From Clavelina lepadiformis (Eukaryota; Chordata; Ascidiacea; Aplousobranchia; Clavelinidae), in assembly GCF_947623445.1 (NCBI RefSeq), contig NC_135248.1, positions 12,595,820-12,659,819 on the forward strand: a stretch of DNA of 64,000 bases. The letters are read 5' to 3'. Both the position numbers and the translations under genes were made by a program. The notes under the pieces were generated by a model, which ran no database searches, was not told the DNA's origin, and was given only the letters and a program-made list of their open reading frames with translations. This document shows, one piece after another, positions 1 to 64,000 of the stretch. Each line of letters opens with the position of its first letter. Position 1 is the first letter of the stretch.

Positions 1-97
1 ACAATAACATCAATCTATGGTGTAACAACAGTAAAACTATTTTCTGAAAAGTGAGTTAGTTTTGAAAAAATGTATAGATTTGCGATAACTTTACAAG

Positions 98-3000
98 AAG
101 ATGTCCAGAAATGTGTCAAAGAGCTGGAGCAAGAGGAGATGTTGCCAAACACAGCCGTCGAACTTATTGATAATGAGTTGGCTCTGGTGTACGCTGCTAC
201 AGCACGCGCTCAGGTGCAGTTGATAAAATAATACCCACATATCATAAACTGTCTATGTATTGTATACTGTTTAAACCGTTCAGCAAGTCAGAATAATATG
301 TAACCCCTTACGATAAGCCTATTTCTTACGAATTGCATTGTTTTCCGATAAACATTGCAGTTTGATGGCAAGATTTTGTATACATTGTGTTATTACTTAT
401 GTTTCTTCGCGACTATGACACGCTATGATGCTACATTTGTACCGATAAAGCAAACTATGTATTATTTTTACAATTAGTCCGACTTCCGAGACTTTCCGGC
501 CGAGTTGCGGCAAGCAATCTCTCTCGCTCGAAGGATGCTTGATCCGATGCTGGAATTCTCACAACTTTGCACTTCAGAACAAGATCTCTTGTGCCTCAAG
601 CTACATCCTTTACAAGTAAAGCTGACTTTCAGAAAATGTCTCCCCAAAAAGTGTCTGTTTTTGAATAGGATATTTCAAAATTATACTGTTATGTACAAAG
701 CCAGTCAGAGGTTAATTAGTTTTTCATTTTTTTAGGATCAGATCAACAAGGATGAGTTACTCCAAGCTCTCGTGGAAGAGTTTGTATTTCGCGCCAATGA
801 GGTCGGAGTCGACGTCAATCAGGCAATTTTCCACCCACATTCTGCCACTATTGTGCAGTTTGTGTGCGGACTGGGACCTCGCAAAGCTGCCCACTTACTC
901 AAGGTAAGTTTACTTTTATTACCAACCATCTATAACCAATTTTGTGACTCACTGTTACTAATGACAACTGATTGAATGAAGTTAGGTGTTTTATTAATAG
1001 TAAGAAATGCTGTTTTTGCATTGAAAAATATTCTTGTATTCAAGGTTTTAAAGCAGAAGAACGGAAGGCTTGAAAACCGATCTAATCTCGTCACTGTGTG
1101 CAAGTTGGGACCAAAAATCTTTATCAATTGTGCTGGATTTATCAAGATCGACACGAAATCAATAATGGAAGACAGGTATACCTCACATCCATTGCTACAA
1201 TAAAACGTTAAGTCGTTTTCATATTTTTAATTGAGATTCTTAGTTAAGGGAAATTAAGTTATTCAGCTTGTACTGTAACACAGCACTGAAGCTTACATCG
1301 AGATCCTCGATGGTTTGAGAGTCCATCCTGAGACTTACGAATGGGCTCGGAAGATGGCCGTGGATGCCCTGGAGTATGATGAGTCAGCAGAAGACGCGAA
1401 TCCTTCATCAGCGCTTGGCGAGATTCTCGAGTCCCCTGAAAGATTGAAAGATCTTGATTTAGACGCTTTCGCCGAAGAATTAGAAAGACAGGTGAAGAGT
1501 TTCTAGAATATTATATTATCAATACCCAGCTTGGTTGAGGTTTTGTGTTGATGCTGATTATTATCTTTGAGTCTCTTATAAGCCAGTATGTGGACAATGG
1601 ATTTATGTGTTTTTAACTTTATCTTCTCGTGTTTGCATCCACGCCCTTGTAATGATTCGTTTCACAGCTTGATGTTTATTGGCACAGGGTTATGGTAACA
1701 AAGGCATCACCTTGTACGACATCAGAAACGAACTCAATTGTCGTTACAAGGATTTCAGGAATTCCTATCGGCCTCCAACATCTGAAGAAAGATTTGAAAT
1801 GGTCACCAAAGAGATCTTGTCTAATTTCCGTGAAGGTAAGCTACACCAAAAGTACAAAAACTCACCTATTTTGTGCAAATTTAAAACAAAAATGGTCGCA
1901 GGTAAATTGATAACATGTCGAGTGGTCGGGATTGCTCATCGACGACCAAAATCAGAACAACTTGACCAGGCCGAGCCTCACAAAGACGAGGAGACTGGGA
2001 TGTGGAGTTGCTCATTTTGCAAGCAAGGAGGATTCTCAGAGTTGAGTGAGGTAAGGAGAAGCTCGATGGAAGTGTTTGTTTATAATGTGTCTCTGTTGTT
2101 CTGCACCTTATCTTTGTTTCGAATTTGAGTCAAAATTTCTATCAATGATTTTTTTATCTGGTTGCATGAATTGGCAAAATTGTTACCCACTTAAACCTCT
2201 TCTGGCAACAAGCCAGGTAGTTTTCTCTAATTTATCTGCTCGAAACCTTAACTTCTTAGACTTACTTTGTCATCCATATTTGCTTTATCATCTGCTAGGT
2301 CTGGTCCCATCTTGATACTGGCGAGTGCCTTGGTAAAGCAGTTGGAGTCAGGATAAGACTTGAGAATGGAATATCAGGTTTCATCCCTACCGACAAACTC
2401 AGCGATAAGCCTGTCGATAATCCTGAAGACAGGGTCAAGGTATTCAGTATCCGTGTGCAGTTTTAATTTTGTGATAAAATGAATGTGGTTTTGTCCAAAG
2501 ACGTATTGCTATGTGATGTCAATTTCTTGTACATTGGATTTATCCAATGCTTTAATAACTTTTTAAAATTTTAGGTCGGCATGACTATCCATTGTAGAGT
2601 GACAAAGATAGACATCGAAAGGTTTCAAGTTGACGTCACTTCTCGTGGATCGGATCTTCGAGATGATGCGGGGATGTGGAAGCAGCAACTTGACACTTAC
2701 TACGATTACGAGAAGGAGTTGAAAGAAAAACATAAATCTGAAAACGCAGATAAAAACGCCAACAGAATAAGTAAGAAAATACAATGGTCATATAATAATG
2801 GAGGTTAAAGGTTTTCTGCGCTATAGACATATCATAAACAAGAATCAAGACATATTTTCATTAGCATTTTAATCGTTGAGCGACCGCTTGCTTCTGAACT
2901 CATATACAAACTTTTTCTTTTTTGGAAACTAATCCCCTAATGTACGTGGATTCACAGCTTACATAAAGCGAGTAATAGCCCACCCCTCGTTCCATAACAT

Positions 3001-5604
3001 CGACTACAAGGCAGCCGAGAAAATGATGTCAGAGTTGGACCAGGGTGACGCAATAATAAGACCCAGCAGCAAAGGTGACATAGCCTCAGAAGTTGAACTT
3101 TCTTCTACTTCGTTTTTCTTCTATTGTTTTGTCTGAAATCTGACAAAACTTCTACTGAGTATTGTTGTGTGCCTTCTCTAAGGGTCTGATCATCTGACTG
3201 CAACTTGGAAAGTGGCCGACTCTGTTTGTGCTCACATAGACATCAAAGAAGAGAAGAAAGAAAACGCTTTCAGTCTTGGCAAGTCGCTCTGGATCGGAAA
3301 TGAGGTCATCATTGTTTCACTGTGTGCTCAAAAATGTATTTAGTCTTGTTTTGCAAACTTTACTTTGTAATTATGAGACACGGCTTCAAATGCAGCAGTT
3401 ATTTTAGAATTAAAACCGTTTTGATTAAAATCTTTCATTGTAAGTGATCACTTTCAAGTCATTTGTAATAACTTTGCTCTTGTGACAGGAATTTGAGGAC
3501 CTTGATGAGATCATGGCTCGTTATATTCAACCGATGGCTGCCAACGCCCGTGACTTAGTCAGCCACAAGAATTATCGCGATGTCAGCGGCAAGAAAGAAG
3601 TTTTAGAGGATCTGTTAAAGCAAGCAAAGAAGGGGACTCCATCTCGCATCCCGTATTTCATGACGGCGTCAAGAACACTGCCAGGTATTGTATCCTATTT
3701 ACTCGTATCAATGATTTTTATTAGGTGCTGTCTCCAATGAAACGGTGTGGCTTTTTCACGCAGCTTATTTATGAAAACCTCGTGGTTTCAATTTAGTCTG
3801 AATTTCGGTTCCTGTCTTTATATTTTATGTATTTTAACACTTTTAACGATTTAATTACAAGATCGATTAATAATTTGATAAAATTGAACGACTTTCACTC
3901 TAATTTCAATGTCCAGGAATACTTTTTCAATCCCTTTTGCTTGTAGGTAAATTCCTTCTTTCGTACATGCCGCGTACTCGCTCCAAGCACGAGTACGTCA
4001 CTGTCACTGTGGATGGATACCGATATAGGGGGCAAACTTTTACCACCCTCAACCAGTTCTTTAAGTGGTTCAAGGAACATTTCCGTGATCCAATTCCAGG
4101 TTTGATGACGCTTTCAGTTTATGAGAATAAGATAATGCTTAAAAAATACATAAAAACCAAATTTCTTACCATGCAAAATTGCTGATAGTCTTATAATATT
4201 ATTTCACCGTTACAAATAGTTAGTCAGAAGGATTTATGCTGATATAAGATTCAACTGTTGGTCGCTGCACAATCATCTGTGACCGAAAACTGCCCTCGTA
4301 GCTATTCGCTAATAACATATCATACCAATAATTTCTGAGCAACATAATATATTAAACGTAATATACCGTTTGTTGTCACGCACGAGTCTACTCAAACTTA
4401 AATGACTGAAGATATATTGAATGATTGACACACATCAAATTAGTACGTCAGTACAGAGATCGAACAAGATTCGAAGAGCGATCCAAGAGATACCCAATAT
4501 GTTGTTACGAATTTTTATTAGATGGTTACAGTTTTTTTCGAAATTTACTTCGTTACGATGATTGGCTAATAATCACACCATAGTAACACAACACGTTGCG
4601 CTATACACAGTTGTCCACTTGATGTTGCCAGAGCGCAATCGAGATGGCATTTTACGATGGGATGGGCAAAGTCTACAATAATATCTACTTTTGAAGTTGT
4701 ATATGTCTATCTATGGTGTTTAAAGCGGATTTGTCAGCGCTATTGGTCATTGTTGCACATGACATAATTTCTGACGTGTTTTCAGCTCATCTCGTGCCGA
4801 CACGGACACCAGGCTCTGCAACGGAGTCATCGCATCACGGCAACACTCCGAAACAAAAGACTCCATCATCGCGCACGCCTCGTACCCCTAAGGTGTTTTT
4901 TTAGCCCAGATTTATGGTTTTAGTAAAAACTTGTTCAAGTTTGCTGCAAAACTTGTTCAACTTATTACGTATACGCTGCCATTGGCAGAATAATGCGTAA
5001 AAATTTTACTTGAGTTCCTGTTGATGTTTCTTGGTAAAAAATAAATATATTCTGAAAATGTTTTCCATCTTTAGACTACCCCAATGCAGACACCACAAGG
5101 ACAAGCAGGATACCCGTACACACCCAACACCGCATACACGCCAGGTAGCGTTTATGGCCGGCCGGATACAACGCCGCACGGTGGCACGTTTTCTCAAAAA
5201 TCGATGGGTCCGCCGTCCAACATGGTGCCGCGGAGAACACCAAAAGCAAAGTAACTGTTTTCTATTAGAATTATACTGTCAATTATTTTGTGTAAAATCT
5301 GTGGCATAGATAGCAAAATGTTAACCGCTTTCGTAACAGAAAGCACAGTACATTTTATTTGGCTGTAAGCGATCCATCGATTGATTGTTTTTCACGTTGC
5401 GTAACCAATAATATTTTTGAACTCAGGTCTGTTGCGTCTGAATGGGGCAAGGCCGCGCAGGATTGGGCAAAAACTCACACTCAGAAAAGCCCCAGAATGA
5501 CCCCGACTACGCCCAAAGGGCCGCGAACCCCGGCCGGTAGCTACAAGGGCACACCTCGCACACCCCAAGCAAGAACCCCGAGAGGTCAAAGAACACCTTA
5601 CTAA
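98..5604 (+). CDS. SUPT6H: SUPT6H (Spt6) transcription elongation factor and histone chaperone, C-terminal part
   Basis: Spt6 travels with RNA polymerase II, reassembles nucleosomes and binds the phosphorylated polymerase linker through tandem SH2 domains. Sixteen exons can be read: 98-213, 478-615, 736-903, 1045-1175, 1284-1491, 1688-1835, 1902-2050, 2299-2439, 2575-2770, 2958-3074, 3183-3304, 3489-3684, 3946-4099, 4786-4892, 5075-5250, 5427-5604. In order they encode the end of the YqgF/helix-hairpin-helix core ([11 protein letters not shown]), the death-like domain ([20 protein letters not shown]), an S1 domain ([17 protein letters not shown]) and the tandem SH2 region, with the FLVR-like IIRPSSKG and the second SH2 YRGQTF motif. 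The tail (exons 14-16) is rich in Thr-Pro ([15 protein letters not shown]), a known feature of metazoan Spt6. The gene begins left of the window. Identity is secure from near-colinear similarity to the human protein as I know it; exon edges are by eye. Confidence 0.96.
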
Positions 5605-8600
5605 GCCCCATGTCACTGGTGGACACGAAAATCTTGTAGCGGTGTTTTGGGTTTTCGGTATTTATTTGCCATCTGGTTTGAGACCTGAAACTTCCATCGT
5701 TCCAACCTTGCGTTACCACCTGGTTCACTACGTGCTGCATGCGTTAATATTTCTTACATTGTGGTCATGATATGAAATATTACTTCTATCCCTGAAGCCG
5801 TGTATAAAATTGCGTTAACTTATCAAGTGGAAATGGTGAATTTGAAAATGTTTTGTTTAAACATTTGTCTCCTTGTGGGCAGAATCTGATTGTGCTTTGT
5901 CCGTGAAAATAAACTTTCACGCAAACTTCTGTTTGAAAACAATCATCATCATCAGACAAAACATCAGAGTCGACGACATAAAGGATAGTTCTGTAAACAC
6001 TAGTCGCTTATTTCACAAACCGGCGGCAATTATCGGCGCAAAGTGGAGGAGCGGTAACTTCTCAGTTGTTTGAACAATGGAACTCGATCGAACAATAGTT
6101 TGACTTGAACCAATTTGACCACCAAACCCACAAAATATTTCCTAAGTTTAACAAATGTTGGGAAGTCGAGTTCAAGAAATTCTTTTCGCTGGCGACTTGA
6201 GAAAACTTAGAGATGTACTACGCCGAATACGAATCTAAATGTCACGCAATCTCATAGATAGACGTTTTTTTATTACAAAGTGACTATTTCGCTGCAAATA
6301 GGTCACGCAGCTTGCTGTTAAAGACAGGCGGTTAGGTTGGGATAATACGTATACAAAAGGCCTATTCATGCAATACTGTTGGTGCTCGTAAAATCTTCAT
6401 GCAGTGCGAGTAGGACAATGTGGCATACCGCATATAATTTGTACAGCAGATCGATATTGGGCAGTATATTGTTGGCTAAAATATTTGTAAAATTTGACGT
6501 GAATGAAATTGTTAAGAACCGGTGAAGAATGCGCTGTTAACAAACCTTAATTTTAACGTTATATGATGGTAACTGCGAAAATTAAAGTGACAACTCCGAC
6601 TGGACCGTGTAGCGCACACGCAAAGACGTGTTGTAGTGACGTAGTCTTAAGAGACACGTAGGTTATCTCATGGAGTGTACGGAGCTTTGCGTAGGCCTAC
6701 ATTGTTGATCAGCGTAGAGCCTTAAATTTTGCGTTTGTCACATGCTACTTATCTTATCAGAGTTGTAGCTGCATACAAAAGTATGGCAGTTTTTGACGTA
6801 GAATCGTGCGTTTGTAGAAGCAAAAATTTTAGGCCGCTGAAGTCACAATTCTTTGCTTATTTATTCAATATTAGGCTTCAAACAACAAACTTTGCATTGT
6901 TTTTTTGTTAGAAATCAGCGTAACGTCACGAGAACCTTGATGAATATTCTGGCCTCGTGCGTTTTGTGCTGCCACAAACTCCATTACGGGATGCAAGTAA
7001 ACGACTGACGAGTAGACGTCAGTGTTTCGTTCAGGTGGTATACGGTAGCCTACATTTTATATTCTGAATTGGCACAACACCTTGATACCAATTCATATTC
7101 GAGAAATAAACCAAGACAGCTTTTGGGCGGTAGTTAGAGACGGAAGAGTATTTGTTTCATAACAGTCTGTTGTAGGCTAGCTGATATTTAAAGTAAAAAC
7201 TTGTCTTTCGCCATCAACATGCCATATGCCCATCACCGTCGTCCGTTATCCAAACGGCAAAAAACATTTCGTTTAGAACAGTATGTGTCAGAAAATTGGA
7301 TAACGTAGCCTTAACCCTATCCTAACCAGGCTCGCGAGTTTACTAAAAAACTAGGTGTGGCCGACCCCGCACACACATTTTCAATCGTTAATTACTCGAA
7401 AACTATACGTCGTAAACTGATCGGATTTTGACAGGTTAGTAGAAAAATCATCTGGCTTCCTGTATATATCATAATTGTAAAACTAAAGAAAGTGAATTTA
7501 GTGTAAATTAAGTATTTCTAAAAGTGACACATTTCTAGAAATTCTTCTTGTTACGCCGCGTCCCCGCTGTGCGGAAGACCAGCTGACCGCGAGAAGAGAA
7601 AGAAAGAGAATAGTTAGTCGAGTTATTGGTGCGTAAATGAGTAATACGGTTCAATGCGGAGAGCAGAGCAAAGCAGAGGAAAATTATGAAAATATCGCAA
7701 TATCTTAAAAATTACAAAATCCAACTTTATCAAACAAACATGGACAGATAGCTGAACATTTTTTAGGAAAAGTCACCAAATTTCAAGTTTCTACAGCAAA
7801 CAATGCAACTGTACGCCACGTTTTGCTATGACAGTGTGCGGGAGAAGCCAAGCCTAGTTAGAATAGGGTTAAGGTTTGGTACAGTAGGCTTTGATTAATT
7901 AACGATATTTCTTCTTCGAATAACTCGCAGTTGCCAACACTTTCCTCCTTACATGAATCCTTTGTTTCCGCAAAAAAATAGCAGCCGCCCGTTTTCACCA
8001 TTGTCTGGAAAGCGTCAGTTTTACCATTTATACTACAGAATGAGTACGTCAAATAAGCTACGTGAAATCCCCAAATAGCGTTGGCCTAATGTGAAGCCAT
8101 CGTTGGTGGTACGACGGCAACAAACTCGCCTGTTGCTATTATGGAACTTTTTGCATTCTAGAAACCACTTCTTGTTTACACAAACACTAAATGGCACGCT
8201 TTGAGTGTAGCCTCTCAATTTCTGAAACATGGAAAATGTGTATACGGTAAAAATGATGTATATACCCTGCTTATTTCAGGGGATATGGTTTGATGTCAAA
8301 AATAATGAGACCTCATGGCTTTGTAAGTTTGTAAGTGTTTTTAAAGATCAGTGAACAGGTAAAAATTGAATGAACAAAATCAGTTATAATTGCTGTAGTC
8401 AGTATGCACAGCAGGTTACTTTCTTTGATGGCAACATATCTCAGTGTGGAAAGTTTGCTGTTTTTGGAGGAGATATTCTATACACAACAAGATCAAACAA
8501 CAGCCATTATACGTGCAATTAATTGTAATCCCTCCCATACTTAGCAAATTTTCCAATCTGGGGCATCCCCATTCTATAGGGAGAATGGACTGAAAGCTGT

Positions 8601-8643
8601 TGGCTGTTTTTTTTGTGTACCATGGTTCCAAATGAAAATAGAG
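5605..8643. other. Intergenic region with SUPT6H 3' UTR; no gene recognised
   Basis: The SUPT6H 3' UTR starts here. An AATAAA within gtgaaaataaactttc near 5907 is a candidate poly(A) signal. The rest is AT-rich, carries only short ORFs without recognisable domains, and includes one TAGGCCTA palindrome near 6692. I see no convincing RNA gene or transposon ends before 8653. Confidence 0.5.
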
Positions 8644-8652
8644 GTCTAGGGC

Positions 8653-9701
8653 TAGGGTTACCATATGTGAAAAAGCAAAATTCCGGACAATGCATGACTA
8701 TTTTCATGAGACCATATATATGCGCTACCGGTACCTCTTACTGCTTTGCGATGTTTTTCCGATTCCAGATATGTGTGTTTAAATCACCATTACCTTTGTG
8801 CACGACAGATATATAGGTTACTGACGTGCAAACCAAGCATTCTGCCTCATAATCATTCCTGCCTTTTCTAAAACATGGATGTTTTTTTTGCATTTCGTTA
8901 GTGAATGCGCACTTTCGTTTAGAATTAGCCATTTGAAATAATATCTTTTTTTATTAACAATAAATACAACCCAACTAAAAATGCATAATCTAAAAAACAA
9001 AGTAATTAGCCACCAGAATAACTGAACCAAATGGTTCCTGACATTTTAAGTAAATCACTAGGCTTCCTCCTCTATGACATTTTAAGTAAATCTCTGATTA
9101 TATGTGCGAAATCGCCTGCTTTTATAGACTGTTGGAATGTTCTAGTAATTTTTGCAGCATGTGATCTATATCTAACCAATTCTGATTCAGCACAACGGTC
9201 AATAAGTTCAAGAAAGTTCCAAAGCTCCAGAAAGTTCTAAGTGGTAAACATCATTGATAAGGAAAACTCTCTGTTACATCATAATTCCGTACAACCTCGT
9301 AGTAAAAAAAATGCACACGGTACGAAATAACAATGTTCTGGATTGGCAGTGTGCACAGTACGATTGCAGATGCAGTAAAATGATACCAGCAAAGATAACG
9401 TCCAAGGCATTAATATCAAAGTAGTAAGTGTAGTAGTCAAATAGCCCATGGAACACCAAAAGACATGTACAATGTTTAAAGTTAAACATAATTTACAGCA
9501 GGTGTGTCCAACTCAGACACGTCGCGTGCCACGTGTTGGACACCCCTGATTTACAGGATTATTCCCGCAATTCTAATTCCCCCAAAACGCCCATCATAAA
9601 ATTCCGGACATTTGAGCATTTTTTAAAATTCCTCCCGGACGCAAAATTTAACCCTACATTCCGGACATGTCCGGAATTTTCCGGACGGTATGGCAACCCT
9701 A
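8653..9701. mobile_element. Non-autonomous hAT-type element (~1.05 kb) with 8-bp target duplication
   Basis: The left end reads TAGGGTTACCATATG and the reverse complement of the right end reads TAGGGTTGCCATACC, giving imperfect terminal inverted repeats. Both ends are followed inward by CCGGACA-rich sequence. The flanks are gtctagggc (8644-8652) and gtctaggc (9702-9709), an 8-bp duplication with one extra G in the left copy. No transposase can be read inside, so the copy is non-autonomous or decayed. It shares its terminal motif with the 303-bp element at 55994. An internal 18-bp motif (tgacattttaagtaaatc) occurs twice, near 9038 and 9075. hAT assignment rests on the 8-bp duplication and TIR style. 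Confidence 0.7.
9499..9548. mobile_element. 50-bp hAT relic with perfect 8-bp target duplication, nested in the element at 8653
   Basis: The left end is CAGGTGTGTCCAAC and the reverse complement of the right end is CAGGGGTGTCCAAC, so TIRs of 14 bp with one mismatch make up more than half of this tiny insertion. It is flanked on both sides by atttacag (9491-9498 and 9549-9556). It looks like an extreme internal deletion product of a hAT transposon that inserted into the older 8653-9701 element. Confidence 0.8.
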
Positions 9702-9710
9702 GTCTAGGCC

Positions 9711-9802
9711 TAGTATACAAGTGCACAACCACAGGATGCCTTTGTATACTGGACCCCAGCTACTCAAATTGTGACATCATCTGGTTGTGCACTTGTATAT
9801 TA
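9711..9802. repeat. Hairpin MITE, copy 1
   Basis: An inverted repeat with arms reading tatacaagtgcacaacca and tggttgtgcacttgtata encloses about 50 bp that include ctactcaaattgtgacatca. The same arms and core recur at 46546-46648, inverted at 62888-62976, and as a fragment near 63061. It starts immediately after the hAT element that ends at 9701. No coding capacity; superfamily not assigned. Confidence 0.7.
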
Positions 9803-10502
9803 GTTCGGAAATTATTTCATGGAAACGAAGAAAATAGTTTATGCAATTACATAACAGTAGGTTTGTGTCTCCGGTGAACACAGGAAAATGTATAACCATA
9901 CACTTGGACTTTACTTGTTGTTGTCCGTTATTGATTGACCGGTTATGATGGTAAAAATCGTTAAACAAAAAATGCATGACGGCATGAGATATATTATTAG
10001 AGTGGATAGTATGATAACTATGTGTAATTAATGTGGATGTCACATGGAAGTCTGTTAGTATAATTTGCACTGTGATTGCAAAATGTCTGTGCCCAGATTT
10101 ATAGTAATTATAACACATAAAATGTTGCAGTCTGAAAAGATACCGGTGGATATTTATTTTTCAAGTATAACTATAGGTATACGGTAGGCATTGAAAATAG
10201 GTTGCTAATCATAGCTCACTAAAAACAAAATGTGCAATGCATTTTTTTGTATGTACTGTCATGTCGGCAAGAATGATACCAGTAAACGCCCTCTTGCCAT
10301 AGCCTCACTTTATCTTTCATTTTTTGGAATTTCTTAGGTTGAATTTTCTATGTTTATGAAGCTTGAATCATAAAAATGTTTCAGCCAGCAAGATTCGCAG
10401 GGTATGAAAGTAATTGAGTAATTTATTAACTGTCTTTGCTAATCTTAAGCATGACCAATGGTCTGAAATTAAAAACAACGACTTGTTGAAAAGACAAATT
10501 GA
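9803..10502. other. Intergenic or 5' region upstream of the FLYWCH gene
   Basis: AT-rich sequence without a recognised domain. The first coding exon(s) of the FLYWCH gene should lie here or further left, since the zinc finger at 10503 starts mid-domain and has no upstream in-frame ATG. I could not identify that exon. Confidence 0.35.
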
Positions 10503-13500
10503 AGGGACCGGATAGATATTGCTACGTGTTTGATAAGAAAAGCATTAAACAGCCACTGACATTTTGGCGCTGTGAGAAACGCTTCTGTAAAGCGAGGCTG
10601 CATTTACAGGAAGACGGCTACAAAAAGTTGAAAGCTGGTGATCCAATTGAAACAAACATGAGGGAAGTTTTTGGAAAACACAGTGAGAAACATAGAAAAA
10701 GGAAATCAGAATGTGTTGAAGATTCTTCTAACCTCGCATTGCCAGATTCAACCCAGAATAAATCTTCTAACATCTCAATAAATAGTCAGTATCCAGCCGC
10801 TGATATTCAACACGAAAGACCTTCATCTTCTGGACAAACTTTGGCCAATTCTGGTTATTCTTTCAGTCAACAGATGGATAGCACTGGTTTACAAACTTTT
10901 CAAACAAATTGCGCTGTTATAAGATCGACCAACACAGCAGTAATTTTATTGGAAAATCAAACTTCACGTACAAAAAGGATTTGTTTTGGAGGTATAAATA
11001 ACGAATTTTCTGGAAATCAGTCACAAGCTCTAGAAGCTCAGCGTTTGAGTAAAAGTTTATTGCCTCCAAATGTGATACCAGTTGTCCAAGGAAATGTTGA
11101 TGATAGCTACGTTCAAGACCCCTCTGAAATTACCAACAAGCAACACCCTTTACGCTGTAAAACTCTTCCTATAAACAGGAAATTTTCTCTGGAAATAAGT
11201 GGAAGGAAACACATAAGTGAGGATCAAGTTTATCAACTACTAAATGACTTAAAGTTTCCAATTTCAAAATTGATAGCTTGTTCTCCAATTGATAATGTTT
11301 GTGAAATTGTCTGCAAATCTCGCTGTGACGTGCTAGAGCTGTTTGAGCTGCTAAATAATTGTCGCAGTGGTGACCTTTATGAATGTGTAGAGTTGTATGA
11401 GAAAGAAGAAGTTCAAGTAAAAGTCTGGCCTGTTTCAGTGTTTCTTGATCACAGTCATATTCAAAGTTACCTTGAACAGAATCATGGCAAGGTTTTAAGC
11501 ATTTCGTATGTAAGGAATAGATATGGCTTGCTTTCTAATGCTCGTATGACTTCTATGAACAGGATAGATCTGGATCAAAAACCAATTCCTAATCAGATTT
11601 ATGTAGGAGGGAAAAAGCTCTTTGTAACTTACGAGGGACAGATGCCACATAAGCCATGCAATGATAATACCATTATGTCATCAGAATTAAATGGAAATAA
11701 ACCTGTCATTGGTCTTACGTCTGATTCAGAGTTAAGCCAGTCAACAAAGTTTCATGGTAATGACCAGACACCTGAAGTTGAGTTGAAAAATCCTCTTCAA
11801 TTGTTTTCTGCAGCAGCCAACACTGATGGACTCTCAGAATGTTATGAAAAAGACTATGCCCATAGTGTACCTCCTATAGTAATGAACAGTTTTTCTGCAC
11901 CAGTTGCAGGAAACCCACCTGACATCTGTGGACATGTTGGCAATGGTCACATTGAAAATAACTTCGAAGAAAATCATGACAGTAATTTTGAAAGCTCTCC
12001 GATAAAGAACAGACTCCAACTTTTTTCTCAAAACCACTTGACTGTCAGAAAAAATATGAATCCAAAGCTTGTATCTGCTAAAACTTGGTTTAGTGAAAGA
12101 GAAGTATCAAGCACTCAAGATGACCAGGACCAGCAAAAGCAATTGACACCCCAACGTGGCATTGATAAAGCAGACATAATCAAGAATATAGATTTGCTTC
12201 TGTCCGTGGCAGAATCAGTGGAAGAATCAGACCAAGCAAGAAGTAGAAAGATTGAAGGACTCGACCAGATACTTGGCGTCCAGCCCAATAGTTCTCTTTC
12301 AGTTTTTTCTTCCTTAGCAGCAGCCAACTCAACTTTACAAGATGATCAAAATGTTGGCACTCAAACTCGATCGTCAGATGTAGGAGATAATATGCCGACT
12401 CCAGTAGCACGAAACCCAACTATCTGTGCAGGTGGTTCTATGCAAAGTTCTTTTTCTCAAAACTCTGCCAATTGTGCATTATTCAGCCAACCTACCAGCA
12501 CATATGTAGGTAAGACAAAATTTGCATGGCATACATATATGTGCAAACTTCATACAGTGTTACCATGTGAACTGTAACCAGAGCATGCATGCCATTATTA
12601 CAAGTTATTCACGTTTTACATTATTTTCTAATCACGTTATGTAGGTGGTTCCATGAATTGTTCTGTAACTCCACTTCCTTCTTCTCGGTATTGGGTGATA
12701 AGTACTTCCATGTCCACTCAACAACCTTTACCATCAGGTAAGATGTTTGTGGTTTGAAGACAGTTGTCAGGATAGCCCAGCTTGCCGATGCCCTACAAAG
12801 AGTTATATAATCGTGATGTACTTCAGGTAATTCCTTGCAATATCCTGTTCATGTGCAATACCTCAGCAATGTCCAAGCACCCACTCATTCCATGCCTGTC
12901 CCCACATGTGAAAAAGTTCAAACAATTGTTAAATTTACAAGGAATTACATTGTTTACTGATTTTACATTTTTTGAATAAGTGTTCATAATGATTCCAAGC
13001 ATATTCAGCCCGACCCGAAAATAGATGCACATGCTTACCAAAAAACATTTTTTTAATTATTTGCATGCAGATTTGGATATGGATTTGGTTTTTTAATAAC
13101 TTCTAGCTTGTTTTTTCCTATTTGGTGCTCATTGCTAGTGTTGTAAAAAGTTGTTTTGCTATTTTGCAGGAAATCTTCAGCTTACAAAGGTTATCAACAA
13201 ATTAAAAACATATCAATACAAAAGTGCAATTCTATGGAAAGGTAATACTGTAAATTAACCCACAATATCTTACATGCATTACACTTTGCTGTGATACTTT
13301 TTGACTGGGTGTCTGTAAATGTTAGTATTTAGTGATGCATATTCGCCCCATATCTGTTGTAACAATTCTTAACCACCAAGTAGCCCATAGTAATTTTAGG
13401 CTTACCATACAGTATAATCTGTATATCATTGCATCTAATGACGCGGTTATTTTATTGCAACCTTGTTTGTTTTAAACTTGTATTTGTTCAGTGTGCACGG

Positions 13501-14847
13501 TTTATTTATTAAAATGTGACCAAATAACTTTGACTTTGTATATTTGCTGGTAACTAACCTGTAGCCTACACCCATTCAACCACAGATAGGCCTACAATCG
13601 TTGAAGTGTAAACCAGGTACAAATAAGTTTTATTTATGTTTAGATGATGAAAAACGTGAATTGCTGCGTGTTTATGAGCAAATTCGTCAAATCAATGACG
13701 AGCAGCTCACCACAAATGCAGCGGAACTCTTCCCAGAAAAGCTGCGTTTAGACCATATCAAGTTGACAGGATCACAAATTGACTCGTTCCTGTTTATTCT
13801 CACTAAAGTTGAGAAATGCATCAAGTTGATTCGTCTTGGCAACTGCATCTCCAAACCAGAAGATGTCGGCCGATTATTTGAGACAATTCAAGCAATGCCA
13901 GGAAAGGTTTGTATATTCATTTCTTTTACTTTCTGGTTTTTCGTTCGTCTTCAACTTTGTTTACAAACTCGATGTGTCGTAACGATGCGCTTTCGTTTTG
14001 TATGTGACGTCATAATAGTTTTCCCGCTTTTAAGCAATGATGGTTTGCTGAGATTCTGTGCGTTGTTGTTGGTCGGAGTATTTTGTTTTAATTTAGTGTA
14101 ACGGGGCACAGTTTCCCTACATAAGTTTTGTTGTTTAAATCGCTGATAGATCTGGAATGCGCAGTAAACCTGGCCGCTTAAAATTCGTTCGTTTTGTTGA
14201 GAAAAATGGCAAAATTTAATCGGTTTGGTTTAGGCCAAAATCAGCAGCATCTGACTAAGATTTGGCCACAAACAAATTTCAAATTTTTGCAAAAGTAAAA
14301 ATATTTTTGCGACTTTAATATCAATTTTATTTCCGCAACGAATACTCAATTGTGGTTAAAGTTGGTTAACTTAAAATTCCTTCTGTTTTTCACAAAATCC
14401 AAGAATTTGTGTTGGCCCTGTAGGGCGTAGGCTGCTAGGCTTAGGGTCTATCATGTTAGTTAGTCATTAATTTGTTAACGCTAACCAGTTAACTTGTATG
14501 AGTTAAATATTAGGATATTTGTCTTTGTTATAACACCATGTTGTAGTTTAATTTTACAAACATTTTAACTCTAGATCGGAAGGCTTAATATCAGTGGCAA
14601 CATAATCCCTAAGATACCTTCAAAATCCTTCTTCAACAAAATCGAGAAATGGCTGAGTATTCGGAATTGCTTCCCTGATCATGACGCAACAGATGGGAAG
14701 CGCAATGTGAACCAGTCAGAGAACGATGAAATTCAACGAGTCCTTGACCAATTGGATGACTCGGTATTATTTATGTCTTGTTATGTTTGTGTGAAGTTTA
14801 ACATTGCCGAGGAATTTAATCTCAAACCTTTAATTTATAGTGTTTGA
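10503..14847 (+). CDS. FLYWCH-type zinc-finger protein with ORF1p-like middle and LRR-like C-terminus (5' end not found)
   Basis: Exons: ~10503-12509, 12645-12737, 13170-13241, 13590-13906, 14575-14847; the phases join cleanly. The N-terminal segment has the FLYWCH signature (Y..V.....LTFWRC....CKARLH, then H-x3-H), a zinc-binding fold found in transposases and domesticated regulators. A middle segment (about 11200-11660) with IPNQIYVGGKKLFVTYEGQ resembles the RRM-like region that precedes zinc knuckles in ZCCHC3-like and LINE ORF1 proteins; no knuckles follow. A long Ser/Asn/Gln-rich stretch comes next. Exons 4-5 resemble leucine-rich repeats (LRLDHIKLTG, IRLGNCISKPEDV, IGRLNISGNIIPKIP). The last exon runs to a stop at 14845, and aataaa near 15184 may be the poly(A) signal. 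The combination is not one I know. Function unknown; a DNA-binding regulator is a guess. The start is missing. Confidence 0.6.
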
Positions 14848-16098
14848 GGGTTGTTCTTGGTGAGTACGACGGTGAATGGGTCCAACTTCGCTCGCGAAAG
14901 TAAAGTGACTTCGTGTGACGTAGTGGTGACGAACTGACCGGGATTCGAACTCAGGATTTTCTCGATCCGTTGCTTGTTGTTTGTCTCGAGTCACTCTCGA
15001 CACGCCACCGACTCTTATTAATGGAAGCTACAATTTGTTTATATTTGTGTCAGCTTGTATTGTGACGACAATTGTTATTGTGGTAAATGAAATTTATTAC
15101 TATAGTATTTCAATATTATCTGGCATTAAATCTTGTCTCGTTTCTTACGATTTTTACAGTGAATAACAAGTTTTTTGCTTTTGTAATAAACCCATTACTT
15201 TTATGTTGATGTCATTTTGCAGCTCAAGAAAAATAGAGTTTTGTTGAAAGAAACACACAATTATCATTAGTGTAATTATTTTTTGACATAAAAAAAATGG
15301 GAAATTTTGACCCAAAAAGTAAATTTTTTAACATAAAAACACTTTTTTTATAAATTTTGACGCATCAATCTTCGTTGCCACAACGTGCTGGTTCACTGTC
15401 TCCACAACGCTGCAGTCTTAGACATTAGTCTTTTCTGGCACAGCAATGTCGCCAACGAGTACATTGAAGTACTGACCTTAAAGTTTTGTAGCTAGTGCCA
15501 AAGGATGTCGGCCGCTACGAAGGCCTCAGCCAATTTGCTCTTGAATTCCTTTTTTGAACTTGGAATGAAGAACTGTATTGTTTTTTTGGCGTCGCCAGTC
15601 TCCGTCGCTGAAAGCAGTCTTTGGTATTTCGTTGGCTTTCCACTCTAAAACGCTTGTCACAGTTCACTATTTTGCTGCATAGGACGCAAAACATTTGGAC
15701 TTTGGGATTTTCTGCAAAACTCTTTTGGAAACTCTCTTATGTAAATCCGAAATTTGTTGTTGTTGGTAGCCTAATTGATATTTTTGGAATTTCGAAAAAT
15801 GACAAACAGCTATGAAAATTTAGCAGCTTTTTCAGAAAAACAAGACGCTGACTATCCTGAAAATTAGCTGAGTAAACAGTTCAGTTGAAAAACGGGTTAA
15901 AAAGAAGAGGAACAACCTGAACACAGCTCTAGCCTATTTTGAAAAGGGAAATTGGCTAATTGCAAATCACCACCGAAAACTGCATCTAAGACGCAGCAAA
16001 AACTGTTCAATACATCTGTCTAAATTACAGATACACGACTAGCTGAAGTAAAACGAAGAGCTGAACCTAACCTACGAACAACTGAGCGAAAAACCATG
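14848..16098. other. Intergenic region with 3' UTR and a SINE-like fragment
   Basis: Beyond the 3' UTR of the FLYWCH gene and the tRNA-like fragment around 14930-15010, this stretch is AT-rich and shows only short ORFs without recognisable domains. Confidence 0.4.
14925..15012 (-). repeat. tRNA-derived SINE-like fragment
   Basis: On the minus strand a box B-like GAGTTCGAATCCCGG (pol III consensus GWTCRANNC) lies about 50 nt after a segment GTGTCGAGAGTGACTCGAG that could correspond to a box A region. The strands do not fold into a complete cloverleaf with a paired acceptor stem, so a SINE head or decayed tRNA gene is more likely than a working tRNA. No second copy was seen in the window. Confidence 0.35.
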
Positions 16099-16106
16099 AA
16101 CTAGTT
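16099..16106. repeat. hAT target-site duplication, left copy
   Basis: The octamer aactagtt directly precedes the transposon end and is repeated exactly at 18506-18513. It is nearly palindromic, as hAT targets often are. Confidence 0.93.
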
Positions 16107-18505
16107 CAGGGTGGTCCAAACCCTGGCACGCGGGCCGCATGCGGCCCGCGTGAAGCTTTTGTGCGGCCCGCGAACACTTTGTGGATGCCGGAATTATCAG
16201 TGCTAAATCCAAGGTTTAAAAATACACCTACGCTTTATAAATACATTACATTCGCCACAACCCTAAATAAGTCGTGCATAATCGGGTCAATAGGTAACTA
16301 TGAGGGAACAATGTCGGTTTGTGACGACACAAACGTGCGTTGATATTTTGCTTTTGTTGCTAGCGCAGAGTACACTCTCGAATTTGGTTGTAAATTAGCT
16401 GCAACTCGTTTATTTAGTCAAGGGGAAAAGTTTACTAAAAGCATGAGTGTCAAAAGAAAAGTGTCAGAGGAAAACAGAGAGTTCAATTCTACTTGGGAGG
16501 AAAGGTATTTTTTTGCCAATAGCAATGGTAAACCACAGTGTCTGGTTTGCTTGCAAGTTATTTCAGTGCCTAAAGAGTTTAATTTAAAGCGACATTACAG
16601 CACCATGCATGAGAAAAAATATGGCCAATACCATGGAACTTCTAGGGAAGCAATTTTGAAAGAGTTAAAGGGCAATTATTCCAAGCAAAAAAAAATGATT
16701 ATTGGTTTTTCCAAACCCGATTCAACTGCAGACCTTAAAGCTTCATACGAAGTTGCTCTAACGCTCGCAAAACATGGAAAAGCTTTTCGAGACGGGGAGA
16801 TTGTAAAAGAGTGTGCGATTAAGATGGCCCTTTCCTTTGGAGATAAAAAAATAGCCAAAAAATTTGAAAACGTTTCTTTATCTCATCAAACCGTTGCAAG
16901 AAGAGTGGCAGAATTGAGCGAAAACGTGACTGTGCAATTGAAAGACGTTGTTCAACAATGCAAGTACTTCTCTTTAGCCTTGGATGAAAGTACTGACATC
17001 AGTGACGTTTCCCAGCTTTTGGTTTTCATTCGCACTATTGATAAAAACTTTACTGTATTTGAAGAACTACTCAAGATATCTCCACTTCGTGGAACTACAA
17101 AAGGTATCGACATATATAACAGCCTTGCGTCTGTCGTTGATGCTTATGGAGGATTTGAGAAGTGTGCATGTGTTGTAACAGATGGTGCCAGGGCAATGAC
17201 AGGACGAAAGAGAGGACTAGTTGGCATTCTAAAAGATCATGGAGTGAACTGCCCAACATTGCATTGTATCATTCACCAAGAAGCACTATGTGCCAAAGTT
17301 TTGCAGATGAGTGATGTTATGCTTAGTGTGACGAATATAGTCAACATCATCAAAGGGGGAAACAGAGCCCAGAGACATAGAAAATTCATCCAGTTCTTAA
17401 AAGATGTGGGTGCAGAATATGAAGATGTTCCACTATTCTCAAAAATTCGATGGTTAAGTGCAGGCAAAACATTGAAACATTTCTTTTCTTTGCGAAAAGA
17501 AATACTGACATTTCTCCAGAATGAGATAGAAGGGACGACCGAGACATACCAGATTCAGTTGAGTGATGACAAGTTCATTGGTTCGTTGGCGTTCTTGACA
17601 GACATTAGTAATCACTTCAATATCCTAAACATGAAACTGCAAGGTAAGAAACAAAATATTTCTCAATTGGTTGGACACATTGAAGGTTTTCGCAAGAAAC
17701 TTGTGCTATTTAAGGCTTCTTTGCAAAGGAATGATGCTACCCACTTTCCTGCATGCAGTGAAGTACTTGGTGAAAGAAAAAGTATCGATTTTTCTGCATT
17801 TTCTAACAAAATTGGTGACATCATCGATGAGTTTAACGACAGATTCGCTGACTTTGATTTGCTGAAAGCACAAATGGAGCTTTTCAACAATCCAATGGAA
17901 ATAGTTATAGAATCCCAACCATCTTACGTTCAGCAAGAACTATGTGAATTGCAGTCAGACCCTTTTCTTCTTTCACGTAAGAATGAGCGTTACGACGCCT
18001 TTTGGAGGCTTTTAAGCAACGAACAGTTTCCACGATTAAACGACTTCGCACTGAAGATATGCTCCATGTTTGGTAGCACATACATATGTGAAAGCACTTT
18101 CTCCATTATGAAGCGATTAAAAAGCGACACACGGAACAGAATGGCTGATGAAACCCTGGATGCCTGCTTACGTCTGTCGACCACTGAATTTAAAGCAGAG
18201 ATCGACACCATATGCAAAAGCAAAAACGCAGAGTCGCAAGCAGAGATTAAAAAGTGAGTTAGGCGTGCAGCAAAACATTAGGTCGATCAGAACAGCAAAC
18301 TCAGTCCTTTCCTTTCATTCATTTCATTTCATTCATACAACTGTATTTTGTAAGCGACAAGATTTGTTAATGTTCATAGCCTGCGAACAGTAGTTAACAA
18401 CGTTTCTACTTTCAGCAACGCGTTATCATTTCTCACTATGCGGCCCGTGAAGTTTTTCTCAGACCCTAATGTGGCCCTTCATGTTCGCAGTCTTGGACCA
18501 CCCTG
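16107..18505 (+). mobile_element. hAT DNA transposon, 2,399 bp, apparently complete
   Basis: Both ends carry the 13-bp inverted repeat CAGGGTGGTCCAA, and both flanks carry the 8-bp duplication aactagtt (16099-16106, 18506-18513). A single uninterrupted 604-codon transposase lies inside. Just inside the left end, 16129-16150 is a perfect 22-bp GC-rich palindrome centred on gcatgc; GC-rich gcggcccg motifs also appear near the right end (18440-18447). Exact target duplications and an open transposase suggest a recent, possibly still mobile insertion. Confidence 0.95.
16443..18257 (+). CDS. hAT transposase (BED-type finger, Charlie/GTF2IRD2-like)
   Basis: Cut-and-paste transposase of 604 aa, unbroken from ATG to stop. 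An N-terminal BED/SPIN-type finger has C33-x2-C36 and H51-x4-H56. The hAT catalytic triad is visible as D181 (ALDESTD), D247 (VTDGARAMTG) and E550 (CESTFS); also present are the CxxH pair (C275/H278 in LHCIIHQE), the R336-W337 motif, and the C-terminal hATC dimerisation segment (FGSTYICESTFSIMKRLKS). This is the type from which vertebrate GTF2IRD2 C-termini and related FAM200/ZBED5-like genes were domesticated. Flanking TIRs and an 8-bp duplication show it is a transposon, not a host gene. All key residues are present, so activity is possible but untested. Confidence 0.95.
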   Translation: MSVKRKVSEENREFNSTWEERYFFANSNGKPQCLVCLQVISVPKEFNLKRHYSTMHEKKYGQYHGTSREAILKELKGNYSKQKKMIIGFSKPDSTADLKASYEVALTLAKHGKAFRDGEIVKECAIKMALSFGDKKIAKKFENVSLSHQTVARRVAELSENVTVQLKDVVQQCKYFSLALDESTDISDVSQLLVFIRTIDKNFTVFEELLKISPLRGTTKGIDIYNSLASVVDAYGGFEKCACVVTDGARAMTGRKRGLVGILKDHGVNCPTLHCIIHQEALCAKVLQMSDVMLSVTNIVNIIKGGNRAQRHRKFIQFLKDVGAEYEDVPLFSKIRWLSAGKTLKHFFSLRKEILTFLQNEIEGTTETYQIQLSDDKFIGSLAFLTDISNHFNILNMKLQGKKQNISQLVGHIEGFRKKLVLFKASLQRNDATHFPACSEVLGERKSIDFSAFSNKIGDIIDEFNDRFADFDLLKAQMELFNNPMEIVIESQPSYVQQELCELQSDPFLLSRKNERYDAFWRLLSNEQFPRLNDFALKICSMFGSTYICESTFSIMKRLKSDTRNRMADETLDACLRLSTTEFKAEIDTICKSKNAESQAEIKK

Positions 18506-18513
18506 AACTAGTT
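18506..18513. repeat. hAT target-site duplication, right copy
   Basis: Exact copy of aactagtt, abutting the right terminal repeat of the 2.4-kb transposon. Confidence 0.93.
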
Positions 18514-18558
18514 AGCAACAGAAACCTGATAGGCAACGCAACCTCTACGACACTAGGA

Positions 18559-18899
18559 CAGGGGCGGGCAACTTCTTCGGTCGGCGGGTCTGATATGAGA
18601 AAATGAAGTACTTGGCGGGCCGGATTCCTGAATAGATTGGAACGCAGCTTTGTCTTATTAATGTTCATGGTCGAAAATGTTTGCTCATAAATGTATGTAG
18701 ACCCGAACAGAACAAGTAGATTTATGGCCATCTTTCTCAGGTTGGCAAACTTGGACTCATTCAGTGACGCAATACAGGGATTGCGGCAGAATGTGGCCGC
18801 AGGCCACATTATCATGTAAGACCGGAAACTGTCTGCGGGCCGCTCAAAATCCCGTCGCGGACCGGATCCGGCCCGCGGGCCGTATGTTGCCCACCCCTG
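18559..18899 (-). mobile_element. Internally deleted hAT element (341 bp) keeping the 3' end of its transposase
   Basis: The left end is CAGGGGCGGGCAAC and the reverse complement of the right end is CAGGGGTGGGCAAC, 14-bp TIRs with one mismatch. The 8-bp duplication cactagga is exact at 18551-18558 and 18900-18907. The minus strand still encodes a hATC-like C-terminal segment (FGSTYIYEQTFSTMNINKTK) preceded by LRKMAINLLVL, so this is a deletion derivative of an autonomous element from a different hAT family than its neighbour. It lies 53 bp to the right of the 2.4-kb hAT transposon. Confidence 0.88.
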
Positions 18900-18907
18900 C
18901 ACTAGGA

Positions 18908-20532
18908 CAATGCACTTTGTAAACGATTTTGAGTTTGAAAAAGATTCTGATAAATATTGGCCTAACGTGTAAATTTTCACCAAATTTTGACTTTTTTTGA
19001 TATGTAAAAATATAATCGCTCTAATTATGACTAATATAGTCCAATTAGATAAGAAAAAATTTCTCTACAGGCTGTACAAGAGAAATTGGCCTAAAAACTG
19101 AAGGTTTGTTAATAATTACCGCACTTCTGGCTAGTTTTGAGAGTTATCATGTGTTTAGGAATTAATAATATTACCTGGTGGTTACTGACACTTGTGCGAG
19201 TTAGATTTCTCCTGTAATAAATTACGTCAAAGGGTACAACGACAGTCGTATCTTCATCCGTCTACCAATCAGCTTATTTGCCATCGCAGTCAAAGTGCAT
19301 CTATAAATAAATCAGCGAACTTTTTAAATTAACCTGATTTCTCATCACAACACTTCCTCAAAAAGCAATCAACGGAAGTCGAAGCTATGCTACTTTTATC
19401 GAATGTTTGGAAACTCGGCTATGCAGTAAGTGGTAAAAACTACACAGCAACAGGTAGAAGAATCAGGGCGCAACCGTGGAGTGTGGCAATATTTTGGTAA
19501 GGATTGCGGATTCAAATTTAATTATAATCATTTATTTTAGAACGCTTACGACAAAAAGTTTACACAATCGAGTACCAAGGGTTTGACAATTTTTACTCTA
19601 TTTTTATTAATTGCGTATCAGTTTAAGTTAAATTAAATTTAACTTAAATTAAGTTAAGTTAAATTTAAGTTAAAAATTATTGTCAAGACTAAACTAACAC
19701 AAACAACAAATACGATATTGCGATTGGTATGGTAGCCTATCATAATCTATATCGCTGGACTAAGTTTAGCGTTTGGACGACTTAAAACTCATCGCTTATA
19801 GTCGTTGCTGGTGTTTGTGCATTTCCTATTGGACACACTCATTTTTTAATAAGCTAGTTGTCTATTACCCAAATTTGGAGTTGTTCACCAGGTCCATTGA
19901 ATGTGACTCGTGAATGCCTTGTACGAAGGCATTAAAACAGGAGCGCCACTGGGTATTAAACACGGGCCGCATTATTGCAAGCCCAGGTCTTTAACTATTC
20001 CTTTACCGAGTCGATTAAAGTTTGTGGTCCTTGCTCTTGACATTTTCCTTTAAAGTTTTCGTTTTTCTCCTTCATTTACATTCCTTCGTTGATTACCTTT
20101 CTTTAAATACCCTTGTAATTTCAACTTTTATTTCAGTTAATACTTAACTTTACAATTATCTGCTCTAGTTTATTTTGGAAAAGTTTTATGAGTTCGTTAT
20201 GAGTTGGACAATATGCTTCTGTGCGCTTAGAGAAAAAGCTCTTAAAGTGAGGAGCAATTCCAAAAACAAGTTTGTATTAATTCAAAGAGTAAACATGGGT
20301 CTGTATTCCAAAGTTTTTGATCACATGCAACGACAAGATGTCACAAGTGACAAGACTCTTTCAAAACCGCTACAGCAGTGGTTTGGGGGTTGCCTCATCA
20401 AATAATTTGATAAACATGCATTAATGAAGACGACAATTTTTAGAAATAATTGGATTTCATTTAAACCATGACAAAAAACTCAGGCACATTAAAATGACAT
20501 ACAAGATGCATCTGCAAGGTTTGTGCTAAACT
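18908..20532. other. Intergenic region, no gene recognised
   Basis: AT-rich. At about 19620-19672 there is a low-complexity stretch of alternating ttaa/aactt units forming overlapping inverted repeats. A 76-codon ORF at 20175-20405 has no recognisable domain, and I do not call it. Nothing else supported. Confidence 0.45.
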
Positions 20533-21801
20533 TCAAATTGTAAGGTTGTCAAGGTCTGTGTTTAAATCACCTTCTTCATCTTCCTGTAGAACCAACTCTG
20601 CTGCCTGCTCAATAAAGTGAATGTCTAAATTAAGGTCTTGTTTTGTCAAAGCTATATCATCCAACAATTGTGCTACATGTGTCATATTTTCATGGCCATT
20701 TGGTGCCTTTTGTAACCAAACACAGTAGTCCGTTACATATAGATCATTCAGAATATTGCATGGAGAAGTGTCTGCAGTGTTAAAAATACCCCATACACGA
20801 AGCAAGCAGTGTAGAATATGTCGAGTACCACGTTTAAAAAGTTCTGCAACATCATGTTTAACTTTATTCGATAAATTCCAATTCCTGTATAATGGATAAC
20901 ACAATGATCTTCGAAAACAAGCAACTATTGTTTCCTGAATACTTCTGCTCGTATCAAACCAAGAAAAAGTGGGACTGATTGTCTTAATGGTCCACGAAGA
21001 TTCAATATTATGCTCCCCATTTGTGGTATAAACATCATATACGTATGCAAATAGGATATCAACAAGACCGCAAAGTACAATTTGGTGTTCCTCTTTATCA
21101 AGTAAATAATCACGATTAGGTAATTTTTGCAGTACAACGTTATCTTCTTGTGTAAAACTGACAGGCTCACTGCTGGTCCACCAAGGTGTGAAAGAAAGTA
21201 ATTTCTCAATTTCTTTGTTTTCATATAAGTCTGCTAAATAGTAATCCGAATCAAATTTGTCCTCTTCGCATTTCTCTCTTAGCTCAGCTCTTTCCTTCAC
21301 ATCAACGAGATCCGGATCAGCAATACTCACCAGATGACAAAACTCTTCCTTATATAGCACATTGAATTTTTTATTGGCAAATCCATACCCACATGTGGTT
21401 TTAAATCCACATTTAACAGATAAACTCTCGTTTGTCAAATAAACCTTTTTCGTGGCAGATTTCGTATCATCTTCTAAAATTTCTACTGAAGGAATTTTGC
21501 AAGTTTTTTCTACTTTATTCAAAATTAAATTTAGGAATTCCAATTTTGGAAAATATTGACCCTTTATCAGTTTTGGAATGGAAATGGAATAAGCTCCATC
21601 ATCGGCAATGTACTCACAGAGTGATCCTTCTTCTTGTAGACTTTCCGGGAAATGGAGTCTCAACAAATATGGTTTAGCGTAAAAGACAAATTCATTGTCC
21701 TGTACAGTAATGTTAACATCTAAAACTTTGGTGTAAGGCGCAAAGATGATAACATGAATGGTATTCGGCTCTTGCCGCAGTTCAAAGCGTGGAGTCAGCA
21801 T
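20533..21801 (-). CDS. SHQ1: SHQ1, assembly chaperone of H/ACA ribonucleoproteins
   Basis: SHQ1 holds dyskerin (the pseudouridine synthase) in an RNA-free state before H/ACA snoRNP and telomerase RNP assembly. The 422-aa product is encoded in one uninterrupted exon. It starts with the CS/p23-like domain (MLTPRFELRQEP, VFYAKPYLLRLHFPESL), as in human SHQ1, followed by the SHQ1-specific alpha-helical domain (from about residue 165, including a conserved-type FGFANKKFNVLY-like segment and HILHCLLRVWGIFNT). It is shorter than human SHQ1 (577 aa), mainly at the acidic C-terminus. The start is supported by the conserved MLTP N-terminus. It is divergent with ECI1, whose start lies 861 bp away. Confidence 0.93.
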   Translation of the reverse strand: MLTPRFELRQEPNTIHVIIFAPYTKVLDVNITVQDNEFVFYAKPYLLRLHFPESLQEEGSLCEYIADDGAYSISIPKLIKGQYFPKLEFLNLILNKVEKTCKIPSVEILEDDTKSATKKVYLTNESLSVKCGFKTTCGYGFANKKFNVLYKEEFCHLVSIADPDLVDVKERAELREKCEEDKFDSDYYLADLYENKEIEKLLSFTPWWTSSEPVSFTQEDNVVLQKLPNRDYLLDKEEHQIVLCGLVDILFAYVYDVYTTNGEHNIESSWTIKTISPTFSWFDTSRSIQETIVACFRRSLCYPLYRNWNLSNKVKHDVAELFKRGTRHILHCLLRVWGIFNTADTSPCNILNDLYVTDYCVWLQKAPNGHENMTHVAQLLDDIALTKQDLNLDIHFIEQAAELVLQEDEEGDLNTDLDNLTI

Positions 21802-22662
21802 ACCGGTCTAACTTACACTTCGTATCGTTTATTTTACATCAACTGTTTGCCTAGTGAAAGCTATACAAGTATTGTACACAGATAATAATTCAGATAAAAC
21901 TAATGTAACGTCAACGACGTTTGCGAATGTGGTAATTACGTTTTATTATTATTAAGTTTTTAGCACCAGCAGTGCAACATAAGCCTCAGTAAATTGAGTC
22001 AAGTCAGCAGACACATTCTGGCGTACACTGGTATTGGGTAGTCAACCAAGCCAACAATTTAAAACGAGTGCAACAAAACTGTTATTATGCAGTCGGGATT
22101 TTATTATTTATAGTTTGGTCATTGGAATTATAGAGGTTAATTTTGGTAAACATGGCGAGTTTTAATTTTAAATACGTCCCGTTGACTTGTCTCTCAAATG
22201 TCGGAAATATATTGTCTAACTACTGTAATAGGTAAGCTTCCTTTTGGTGGCGTATCATGTATCTTTTATTTTCGCCATTGCCAGTGAAGAAAAAATACGT
22301 TGTGCCACCATCGTTTGCAGAATGGTAAAGCAAAAATACGTTCAGAAATAAATAATAGACGGGAAACTGCAGAAAGCAAAGGCAAAATAGTTATACCCGA
22401 TATTAACGGCACGCCCAATTTATACAAGGTTGCTTGAGGCTTGACCGAGCACCACAAATAATAGAAATCATAGAGTCAACAGATAAAATAACCTTTGCTA
22501 AGGGCTATCGTTGCGTGCACCCGTGATGAACGGTTTGTGTACTTTTCAGAAAAAATTCTCCAAATTTCTAAAGATGGGTTAAAAAAACCGGCGAATGAAG
22601 TCCTGAATAACCAAATCAGAATAAAGTAGTTTAGTAACCCTCGCCTTCAGCAGAACGTAGCA
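21802..22662. promoter_or_regulatory. Divergent intergenic region between SHQ1 and ECI1 copy A
   Basis: An 861-bp head-to-head interval that must hold both promoters. AT-rich; no motif could be singled out with confidence. It contains only short ORFs without known domains. Confidence 0.4.
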
Positions 22663-25521
22663 ATGAGTTTAAGCAGACGTTTTTTATTGCCTGCAAGACG
22701 TTTGCTGCAACAAGGATTGCAGACTGAATGCTGCAAACGATTGTCAAGCAACCAAAACTTGGAAGTGGAGCATGAGTTAGAAACAGGTGGCCCGTTTGGA
22801 ATTTATTGACTTAAAATAATAAAGTTTGCAAAATGCAACAATAATTAAATTTTTAAATTAAGATGGTGAGTAATGGATTATGTTTGTCAGTTTATGATGG
22901 CGTTTTTTATCTCAATACTTATTTTAAGTTATGTATACTCCACTGTATAGGGATGTTCGAAATGGAAAAAGATTCAGATTTACGAGAATACGATTAATAG
23001 ATTTCAATAATCGTACGAATCCAAACCCATAAAGTTTAGGAATTATAGTCCTTAGATCAAGTAAATATTCCACAAAAGTGTCGCAACCTTTTACCTGGTA
23101 AATGAATGTTACAGCTCAATTTTTTTTTTTTTTTTCACCTGAAGCTGATAGTAAATAAACTCACATCTCGTTACAAAACATTCACTCCTTGGGTCTAATA
23201 CAATACAAATACAATAATAGAGTATTTGACTCGAATATTCGGAATACTCGAAATTAGAAAAAAAAATTCGAAATACTCGGATTCGTTTTCGATTCGGCAC
23301 AACCCCACTACACTGGCAACCCGATAAAGATGAAATGTTAAAAGATTAAAATTTATTTATGTTAAAATTAAAACTAATGCAGCAGTCATAATAATTTTAT
23401 TAATCATACTAAATACTATCACAGTAATAGTAATCTTTTCTGCTTTTCTTGCTCCAAAAGTCAATCACAATCATTTTTTATGTTTTGCGTTTAGCTGTTA
23501 GACTTCAATTATTTACCAAATATTACACAGGTTTAGCAACAGTTACTTTGGCAAAAGCACCAGTCAACAGTTTGGATGGAGAATTTCTCACTTCTATTTC
23601 CAACACATTTAAAAAACTTGAAAACGATTCAGCTGTTAAAGGAATTCTTGTGGCATCAAAATTTCACGGAGGAGTTTATTCAGCTGGTCTTCATATATTT
23701 GACTTGTTTAACAGGTATGCTTTTTAAAACATACTCTGCTATTTCATTGACTTGTTTGGTAGTTGTTAAATCATGGTATTTCCAATTTTGTGTCTTTTTG
23801 TTCATTCACTTTGTTTGTGGTCAGCCACACTGGTTCATAGTGGAAAGTGTGGCACATCTATGCATAATACTCATTAATGTGCGCACCAAACTCTTCTTGT
23901 TTACATCAGCTTATAATAAACTTTAAACAGAGCAACTTTGGTTTGTACATATAACAGATAAAAAATATTTGTCTCAGCTTTAGTTCACGCTTTCATGCCA
24001 AAATATGTGTCCCTTACAAATTGTGATCATATAGATGTATACGTGATCATATATGTTTCTGTTGAATGTTGCCAGAATACCTCTATAATATATATTTGAT
24101 GAATAGGTCAGATTCACATGTGTCAGAGTTCTGGCGATGTGTCCAGGAGTGGTATCTGGATGTTTTTGGATGCTCGAAGCCTGTAGTGGCGGCAATCAAT
24201 GGCCAAGCTCCTGCTGGAGGGTGTGCTATGGCTCTCGTGTGTGACTACAGGTAAAAACTTTTTTGTGATGTGACCAGTTTTGTTTAAAAGGATTTTCTTA
24301 TGACTTTAAATTTTATCTCTTGTCGTATCTTGGTATTTTGCTTAGAATAAATTAAAAGTGTGTTTGATAAATAAAAAATATATTTAAATAAAGATGAAAC
24401 ATAATCATTAGTTGATTATTGTCTATATTTAACTTGATGTCATTGTTTTGTTTTGGTGATCAGGGTCATGCAAGAGGGAAAAATAATTGGACTGAATGAA
24501 ACACAGCTTGGCATAACAGCTCCATTTTACTTGGCTGATCTAATGACAGCTACAGTAGGAGCAAGAAAGTCAAGACTTGCTCTTCAGTTGGGTTATCTAT
24601 TTAGCTCACAAGAAGCATTGAATGCAGGTTTGTGTATTAATTAACAGTACAAAGTTTTGCAGCAGATGAATTTGTTTTAACAAGAAATTGAGAAATATAA
24701 CCTGAATATTGGTTACAAGGGGTTCACTGATATTTCAGCAGGACGGATTAATTTAGCCAAATTGGGTAAAAATACATAAATTCAGTTGTCAGTTTAAAAC
24801 TTTCATTTTCAGATTCGGCCGAAAATGAAATATTTAAAATATTCAAAAAACCTGCTTGAAAATTCCTTCATTGCAGGAAAACTATAACAACAGTAGATGT
24901 AGATATCATTGCTGTTGCACGTAACCAGAAATCGAAGCTTACCATGCCATTCATGTACCTTTCTGTTGCATGTTACCACTTAGCATATCATTAGTTCAAA
25001 TTCTGTATTTTCTTAACTTTTTAAACAACTGTTTTTTTCACTTTTACAGTAGGCATATTTGCAATACTATATTGCATGATTCAGCCTAAATAATTCGATT
25101 CCTTTTTCCAAAGTTTGGTTTTGGACCAAATCCAAAAAAACACAATTTGATACGCCCCTAGTTTATACGCTACACAAACAATAGGAAACCAAGAACTATC
25201 AAAGAATGTTTTGCCAAGTATAAAAGACATTAACATCTAATTTCCAAATATTTCCAAACCTTCATAGGTTTAGTGGATGAAGTCGTAGATTTGGATTCTG
25301 TGATTCCACGAGCTCGTGAACAATTGCTCATGATGTCAAAGGTACCACAGCCTGCATTTCATATCACGAAACAACTGTTGCGAAGAGAAAACATGGAAGT
25401 ACTCAAAGCTACTCGTGAACAGGACATTGCCAACTTTGTAGATTTCATACAGCGACCATCAGTGCAAGCTGTGATGGGAAAATATTTAGAATCTTTGAAG
25501 AAAAAGAAGACACTAAAGTGA
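22663..25521 (+). CDS. ECI1: ECI1-like mitochondrial enoyl-CoA delta isomerase, tandem copy A
   Basis: The enzyme shifts 3-cis/trans double bonds to 2-trans so that unsaturated fatty acids can enter beta-oxidation in the mitochondrial matrix. Exons 22663-22786, 23531-23714, 24107-24250, 24464-24627 and 25268-25521 give 289 aa. The N-terminus (MSLSRRFLLPARRLLQQ) is an Arg/Leu-rich amphipathic presequence. The crotonase fold shows the oxyanion-hole segments (ILVASKFHGGVYSAGL; INGQAPAGGCAMALVCDYR) and the catalytic Glu in IGLNETQLGI, all in the human ECI1 order. The product ends in KKKKTLK with no peroxisomal SKL-like signal. Copy B, downstream, has the same exon structure. Intron 1 carries a degenerate repeat at 22950-23312. 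Confidence 0.93.
22950..23312. repeat. Degenerate hAT-like MITE in ECI1-A intron 1
   Basis: The left edge reads TAGGGATGTTCGAA and the reverse complement of the right edge reads TAGTGGGGTTGTGCCGAATCG. Both are followed inward by repeats of the type gattcg/aatactcg, so the ends form a degenerate inverted repeat. A 17-18 bp T run lies near 23119. No clear target duplication was found, so the call is tentative. Confidence 0.4.
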
Positions 25522-25916
25522 AATCTCATGCAATCATTTCGTATGAAAAACAATTAATTGTACTTGCTATACTTTCAAAATATTGAGCTATCTCAAGTTA
25601 TTATGTGAGCCATATTAGATCATTTTAAATGTATTACATTTTCTATGCAATAACATAGTTCTTGTTAATGTGAAATGTGTGGAGCGATGTTGAAACTTGC
25701 AATGTGTTTTTTACAATATGCTATAATGCTCATCGTGTCTTTTTGCTTTTAATTATTTATTGTAAGAGAATTTGTCACATCGTTATACTTAAAACTTTAT
25801 CAATATCACTTTGATTTCTTAAGCTTGTTCTGTTAAGTCATTTTTAACAATTTTAATGTCGTTTATACTTTGTATTTTCAAGGATAGAATATTTTGCATC
25901 AGCTTAGTTATAGGCA
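25522..25916. other. Spacer between the ECI1 tandem copies
   Basis: 395 bp holding the copy A 3' UTR and the copy B promoter. It does not resemble the region upstream of copy A by eye. No other feature seen. Confidence 0.5.
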
Positions 25917-27777
25917 ATGAGTTTAACTAGATCACTTTTCTTTCCTGTGAGGCGTTTGCTGCAGCAGCAATCATTGAATGAATGCTGCAGACGTCATTCA
26001 AGCAATCAAAACTTGCTATTAGAACAGGACGCAAATACAGGTGATGTGTTTTAGATTTATAAACTTTTAAATATTTACTAAAACTTCTTCATAATTGGTT
26101 TGTGATTTGGCATTTTCAAATGCAATGATAATATTGTAAATTTCTCTATTATATTATTCTTATTACTTGTTTTTACATAACTCTTACTTTGTAAGCTGCA
26201 TAATCTGTGTATTTTTTATTTTATCTACACTGTGCATTCATTCACGAAGATTTTAGTTACAAACCTGGGGCAACCCGCTTAACAATCCTATAGAGTAGAA
26301 AACTCAGTTGAAATTTAATGTCAACAAAATGTTAAATTAAGAACTATAATACTTTAAATAGGTTTGGCAACAGTTACTTTGGCAAAAGCACCAGTCAACA
26401 GTTTGGATGGAGAATTTCTCACTTCTATTTCGGACACTTTGAAAAAACTAGACGCTGACTCAGCAGTTAAAGGAATCCTGATCGCTTCAAAATTTCACGG
26501 AGGAGTTTATTCAGCTGGTCTTAACATATTGGATATGTTTAATAAGTGAGTCTTCTCTTTCGGTTTCCTTTTTTCGATTTTGATAAATGATCAGAGTCTC
26601 TCAGATTCGGAATGGAATATTCACAGCTTAAGTTTGAATATCTTGTTAATTGGAGCTTTTCATTTCATGCTTATTGTCATGAACAGGTCAGATGCTCATT
26701 TGTCAGAGTTCTGGCGATGTGTCCAGGACTGGTATCTTGATCTCTTTGGATGCTCGAAACCCGTGGTGGCGGCAATTAACGGTCACGCCCCTGCTGGAGG
26801 GTGTGCTATGGCTCTCATGTGCGACTACAGGTAAAAAACTTTATTTGTTTTGCAGTTAAAAGATACCACATAACATTATGGTATGTTACTGAGAGTTCCC
26901 TAAATTAACCCTAACTAATTTAAGATTAAAAATTTACAAAAGCTTCAATCTTATCCCAACCCAATTACTTTAGGTTGTAATTTTATCCCAACCATAAAGT
27001 TTTTTCGGTTGAAAATAGTTTTTCTTGCAGCTTATTTCCAGTTAACAGCTTCGTCTTATTTTGCTTATCAGGGTTATGCAAGAAGGAAAAACAATTGGAC
27101 TGAATGAAACCCAACTCGGAATAGCTGCTCCGTTTTTCTTTGTTGATTTAATGACATCCGTTATTGGAACAAGAAAGGCTACACTTGCTCTTCAATTAGG
27201 TTCCATGTTTTCCTCAAATGAAGCATTGAAGGCAGGTTGGTAGCAATTTAGAATTTAGTAGTACTTGAGTCTAGTTTTTCATCGGAAAACATGACAGTCT
27301 TGTTGCAGTTTTGGTTGCTTTGGTTTAGTAACATTGTTTGACGTGTTTAAATTTTGTTGGCTTGTCATAACTCATCAGCAGATAGAAGTGGGCTGCAGTT
27401 TTTGCCCTAAATTAACCCAGTACTGACTGCAGCAGTTAAAACGTTTTAAAAATTTGTGCTTAAAATTGTGACAAAAAAACTGCAATTTGCATTTAATATT
27501 TTAGTAGCAATTTCAATTTCCATCAACAGGTTTAGTGGATGAAGTTGTAGATTTGAATTCTGTGATACCACGAGCTCGTGAACAATTGCTCATGATGTCA
27601 AAGGTACCACAACCTGCGTTTCATATCACGAAACAACTTCTTCGTGGTGAAACCATGAAAGTACTCAAAGCTACTCGTGAACAGGACATTGCCAACTTCA
27701 GAAGCTTAATACAGATGCCTTTTGTGCAAGCTGTGATCGGGAAATATTTAGAATCTTTAAAGCAAAAGAAGAAGTAA
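25917..27777 (+). CDS. ECI1: ECI1-like mitochondrial enoyl-CoA delta isomerase, tandem copy B
   Basis: Exons 25917-26040, 26362-26545, 26687-26830, 27072-27235 and 27530-27777 give 287 aa. Exons 1-4 have exactly the same lengths as in copy A (124, 184, 144 and 164 nt). The presequence (MSLTRSLFFPVRRLLQQ), the oxyanion-hole segments (SKFHGGVYSAGL; INGHAPAGGCAMALMCDYR) and the catalytic Glu in IGLNETQLGI are all present, so it should be active. Coding exons are very similar to copy A, while the introns look unrelated in sequence. Part of exon 2 and exon 5 are almost identical between copies, whereas other parts differ freely, as expected after partial gene conversion. Confidence 0.93.
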
Positions 27778-29820
27778 ATAAAATTTTTCACAATTAGATT
27801 AGATTAGGCGAGATACAAATTTTGAAAGACTGAACCTTAATTCGGGACGAAATTTTTTTAACTTGCTGCATTTTTAGTTGTCATTCGCTTTCCGTACAAG
27901 GGTACGTTGACCACGTTGTCTATTATTTCTATGCAAGAATGCCTAACATAAAGTAGTTAAACTTTTAGGTGAAAATTTGGATCTGACAGATAACCCTGAG
28001 CAATATGCGCTAAAACGAGATTTAACTACATTTAAACTACATTTGACGCCCTGGATATATAGACCGAACTTTCCGATTGTTTCTATGTTCTTCAAATACT
28101 GTAATTATAAAATTATTTCAAATACATTATTAGACGGCACTGAACCTCAAACTGTTTAACTTTTAAATATTTTTGATGATTAATGATTATAAATACCTTT
28201 CTATGATAGAGTTGGGATGTTACTTGTGTTACTTGAGCAAATTTCTGTGTAGATAAATTAACCATATGCAATGTCATAGCTAATGCTGTAAAATTTTACA
28301 ATAAATCACGTAATTTTTAAACAAGGGCTGTTTTATATTAATGATGCATTGCAGGCAGAACTTTTAGGTAAAATCATAACCTATCGACTTGTAGGGCAGC
28401 GGCAACACCGTAGCGTTCGAGAAGCGAAGTTAATTATTCACGACATTTTTAAGCAACGTACATGGGTATAAGTTATTGGTGTGGCGGGTGACCTCGTCGT
28501 GACTGACAGGTGATATTTGTCGTTCGTGTACATATGTGTGCTAGTTCATATTCCACAGACGAGTTTTAGTATCGTAGCAAGACAATACAAGTTGGCTTTT
28601 AACAGTCTACATTGTTTAATACAAGTAGCGTAGGCCTACGTTCGTGCTTAATGCTAACTATAGGATTCTGGGAAGAACGAGTACCTTCGCATACGCGTCA
28701 TCAGGAACCTTCAGAGCGCCGCACCCGTAAAGAGCTTTGAAAAGTTTGCAGTTGGCGCTCAGATACGAATTAGGCTCCTCTATTACAATATTTATTGGTG
28801 AGCAAACTCTTCTATTGTCCATATATCAGCGGAGTAGCCTATATCTTGCATTCCCTCATTGGCAGAATGCTGTGCTCGCCTTTTTTTCATGAGAAACTTT
28901 GATTTGGAAACTACTGATTTGATTTAAAACTTACTGAACTGATTTGATTTGAAACTACTGCAGTGGTAATAAATTGGCCTAAAATTTGAGTTTGGGCAAA
29001 GATTTCATAGAATTGTATTCTGAAGTGATCAAAACATAACCGTAAGTAGCCTAGTAGTTTAAAATTAAATATCAATAGATAAAATAACGTCTAAGTTATA
29101 AAAAGTCCGAAGTTTAAAATTTTAAACTGAAGATTACTGAGCCCTGACCAAATTAGTCATTTACAGTTAAAAAGCAGCATAATTTGAGTTCAATGCAAAG
29201 TTTTGAATATACGGCAGGGTATACGCCACAGTATGTAGAATGTGATAGTTACCGGTATTCTCTTAGTGCACCTGATAAAGCGAGTTGATGTTTGTGAAAA
29301 CGTGTGTCAAGAAAATAAAAGTTGGCCCGAGAGTGCTTTCACATATTCTGTTTTTTATTTTTCTATATCGTGATTATATGCTAGGTTAACACGGTTTAAC
29401 CACCATCAATTCTATAAAGGTCGCATTTGAAATGAGGCCAGCATACAGCCGATTGCGCACGCGACGAAGGAGAAACCGTTTCTTAAATTTGAGTTGGCCT
29501 AATAATACTAGAGTTTCTTGTCTTTCTCGAAAGTGGCCTCTGCAATTTCTTTTGCATGGTTTCCTATAAGATAGTGTGAGGACGTTAATCCCAGAAAACA
29601 TCAGCGTTTGCAGCGTTAACTCGTCTGCATTTCTGCAAAGTTAAGCCAGTTTAGATGCTCAACAATGACTTCAAAATACCTCATTCATAGCATTTTTTTG
29701 AAAATCTGTGAAATCATTGAATATGCAAACGATAAACGCTTTGTAGTTCAATGCATTTTTCGTCATGAAATGCGTAACATCACTTTCAACTATGCTGTCT
29801 ATACATAAAATTACTTAACG
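27778..29820. other. Intergenic region between ECI1-B and PRDX4
   Basis: Two kilobases without a recognised gene. It includes the ECI1-B 3' UTR, one TAGGCCTA palindrome near 28632, and only short ORFs lacking known domains. A segment around 28390-28440 looks weakly tRNA-like but cannot be folded convincingly. Confidence 0.45.
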
Positions 29821-29830
29821 ATGTGTCATT

Positions 29831-29858
29831 TTACGTCACATGATTATATTTCCACGTG
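29831..29858. promoter_or_regulatory. ACGT-core motifs upstream of PRDX4
   Basis: TTACGTCA (29831-29838) and the E-box-like CACGTG within tccacgtgtc (29853-29858) lie about 155-180 bp before the PRDX4 start codon. ACGT cores of this kind bind bZIP/bHLH factors, including ATF6/XBP1-type factors that induce ER chaperones. The link to ER-stress control is inference; the match to formal ERSE/UPRE elements is incomplete. Confidence 0.25.
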
Positions 29859-30013
29859 TCCTCAAAGGTCACGCTTGAGTGCCGCTTGTTGTTTTTGCAA
29901 AATCAACTTTAGAGATCGGCGTTTACATTGAGTAGGTGTCGAACAGGCGGAAGTTGTTGTTTTGTCGAAATTTAATAGAAGAAAACGAGACGAGTCAGCG
30001 AAGACGAGCCATA

Positions 30014-33000
30014 ATGAAAATATTTATTTTCGTTGCCGCTTTTGTGTGTCTTGCCGGTGCTGATAATGCTAGCCATAGTGAACAGAACCCTTTTTCTGGT
30101 GTCTTTTGGCCGCCTTATTCCAGCCATTTGCTACAATCAACTAAAGCCCAAAGTAAGTAAAGTTACAAGAGTTTTTAGTTCATTTGGTTATTTGCACCAG
30201 TGTTTTTGTTCATTTTTAGCTTAAATGTCCAAAGTCTTTCAATCGTCACAGTTTTAAGTAAGCTATGATATAAACAAGTATACAGTTTTTAGTAGGCTAT
30301 GCAAAAATAAACGACAATACAATGTAATTTGTTTTAAACATACCATAGCGTAGCCTAGCACAGTCGCGTGATAGCACTCGTTAAATACCCTGTTTGTTTT
30401 TTCTAGATATTTACAGTTCACTTAAAGGTCAGTAAATCATGTAAACAAAGGTTTAAAATGATAGCCTATAGCCTTGATATTGAGATTGTTCATAGTTAAT
30501 AAAGAAATATAAGTTAGCTTACATGGTGTCCTGGTCTATTAGCTGACTGGGCATGCAGTTTCAGAGTAAATTTGTTATGAACATGAATTTCATCAGATTA
30601 TGTTAGCGCAAGAAAAAATGCCTTTAGTGATTATGAGAGTTCCATTTTTGCAAGTCATAAGCTCATGTATACATAAGTGTCTAGAAAGCCCAAGATTAGT
30701 TCAACTGAAAAAGAGATGAGTATTTTAGTTAAATCTACCTTTATAACTTGCGCGGTTGTGTGTGCCGTTGTGAATTGATATAATGAAATGCGTATTTCTG
30801 TTATTCTGCAGTTTCCAAGCCAGCCCCAGAATGGCAAGGAACAGCTGTAGTTGATGGAGAATTTACAACCATCTCCTTGAACGATTATCGAGGAAAATAC
30901 TTAGTCTTCTTTTTCTACCCCTTGGATTTGTAAGTTTGTAACAACACAGACATAAAAGATCCATTTATGTGAATCATTATAGACTGGCACTTGTGTTGCT
31001 TACAATGTTTTACTTTTAATTTTAGCACCTTTGTGTGTCCAACTGAGATTATAGCATTCTCCGATCGAATTGAGGAATTTAGAAACATCAATGCGGAAGT
31101 TGTTGCAGCATCTGTGGACTCTCATTTTACACATCTTGCCTGGTAATAGGAGACTGCTGTTGTTTTAATCTTAACATCGATTGCGTCTATTCCTTTGGAT
31201 AGAAGTAGTATATAGTGGACTGGGTCCCGCTTTTTTAAGAGACCTCACACTGTTTAGCACCAAAACAAGAATAATAACACTGGGGAACAATTTTGAAAAA
31301 AAAATTTGTTGCCTTCGATTTTGCACTTGATTTAGGGTAATTCCGGTGTGCTGATTTCAAAAATGCCGCCAGTTTTCTTCTATCACGTCAAGTTTTTGCT
31401 CTACAGCATACATCAAAAATATGCAACTTTTCACGACTTTAGCCGTATTGCTTTTCCATACGTAATAGGAATGCACAAGCTAATCATATAGTAAGTTATA
31501 TATAAGAAGGGTCAACTGAATTATTAAGCAAAAAAGGCACAGACATCGATTTAGGTCGATGCTTTTCCCCCATTTTTGGTTGGAGGATGCAATCATCAAT
31601 AAAATATAATAAAATAAGCAATAAAATAATATCTATTCCTATCCCTGCAGAGTGATGAGTGGTGGTTCCAGGTTCATAAAATTTCACACTATTGTGCAAT
31701 TTTGCATCAGTAACTGTCAAATGCCTTGAAAAGATGACGACTCTGTTACACCACACGTTTAGAAAGCTTGTCAACTGCGCTGATTCAAAACACGTGTTGC
31801 CTCGCTTTGGAGTTGTAGTTTCATAAAAGCGTGGAATGTAATTGCTTGATTCAAAAAATTTGTCAATATGGAATCGACAACAGAAAGCAGAAAAGCCTTA
31901 GCAAATATAAACAAGAAAATACGGAAACATAAAAATAGTCATTGAATTGTTGCAATATCACAAGCACAATTGGATCATATGTGTTGACCTTAAAATGGTA
32001 TGTTTTCTTCTTGGTCAGCAACACGGATACACAAAGTATCCCTGCTATTTGCGTATGTGGGACAGCAGAGCTCGAGATCAGCACTGGGTGGAGAGGAACT
32101 GGCCTCCGAGATCTGACCTTAAACCTGGTGATCCCAATATTCTACATGAGCCGCTTGTTGACAGAGAGAAAATTATTTTCCCACCTCTGCATATAAAGCT
32201 CGGCCTAATGAAGCAATTCGTTAAAGCATTGTCAACTAAAAGCAACTATTTCAATTACCTCATTTTGGTTTTTCCTGGCCTTTCAATACAAGAAATTAAG
32301 GCTGGTGTATTTGATGGTCCACAAATTCGGCAACTCATCAAAGATGAACGTTTCAGTGGTTCAATGTCAGAATTGGAAGAAAATGCGTGGTTATCATTTA
32401 AAAACCTTGTCAAGGGATTTCTTGGGAATACACGGGCAGAAAATTATATCGAAATTGTTCAGAAGCTATTGGAAAGCTACAAAGAACTAGGCTGCAACAT
32501 GAGCATCAAGATGAATTTTTTGCACAGCCATCTTGCTAATTTCCCGGAAAACCTTGGTGCAGTATGCGATGAGCAAGGATAAAGATTCCACCAAGATCTG
32601 AAGGTGATGGAGGAAAGATATCAGGGAAGATGGGACTTACATATGCTGGCTGACTAGCTATTGCTGGAGTATTAAGCGAGACTGCCCACAACTTGAAAAT
32701 GCCAGGAAAAGCTACAAGCATAAATTTTTGCCCTAAAACTCGCACTTTATTTGCCCTGCAGAAGCAATATTCGTTTTAAGGAACAGAATAGAGCTGTACA
32801 AATGTTGATTTGAAAACCATTGAGTTACTTTCGGTTGCTTGTAGTTCTTAAAACGTTTTATACAATAAACGCAGATATCTTAAATGTTGTACTTTTTTGT
32901 GGGTTATGAGACAAAGTGGTGGGTGCCTAGCTCAAAAACTTGACGTGATAGAGAAAAACTGATGCCATTTTTGGATTCAGCGCCCAAAAGTTAGTCAAAA

Positions 33001-34613
33001 ACAATTGTTAGATCGAAGTCAACAAAAATTGTGTTCCCCTGTGTAATTTAGCTTTTATTTTGTACAAATCTCAGTGTCATTTCTCATTCTTTTCTTGAAA
33101 AAAAATATTTTGGTGAAAATATATCACAAAGCAAAGCTTTAATGTGAGCGGATTTGCAAAAAATTGATATTTCATTTGTATGCATTATTGTTGCTTCATT
33201 AAGTTACCGCGCTTAAGATTGCTTAGGAGCTTAATTTGAATAATAGTTAAATAACTTGAGCATTTTTTCAACACATGCATTTCCTTTGTTCAGGGTCAAT
33301 ACTCCAAGGTCAGAGGGAGGTCTTGGTAAAATGAGCATTCCCATTTTGTCAGATATTACTCACAAAATTTCTCGTGACTACGGTGTGTTGCTGGAAGATC
33401 TTGGACACACATTGCGGTAGACAATTCTTTGCATGATTTTATTAAAAGTGTGATATCTTACATATATTATATTATATATATGTATTATATGTGCAATGCA
33501 ATATTATTTTGTTAATTTCTGCAGTGGTCTTTTTATCATCGATCCTAAGGGTGTTCTCAGACAGATCACGATGAACGATCTTCCAGTCGGAAGATCTGTA
33601 GATGAAACTTTGAGACTGGTGCAGGCCTTCCAGTACACCGATGAACACGGTGAAGTGTGCCCTGCCGGTTGGCAACCCGGAAAGGACACTGTGAGTATAG
33701 CAGTTGAATTGTAGTATATTAGATATAGTGTGATATGTTATACCTAATGTCGTGCACACTCTTCTTTTGTTCATTTGACACATGTCATTAAAAAGCCCTG
33801 GCTAGATCAACAATCTAGATATACAGAAAACATACCCCACAAAACAAGTGTTAATATCCTTATCTCTATTCAAACAACATATCCTATTCTTGATGCTTTT
33901 GTGGTTATTTGTTTCAGCCATGGTTGGTTTAATCATAATTATTTTTTTTTTGTTAATTATCAGGTGTTTTAATAGTGAAAATTTTCTTGAAAAAGCTCCG
34001 GCTTTGCCTGAAGTAATAATTAGTTAATGTAAAGAAGATTAAAATGCATAATAAATTTCTAATTAACTCAAAATGTGATCAATTTCTTAGTCATTTGTAA
34101 TGATTAACCTTCAATAAACATAGAAATTAATTTATCGATACTACTCGGCACGGTTAATAATAAGTAGTCACGTTGTTATCAGACTTATTGGTCAATGAAA
34201 CATAAGAATAATGTATAATTGGTTTGTTTGTCCAAAAAGCACAGCTTTTTTGAATTAATTATTCTTCAATGTAGAAAAAACGATTCTTTAATTAAGCAAT
34301 GCTGATTAAAACTCAAACCATTTTGGATTAACATTTACTTCTTTACCTTCCACGATGTGGTTACTAGTAGACGTAACTGCACCAACCCTGGGTCCAGTTG
34401 CTTTGTAGTCTTCAAATTACAGCATTTCTTTATTTGTACATATTAGGGGAGACATGAGATTAAAAAATAATTTACGATTTGTGTTGCTACAACGTTATTT
34501 CATTTTGGAAATAGTAATTACAATTTTGCATATTTTACATTCAGATTATTCCGGATCCAAATGAGAAATTGAAATACTTCCACAAGACCTCGGAGGCGAA
34601 AGGAGAATTGTAA
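30014..34613 (+). CDS. PRDX4: PRDX4-type secreted/ER 2-Cys peroxiredoxin
   Basis: The enzyme reduces H2O2 in the ER lumen and supports oxidative protein folding. Exons 30014-30152, 30812-30929, 31026-31142, 33294-33416, 33525-33690 and 34545-34613 give 243 aa. A signal peptide ([16 protein letters not shown]) marks it as PRDX4 rather than cytosolic PRDX1/2. The peroxidatic Cys is in FVCPTE (exon 3), the resolving Cys in GEVCPAGW (exon 5), and the GGLG motif (exon 4) is typical of hyperoxidation-sensitive enzymes. The C-terminus ends ...[13 protein letters not shown]; this terminal KGEL resembles a KDEL-type ER retrieval signal, which human PRDX4 lacks. The ATG at 30014 is chosen because it opens the signal peptide. 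Intron 3 (2.15 kb) hosts a DNA transposon. Confidence 0.95.
31278..33043 (+). mobile_element. Decayed DNA transposon with long inverted ends in PRDX4 intron 3
   Basis: The ends read CACTGGGGAACAA and, in reverse complement, CACAGGGGAACAC, and they stay similar inward for roughly 110 bp, including a shared CTATCACGTCAAGTTTTTG block at the inner edge. The 3-bp flank TAA is repeated at both sides (31275-31277, 33044-33046). An ORF at 31947-32582 encodes part of a transposon-borne protein seen in many invertebrate genomes ([59 protein letters not shown]); an in-frame TAA interrupts it just before [18 protein letters not shown], so the copy is dead. The 5' half of the protein is missing. CACTG ends plus 3-bp duplication would fit a CACTA/Chapaev-like element; I do not assign the superfamily firmly. 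Confidence 0.75.
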
Positions 34614-35656
34614 AGAGCAATTGCTGCAAATGTCATATCACTTGTGTCTGCAAATACTGCGCAAATTGTGTATATTTTTTAACTAAATGCTGAGTTAAGC
34701 TATCGTGTATTGTGTCTGTTGGTTGTACGGTGTTTTGTTCAAATGCAGAAGCAGTAGAAGTTCCAGTTGGTGTCTATGAATTTGTGTTGTTAGTCAGCGT
34801 AAGTGTTTTAAAACAGTAAGTAGGGTAAATAAGATAAGAAGATGAGTATGATAAATGGTGTCGGAATACTTATCCTACGGTTGAAGAAGGTTTTTTAAAT
34901 TTATGCTTTCAGAGTCTTCTTTAGTTCTATGTTATGCTACCAGAAGTTTTTCTTTTAACATCTAAACGTTAACAATGCCTTGTTTTGAGTGAAAGATTCA
35001 TGAAAACAAAACGGCGGTTGCGATAATCCAAATGTTATTCAAAATATTGTTATCATTGTGGGGGTTATGTATGTTTTGTACTATTGGTTGAAACCGAAAA
35101 CGACTCCATTTAAGTTAAGCTGTCTGAATCTGGTAGAAAATTGCTTGTCCCTTAATTTTGTCACATTTGATGTAATTTTTATGTTTTGTGGGTGTAGGCC
35201 TATAGGGCCTACTAACGCCACATCATAACCACACTGGCACGCTTTGTTGATGTTAAGTAGTACAAAAAGGAATTAAATATAACTTGGGTGGAGTTAAAAT
35301 AGATTTATTAATATAAATAGTTGCAATAATCACAACAAGTGCAGGAATTGTGAGTTTTCGTGGTGAAATTTTTGATTGTACAATACGAATATTCCTGCGT
35401 TTCTTGCAGTTATGAAAAAATTTGATAAAAAAAACTTAGCTACTTAAATTTGAACGGAAGAAAAATTCAATAACAATATTTGTAAGTAAATCATTATCTT
35501 ATGGGTTATAGTTTGGCAAAGTTGTTTCTTACTCAAATTTTATTTACCGGCTGTTTCTGCAAATGGGGTCAGTAGTAAATGTCAAGTGAGATGTCTATGA
35601 ATAAATTCACGCAAGAGTGATTATCACGCTTCGTCTTCGAAGCAATCCAGTTTAGA
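34614..35656. other. Intergenic region between PRDX4 and RPL7A
   Basis: PRDX4 3' UTR and the RPL7A promoter region, about 1 kb. One TAGGCCTA palindrome lies near 35196. No other gene or repeat recognised. Confidence 0.45.
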
Positions 35657-35692
35657 TCCTCTTTTCATGAAACTGGTCGAGGAGTAAGCATG
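35657..35692 (+). promoter_or_regulatory. RPL7A 5' leader: TOP-like pyrimidine start and 6-codon upstream ORF
   Basis: The run tcctcttttc (35657-35666) resembles the 5' terminal oligopyrimidine tract of ribosomal-protein mRNAs. It is followed at once by ATG AAA CTG GTC GAG GAG TAA (35667-35687), which ends 2 nt before the true ATG (35690-35692). If transcription starts in the pyrimidine tract, this short upstream ORF is in the mRNA. Confidence 0.5.
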
Positions 35693-38600
35693 GTAAGTCG
35701 TTTCATCTTATTATATCCATGCAATCGTTACTTGCAATGGTTTGAAAGTTGCTTATCTTGAATATTTACTACCTTAATTGTTGCCCTTTGCTTTATGTAA
35801 TGGTTTGGTAAATGTTAAAAGGGTTTGGCCGTGCGGTTTTTGTCTCGCAAATAATGATCAGATGTATTATTATAAATCTTAGCCAAAAGGAAAGAAATCG
35901 AGAAAGAAGGTGGCTCCTGCCCCACTCTTGGCCAAGAAGGCCATTGCTAAGAAAGTGGTAAACCCACTTTTTGAAAAGCGCCCCAAAAACTTTGGCATTG
36001 GTAAGAATAGAAAATTTATTTGCTACTGTAAAATATTTTAATCTTAAATTGCAAAGGTAATTTTTCCAGTTTTCATAAATGTTTTTAGGTTATTTTGTCA
36101 GTTTTCTTAAACTTGCAAGGTCAGTAACTAATCAACGTTACCCTCTGACAATAATTAAAAGTTGCACCCCATTTTTGATAATTAATGTCTAGCTAATGAT
36201 CAAATGTTGGACTAAACATGTGGTTAATAAAGATACTGCAAGTGCCTTCATAAAAGCAAAAGATACAAATAAAAATTTTAAAAGAATTACAAGTGGGTAT
36301 TAATGGCTTCGCAAACAAATTTTCTGGTGGCGCTGTAATTACATTCCATAAGATTAGTTTTCTTCATTTATATATGAAAAAAGGTGATAATGTTAAAATT
36401 GCATGGTGCTGTTCAACTATAGAAACCCTTCAGTCTCAGTTTTAAGCCAACCAATTGATCATGTATAGGGTGTATTACTGTACTGCGGTACTTTTCAGTA
36501 CCGTTACCATCGGTATTTCAAGTAAATTTGCAAGCGTTTAACGTCACATATGTTTTGGCCTAGAGCAGTGGCTCCCAAAATGTGGGCCATGGCACATTAC
36601 TAGGCCACCAAGACATTCTCAATGGGCCACAGAGCCACTTGAAAAGATTCTACTGTTTTGTTATACTGTAGATATTATGCGCTTTGTTTTGAAAAACATA
36701 ACATTTGCTTAAATTAAATTTTCAAAGTTATCGCTTGTGCCCAAATTTACAACACGTGGTGAGCCACGGATCACTTATAAATAGACATTTTGGCCACAGA
36801 CCAAAAAAATTTGGGAACCGCTGGCCTAGAGTAACCCTTACAGGAAGCATAATTGTGGCAAACATTGCATTTGCATCAGGATCTTTTACACAAAAAGTAC
36901 CGAACTAATTTTTTAGAATAATACGGTAACAGTCGGCACATTTTTCTCCAAGTACCGACTGCCCACTTCTGATAGTAGGTTCACTACAATCCTGAACAAA
37001 CTATCAACATAGTCTATTATATTTTTGTAGCATAACATTATCTTTTATTATCATTAACATTATTTATTTAAATATAGCTTTGTATGCACATTTTCCGTGC
37101 CAGTGTAAAAATATGCTTCCTTCACCCAATGGCAATAACTGCAAAAACTCGTGTTTAAGAGCTGGACCAAACTATAAACCTGTTTTGCATTATATAGGCC
37201 AGGATATCCAGCCAAAACGTGACCTCACACATTTTGTCAGATGGCCAAAGTACATCCGTCTTCAACGCCAGAAGGTCGTCCTTCAGCGACGTTTGAAGGT
37301 GCCACCAGCAGTCAATCAATTCTCTAGCACCCTTGACCGCCAAACTGGTATTAATTCTTGTAAATTGATAACATGTCAAAGAAGTTAGCTTGCCATCAGT
37401 GATGATTAACTTTAAAAAGACATTACTGTATGACTAAATAACCCTTACCTATGCTGAGAAGGCAAGTTAACGAAACTGTTAATCAACTATTTGACAACTT
37501 CGTTGCAAGTTTAACCTGTTTTCTTTAGATTAATCTCACTAAATTGCTGTCCCTTGCATTGGCTTATTTGCCTTGCAAGTTATTGGTCACCCTTGTTGAA
37601 AAACATTTGTGACTCCACAATGCAAAGTTGCACAAAACAAACCACAAATGCTTTGTCTTGGCAACTATTCTAAACTAGAGTATTGAGGTGTGCAATGAAC
37701 ATATCATGTTCATTCAACCTTGCATTGTGTAAAATTAATCTACAGCCACGTCACTTTTCCGACTGGCGAAGAAATATCAACCAGAAACCAAGATTGAGAA
37801 GAGAGAACGCTTGCGAAAGCGTGCTGAGGAAAGGTGAAGCACAAGTTTGAATAAGCGTAACTAGCGTTTGTTGACTCTAAACCACCGATGATGACTAACT
37901 AATTCTGCCAGTATTATACAGCCTGATAAACTGTAGATGCTATCAACATACCGTTTTATCTGAGGTGGTTTTTGCGTATATGAAATATATTACTAGTAAA
38001 CTGATTGGCAACAAGTTAAATCATTGCTTAATTGTACTTCAAACAGAGCCGCTGGAAAGCCAGACAAACCTACCCGTCGTCCAGTGGTCCTAGCAAGTGG
38101 AGTGAACACTGTCACCAACTTAATCGAGAGAAAGAAGGCTCAGCTGGTTGTGATCGCTCATGACGTTGAACCCATTGAGGTAAATACTTTGTAGTACAGA
38201 CGACAAACTTGTAAATGTATCATGATGTTATTGGAACGAGGCATTTGTCTTAGGTTGTGTAAAGAACTGCGTTGAAACCGTTTTGGCAACTTCTCTGTTC
38301 ACTCGCATAACACTGCTGTGTCAATGTTCACTCTGAGTAAAGTTCAACACCTACGCTTGACTTATCATAACAGTGAAGATGCTTTAATAAGTTTTACTCT
38401 TTTAGATCGTTATCTATCTTCCTGCACTTTGTCGCAAGATGAATGTGCCTTATTGCATTGTCAAGGGCAAGGCCAGACTTGGTCGTCTCGTTCATAGGAA
38501 AACCTGCACCTGTGTTGCGATAACCGATGTCAACAAGTAAGTCCCGTATTAGCTTTCCGGCTGAACATTCGGTGTCGATGATTACAGCAATATTTGCTAT

Positions 38601-39082
38601 CTTGATTAGTTTTACCACTATGATAACACAACCCCACCAAGATCTCTGAGACACCAACGCACTTACTACAATAAACTGCATCGGTATGTCATCCGTTCAT
38701 AAGAAACTTTATTTTCACAGCGAGGACAAGGGATCTCTGAGCAAGCTTATTGAAAGCGTCCGAACCAACTACAACGACCGATTTGACGAGGTAAGATCAT
38801 TACAGGCATTACTAGTGAATAAGGACATCATTATTGCTGTGATGTGAATTGAATTTCTTCACCTGAACTAAGCTGAAGAAGAGAAAGGCTTACTCTCTGA
38901 GCAATACCAGAATCGAGATTGTGTCGATATGAAAGGTTTAATTGTGCAAGTAATTTCTAATTGTCCGTTCACAGATACGTCGTCATTGGGGCGGTGGTGT
39001 CATGGGCAACAAGTCTGTTGCCAAAATCGCCAAGATTGAGAAATTGCGAGCGAAGGAAGCAACGCAGAAGGCTAACCTATGA
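35690..39082 (+). CDS. RPL7A: RPL7A (eL8), large-subunit ribosomal protein and snoRNA host
   Basis: eL8 sits on 25S/28S rRNA near the L7Ae-type kink-turn site. The start ATG alone forms the coding part of exon 1 (35690-35692), and exon 2 begins with codon 2. Exons 35883-36000, 37198-37347, 37746-37833, 38047-38179, 38406-38536, 38721-38790 and 38975-39082 complete 266 aa, the same length as the human protein. Signature segments include [73 protein letters not shown] (the L7Ae RNA-binding core) and [26 protein letters not shown] at 39096-39101 is the likely poly(A) signal. Introns 3, 4, 6 and 7 each carry a C/D snoRNA candidate, as vertebrate RPL7A introns do. Convergent with the FLASH-like gene. 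Confidence 0.98.
36566..36823. mobile_element. 258-bp hAT MITE in RPL7A intron 2
   Basis: The left end is CAGTGGCTCCCAAAATGTGGG and the reverse complement of the right end is CAGCGGTTCCCAAATTTTTTT. The 8-bp duplication gcctagag is exact at 36558-36565 and 36824-36831. It has no coding capacity. The surrounding intron (about 36465-36980) contains further ccggtac-like inverted sequence and may be an older, degraded element into which this one inserted. Confidence 0.88.
37384..37471 (+). ncRNA. Candidate C/D-box snoRNA in RPL7A intron 3
   Basis: The ends pair as an 11-bp stem (37384-37394 with 37461-37471, one G-U pair). Box C is a perfect GTGATGA (37399-37405) and box D is CTGA (37454-37457). 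The guide before box D contains CCCTTACCTA, complementary to UAGGUAAGGG, a segment I recall from the conserved 28S rRNA stretch AAUGUAGGUAAGGGAAGUCGGC. By the D+5 rule the target would be a G in that segment. Structure is strong; the target is from memory and not checked. Confidence 0.75.
37879..37971 (+). ncRNA. Candidate C/D-box snoRNA in RPL7A intron 4 (target unknown)
   Basis: A perfect 8-bp terminal stem (AAACCACC at 37879-37886 with GGTGGTTT at 37964-37971) brackets box C ATGATGA (37888-37894) and box D CTGA (37960-37963). An internal CTGA at 37923-37926 can serve as box D'. Neither guide (before D: ACATACCGTTTTAT; before D': AGTATTATACAGC) matched an rRNA segment I can recall, so it is an orphan in this reading. 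It fits the size (93 nt) and intronic placement of vertebrate RPL7A-hosted snoRNAs. Confidence 0.72.
38571..38655 (+). ncRNA. SNORD24: U24 (SNORD24) C/D-box snoRNA in RPL7A intron 6
   Basis: U24 guides 2'-O-methylation of two 28S rRNA cytidines. Ends pair as GGTGTC/GACACC (38571-38576, 38650-38655). Box C is TCGATGA-like and box D is CTGA at 38646-38649. Two guide elements match human U24 as I know it: AATATTTGCTATC before D' and CCACCAAGATC before D. They are complementary to the neighbouring 28S segments UAGCAAAUAUU and GAUCUUGGUGG. D' (cttga) and C' (tatgata) are degenerate. Vertebrate U24 is also hosted by RPL7A, so host and guest are conserved together. Confidence 0.92.
38832..38906 (+). 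ncRNA. U36-like C/D-box snoRNA in RPL7A intron 7
   Basis: A 6-bp terminal stem TATTGC/GCAATA (38832-38837, 38901-38906) encloses box C GTGATGT (38839-38845; one mismatch to RTGATGA) and box D CTGA (38897-38900). Box D' CTGA is at 38863-38866, and the 14-nt guide TTGAATTTCTTCAC before it is perfectly complementary to GUGAAGAAAUUCAA, a universally conserved 28S segment near GCGCGGGUAAACGGC. The D'+5 nucleotide pairs with an A, which fits the A methylation guided by U36 family members (SNORD36, yeast snR47). Human U36 copies also reside in RPL7A introns. Confidence 0.82.
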
Positions 39083-39171
39083 TTAACTGAGTTGCAATAA
39101 AACATGTGAAAAATATATTTGTGCGTATGTTTTATTTTTTAAAAAATAGGGCAACATGAAAAGGAAAAAAC

Positions 39172-42100
39172 TTAAAAATGTTTCTTGGGAGTTTGGAGAA
39201 CTTTCTTGCGCACAGTTAGTAGTTTTTCATTTTCTTCCCAGCTATCGTCGTCTGTTAAGCAGTCAGGTATTCAGATAAAAAGGCCTCAGTTCCGGTTGGA
39301 TACGGTTACGGTAAAACAGCTCTAGACACCAGTATCACAATAATCAACGCCTTATGACAACAAAAAGTATTTACCGGATGACGGGAAGTTGCGATCTGAC
39401 TTTCTTATACTCTTGATCGGGGTCACAGCTTTGACAATGCTGAGAAAATTCTGCAGCGATTCCTCGTTGAATGCCCATGAACATGAAGACGCATGCAACG
39501 ACGGCATTGACACAAAATCACCTAAGAAAGCACATCAGTTAATAATAACGTTCCCTATACCATATATTTTAAACTCTTGAAAGACTTGGTGGTGCCACCA
39601 AGTCCTAACAACACTGCCCGACTCAATTGTATGGTTAAATCAAAGTCAAAAAGGTACCAACCGAAAGACACAGGAGCGTCGTATGTTACTCGGTCGCAAA
39701 GACATTTCGGTGAGGTATCCTGGGCTTGTGTGGGGATGTCGTCTTCCTCATCACTCCGTTCTGACATCCATCTGCTCCTCAACCTCCTCCTGTGCTGGCA
39801 TTCCTCCAAACTCGTCATCCACAGTTGGCGAGCATCTTTATTTTCTGTGCAATTTGAATAATTTGAGAAAATTAGCTTTCAATAATAATGTTTCTTTTGT
39901 TTGGATCAATCTAATTCGAATGCTGCTGTTGCAAACATACGACACATGTTGAGAGAAGGTTTGAAAAAGTAGTACAGTAGTAGTTGATTCGCAATTATGC
40001 AAATAAAGTTTGATTCTTGGTGGCGCTATGCTACCATTGTAATGCAACAGGGGTTCGAGCAATGAAAAATCATCGCTCAGTTTAAGTCAATCAAAAGCTT
40101 TTCTCAATGGTTTAATTAAACTTATCTTACTTTTAGTCTGAGTGTTAGTGATTTCTTGTGCGTCCTGCCCTTCTTGTCTGGCCAAGGGTTGTCCTGTATT
40201 TTTTACTTGTTCTTTACGGACACTGCTGCTTGCTTTAATGGAAGTCAATGTACAAAGAAAAGCAAAACAAATTGCAATTTCATTTTGAAACAATTAATTA
40301 TTGTACCTGAGACTAACGGTCTTTTTTAAAATGCAATATATGCTATAGTATGAAGTAAGCCAATTGTTACCCGATCTTTGTTTAGCCAATCTTTCCTTGG
40401 CAAGATGAATGAGATATTGCAACGAAGCGTTGCGATAAAAATTCATAAAACTCTGACCAATATCAACATCAGAACTTTTTGAAGATTCTGGAGACAAAAA
40501 AGGGCAATTTCAAAAAATTGGTCAAAATAGAAACTTAACGGTGAATGTTAAATAAATGATAACACTTAAGTTTATTACCATTACTTGTTCCTGATTCCAT
40601 CTTATTTCGTTGCACAGTTATACATTCATCTTCCTTGGCTAGGCTTTGGTTGTTGTGTGACTGGTTTGAATCTCCTACTGGCGTGTTCTCACGCTTTTTC
40701 TGTTTGTGCTTTTTTACATTATCGTTGTTACGTTTTTGCTTCATTTTTGACTTGGGCTGTGCCAGATTTGGAATGGATGGGCTATCTGACCTCTCATGGG
40801 CAGTAGTTACCACAGAAGCTAAATCACTCCACTGCGTAGGATTACTCAGAGAAAGATTGTCATTTGATGACTCTTTGCCTGTAACCTTATTTGAGGGTGG
40901 TATGTCCTTATTTTTGAAATCAGACTTATTTAAACCTGCCATGTTGGTTTTGACTTCTTTTACATTAAGGTCTGGTACATCATCACAACTTTCAGGATCA
41001 CTTGAGATGTAAAGTTGCCTAGAATGTTTTTTTGGCTTTTTGCCACGTTTTGCTTTTACACCTTTGTTTTCATTGATCTTTGAAGATTGCACAAACTTTG
41101 GCCTCGGTCTTCTCGGTGACCTTCTCAAGGCAACAGTTTCAACTGATAAATAACATTTTGAGCTTGCTTTCTTCTTCTTCAGCTTTCCTTGTGGCTTCGG
41201 ACTCTTTTCATTGCATGAAGGCTCAAACTCTGATTTGGACGGTGTCATGACCTTATAACAGCTTTTGTCCACGGACTTTAACATACTCAGGTCCTGAGCT
41301 GGAATGTCTGCAACAATGTTTTCAAGTTTGGTGTCTGCATTATCTCTTTCTGTTTCATCAGTTTTTCGTGGAAAGTTGCTTTCACTTAAGATTGTTGTAC
41401 TTACAGGTTCAATGGCAGTGGTGGCTGTGTTTAAATCAATCACTGGAAGTGTACTAGTGGCTAAATTTGTCTTTGAAGTAGACGTACTCGCTTTGCTTAG
41501 GCCACTTGGACAATTTAATTTTAATCCGGAAACTTCTTTTCTGTCTTCATTTGCAGCAGAACTTTGTATTTTATTTTTTAATTTATGTTTCTTCGGCGAC
41601 TTCTTTGACAACGATTTTGCTTCTTTTGCTAAAATGGAGTCCAAAATAATCCTTTTGGAATTGGCAACTTCCCTTTCCACAGGTTTGACAGACGATATAT
41701 TTATTGCCACTGTTTTATCCTGAAATGGCACATCCATTGTTTTTGTAACACTTTGCTCCACTTCATATTGGGACCATGTTCCGCGTGAAGACTCTGGTGT
41801 GGAGCATTCCACCACCACCTCGGAGCCAATATCCATAATCGAGGTATTTTGCACACTCGGTGGATCAATGGATTTTCGTGAAAACAATGGAACCGGCAGG
41901 CTAAGGGGCAAGTTATCATTTACTGCAGTTGGTTTCTTTGCTTTCAGTGATTTCGTATCTTTTTCACATTGAAGCTTGCTTTGTATTGTTGCAATCGATT
42001 CCATCTTATTTCTATTGGCTGTTCTTGTTAATGTATTATGTTTAGGTGATGTCATCCTTTTGTCAAATTTTGATGAAGTCTTGGCAGATTTTACGAGAGC

Positions 42101-45044
42101 ATAATTATTTTTATCAACTGAATTAAAACCATTTTCATCATCACATTTATTATGATGAGAGAGAGGTAAAGCTTGTTCCAAGTTTTTGCCAGTCAACCTT
42201 ACTTCAGCTTTCAGGTTGTGCATTGGAGACAGAGGCGATGGCGTTTTGCTTAAACAAGTAGATTGCTTTCCACGACTGGTGATGTCATCCATCTTTACGC
42301 TTGAATGAGCATTAGTAGGTGGCAATTTCGAAAGGCGCTCGGCAGACAACCTTCTTCTTGGCTCAGACTGATCTACAACTTCTATACCCATGTGGTGAAT
42401 CGTGGCTTGAATTGAGTCTTCGTCATAGTCAAGTTGATCGTAGATGTCTAACATATCACCATGAGCATTGTTTTTCAATTTATGTGGCGACACTAATAAA
42501 AGATCCTTTGCGGATTTTGCTGATATCATTTTATCATTATTTGCTGATGGTGTAGAAGCTGATTTAGCTCCACTTTTCGGACTTTCAATAGTTAACAATG
42601 GTGTCTGGATTACTGGCGTTTTATCAGGTTTCTCTCGTTCACTATTCTGTGATTTGCCAGATTCAACAGATTTTACTGGATGTGGATTAACAGCATGTTT
42701 TGATTCTGATAAAGCTTGCAGCAGCTTATCTGCTTCCTTTACAGAACGAACACAAACAGCACTATTTGGCTGACTTTTAGTATTGTTGCTAGATTGTAAG
42801 TTGCGGCCAGACAGAGACCGAAGTATTTTCTTGTCCGGCATATCAGTTGAAGAGTCAGCCTTTCTTTTTAATGTTTCCGTGGCACGAAGTATTTCAATGC
42901 TTACATCTTCGCTCGTTACAGTTGAAAACGCAGGTTTGTTTGAATCAATCTGTGATAAAGTTTCCGCTTGGTCAGGGAACTTAATCGGTGAAATTCCTTT
43001 GGGATTTGAAAACTCCTTTTGTGCAGAAGGATTAGATACTCCCCCAGAACTCATACGGGTCCTGTCTCTCCTCCTTTCTCTTGGCTCTGTCAAACTGCTG
43101 CCGGATTCTTTGGTTGGTTGCCGGTTGTATCTGTTTCTTGTGTTAACTGGTTCATGAGATCTTCGATGTGGTTGATCTCGATCATCAACACTTCTTCCAC
43201 GTGAAGAATGACGATCTGGTTTGTATCTATCCGGGCTTGCTCTACTCCTTCGTGAACTCTCACGCCGTCTTTGATCAGGTCTTGGGTCTCTCCTACCTTC
43301 CTTTTGCTCTCGTTCAGATCTCCGACTTCGATCTTCGGAATGTTGGTGTGATTTCTTTGAGGAAGACTCAAGTTGTTTACCATCCCTATGACGTGGTTTT
43401 AACAAGCTTTCTTGTTTCTTCTGTTTCACACACTGACCATTCTTGTCATCTTTACTTGGAAGGGTTTTTTCGAAAGCTGGCGAATGTTTACGATTAGTGG
43501 ACTGCCTTTCATGGTTTATTCGCTGAGTATCAAATGAACCTGGTTCCACATCATGAGACAGCCTTGCGTCATGGATATGAGGATTTATATTTTCAGTGGA
43601 ACCAGCAACAGCTTTGTTGACACTGGGCAGATTATCATCATTCATACAAGATTTTATTGAATTGTTCTGATCGGCAAACTTCTCTTTATTGCACCTGTGC
43701 CGATTTGGTTGCTTAGAACTATGTCTGCGATTTAAGTTTGTGTCATTACCTTCACAACCTGAAGACCTTCGCGCATTGTTTTCACGATGTAATGCATCAT
43801 TCGACGAACTCCTCAATCGTCTGTCTTTCCAAGGTGCGGTTTCCAGAGACTGATGAGCAGAAGCTGGTTTGCTTTTTTGGACGTTTTCCGAGATATTTTG
43901 ATTTCCTTCATCAAGGTTAAGTTCATTTCTAATGACAGTCCTAGTTTTTGTAAAGGTTGATTGTAAAGGAACAGCTTCTGGTGAGATTTTCTTCTTTGTA
44001 TTTGGCAATGTTGCATTTGTTGCAGTATTTGAAACTTTTTCTTCAAGACTTTCTGCAAAATACAACTAAGATAGTTTACTGTACAATCAATTACGTCTAC
44101 TATTTTGTTTGTGTATGCACACTTCCAATAAATTCAAGCATGCATGCACATCAAATAATTAGATTAACTTTCAAATAAGAAAACTGCACACATAAAAGTT
44201 ACCTGATTTCTTTGCCGGTATTACATCATCGATTCTTCGACCTTTCAAAGACACTGACTTTGATGAAGGATTTCTTTTTGCATTCTTGTTACTTTGGAAT
44301 GTTTTTCTTGGAGGAATTTGTCTTCATAAATAAGACACAAGACATTATCGGTACAATAAATAAAATAAACAGCTTTGAATTTATGAAGTCACTCACAGCT
44401 GGCCACTGCCACCTGAAAGCCGAGCGATCACTTTATTTTTCCTTTCAAGTTCTATCTTCGCGGTCTCAAGTAAACTGGTAAAATTTTCCTTCAGCACACG
44501 ATTTTGCTCAGTCTTGTTGTTAAGCTGTCAATGCAATAAGAAATCTTTCAGAAAAACACAACTCATTTTCTTCATAACTAAAACCACAAACACAAAATGG
44601 CGAGAAAATTTTCTCTATTTACACTGATTGTTGCTTGATTCAACTGTTGCGATAAAAGACGATTTTGTTCTTGCAACTGCTGTTTCTCCAAGTTGACCTA
44701 CAATATAGTAGCAAAATGTGATGGTTTCACGATAAAAAGCGTGGTACATTCACCCATGGCCTTATCATGTACTGGTAGTGTATACAGACAAGGCAACTAC
44801 ATCATCATCTCATCTGACTCAAAATGTTCAAAGAAAAATTATTAAGACAACTGTACATGCCAGAATCCGTCTAAAACTTCCACACTACTCAAAGAATATT
44901 TACCTCTTGTATAGAAAGACATTGACCGTTTTCTGCATCGTTAACAAGCAAATCTTCATAAAGATCAAGCGCACTAACTTGACTTGTTTCGTCAATATAA
45001 GACTGCAATTTATCGTTATCTTCATCAAGGCAGTCAAGGTCCAT
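39172..45044 (-). CDS. Large Ser/Lys-rich nuclear-type protein with FLASH/CASP8AP2-like N-terminus
   Basis: Exons on the minus strand: 45044-44904, 44697-44623, 44524-44397, 44321-44203, 44052-40579 (3.5 kb), 40487-40371, 40232-40131, 39844-~39690 (donor unsure), 39521-39375, 39251-39172. The N-terminus has an LDLYEDLL motif and then a coiled coil (VNLEKQQLQEQNRLLSQQL... LLETAKIELERKNKVIARL), which resembles human FLASH (LDLYEEIL, then ALIKTARVEINRKDEEISNL). FLASH acts in histone pre-mRNA 3' processing through LSM11 and in Cajal/histone locus bodies. The rest is low complexity with an Arg/Ser/Asp stretch (about 43000-43400) and many Lys-rich patches. I do not see the C-terminal Myb-like domain of vertebrate FLASH; the last exons end TVRKKVLQTPKKHF. 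The poly(A) signal is TTTATT at 39131-39136. Orthology is plausible, not proven. Confidence 0.6.
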
Positions 45045-46545
45045 GTTGCAGCTATTAAGTAACTTGACTTCTTATCTACCTTCTTTTTTAAAATGGTGAA
45101 AGTAGAAGGTAGGACTCCATACCGATTACTTTCGAATTCAATTTTCCCGACTTTTGCACAGTTTTATAGCTTCAGAAACATTTGCAAAGGCTGGTTTGTT
45201 TTTCCAGCAAAGGCTAGCCGGACGTGCATAACATTGATCAAAGCAACATACAGATAAAAACAAAAAAGCAGTTGCCTAAAACCTGTAAAAGCTCTCACTT
45301 TTCAGTCCGTTTTTCCTAAAACGAAAGTGTCATTGCTTGCACTGTATCAAAACATACGATATCAAAACAATTCACACTTGAAGACGAATTTATACACAAG
45401 ACATTGCCACTTGCCAGGAACAAAATTTGGCGCCATTATTCAACAAAAAAGACGTCATGGCGCGTACAGGTTTCTTTTTACTTCTTGTCAATGCTTTGAT
45501 ATAGTAAAGGTTTAAGTATGCACAATATTTCATTTATAATTTAATGTTCAAAGTAACATTATTTACAGTTAAAAAGTAATTATATAAAAAACGGCTACAA
45601 CTAAAAGAAGACGAAAAATTTTATCGAGACAGCTGCAATACCAATACCATATTAATACTTTATTGGTCAGGAACCTTAACATCAAATTCAACTCGGATTA
45701 ATCAACAGACGGCTGTTCATTTACAGTATAAGAACCTTCTTTTGGAGGATTCCTCTGTTAGGTTATGAAAGGCCATCACAGCGTTTTCTTTGACAGATTT
45801 TTCGTAGTTTTTCCACTGTTCGCCATCACAACTCTTCTCAACCGCTTGCGGCAATGCAGTTTCAGGCAAAACAATTGTCCGTTTCACTTGCTACCAGTTT
45901 GCCGTTCATCCAAGTACTGCAGGAGAATTTACAGTTCCGGAATTTAGCCTAGGTAGTCTGCGACTTTAAAAAGTGACAATTTTGACTAATAATAATTATC
46001 TATTGGCCTGAGGACAATTTGAAATTAATTTTTCCTAGCCTAATTCTAAATTATCTAAAAGTAATTCATCATTTGGACACCTTAAGGTCAAGCACTGACG
46101 TTTTATCAGCTACTCGAGTAGAAGAGAGTAAAATGAAATGTTTTGCAAAATCGAAAATTCATATTTTTTTGAAGTTTTTATTAAATTTTGTCGAGAAAGA
46201 ATCCTTGTCCTATGCTATTGAAGTTTTGCAATAATTCTCATTGTTATGTTACAAGTAAGCGATAGAAAATCTTGGGTGCGCGAAACAATTAAAGCTAGCC
46301 TAACAAGTGCGGGTAAGCAATGAAAATGCGCCATTACACAGTTTGACTTATTCAATCTTTATATCATTTAAAACGGGTGCATAGAAGCTCTGCTCAAGTA
46401 ATTTTGTGCTTTTTGACTTGGACAGAACTTTTACACACTCAGTTTTCAATTGATTTAAATATTGAATACGTCAAACTGTGGACATTACTGTAATTGCGTA
46501 ACCACACTTGTCTTTATTGTTTTTTTAGGACATGCAAAGTTTTGA
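45045..46545. other. Divergent intergenic region, part 1
   Basis: Upstream of the FLASH-like gene. AT-rich, short ORFs only, no recognised element before the hairpin repeat at 46546. Confidence 0.4.
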
Positions 46546-46648
46546 GGTCTAATATACAAGTGCAGCACAACCACAAGAGGCATTGTATACTAGACCCCAG
46601 CTACTCAAATTGTGAAATAATCTGGTTGTGCACTTGTATACTAGACCC
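46546..46648. repeat. Hairpin MITE, copy 2
   Basis: The arms read ggtctaatatacaagtgca and, in reverse complement of the right arm, ggtctagtatacaagtgca, continuing to caacca. A 3-nt insertion (gca) splits the left arm. The core shares ctactcaaattgtga with copy 1 at 9711. The near-perfect arms could fold into a long hairpin. Confidence 0.75.
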
Positions 46649-46997
46649 AAATTTTGCTGGAAGTGGTCAGGATACTATACAGTGTGGTTGTGTAAGATGT
46701 TTCCATTGTTGGAAACGAGTCTATTATATTATTATTATAGCTAAAGGCTAGCTCGGTAATCATCGCCGGATTTTAATCATATAAAGATTTCCCCAATTTG
46801 AGGATAAAGATTATTATCATACCATATCGTCAGTTTGGTATTTAATGTTAATTTTATTCTGTAAGTTTAGTTGTAATAGTTTAATGTTTCAATTTTTTTC
46901 CACATTTTTAATGTATCATACAAAAGAGTTTAATCATATAATTTATTACTCATAGTGCAGCTAGGAAAAATTGGTACGTGTACGTTTATTCTTAAAA

Positions 46998-49900
46998 ATG
47001 GCTGATGTCTGGAAAGAAATCGAGCGTCTGCAAGCAAATTTGCAGCGTACTCAGCATTCGAGTACTAAGCAAAAGTAAGCTTTTCCATTAAGAAATGTCA
47101 GTATGTCGGCACTGCTTGTAAGATTTAATATTTTGAAATAAAATATATACTTGGCAATAACCTGAACATAACACAAAAACTTTTTCAATGTGATAGACTT
47201 TCGGAGCGAAATTGCATTGAAATTTTGATGAAACTGCAAGAAATGAACCTGCTTGATGTCATGCACAGCTCTGATGGAAAGGAATACCTCACACCCAAGC
47301 AATTGACTCGAGAAATTAAAGATGAACTATACATGCATGGAGGTGATGTCTTGTCTTGCACTTGTGCATAATATCTAGTAAATGGATAAATAAATTATTT
47401 TTCCAAACGACAAGATCTTTGCAAAGTTTTTTTGAAATGTTTGTGTCTAACAAAAGTGACTGAAAAACTATACAGGGAATAACGTTTCTGCAGTTGATGT
47501 GCTTGTGTATATATAGTATTGATCACTTGGAAAAGAGATTTTAATTTTTTTTTGTGATTAAATATTAATATAATTTTAATATTTATGATATAATAAAAAC
47601 AGGCCGCGTTAATATGGTGGAATTGCAGCAAGCATTGAATGTTGATTATTCCCACATTGAAGCAAAATGCAACGACCTTGTGAAATCGGATCGCAAGTTG
47701 CAAATTATTTATGGCCAGATTATTGAAAGGTGATTTTGAAGGAGGAACATATAAAAAATTTGTTAGTTTTAATGAAGTAATGTAACCTGGCCTAGAAATA
47801 CTGAGATTTGTCTTTAGGTCATATTTGGATAGACTGGCAGAGGAATTAAATGATAATTTACAGTCTTGTGGCCAGCTAACTATCGCAGAAGTCAGCAAAA
47901 CGTACGATTTACCGGGAGAATTTCTAATTCCTGTAAGTTTTTCATTTGCAATGCTGTTTCCTTTTTGTCACATTAAACTAGCAGATAAAAAATGAATTAT
48001 GTATGCGTACGAAAAAGGTAATTATACCGTATTGTTCAACTCTGACCAAGTTATAAAGGTAATTAGCTTAAAAACCAAAGATCAATGTCTTTCTTGCCTC
48101 CATTATTTATTTTAACGCTACACGCTGTAACTACAGGAGCTGATGGCACGACTGGGTAGCATCATACAAGGACAAATGGACAAACATAGGAAAGACTCAA
48201 TCTACACAGAAGCGTATGTGGCTAGTCATAAGGTTAGAGATTAACCACAACTTGTTACATTTGTTAGGTATAACATCATTATATAAGACAGTGGTAGTGC
48301 TGCACTGGTCAGTCACAAGAAGATGACTGATACTGCTACTAATTCACTGTTTAATTTCTGAAATCTACTCCGTAGGTTCTAGGCAATTATTGAGCAATGC
48401 AGGTATATGACTGCTTGCAGTGTTTAATTATTTTAATGTGTCATGCTCAGTGTAATTTGTTGTCTGTTAAACTGGGATGTTTTGTTGTGATATTTTACAT
48501 CTGTTAGATACATCCACAATTTTTAGTTAAACAAAGCTAAAGTTAGCTTTTGCTGATTAGTTTGTAACAAACATTAATAAAAGTGATTTGTGATAAATCA
48601 ATGGTGTCTGTTTCTTTCAAGGCACGCATCCGTGGACTACTGAGTGCTGTGACTCGGCCTACGACATTCCAAACTCTTTCTTCACAAGACCTACCGTTAC
48701 AACTTCTCTTCTGTGAGTCATTTTTGTTAATCAACGATTATAATAATGCATAGCAGTTTCTGCCTTGTTTATTTAAGGTTGTTAATTTAATCGCAAATGA
48801 CTTATTTTTCCAAATAAAATTCTGTTCTTATTTGCTTGATGACTTTGCCAGCTATCGTGGAGGAATTGATCAAGGAGGGTAGGATCAGAGGTCAGGTTGT
48901 GGGAGGGCGATCTGAAAAGTCTACATTTTTACCAAACATCCACACAGAAACTCAGAATCACTGGATTGATAATTTCTTTGCTCAAAATAACTACTTAGGT
49001 ACAGTGTCCAATATACATGATAAGTTACGTACAACCTTTCTTTATTATTATTCACCGTATAAATTCTTTGATCAAACTCAACAAACATGTTATTTTAGAA
49101 TATGATGCTGTGTATCGCCTTGGTATCACTGATGCTAAGTCCTACTTGAAACGACGATTAGAACCTAGCAAAACCAAACCACTCTTCCTCAAGACTGTCT
49201 GTGTTGGTTGGAGTTTAATTGACCAAGTCGTAGCGTCAATTGAGGAAGCTTTATCTAATGGAGAATGGACAGACATTTCAGTATGTCTTATCTGTTGTTT
49301 TTACCTACAAAAAAATTCCGTGTTCCTAAAGTCATTTCTGGCCCTTTTTCATGGAATAAACAGGTTCTTCTACCAAGTTCATTTTCCTCCGAGGACAGCA
49401 ACCAACTGCTTCATCACATTCAAAGAGAACGGCTGAAGCAAACGGGAAGCGTTCCTGGCGTGATATTTGCAGATACCATCATTGCGAGTCAGTCGTTTGT
49501 TGATTCCTGTTTGAAACATTTTGACGGGATGATAAAAGGAAAAGCGGACAAGGTATGTAGTGCACTTGGCTGAAAAAGTCAGTGGAATAGAAAACCTTGA
49601 ACAACACAGTGCAATCAACCACAACTCTTACTGACTTTGTTGGTGCACTTACATCCGTAAACATGACTTCGGGTTTGTTGGTAATGTTTAGACACACTTT
49701 AATACATTACGCTTAAATAGCAAATAAACAGTACTGAATAGTTTACTATTTAACATTTGCTATTAATAATCTATTTATCATGAAGTAGCCACGTCTCAAG
49801 CACTATTTGGGATTTTCTCTAATTTCTCTATCTTTCTAGGACGCTAAAAAAGCTTCTGTCTTTGCTCTCACTGAAGAAGAACGGAAGGAATATTCTGGTC

Positions 49901-52566
49901 AAACTACTGACCTCAGCAAGAAAGCAGATAAGAAAGGTGAGACAAAATGTACTGAATGGTTTTTATGGTTTTCGAAATCCATTACATTGAAACATATCAG
50001 AAACATTTATAGTTCCTCCATATAAACTATAATTTATCAGGATAAACAAAGAAATATTTCACAGTTTTATGAAGTTGTGAATGCAACTACAAATAGTAAT
50101 TTGTTTAACAATGTACTAAATAACCACAATTCAACTGTGATGTGGATGAAAACATTTTATGTCAAGCAAAGCTGGTTATATGAAATCCCAGATATTCAGA
50201 ATGCCAATGCATATGTGAATGTGTTGTCAAATTTAGTGCCAATGTACCCAGCAAATGACAATGTTGATAAAACAGTGTTTTTTCATGTGATGTCCAGATG
50301 AACGCAGGAAGAAGGCGTTCGAGGGATCGGGAAGCATCAAGAGATCCGGTGATGGTGGATCGGGAATAGGAGGAAGAGAAGTGAAGACAAAAGGAAAAGA
50401 CAAGAAGAGAATGAAGTGGAGTACGCTGGACCCAATAAAATGTTGTTTAGTTTAGCATCTGTTTTGTTGCGAATTTTTTTCTAACTATCCCATTGATAAG
50501 GATGGTGAACATTGTCATAGGATAAGGCATTTGCAAGTCTTGTAGTACATTAAATGCCAGTCACAAATATTTCCAGAGAAAGAACAAGAAATGCAGGAGG
50601 ATAAACCCTCCAGGAGCCAGCAGCATCAACAGGAGGAAGCCTCGTTTATGGACATCGACGAAATAACAGATGTGTTACGAGATCGTCATAATGACTGTCC
50701 GGATGCATTTCTTGAAGAACTTGGCGCCAAGCTGCATAGGTGTTTCAACGAGCATATATTCATACCTAGGGCAGACATACTGTATGTGTGGGGAATTATT
50801 ACCATTGTGTTACACTCGTCATTTGTAGTACTGTCATGTACAGATACTAACACACTAGATTATACTCGATTTTACGACTTACGTACGTATTAAACCAGGC
50901 AACAATATTCATCATGCATTATATTCACTGTACTTAAGTTCTCAAATCTAGCCTTGAAATTGATAATTTTATTGCACTCCATTGAAGATTTGTGTACGTC
51001 CACAGACCACTTACTGCAGCATATCAGTCTGCTGTAAAGTCAGTGTTCCTGCTTTCTGCACAACAAATGAAAGAAAAGCAAAAGGCGCTTACAAAGAAAA
51101 CAGATGAGTTCGATTCTTTGGATAGATCATCGTACAAATCGAGACGACAACTTGAGGAGGAAATCAATGCGATGTGGTCAAAGACTCGACTCTTTATGGA
51201 GGCTTTAAATTTTTTCGAAGGTGAAGTCATCATTTTAAAGGTTCCATTTTCTTATTCAGAAGTTTTGAATAATCTTTTGCGACAGGTGAAGTGTCTGGTA
51301 TTTTACAAAAACATCTCCTGGCAACTGTATGTACTGATATCACCAACTCTTTGTTTATGCTGACCGCTAACGAATTTCTTTCTGGTGTTGAAATTGACAA
51401 AGAAATCAACGCAGAGGTATTCACAAATCTGTTGCACCTGCCCATTTAATCACATAAGTACAGGTAAAGTAATTTCTTAGTTGTGTTTTAGGTTCGAATC
51501 AAATTGCTCTCAAGGTTTCCGAACAATGTAAAACCCTCTTTGACACGCTTGAATAATTCCCTTGTTGGTAGGATTATTGATGAATTTCAAACTGCGTTAA
51601 CCGATGCAACATCACGTGATGTGTGTGATGTTATGCTGAAAAGTGGAGACAAGAAAAGAGACAGGTAGGAAATGATGACTTATTAAATAAAACCAGTTAT
51701 CACTATTTCAGTAAATGGGTGATTGCTGGGAGAACAATTTAAGGTTCCAATCAGCTTCCTTCATCGTTTTTGGGCTCATCTTGTTCTTGATTGTAAAATA
51801 CGAATTCAAAGGTTTTGCATAATGGTCAGCTTAAATGTTTCACAGTGTCATATATTAGGTCTCTTTAACACATCAGTTTCTTATTTCGTCGTCATTTGGG
51901 ATTTTCGTACATAAATGGAACAGATAACATTGTTGATTGTTATAAAAAGGCAAGTCAGCCACAGCCACAAGATGTCACATCTTCAACAGCTGAGAGAAGA
52001 ATCCAACCCTGCATTGGTCCTCCACATTGCCACGCTTGTCATTTTCCAGGTAACACAATTTTAACTAAAAAGTCATACTGTTTTAAATTGTTTTTTATGA
52101 GATATTGGAAATGCAGCCACTTGAAAAATTAGTGTTAAATTAATTAATAAAATTAAATTAGTTATGTAATAGAAGTAGCTTGTCACCAATGGCAAAAAAG
52201 TTTAACATCAATGAAGTATTGTGATTATTTACAGAGTGTCACTGGAACGATGTTGAACGCACCAGGAAAAGTTGTTCCAAATATCATAAATCGCCTGCAA
52301 TCATTTCTCGATAGGGTGAGTGCTGAAATGTGCAACGTTTTATTTATACTTTACTGAAGCCTAACTCAGATACAAATATTTAATTGCATTTCTAGGAGGT
52401 GTTTTTGAATCTGATAAGTTATCAAGAATTGGTTGTCAAGCACTTGACCTTGCTCAACAATAATGGGGACAATCTGGAAATTGGTGAAGTTGAGCAAAAA
52501 TTAAACGAGAATTTAGATGAAATAAAACAACTTGCCGCGACGACTAAAAAGAAACAAGCCAATTAA
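46998..52566 (+). CDS. UFL1: UFL1, E3 UFM1-protein ligase
   Basis: UFL1 transfers the ubiquitin-like modifier UFM1 from UFC1 to substrates such as ribosomal protein uL24 at the ER, working with DDRGK1 and CDK5RAP3. Eighteen exons: 46998-47074, 47197-47342, 47603-47729, 47818-47932, 48137-48232, 48622-48712, 48852-48998, 49099-49280, 49364-49552, 49840-49936, 50298-50420, 50577-50739, 51006-51220, 51286-51416, 51492-51664, 51950-52049, 52235-52315, 52396-52566. They sum to 807 aa (human 794). Signatures: [52 protein letters not shown] winged-helix repeats, the basic [15 protein letters not shown] stretch, and [10 protein letters not shown] near the C-terminus. Exon 11's donor (gtacgc) and exon 16's acceptor were chosen by phase and alignment to the human protein. 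There is no RING or HECT domain, as expected for this family. Confidence 0.96.
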
Positions 52567-53221
52567 CTTGTTTGATTATATTTAAAGCTTTCTAACTGGT
52601 GCAATTACTGTTCTTCCTGGCAATATCACTTCCATCCCTTGCTTCTGTTTATACATATTAGATAAAGTTCTATTTATAGTACAAACTGTTGTCTTAACTG
52701 TGACTGACAAAAGCAAAAACATCATTTTCACTGATTACTTGTGTTTACAACTGTACATAAAGTTGTTTGGTTTCATATATGCTTTGAAAAGCTTTAATTG
52801 CTGCAAGGTTTTTTGGTGCTTATGATGTTGTGAGGATTGTGTGTGTTGAGATGTACAGATATGATGAGTGCATGGGCATGTGATTCGTGCAATAAAACTT
52901 GCCTCTATCAGATGCAGTAGTTAAGCAATGTATACAGTTTTTTGCTGGGTTTAGTGAACAATGGTACCCAAACTGTACAGCAACATACTAAAAGAATACT
53001 TGTATGTATGTATACAGTCGCAGTTCCATAATGACAGTCTATTGTCTTGCAAATTCTTCTTAGTACATTAAAATCACACGAAACACATTCCATGATAACT
53101 TATAATTCACTATTGCAAAAACACGTCAGAGAAAATAGAACAATCAACAAAAACTAGAAATCTATGAAGAGTTTGTCACTATCATTTAAGGCAGTGCACA
53201 ATCCAAAGAGTGATGATGAAA
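52567..53221. other. Convergent spacer between UFL1 and COX17
   Basis: Holds the two 3' UTRs. An aataaaact at about 52891 could be the UFL1 poly(A) signal. No ORF of note. Confidence 0.45.
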
Positions 53222-53765
53222 CTAAATGTTAAAACCCAAGTCTCTGAGACATTTTTTGTGCGCTTCTATAAAATCACCGCAACTTTCTTCTCCTTTATTA
53301 ATAATGCTGCAAAAATTCAATCAAACCAAAAAATCAATTTCACAAACCATAATTAGGTTTTAGTAGGCCTATACTTATAGTGCTTGTTATTATAAAATGA
53401 ACTGGTAAAATAAATACACCAAAAGCAGAGTTTAAAAAATACACAAGTTTATCAATAACACAAACTACAGCAAACCTACCATTCGTCTCTTGCGCCTTTA
53501 GTTTCTAAGCAAACGCAACAAGGCTTCAGCAATTTTCCATCTTTGTCCCTGGGTCGTTTGTCAGGTTTAGGTTCAGCCGCTTTAGATGACGAATCAGTGC
53601 AACGTGTGTCAGACATTTCGTCGATTATAAACTGTGTTAATGTTTAAGTAACAAATTTCTACAATATATATATATACGTAACAAGTCTCTACTTACATAA
53701 CTTTCACTGTTGCGAATGTATTTCACCACACGCTTATGTTTTGACATTCGTGAGATTGTCGCCAT
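53222..53765 (-). CDS. COX17: COX17 copper chaperone for cytochrome c oxidase
   Basis: COX17 delivers Cu(I) to SCO1 and COX11 in the mitochondrial intermembrane space. The conserved part is encoded by 53616-53480 and 53306-53222: 73 aa from MSDTRC to a C-terminus LRDLGFNI. The copper site KPCC and twin CX9C motifs ([22 protein letters not shown]) are intact and align with human COX17 throughout. A further upstream exon (53765-53697) is in frame across a 65-bp intron and would add 28 residues ([16 protein letters not shown]..., then FIIDE), giving 101 aa. That part may be 5' UTR or a basic, presequence-like extension; the start at 53616 is the conservative choice. Head to head with POLR3D (485 bp apart). 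Confidence 0.92.
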
Positions 53766-54249
53766 CCAGCGGACAATTACTCAGCAAATCTGATGCAATC
53801 TGAAACTGAAAGATTTTTATGTATTGAACAACCTAATCACTTTAGAAATGCTTTTTGAACAAACTAAGTAAAATTCATTTTAAAAATAATTTCTATAAGT
53901 TTGTTTAATAAAATAATTAATTAATTTTTAAATATTAAGAAAATGACTCAAACCTTTTGTACTTGACCTTCGACCCATTAAAATGGCATGAAACATGACT
54001 CTGCATTTCCTTAAATTTTTGAAAACAGAGGAAGCATGTTTGTTCAAATCTTACTTACTGCATAATCCAAAAAGTTTAGTATTATTTTTAACTGGAAACC
54101 ACATCTTCATCTAGGCTAGCATTGCCTTCGTTCTGTCTATAATTTGTGTTTTAAGTAACTCACAGAATCATTCTTTCATTCATTGAAACCTTTAAAGGAA
54201 TAGGCTACGGTTCGTTTATGGAAACAGGAGTTACAAGCAAAGTTAGGCT
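53766..54249. promoter_or_regulatory. Divergent COX17/POLR3D intergenic region
   Basis: 484 bp between two divergent starts, presumably holding both promoters. AT-rich; no motif identified with confidence. Confidence 0.45.
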
Positions 54250-57200
54250 ATGTCTAGCAATGGTACACCAGGAAGTGGCAATGCCGGTGGTAAGTTAACA
54301 ACTCGTTGAGTTATTTAATGTAATTACGCCAGTAATTATAATTCTGTAAATTAGTTTTACTAACCGATAGGTTTTAGAACACGCTAAACCTTAGCCAAGC
54401 TAGGCTATAGCTTATCTGTTTAAGCTCAGATTTAAAGTTGCGATTGAATCTTTTCTTTTGTCTACCCAGATTCTGGAGAATTTAGTCGTCCAGGCCGATC
54501 TAATTCTCTGGGAAGAGTGAAACAAACTTCCGATCAATCTCCAGGTCGTCTGCCCTCATTACGTGGCCCACGTGACTTAACTCTGGGCGGCATTAAAAAG
54601 GTTGGTTTCGATTTTATTTATATTTGCTGTGCACATCTGCTTCGTGACTACTACTGTATGAAATTATTTGCGATTTAGGTTGTTTCAATATCAGTTTGGC
54701 ATGTGCTGACATACTGTTACCTACTACAATAAAACTTGGCCATTTGTTGTACCTGACCAAGAGAACTGATTTTGTGTTGTGATCTCTATATTAGATGTTT
54801 CGTGTTTTTACAACTGAAAACATGATACAGAACCTTTTTTCTTAGAAAACTTTCACACCGACCATTCCTCAACGTAAAGAAAGAATAAAACCCGAGTAAG
54901 TGTCCTGCAGTAAGTCGGCTAACAATTTAAATATATAAGTAAGTATTTAAGTATATTTAAGTAACAATTTAAGTATATAAGTATGTTATCACTAAAGTTG
55001 ATTATGCAGCTTATTTTAATAATCATTCCACCACTAAGCATTTGCATTGCAAAATCGTTTTGTTTTCATATGGTTTGATCGTCTAGAAATTTTTACTTTG
55101 CGTTTCAGCCCCAGCAAAGATGATGCCAAACCTGCTAAACCAAATAAATCAAAGCGTGATAGATGCCGTGATGGACGGAATCGAGGAAGAGGTCGCGGTC
55201 GTGGTGGATTTCAAAAGCAGGAGGTTAGACAGTTCAGGTCATATTTTAGGAAATTCCGGCATTATCTAGTAATCACTTTTACCAAGTCCAAAAATTCATA
55301 CAGATTTTGAGATTTGTTGCATAGATATTTGTGGTTGTATAGTACCATATCTTGTGATAGGGCTTGTCATCAGTTTTTAGTGTAAAATGTGTTCATTTTT
55401 CTCTTTACAGATTATCCAATCCCATTCCATATTTGAAGCTGGTCCTGGCGCTGAAACCACCAACCGAGGAAGAGAGTCATTTGCAAGTGCCGCTGAACCA
55501 GCGCCACAAATTCTGAAACCAACAATTAAAAAGGAAAGGTTGGCTGCTGGTGCAACTGTTGATATTTCTTGCCTCACCCAAGTTTTCAATGTTCTGTTTG
55601 TTCTTTAATAGTTTTGATGCTCTACAACTGAAAATCGAGTCGGATGAAGTTATGAAAAAACTTGATGAAGGCAACACTTCAGTGTGTATTAATGATCTTT
55701 ATATTAATATGGCATTGCTGGTTTAAGTTGTCTAAAAAGTTTGAATGGATGTATTTGTTTTCCAGCTCATTTTAGATCTACAAAATGATGAAAAACTAAG
55801 GCCAATTGCACTTCCAATGTATTCCACTCCACAAATACCAGCCATAAAACATGAACCCGGTAAACTTTAATTTGTTATTGACAAGTTTAGCATTTATTTA
55901 ATCACATTGCTGAGTAAAATCAAAATGACCATGCACTAAATTTTAAAGACGGTTTCTCCACTTCACAGGTCGTTATGATACTTACCTTATATGTAGGCTT
56001 ACCATACGTCCCGTTTTAGCCGGGACAGTCCCCCTTTTTAACGTCTTGTCCCGATCGGTCGGCCAAACGTCCCGGTTTGGCATTCAGTCAACCAGCATAG
56101 GCATACCGCATAGAAGCCATACAAAAACATTGGCATGTTCTTATTATTGTTTTTGCTGTGTAGCGTACTGGTACTTCTTGAAGAAGAATTCGTGATCTTG
56201 TTTGTTATTTATTTCATTGTATTCGATAAAAATGTTATTGTGACGTCATATGTCGAAAGCGTCCCGCTTTGAAGCCACAAAATTATGGTAAGCTTACTTA
56301 TATGCAATCTTTTCAGTAGGATCCATGGACATCAAAGAAAACATCGTCAGAGATAATCCGAACATCACCTCACCGATTTTTCAGTCTTCAGAAGAACAAC
56401 TGATGCTGTTTCAGATCCCTGACACAGTCCCCGGCATCCCTCCTTCCAAAGATGCTCCGAGTATCATGGTCAAGCAGGAGCCAGGAGTGTCATCAGTGAA
56501 GCAGGAACCTGTTGAACAAAATCAGGTGACAATTGATTCATCTTGCGTCAGTTTTATGGAGTTTGTTGATTTAATGCCTGAGAATTTCAATGACGGAAAA
56601 GTTACCAGGAATTGATGAAAGTTGTGAGTATTTCTGCTTGTTGTTGTTGCATTGTTTAAACTGCGCAAAGTAAGTAAGCCCATAAAGTAAATATGCCCAG
56701 TATGGTATCAATCTTGCTCTTTTTCATGCATTGTATGTAAGTGCAGCTGTTTGACCATTCCATAACGAGGTTAGCGCCATACTTTTCGCTCTCCACAGTC
56801 ATTGGCAAAAAATAAACTATCTATGAAATGTACAACCGTTTTTGAACCTATGATTAATTATTATCAACGTGTGATTTAGGAAAATGACTCTGAAAGCATT
56901 TGTGGAATCGACCAACTTTCAGAAGGTCCGATCGGCAAACTTCAAATTATGAAATCTGGAAAATGTAAACTTGTACTAGGAGGTATCACACTTGATTTGA
57001 AGATAGGGACACCTTCATCATTTGCTGAGGTTTGAAACTTTGCTCCTACAGTAGCCAAGATACCTAGACGAAAGCCTCAATTTTTTAACCATAATCATTT
57101 TTTTCTGTGGTTTGATACCATTTCAAAGGCAACCGAACTATAAAGCTTGCTTAACTTTTAGGAATTAGTTTCAATACGTTTGCCTCCTGACGGAAGCCCT

Positions 57201-57293
57201 GATACAGCTAAAGGGCACCTGTCTGTCCTGGGAAATGTGGAAAACAAGGTAGTCTGCATTCCTGACATGTCATCCCTCATCGAGCCAAGATGA
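54250..57293 (+). CDS. POLR3D: POLR3D (RPC4), RNA polymerase III subunit
   Basis: RPC4 pairs with RPC5 in the pol III subcomplex that aids initiation, termination and reinitiation on tRNA and 5S genes. Exons 54250-54289, 54470-54600, 54846-54895, 55109-55223, 55411-55538, 55612-55681, 55766-55859, 56320-56525, 56880-57029 and 57162-57293 give 371 aa (human 398). The N-terminus has SLRGPRDLTLGG and a basic RGRGRGRGG patch, followed by SHSIFEAGPG. Two IKHEP/VKQEP SUMO-like motifs lie in the middle. The C-terminal RPC4 domain reads LSEGPIGKLQIMKSGKCKLV then LGGITLDLKIGTPSSFAEE and LSVLGNVENKVVCIPDMSSL, matching the family. Intron 7 carries a hAT MITE whose right edge is 23 bp from the splice acceptor. 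Confidence 0.94.
55994..56296. mobile_element. 303-bp hAT MITE in POLR3D intron 7
   Basis: The left end is TAGGCTTACCATACG and the reverse complement of the right end is TAAGCTTACCATAAT. The 8-bp duplication cttatatg is exact at 55986-55993 and 56297-56304. Internal sequence is rich in gtcccg/cgggac motifs. The terminal TTACCATA motif links it to the larger element at 8653. It has no coding capacity. Confidence 0.85.
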
Positions 57294-57636
57294 TATTGTA
57301 AGAGCACAACTGCAACTGGATTTGGTTCTGAACCAAGTATTTTTGTGGAGGAGCATTCGTTTATAACCACAGTATACCAGCATGGTGGAAGATTTGCACA
57401 ATTTGATGGTTGTGCAACAATACATGTGGTTTTGGTGCTGTTCACTTCTTGAGACTTCTTGAGCTGAGAGAGACCACTCATGAAATTTACAATTACTTTC
57501 CTGACCTTACATCAACAAAACCTGGTATTTGTAGATGTGCTTTTCAAAATTACCAAATTTTTATTGTGCAATTTAAACATCAAAATATAATAGCGATATA
57601 AAAGAATAAGTTTCCACGGAAAAAGCATCAGGTGTG
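57294..57636. other. Convergent spacer between POLR3D and C2orf69
   Basis: 343 bp with the 3' UTRs of both genes. Only short ORFs; nothing else recognised. Confidence 0.5.
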
Positions 57637-58641
57637 TCAAAATTCCAACAAGATTCGAAAATGTAAGTCAATTGTGGGGTTTTCCTCTTCAAAATATAAT
57701 TTCTCTTCAACGTGTAAACCATTCTCCTTCAAAAGTCTCACAAATTCTGCTTCCGACTCACCTTTCCATGGCCTGTGTGCATCTCGGACTTGGTAGGGTG
57801 TGACGTGGATGTGAAAGTCGGCTTTGGATAGAGGCGATTTCAAAAGAGCTCTTATAACATTTTCATCACATACCCAGTTATCCTCTTCTCCACTGTGGCC
57901 CCCATCCAACCACATCAACATCTTAATTCGATTGAGAAAGTCTATGTTTGGTTTGTCGAACTTCAGCGTGTCAGTTTCTTCTTCGTTAGGTTCGATTTCA
58001 CAGCAAGGATCAAAAGATGACACTTCATATAGGAATTGATTTAAAACTATGCAGCCTTTACTGAAGCCAGCCACAATGATGGGACACTCTTGTTTCAGAT
58101 AATCCTGATCGTACGGTTTGTTTGGAAGAATTTTGTTGATTGCATTCTTCATGATTAACTCAAGGTGGTTCAAGCCAAAATAGTTCTGCCTATGAGACGG
58201 TACCCCCATCACGGATTTGCTTTTCACAAAGTTTTTATAAACGCAAATAGTGTTGTAGGCTTTTTTGGATGGGGAAAGCAGCCATACGTGACTGTGCGGA
58301 AATTTATTGCAAATAAGGTTGATGGTATTTTCATAACTCCAATCAACATAGTCACGGCATTGATAGTTCTGTTTCATTTTATCCGTGAAGTCCTGTATGT
58401 CCCCAGGAAAGAATATGACATGTCCTTTAAATTCTTCCCTTTTTGGAAGCTGGCTTGATTGTGTGTTGTCACACCCTACTGGATTCTTTGGTGGTGCATA
58501 AGCAACTGTATTTTGACAACCCTCCACGCCTTCTATATCGAAAAGAGTTGCTATCTGTGCGAACGTCATTGTGGAAGTCCAGTTTGCAGGACCTAAATGG
58601 AGCAACCGGTGACAGTTTTTCTTGAACAACAGACTAACCAT
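57637..58641 (-). CDS. C2orf69: C2orf69 homologue (UPF0565 family), mitochondrial hydrolase-like protein
   Basis: A single-exon 334-aa protein matching the C2orf69 family in order: HVIFFPGDIQDF, a YVDWSYENTINLI segment, FPHSHVWLLSPSK, VYKNFVKSK, then GFSKGCIVLNQFLYEV, MLMWLDGGHSG, HIHVTPYQVRDAHRPW and the terminal IDLHFRILLEF. GFSKG resembles the nucleophile elbow of serine hydrolases and is the likely active site. Human C2orf69 is mitochondrial and its loss causes a severe autoinflammatory/mitochondrial disease; the substrate is not settled. The N-terminus (MVSLLFKKNCHRLLHLG) is basic and amphipathic, which fits mitochondrial import. It is downstream of PIGB on the same strand, 45 bp away, with an acceptor-like site between them, so it is probably expressed from an operon. 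Confidence 0.92.
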   Translation of the reverse strand: MVSLLFKKNCHRLLHLGPANWTSTMTFAQIATLFDIEGVEGCQNTVAYAPPKNPVGCDNTQSSQLPKREEFKGHVIFFPGDIQDFTDKMKQNYQCRDYVDWSYENTINLICNKFPHSHVWLLSPSKKAYNTICVYKNFVKSKSVMGVPSHRQNYFGLNHLELIMKNAINKILPNKPYDQDYLKQECPIIVAGFSKGCIVLNQFLYEVSSFDPCCEIEPNEEETDTLKFDKPNIDFLNRIKMLMWLDGGHSGEEDNWVCDENVIRALLKSPLSKADFHIHVTPYQVRDAHRPWKGESEAEFVRLLKENGLHVEEKLYFEEENPTIDLHFRILLEF

Positions 58642-58686
58642 CCATTAATTCTGTGACCAGAATCTGAAAAAAGCAAAAATAAAAGT
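58642..58686 (-). promoter_or_regulatory. Intercistronic trans-splice acceptor between PIGB and C2orf69
   Basis: Read on the minus strand, the PIGB stop TAG is followed directly by ACTTTTATTTTTGCTTTTTTCAG and then ATTCTGG (AG at 58665-58664). This is a strong pyrimidine tract and acceptor with no donor or AATAAA between the genes. It leaves a 22-nt leader before the C2orf69 ATG. Such compact junctions are typical of spliced-leader-resolved operons known in tunicates. Confidence 0.7.
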
Positions 58687-60396
58687 CTAATCTTCTTCAG
58701 GTTTTGTTCTGCATAGCACAAACATATTACTACCCACACGACCTTCGGGGAAGTGTGTGTGAAAATAACTTTGACATTTAATATAGCACGATGAAAAAAT
58801 ATGTCCATGTTTTTCGTAGAAAACATCAAAAAGAACAATTCGATTTGGTAAGTTCAAGCAGGAATCTTCAAAATTATTATACTCGCTAAAATTAAAGTTG
58901 TTTTTAAACCACTGCACTGGGTCCAAATAAAATTCATCAGCTTCATCAATATAACCCTCACGGTCATGAAAATCAGGGTCACAAGTTAAAAAACGCATGG
59001 AAATATTCCTATGTATGAAGCTGTGATATGGTGTTGAGTGACACGGCGTTAGAAATAAAACAGATGGCTGAGCAAGTGACATTTCTGAAGTTGTTACATG
59101 CGACTGAGGCAAAATTTCAACATTTTTTTGAAGAAATTTCATCACTTGATGAGGACCAGATTGGTGCACGAGGCCAAAATAAAGGGACAGTGGAATATTT
59201 GTCACAGCTAAAAAAATTAAGAAAAATATTCGTTTCTTTTTGCTTATGTATGATAACGATGTTCCAGAGAACAGGCAGAATATGGGGACAAGAGCTAAAA
59301 TAAATCTAAATTCCTTATGCCCAGGTATACTGTATATAAAAACAGTAAAAATCATAATTACCAGAAAAACATCAAACATGGATAAAGCAACATTTGTGCA
59401 TTGCAACTGCCCAGAAACTAAACATCGAGATTTTTTATCACAGTACAAAATCCACAAACCATGCGCTGAAAATGGTAAAATCGTACCAACAACTACAGGT
59501 AGGCCCTGAGAGAGGTACCAATGCCAAGCATGGCTACCATAAAAAGTACCCTGGTTGTTTATAATGTTAAACTTTAGGAAATTGTAATGTGGGCTGGTCC
59601 ATCTTCCATAGCACAGGTAATCAGCACCAAATGACAAAGTCAGCAAAACAAAACAGACTGCAATGATAGTTTTTAAAGACCGGAATACTGCGTAATAACT
59701 TTCAGTCTTCAACCTGTGAAGTAGTAAAACGTACAGAGGAATCCAAAGTGTAATACTAGTGGGCCTAACAACGGCAGCCAGTCCTGCTATACATGTAAAT
59801 ATTTTAAGATTCTGATCAAAATTGGTCTTCTGGTTGATATAGGCCAAAGGGTAAAAGTAAACAGCAATACAAAACAGAACAGCTTCCAATGTATTAATTA
59901 ATGTTCTAGTACAGCAATACCACCAGAACCATGACAGCGTCAGGCTTGCTATTGTCCACTTGGCAACCATTGCAGAAAACCAACTCTTGACGAATTTGTA
60001 AAAATACCACTCTGCTACAGCGCTCACAACCATCTGAAAAATTCGAGGCGCATATAACACACAGGTCTCACATCCGGCCCATTTTGTGAGTTGATACACA
60101 GATGAGAAGAGTAATGGATGAAGGTATGATCTTATTCCCACTTTCCATTCCCATGTTAAATATCCGTAATTATAAACCATATTGTGAGCGACCTCTAGTG
60201 ACTGCCAGTACTCGTCGGGCACAAACCAGGTCCGCACCAACATCATATTGACAGAACGAAGAATCAGTAAAATAGCTAGAACATGTTTGTCTTCAGATTT
60301 GGAGTGTTTTTGTTCCGGTTTTAACGATATCGGTGCTGGATCAAATTTCTCGGATAATCTTTTTCTTCGGTGAATTTGACGCATGGTTAGTCGCAA
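58687..60396 (-). CDS. PIGB: PIGB, GPI mannosyltransferase 3
   Basis: PIGB is an ER multi-spanning enzyme of glycosyltransferase family 22 that adds the third mannose, from dolichol-phosphate mannose, to GPI anchor precursors. The single exon encodes 569 aa (human 554). The family signature is clear: RTWFVPDEYWQSLEVAHNMV with the acidic DE pair in the first luminal loop, YLTWEWKVGIRSYLHPLLFS, and VVRPTSITLWIPLYVLLLH. Several hydrophobic spans follow, and PGHKEFRFILALVPIFCLFSG is the conserved late motif. A splice-acceptor-like TGATTCTCTCAG lies about 24 nt upstream of the ATG. C2orf69 follows almost without spacing. Confidence 0.95.
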   Translation of the reverse strand: MRLTMRQIHRRKRLSEKFDPAPISLKPEQKHSKSEDKHVLAILLILRSVNMMLVRTWFVPDEYWQSLEVAHNMVYNYGYLTWEWKVGIRSYLHPLLFSSVYQLTKWAGCETCVLYAPRIFQMVVSAVAEWYFYKFVKSWFSAMVAKWTIASLTLSWFWWYCCTRTLINTLEAVLFCIAVYFYPLAYINQKTNFDQNLKIFTCIAGLAAVVRPTSITLWIPLYVLLLHRLKTESYYAVFRSLKTIIAVCFVLLTLSFGADYLCYGRWTSPHYNFLKFNIINNQGTFYGSHAWHWYLSQGLPVVVGTILPFSAHGLWILYCDKKSRCLVSGQLQCTNVALSMFDVFLVIMIFTVFIYSIPGHKEFRFILALVPIFCLFSGTSLSYISKKKRIFFLIFLAVTNIPLSLYFGLVHQSGPHQVMKFLQKNVEILPQSHVTTSEMSLAQPSVLFLTPCHSTPYHSFIHRNISMRFLTCDPDFHDREGYIDEADEFYLDPVQWFKNNFNFSEYNNFEDSCLNLPNRIVLFDVFYEKHGHIFSSCYIKCQSYFHTHFPEGRVGSNMFVLCRTKPEED

Positions 60397-60647
60397 GTTT
60401 TAACTTTCTGAGAGAATCAGATTATCGTTAAGTCTCACCAGGATACTGAACTATACACTCCTTGTTAGTTAATATTGATATCAATGTTAACACCATGTTG
60501 AATTAAACGCTAAATAAGAAGACAATATGAAATTTATAAATTTTACCTGATTAAACATGTAAATAGTCATTAAATATGCAAATATGAACAACAATAAAGT
60601 GCAAGAAAACAAAATCTACATGATTAAAAATTGCCGTTAAATAAACT
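60397..60647 (-). other. Short spacer between the GDPD gene and PIGB
   Basis: 251 bp on the same transcribed strand. I see no canonical AATAAA for the upstream gene on the minus strand and one acceptor-like TGATTCTCTCAG before PIGB, so a longer polycistronic unit is possible but weakly supported. Confidence 0.35.
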
Positions 60648-62093
60648 TTAACTATTTCTGTAAAACATTTTCCTGGAACGAAGAATAGCTAACATTGAAA
60701 TAACACAACAAAGAAAATAAGTCGTTACCCATAGCACATGATATTCATGGGGCGTAGAAGCAAAAATAGGTTTTGTTAAATCGCGATGCATTTTTGGATC
60801 ATCCGAAATAACTGCATAAGCACCCTGGCACCAAGCCAAAGAATATGTCCACTCCGTAGATGAAGTGTAGGAAATTATTGATATATTATACATGTCTTTG
60901 TAGTGCCAAATGAGTCGTTCACTGAGAGTGTTATATTCCAGTATGAGCATTTTTATTTTTCTTGCAATGATGTTGCGAGTATTTGTCTCGGCTCCATAAA
61001 CCTGAACAAAACCCGGTGCAACATTCATGACGTATTCATTCATTGGCCCAGATATCCACATGACCTTGGACTGGTCGATCCTGCTTTTTAACACCGTTTC
61101 GACAATAACGGGAATGTAGTCTTGTATGTGGGGATTCCCCCAATCTCTAGGCATCCGAAGATCAAATATCAGCATCTTGTTGTTGAGCTTTGCCAAGTTC
61201 GCAAGATCCAGCAACGACATGATTTTCTGACGCATAATTTTATCCTTTTTTGACTTTGATAAACTGTGCACTGTACCGTATGGATTCTGATGTAAGAACC
61301 ATTTTCCAGCGTTAAGCTGCTTCAATTCAATCAGTTTGAAGGCTTCAGCGGCACGATACTGCCTGTCAGGAAAAACATCAGCCACATCGCTTGTACGTCG
61401 TAGTGTAACGTCATGTATTAAAAATGGAATCCCGTCCATAGACACTGCTACGTCAGCTTCATAGCCATCCACATTCGCATCATTTGCTTCTTGGAATGAT
61501 AGCAGGGTGTTTTCTGGAGCAAATTTAGGGTTACCCTTGTGCCCAAATATAAGGGGCTTTGGTAAATCATGTATATTGTCCTTGATGCACGGTGAGATTA
61601 ATACATTGGGAATCAACAACAAAATGATGTAATAGCAACAATAAAACACAAGAAATTGAGTTGTGCAATAATCACGCATCCAAAACACTTTGAAACAAAT
61701 GAAAATGATTGACAATATCAAAGCAAACGCATGCAAATATGGCCATGTCAACGAGAAAAAAAGCTTAACTGTCTGCAATTCTGGTCGCCAGATCGCAGCA
61801 ATGACACCATAGCCAATGGTTGCTATGATTGCTGTGGCGATTGCAAAAAGATTAGCACATCTAATGCGTCTCTTTGCAAATTTTATGTTGAGAATGCAAC
61901 TACCTAAAAGAAATGCGTGGACAAGAAATACAAATGCAGTCAGATAGAGAATTAGAGTTGACCAGTTGAACCAAAACCCCAGGTGTTCATACAGCGACTT
62001 GTTGAATATGACGTAGTCATTGCTCACTGCAACCCAACAATACAAATACAGTGAAACCAATAAGAGCATCAGGCATTGCACCAAAATTATCAT
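60648..62093 (-). CDS. GDE2/GDE3-type membrane glycerophosphodiester phosphodiesterase (GDPD5/GDPD2/GDPD4 group)
   Basis: A 481-aa, single-exon ORF. The N-terminal half has six or so hydrophobic segments, followed by an extracellular GDPD catalytic domain with FGHKGNPKFAPENTLLSF, VDGYEADVAVSMDGIPFLIHD (Glu-x-Asp and His-Asp metal/catalytic residues) and LKQLNAGKWF, then a last membrane span. The topology and PENTL, DGVPFL, NAGQWFL-type motifs match vertebrate GDPD2/4/5; these release glycerol or cleave GPI anchors at the cell surface. The first catalytic motif reads GHKG rather than the usual GHRG. Compared with GDPD5 it lacks a ~30-residue cytosolic N-terminus; the ATG sits directly at an acceptor-like CACAG, so an upstream exon may exist. 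Start uncertain; family certain. Confidence 0.88.
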   Translation of the reverse strand: MIILVQCLMLLLVSLYLYCWVAVSNDYVIFNKSLYEHLGFWFNWSTLILYLTAFVFLVHAFLLGSCILNIKFAKRRIRCANLFAIATAIIATIGYGVIAAIWRPELQTVKLFFSLTWPYLHAFALILSIIFICFKVFWMRDYCTTQFLVFYCCYYIILLLIPNVLISPCIKDNIHDLPKPLIFGHKGNPKFAPENTLLSFQEANDANVDGYEADVAVSMDGIPFLIHDVTLRRTSDVADVFPDRQYRAAEAFKLIELKQLNAGKWFLHQNPYGTVHSLSKSKKDKIMRQKIMSLLDLANLAKLNNKMLIFDLRMPRDWGNPHIQDYIPVIVETVLKSRIDQSKVMWISGPMNEYVMNVAPGFVQVYGAETNTRNIIARKIKMLILEYNTLSERLIWHYKDMYNISIISYTSSTEWTYSLAWCQGAYAVISDDPKMHRDLTKPIFASTPHEYHVLWVTTYFLCCVISMLAILRSRKMFYRNS

Positions 62094-62782
62094 CTGTGAA
62101 TTTTGTGGTATGCAAAGTGCAGAACAATTGGAACTTTGGTAAAATCCTTCAGCATTTAGATCAGCTCAAAATCCATTGTAGCAGCACTCAGTGTTCCCTG
62201 TTTCCACCATGTGCAGTGTATCTTATTGTCTTACACACTCTCTCTTAGTGCAACTTACCACTTTAAAAATATTTAGATTTTAAGGTAAAACATTCAACGA
62301 CAACTCAATATCTTGAAATGTACACACAATACAACCTATAGGTTTCATATGTGCAAAGCGAATATCATGGTGTATGTCAAATTTAGGATAGGCTCAAATA
62401 ACATAAATTTTACATGTATAACTATACCTGACTGAAAGGTATTTTTCACAAAACTCATGCATGCTAAGAGCCAGAAAGAAAAATTTTGGCTTGACGGCAT
62501 GCACTGATGCCTCAATGTTTGTTTACTTATTATAAGTTGTCATAAAACTAAAAACCTTCTGTGTACATGTTTGTAATTTGGGTTTGGTGGCCGTGCTGAC
62601 GCTAATAACTTTTTTTGAACTGATTTTTTTGAATTGGTCCATAATGCACGTTTTTGCCCTCGAGGCCTTGTTTGCTCATTTGCCCCTCATTTGCTCGTCA
62701 AATTTGTAGAAATTATTGTCATTAACTGCTAATATGTTTGCAACCACCTTCGTCAGCACAATTTTTTGAAGACGAAAAATAA

Positions 62783-62806
62783 AATGAATGAATGAATGAA
62801 TGAATG
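62783..62806 (+). repeat. (ATGA)n/(GAAT)n microsatellite, possible non-LTR 3' tail
   Basis: About six tandem tetranucleotide units, preceded by gaagacgaaaaataaa. Many LINE and SINE copies end in such short tandem tails, so the sequence to the left could be a 3' fragment of one, but I recognise no coding or family sequence in it. Confidence 0.5.
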
Positions 62807-62887
62807 GACATAATGTTTGCAAGCTTAGGCCGCATGTTCCACTATTACAATTGTACAACAGACAATGACAGATGGTTATCCTAGCGC

Positions 62888-62976
62888 AAAAGTGCACAAC
62901 CAAATGATGTTACAATTTGGGTAGCAGGGGCCTATAGCAATTATAGCATACAAATTCACCTCGTGGTTGTGCACTT
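62888..62976 (-). repeat. Hairpin MITE, copy 3 (inverted)
   Basis: The arms aaagtgcacaacca and tggttgtgcactt match the arms of copies 1 and 2. The core, atgttacaatttgggtagcagggg, is the reverse complement of their ...cccagctactcaaattgtgac... core, so this copy lies in the opposite orientation. A partial copy (ccaaattgtgacgtcattt) follows at 63074-63092. Confidence 0.65.
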
Positions 62977-64000
62977 CTGCACTGCACCTCTTCTGTCAAA
63001 TTCCTTACTGCTTGCTATCATCGTGTGTAGTGCACATCAACATGATGCATTTGCAACCTACTGAACCCTACGATCCAAATTGTGACGTCATTTCGTTGTA
63101 CACTCCTGCACTGGACTCACAAGTTCTATAATTACAGAAATGGGGTCTCTTATACTTTTACGTTATAAAAAGTGTGACTTGAACAATGACGATCGATAAT
63201 TCTGGCTTTGTTTCATAGGTTGATGACGTCAGCATCCTTGGAGCGCAAAGCATAACGCTGTAAATTGGAACTAGTTTTCTGGCCATTACTGGTGCAAGGT
63301 AACATGGTGAAACATTTTCAATGCTCTAGGCCTACCTACTTGCTTACCGAATGTTTCAACATACTCACGACAGTTTTTGGCCATTCTTAATGGAAAATCT
63401 ACATTGCTTTGGCTACAAACTTTTACGTGAAAATACTGGGCGCTTGCCTTAACTTTGCAACCTCATATGACCTCTAGATTCGTTACAAAAAGCACAGGCT
63501 GATTAGGCCTGATTGACGTTCGGTTTTTTGAGCTGTCCTTCCTTTTGGTAACGCTGCATGGATTGTGTACGAATGACGTCATGAGCATATGGGCAAACGC
63601 GTGGGCATTTCGTCACTGGCTTCTGAACGATGGTTTGCAAAGAAAAAGGCACATTTGGAGATTTGAACTCGCGGGGTATTTCTGAATTAAAATATTGCAT
63701 AAATTATAAATGTTGCATAAATTAAAAAAATAGCTTTTGAAAGCGATTTGAGTCAATCTTGATAGATTCGCATTATTTTGTTTGGCTAAATTGTTGAGTT
63801 AGAAGTTACCATTGTTGAACGATTAATTATTAATTATTGTTGTTGAACAACGCAAGATAGTTGCTTAAACTTTTACATTCTGCAAAATTGATGTGATATC
63901 CGGAACAACAATGACATTCTTAATCAAAAACCTAACCTGTCATTTTAACATTTTTCTTTCATTTTAGCGGATTATTTCTTCAGCCACAGAGAATTGCATT

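Follow-up and report, generated by a model that had tools for sequence, protein, structure and literature searches.

Four candidate box C/D snoRNA genes in introns of the RPL7A gene of the ascidian Clavelina lepadiformis

Results

Introns 3, 4, 6, and 7 of the RPL7A gene of Clavelina lepadiformis very probably host four intron-encoded box C/D snoRNA genes, judging from the sequence of the locus. Two of these predicted genes could be assigned to families, SNORD24 (U24) in intron 6 and SNORD36 (U36) in intron 7, and two, which we refer to as unit 1 (intron 3) and unit 2 (intron 4), are without a family. Most likely, all four putative genes are functional. The locus was analyzed within a stretch of 64,000 nucleotides, called the window here (contig NC_135248.1, positions 12,595,820 to 12,659,819, assembly GCF_947623445.1), and the coordinates in Table 1 are counted from its first nucleotide. 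The genome used for whole-genome searches comprises 209 Mb in 95 contigs; no vertebrate genome is known to be as small, and this size, like the ~76% identity of L7a to its best structural match, agrees with the placement outside vertebrates by an earlier, sequence-only reading of this DNA.

Table 1. Coordinates of the RPL7A gene, its four C/D units, and the structured part of intron 3 in the window
Feature	Position	Strand	Box C	Box D'	Box D	Terminal stem (pairs, counted by eye)	Box D to last intron base (nt)	Remarks
RPL7A (eL8) host gene	35690..39082	+						8 exons; gene model and PDB sequence match
RPL7A exons	35690-35692, 35883-36000, 37198-37347, 37746-37833, 38047-38179, 38406-38536, 38721-38790, 38975-39082	+						
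Unit 1, intron 3	37385..37470	+	GUGAUGA 37399-37405		37454-37457	12/13	288	D guide AACCCUUACCUAUG
Intron 3 tail	37471..37745	+						Highly structured; between unit 1 and 3' splice site
Unit 2, intron 4	37879..37971	+	AUGAUGA 37888-37894	CUGA 37923-37926	37960-37963	8	83	
SNORD24 (U24), intron 6	38571..38655	+	AUGAUUA 38578-38584	CUUGA 38601-38605	38646-38649	6	71	
SNORD36 (U36C-type), intron 7	38832..38906	+	GUGAUGU 38839-38845	CUGA 38863-38866	38897-38900	6	74	

The RPL7A gene model was rebuilt from the sequence. All introns run from GT to AG, exon 1 contributes only the start methionine to the coding sequence, and the reading frame of 801 nt, stop codon included, encodes 266 amino acids. When the protein was compared with solved structures, the top match was a chain of 60S ribosomal protein L7a (E = 5.7e-133), with identity in 200 of 264 aligned columns, one of which is a gap (~76%). 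By these scores, the protein lies nearest to L7a chains of animals. The earlier reading had placed one C/D unit in each of the four introns, and the intron numbers and coordinates that it gave are correct according to the rebuilt model.

Several other features were observed in the window and in the assembly. RPL7A shares the window with SHQ1, C2orf69, an Alg9-like mannosyltransferase, and a GDPD gene (20533-21801 and 57637-62093, both on the minus strand); SHQ1 is an H/ACA snoRNP assembly factor. Intron 2 of RPL7A contains a 258-bp non-autonomous hAT-like element (36566-36823, or 36558-36831 with its duplications), which has the ends CAGTGGCTCCCAAA and TTTGGGAACCGCTG and is flanked on both sides by the 8-bp target duplication GCCTAGAG. 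A possible hAT transposase is encoded by a 604-aa open frame (16443-18257, plus strand) with matches to hAT dimerisation and zinc-finger domains. Elsewhere in the assembly, the 5.2-kb contig L028 (G000:C50; 16% G+C) has CCCCAAA repeats at its beginning and GGGGTTT repeats at its end, resembling a telomere-bearing minichromosome from another organism, and contig L018 (7.5 kb, 12% G+C) may be foreign DNA too. We rejected both as mitochondrial pieces: a tRNA search with the bacterial code returned none, and for L018 genetic code 5 gave no long frames (three of at least 80 aa, the longest of 106 aa). COX1 had no match in the assembly. GH6, a marker of tunicates among animals, had none either, and the controls of that search were equally silent.

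To be called in our scan, a C/D candidate needed a box C with at most one mismatch, a CTGA 45 to <120 nt further on, and a closing stem score of at least 5.5; these criteria and the threshold were chosen with the four units in view. The scan of the window returned three candidates on the minus strand and five on the plus strand, four of which are the RPL7A units, bearing out the proposal of one unit per intron. In each of the four, RUGAUGA and CUGA sequences are joined by a terminal stem. Box C is free of mismatches in units 1 and 2 and carries one in each of SNORD24 and SNORD36. The earlier reading gave stems of 6 to 11 bp, a range that holds for unit 2, SNORD24, and SNORD36 but is exceeded by unit 1 (Table 1). 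When introns 1 to 7 were dinucleotide shuffled, a match appeared in 0, 5, 8, 3, 0, 0, and 8 of 1,000 shuffles, respectively. A fifth unit was considered in intron 5 and rejected: ATGATGT (38222) and CTGA (38333) are present, yet no stem between them scored at least 4.5, and the folding of the intron is not unusual (z = +1.47; of 200 shuffles, 187 equalled or exceeded its stability).

A covariance search of the window against Rfam (cmscan), which the earlier reading had named as a check, yielded two matches at the gathering level. SNORD24 (RF00069) scored 49.3 bits against a cut-off of 41 (E = 1.5e-5, 38573-38653), and SNORD36 (RF00049) scored 34.2 bits against a cut-off of 30, a margin of 4.2 bits (E = 0.11 for 64 kb, 38834-38905). 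Relatives of U24 and U36 had been proposed, and both hold by their family cut-offs, the latter only as a 28S guide of the U36C type. Between 35401 and 39480, Rfam gave 11 rows with an E value of at most 5, and the nine beyond SNORD24 and SNORD36 all lie at least 13.8 bits under their cut-offs. Within that limit on E, no family cut-off was reached by unit 1 (SNORD70, 24.9 versus 50 bits) or unit 2 (snoR77Y, 23.4 versus 52 bits). Six pairwise comparisons gave no sign of duplication among the four units beyond box-preserving shuffles; the most alike pair, units 1 and 2, was equalled by 46 of 500 box-preserving and 20 of 500 full shuffles.

The guides of each unit were compared with 28S targets in the form of yeast 25S segments, which stood in for the genome's own 28S, and 300 shuffled guides served as controls. 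Aligned to the family consensus, SNORD24 keeps both of its 28S guides (human C2338 and C2352). Its D guide formed 12 pairs with yeast 25S, with C at position +5, and was equalled by none of the 300 shuffled guides; its D' guide also formed 12 pairs and was equalled by 5 of 300, and a C falls at its +5 position provided that the box is taken to begin with the first letter of CUUGA. The D guide would direct methylation of the 28S residue corresponding to human C2338, and the D' guide that of C2352 and/or G2351. The single mismatch of box C to the RUGAUGA consensus (AUGAUUA) falls at a conserved position whose G normally pairs with box D. Human U24 has CUGA as its D' box, whereas Clavelina SNORD24 has CUUGA. 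When human U24 was assayed in yeast, a U added within its D' box (CUGA to CUUGA) is reported to have left the methylation site unmoved, while a U inserted between the guide and the box shifted the site by one (PMC5389607). A published table assigns human Gm2351 to U24 (PMC8817022). Because of the insertion result and this table entry, C2352, G2351, or both are possible sites for the D' guide. A genome-wide search for the family, which scored 59 of 105871 first-look candidates, reported one SNORD24 match.

The D' guide of SNORD36, which corresponds to the U36C function at 28S A3703, is kept according to the consensus alignment. It formed 14 Watson-Crick pairs with yeast 25S, with A at +5, and none of the 300 shuffled guides equalled it; it would accordingly be predicted to guide methylation of the 28S equivalent of human A3703. 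The D guide to 18S A668 (U36A function) is absent, as the sequence before box D is GGCUUACUCU versus the consensus GAGCUUUUUAAC, and the 18S of this genome does contain the target of that guide, GTTAAAAAGCTC. On yeast 25S, the present D guide had no clear target (35 of 300 shuffles as good). A separate A668 guide, sought in the genome as the consensus guide followed by 0 to 2 nt and CTGA, was found nowhere by this exact pattern, which variants would escape. In human, U36A and U36C guide 18S A668 and 28S A3703, respectively, and for chicken both functions are described as predicted for one snoRNA (PMC2653536). The DNA of SNORD36 matches only its own locus in the genome. The genome-wide family search for SNORD36 reported nothing, the window's own copy included (70 of 56992 candidates scored); therefore, such family searches can miss copies.

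Units 1 and 2, which the earlier reading suggested may be lineage-specific, were likewise found as DNA in the genome only at their own places. The D guide of unit 1 formed a 12-bp duplex (10 Watson-Crick and 2 wobble pairs) with the SNORD34 region of 28S in its animal form, a fragment that was knowingly added to the target set for this test, and 2 of 300 shuffles did as well. The yeast form of the region scored 8.5 versus 11 for the animal form. In comparison with SNORD34 and snR62, the duplex overlaps the region of U2824 and has a G, not U2824, at +5. Unit 1 may mark this G of 28S, which lies four nucleotides 3' to the SNORD34 site and is not known to be methylated. The presumed D' guide of unit 1 had no clear target on yeast 25S (200 of 300 shuffles as good). 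The guides of unit 2 did no better on yeast 25S than shuffled guides (251 and 200 of 300). Against the visible 18S and spacer (4 of 20 rDNA stretches), the best scores of the guides were 8.0 to 11.5, with no shuffle control for these values, and none was convincing. The top score of that search, from the D' guide of unit 2, was rejected, as its match begins 9 nt away from the box and falls on the complement of the 18S strand. Unit 2 is a predicted orphan, without an assigned target.

The spacing of unit 1 to the end of its intron is far greater than that of the other three units (Table 1). Words resembling a branch point, by a loose pattern of our own setting, occur 243 nt downstream of unit 1, 33/60 nt downstream of unit 2, 46 nt downstream of SNORD24, and 36/55 nt downstream of SNORD36. 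C/D snoRNAs are reported to be optimally placed when the branch point follows ~50 nt downstream, with exceptions known (PMC8162545). The tail of intron 3 (37470-37745, 276 nt) has a minimum free energy (MFE) of -77 kcal/mol, whereas its shuffles average -49.9 (z = -5.76), and none of 200 was as stable. The exterior path in its MFE fold runs through 23 of the 276 nt, against 16, 24, and 14 nt for the tails of unit 2, SNORD24, and SNORD36. The final bases of the intron are paired in the MFE fold, and the last three are free in the centroid fold. The segment 37500-37745 has a single match in the genome, itself, and holds inverted repeats.

Discussion

With its four guests, RPL7A of Clavelina is an ordinary further example of a known snoRNA-host arrangement. 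From what is known of such genes, the excised intron would be trimmed once C/D proteins bind the k-turn, releasing the snoRNA, which would then direct fibrillarin to 2'-O-methylate rRNA.

The history of the two family-assigned guests admits two explanations, each compatible with four genes in RPL7A. An old host-guest association had been put forward from the sequence. The vertebrate host is indeed the same, but the intron numbers differ: SNORD24 is assigned to intron 6 in Clavelina and, as published, to intron 2 in human (PMC3412847) and to intron 1 in a table for chicken. By the numbering of that chicken source, intron 1 of RPL7A carries U24, and its introns 3 and 4 carry U36 (PMC2653536); four sponges are reported to carry SNORD24 in intron 3 of RPL5 (PMC3412847). 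None of the literature matches listed, mostly from outside subscription journals, described an invertebrate RPL7A with U24 or U36. A vertebrate study describes snoRNA genes in different introns or hosts across species (PMC3349704), and at eukaryote depth the snoRNAs of equivalent, deeply conserved introns are reported as non-orthologous, with conservation failing at the level of the intron (PMC3511168). Because snoRNAs are reported to move between introns and hosts, sharing of a host is suggestive, not proof, of old residence.

Under the first explanation, SNORD24 and SNORD36 were already guests of RPL7A in the ancestor shared with vertebrates and have stayed there, hopping only between its introns. 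Its probability we place somewhat short of even: both families share their host with chicken, and SNORD24 shares it with human too, with no second SNORD24 reported in the genome among the 59 of 105871 candidates scored, but intron 6 stands against human intron 2, four sponges have RPL5 as the host (PMC3412847), and movement of snoRNAs is documented (PMC3511168, PMC3349704). Under the second explanation, the two entered RPL7A independently in this lineage, by a constrained drift in which ribosomal protein genes with their high expression are the preferred hosts. The different intron number of SNORD24 in human and the RPL5 host in sponges (PMC3412847) favour such entry, as do the non-orthologous guests of equivalent introns across eukaryotes (PMC3511168). 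Set against it is the coincidence of two matching families in one of ~79 ribosomal protein genes, an argument reasoned rather than computed, and we give independent entry the same probability as the first explanation.

A reading in which only SNORD24 and SNORD36 are real genes, and the two units without a family merely resemble C/D genes by chance or are dead copies, is very improbable, since the scores of these units below every Rfam cut-off, the shuffled-level performance of unit 2's guides on yeast 25S (251 and 200 of 300), and the distance of unit 1 from its 3' splice site are outweighed by perfect C and D boxes, the top two stem scores among the four, matches in only 8 and 3 of 1,000 shuffles of introns 3 and 4, a spacing of unit 2 to its intron end (83 nt) nearly that of the assigned units, and the 12-bp duplex of unit 1's D guide (2 of 300 shuffles), whose matching fragment was added knowingly.

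Within the preferred reading of four genes, the stable tail of intron 3 could, in the folded model, shorten the gap between unit 1 and the intron end. The tail may serve unit 1, may be what is left of an old inverted repeat after decay, or may regulate splicing. A more elaborate proposal is that unit 1 would be a new guide for a 28S G, its unusual position in the intron made workable by the fold of a single-copy tail (276 nt reduced to ~23 nt) that holds the 3' splice site, with snoRNA assembly tied to RPL7A splicing; we consider this unlikely.

Clavelina provides a further animal genome in which to ask whether guides stay with their host or drift between highly expressed hosts. Its natural CUUGA D' box and the missing 18S guide of SNORD36 suggest that guide function can change while the family is still recognisable.

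The closest known system is vertebrate RPL7A, with which the Clavelina gene shares its identity as host, four guests as reported for human (PMC7277114), the U24 and U36 families, and 28S guides. Unlike its vertebrate counterparts, it has SNORD24 in intron 6 instead of intron 2, a single U36C-type unit instead of several U36 copies, and two units without a family. In the sponges, SNORD24 is hosted by RPL5, and one guide is described as not conserved in three Suberites species (PMC3412847), whereas both guides are kept in Clavelina. The CUUGA box has the same form as that of the engineered U24 described in PMC5389607; in Clavelina it occurs naturally. Finally, intron 3 resembles the SNORD2-bearing intron of EIF4A2 (PMC10324135) in the stable fold of its 3' part up to the intron end. 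In EIF4A2, the snoRNA itself pairs with the intron, whereas in RPL7A intron 3 the fold forms within the stretch that follows the snoRNA.
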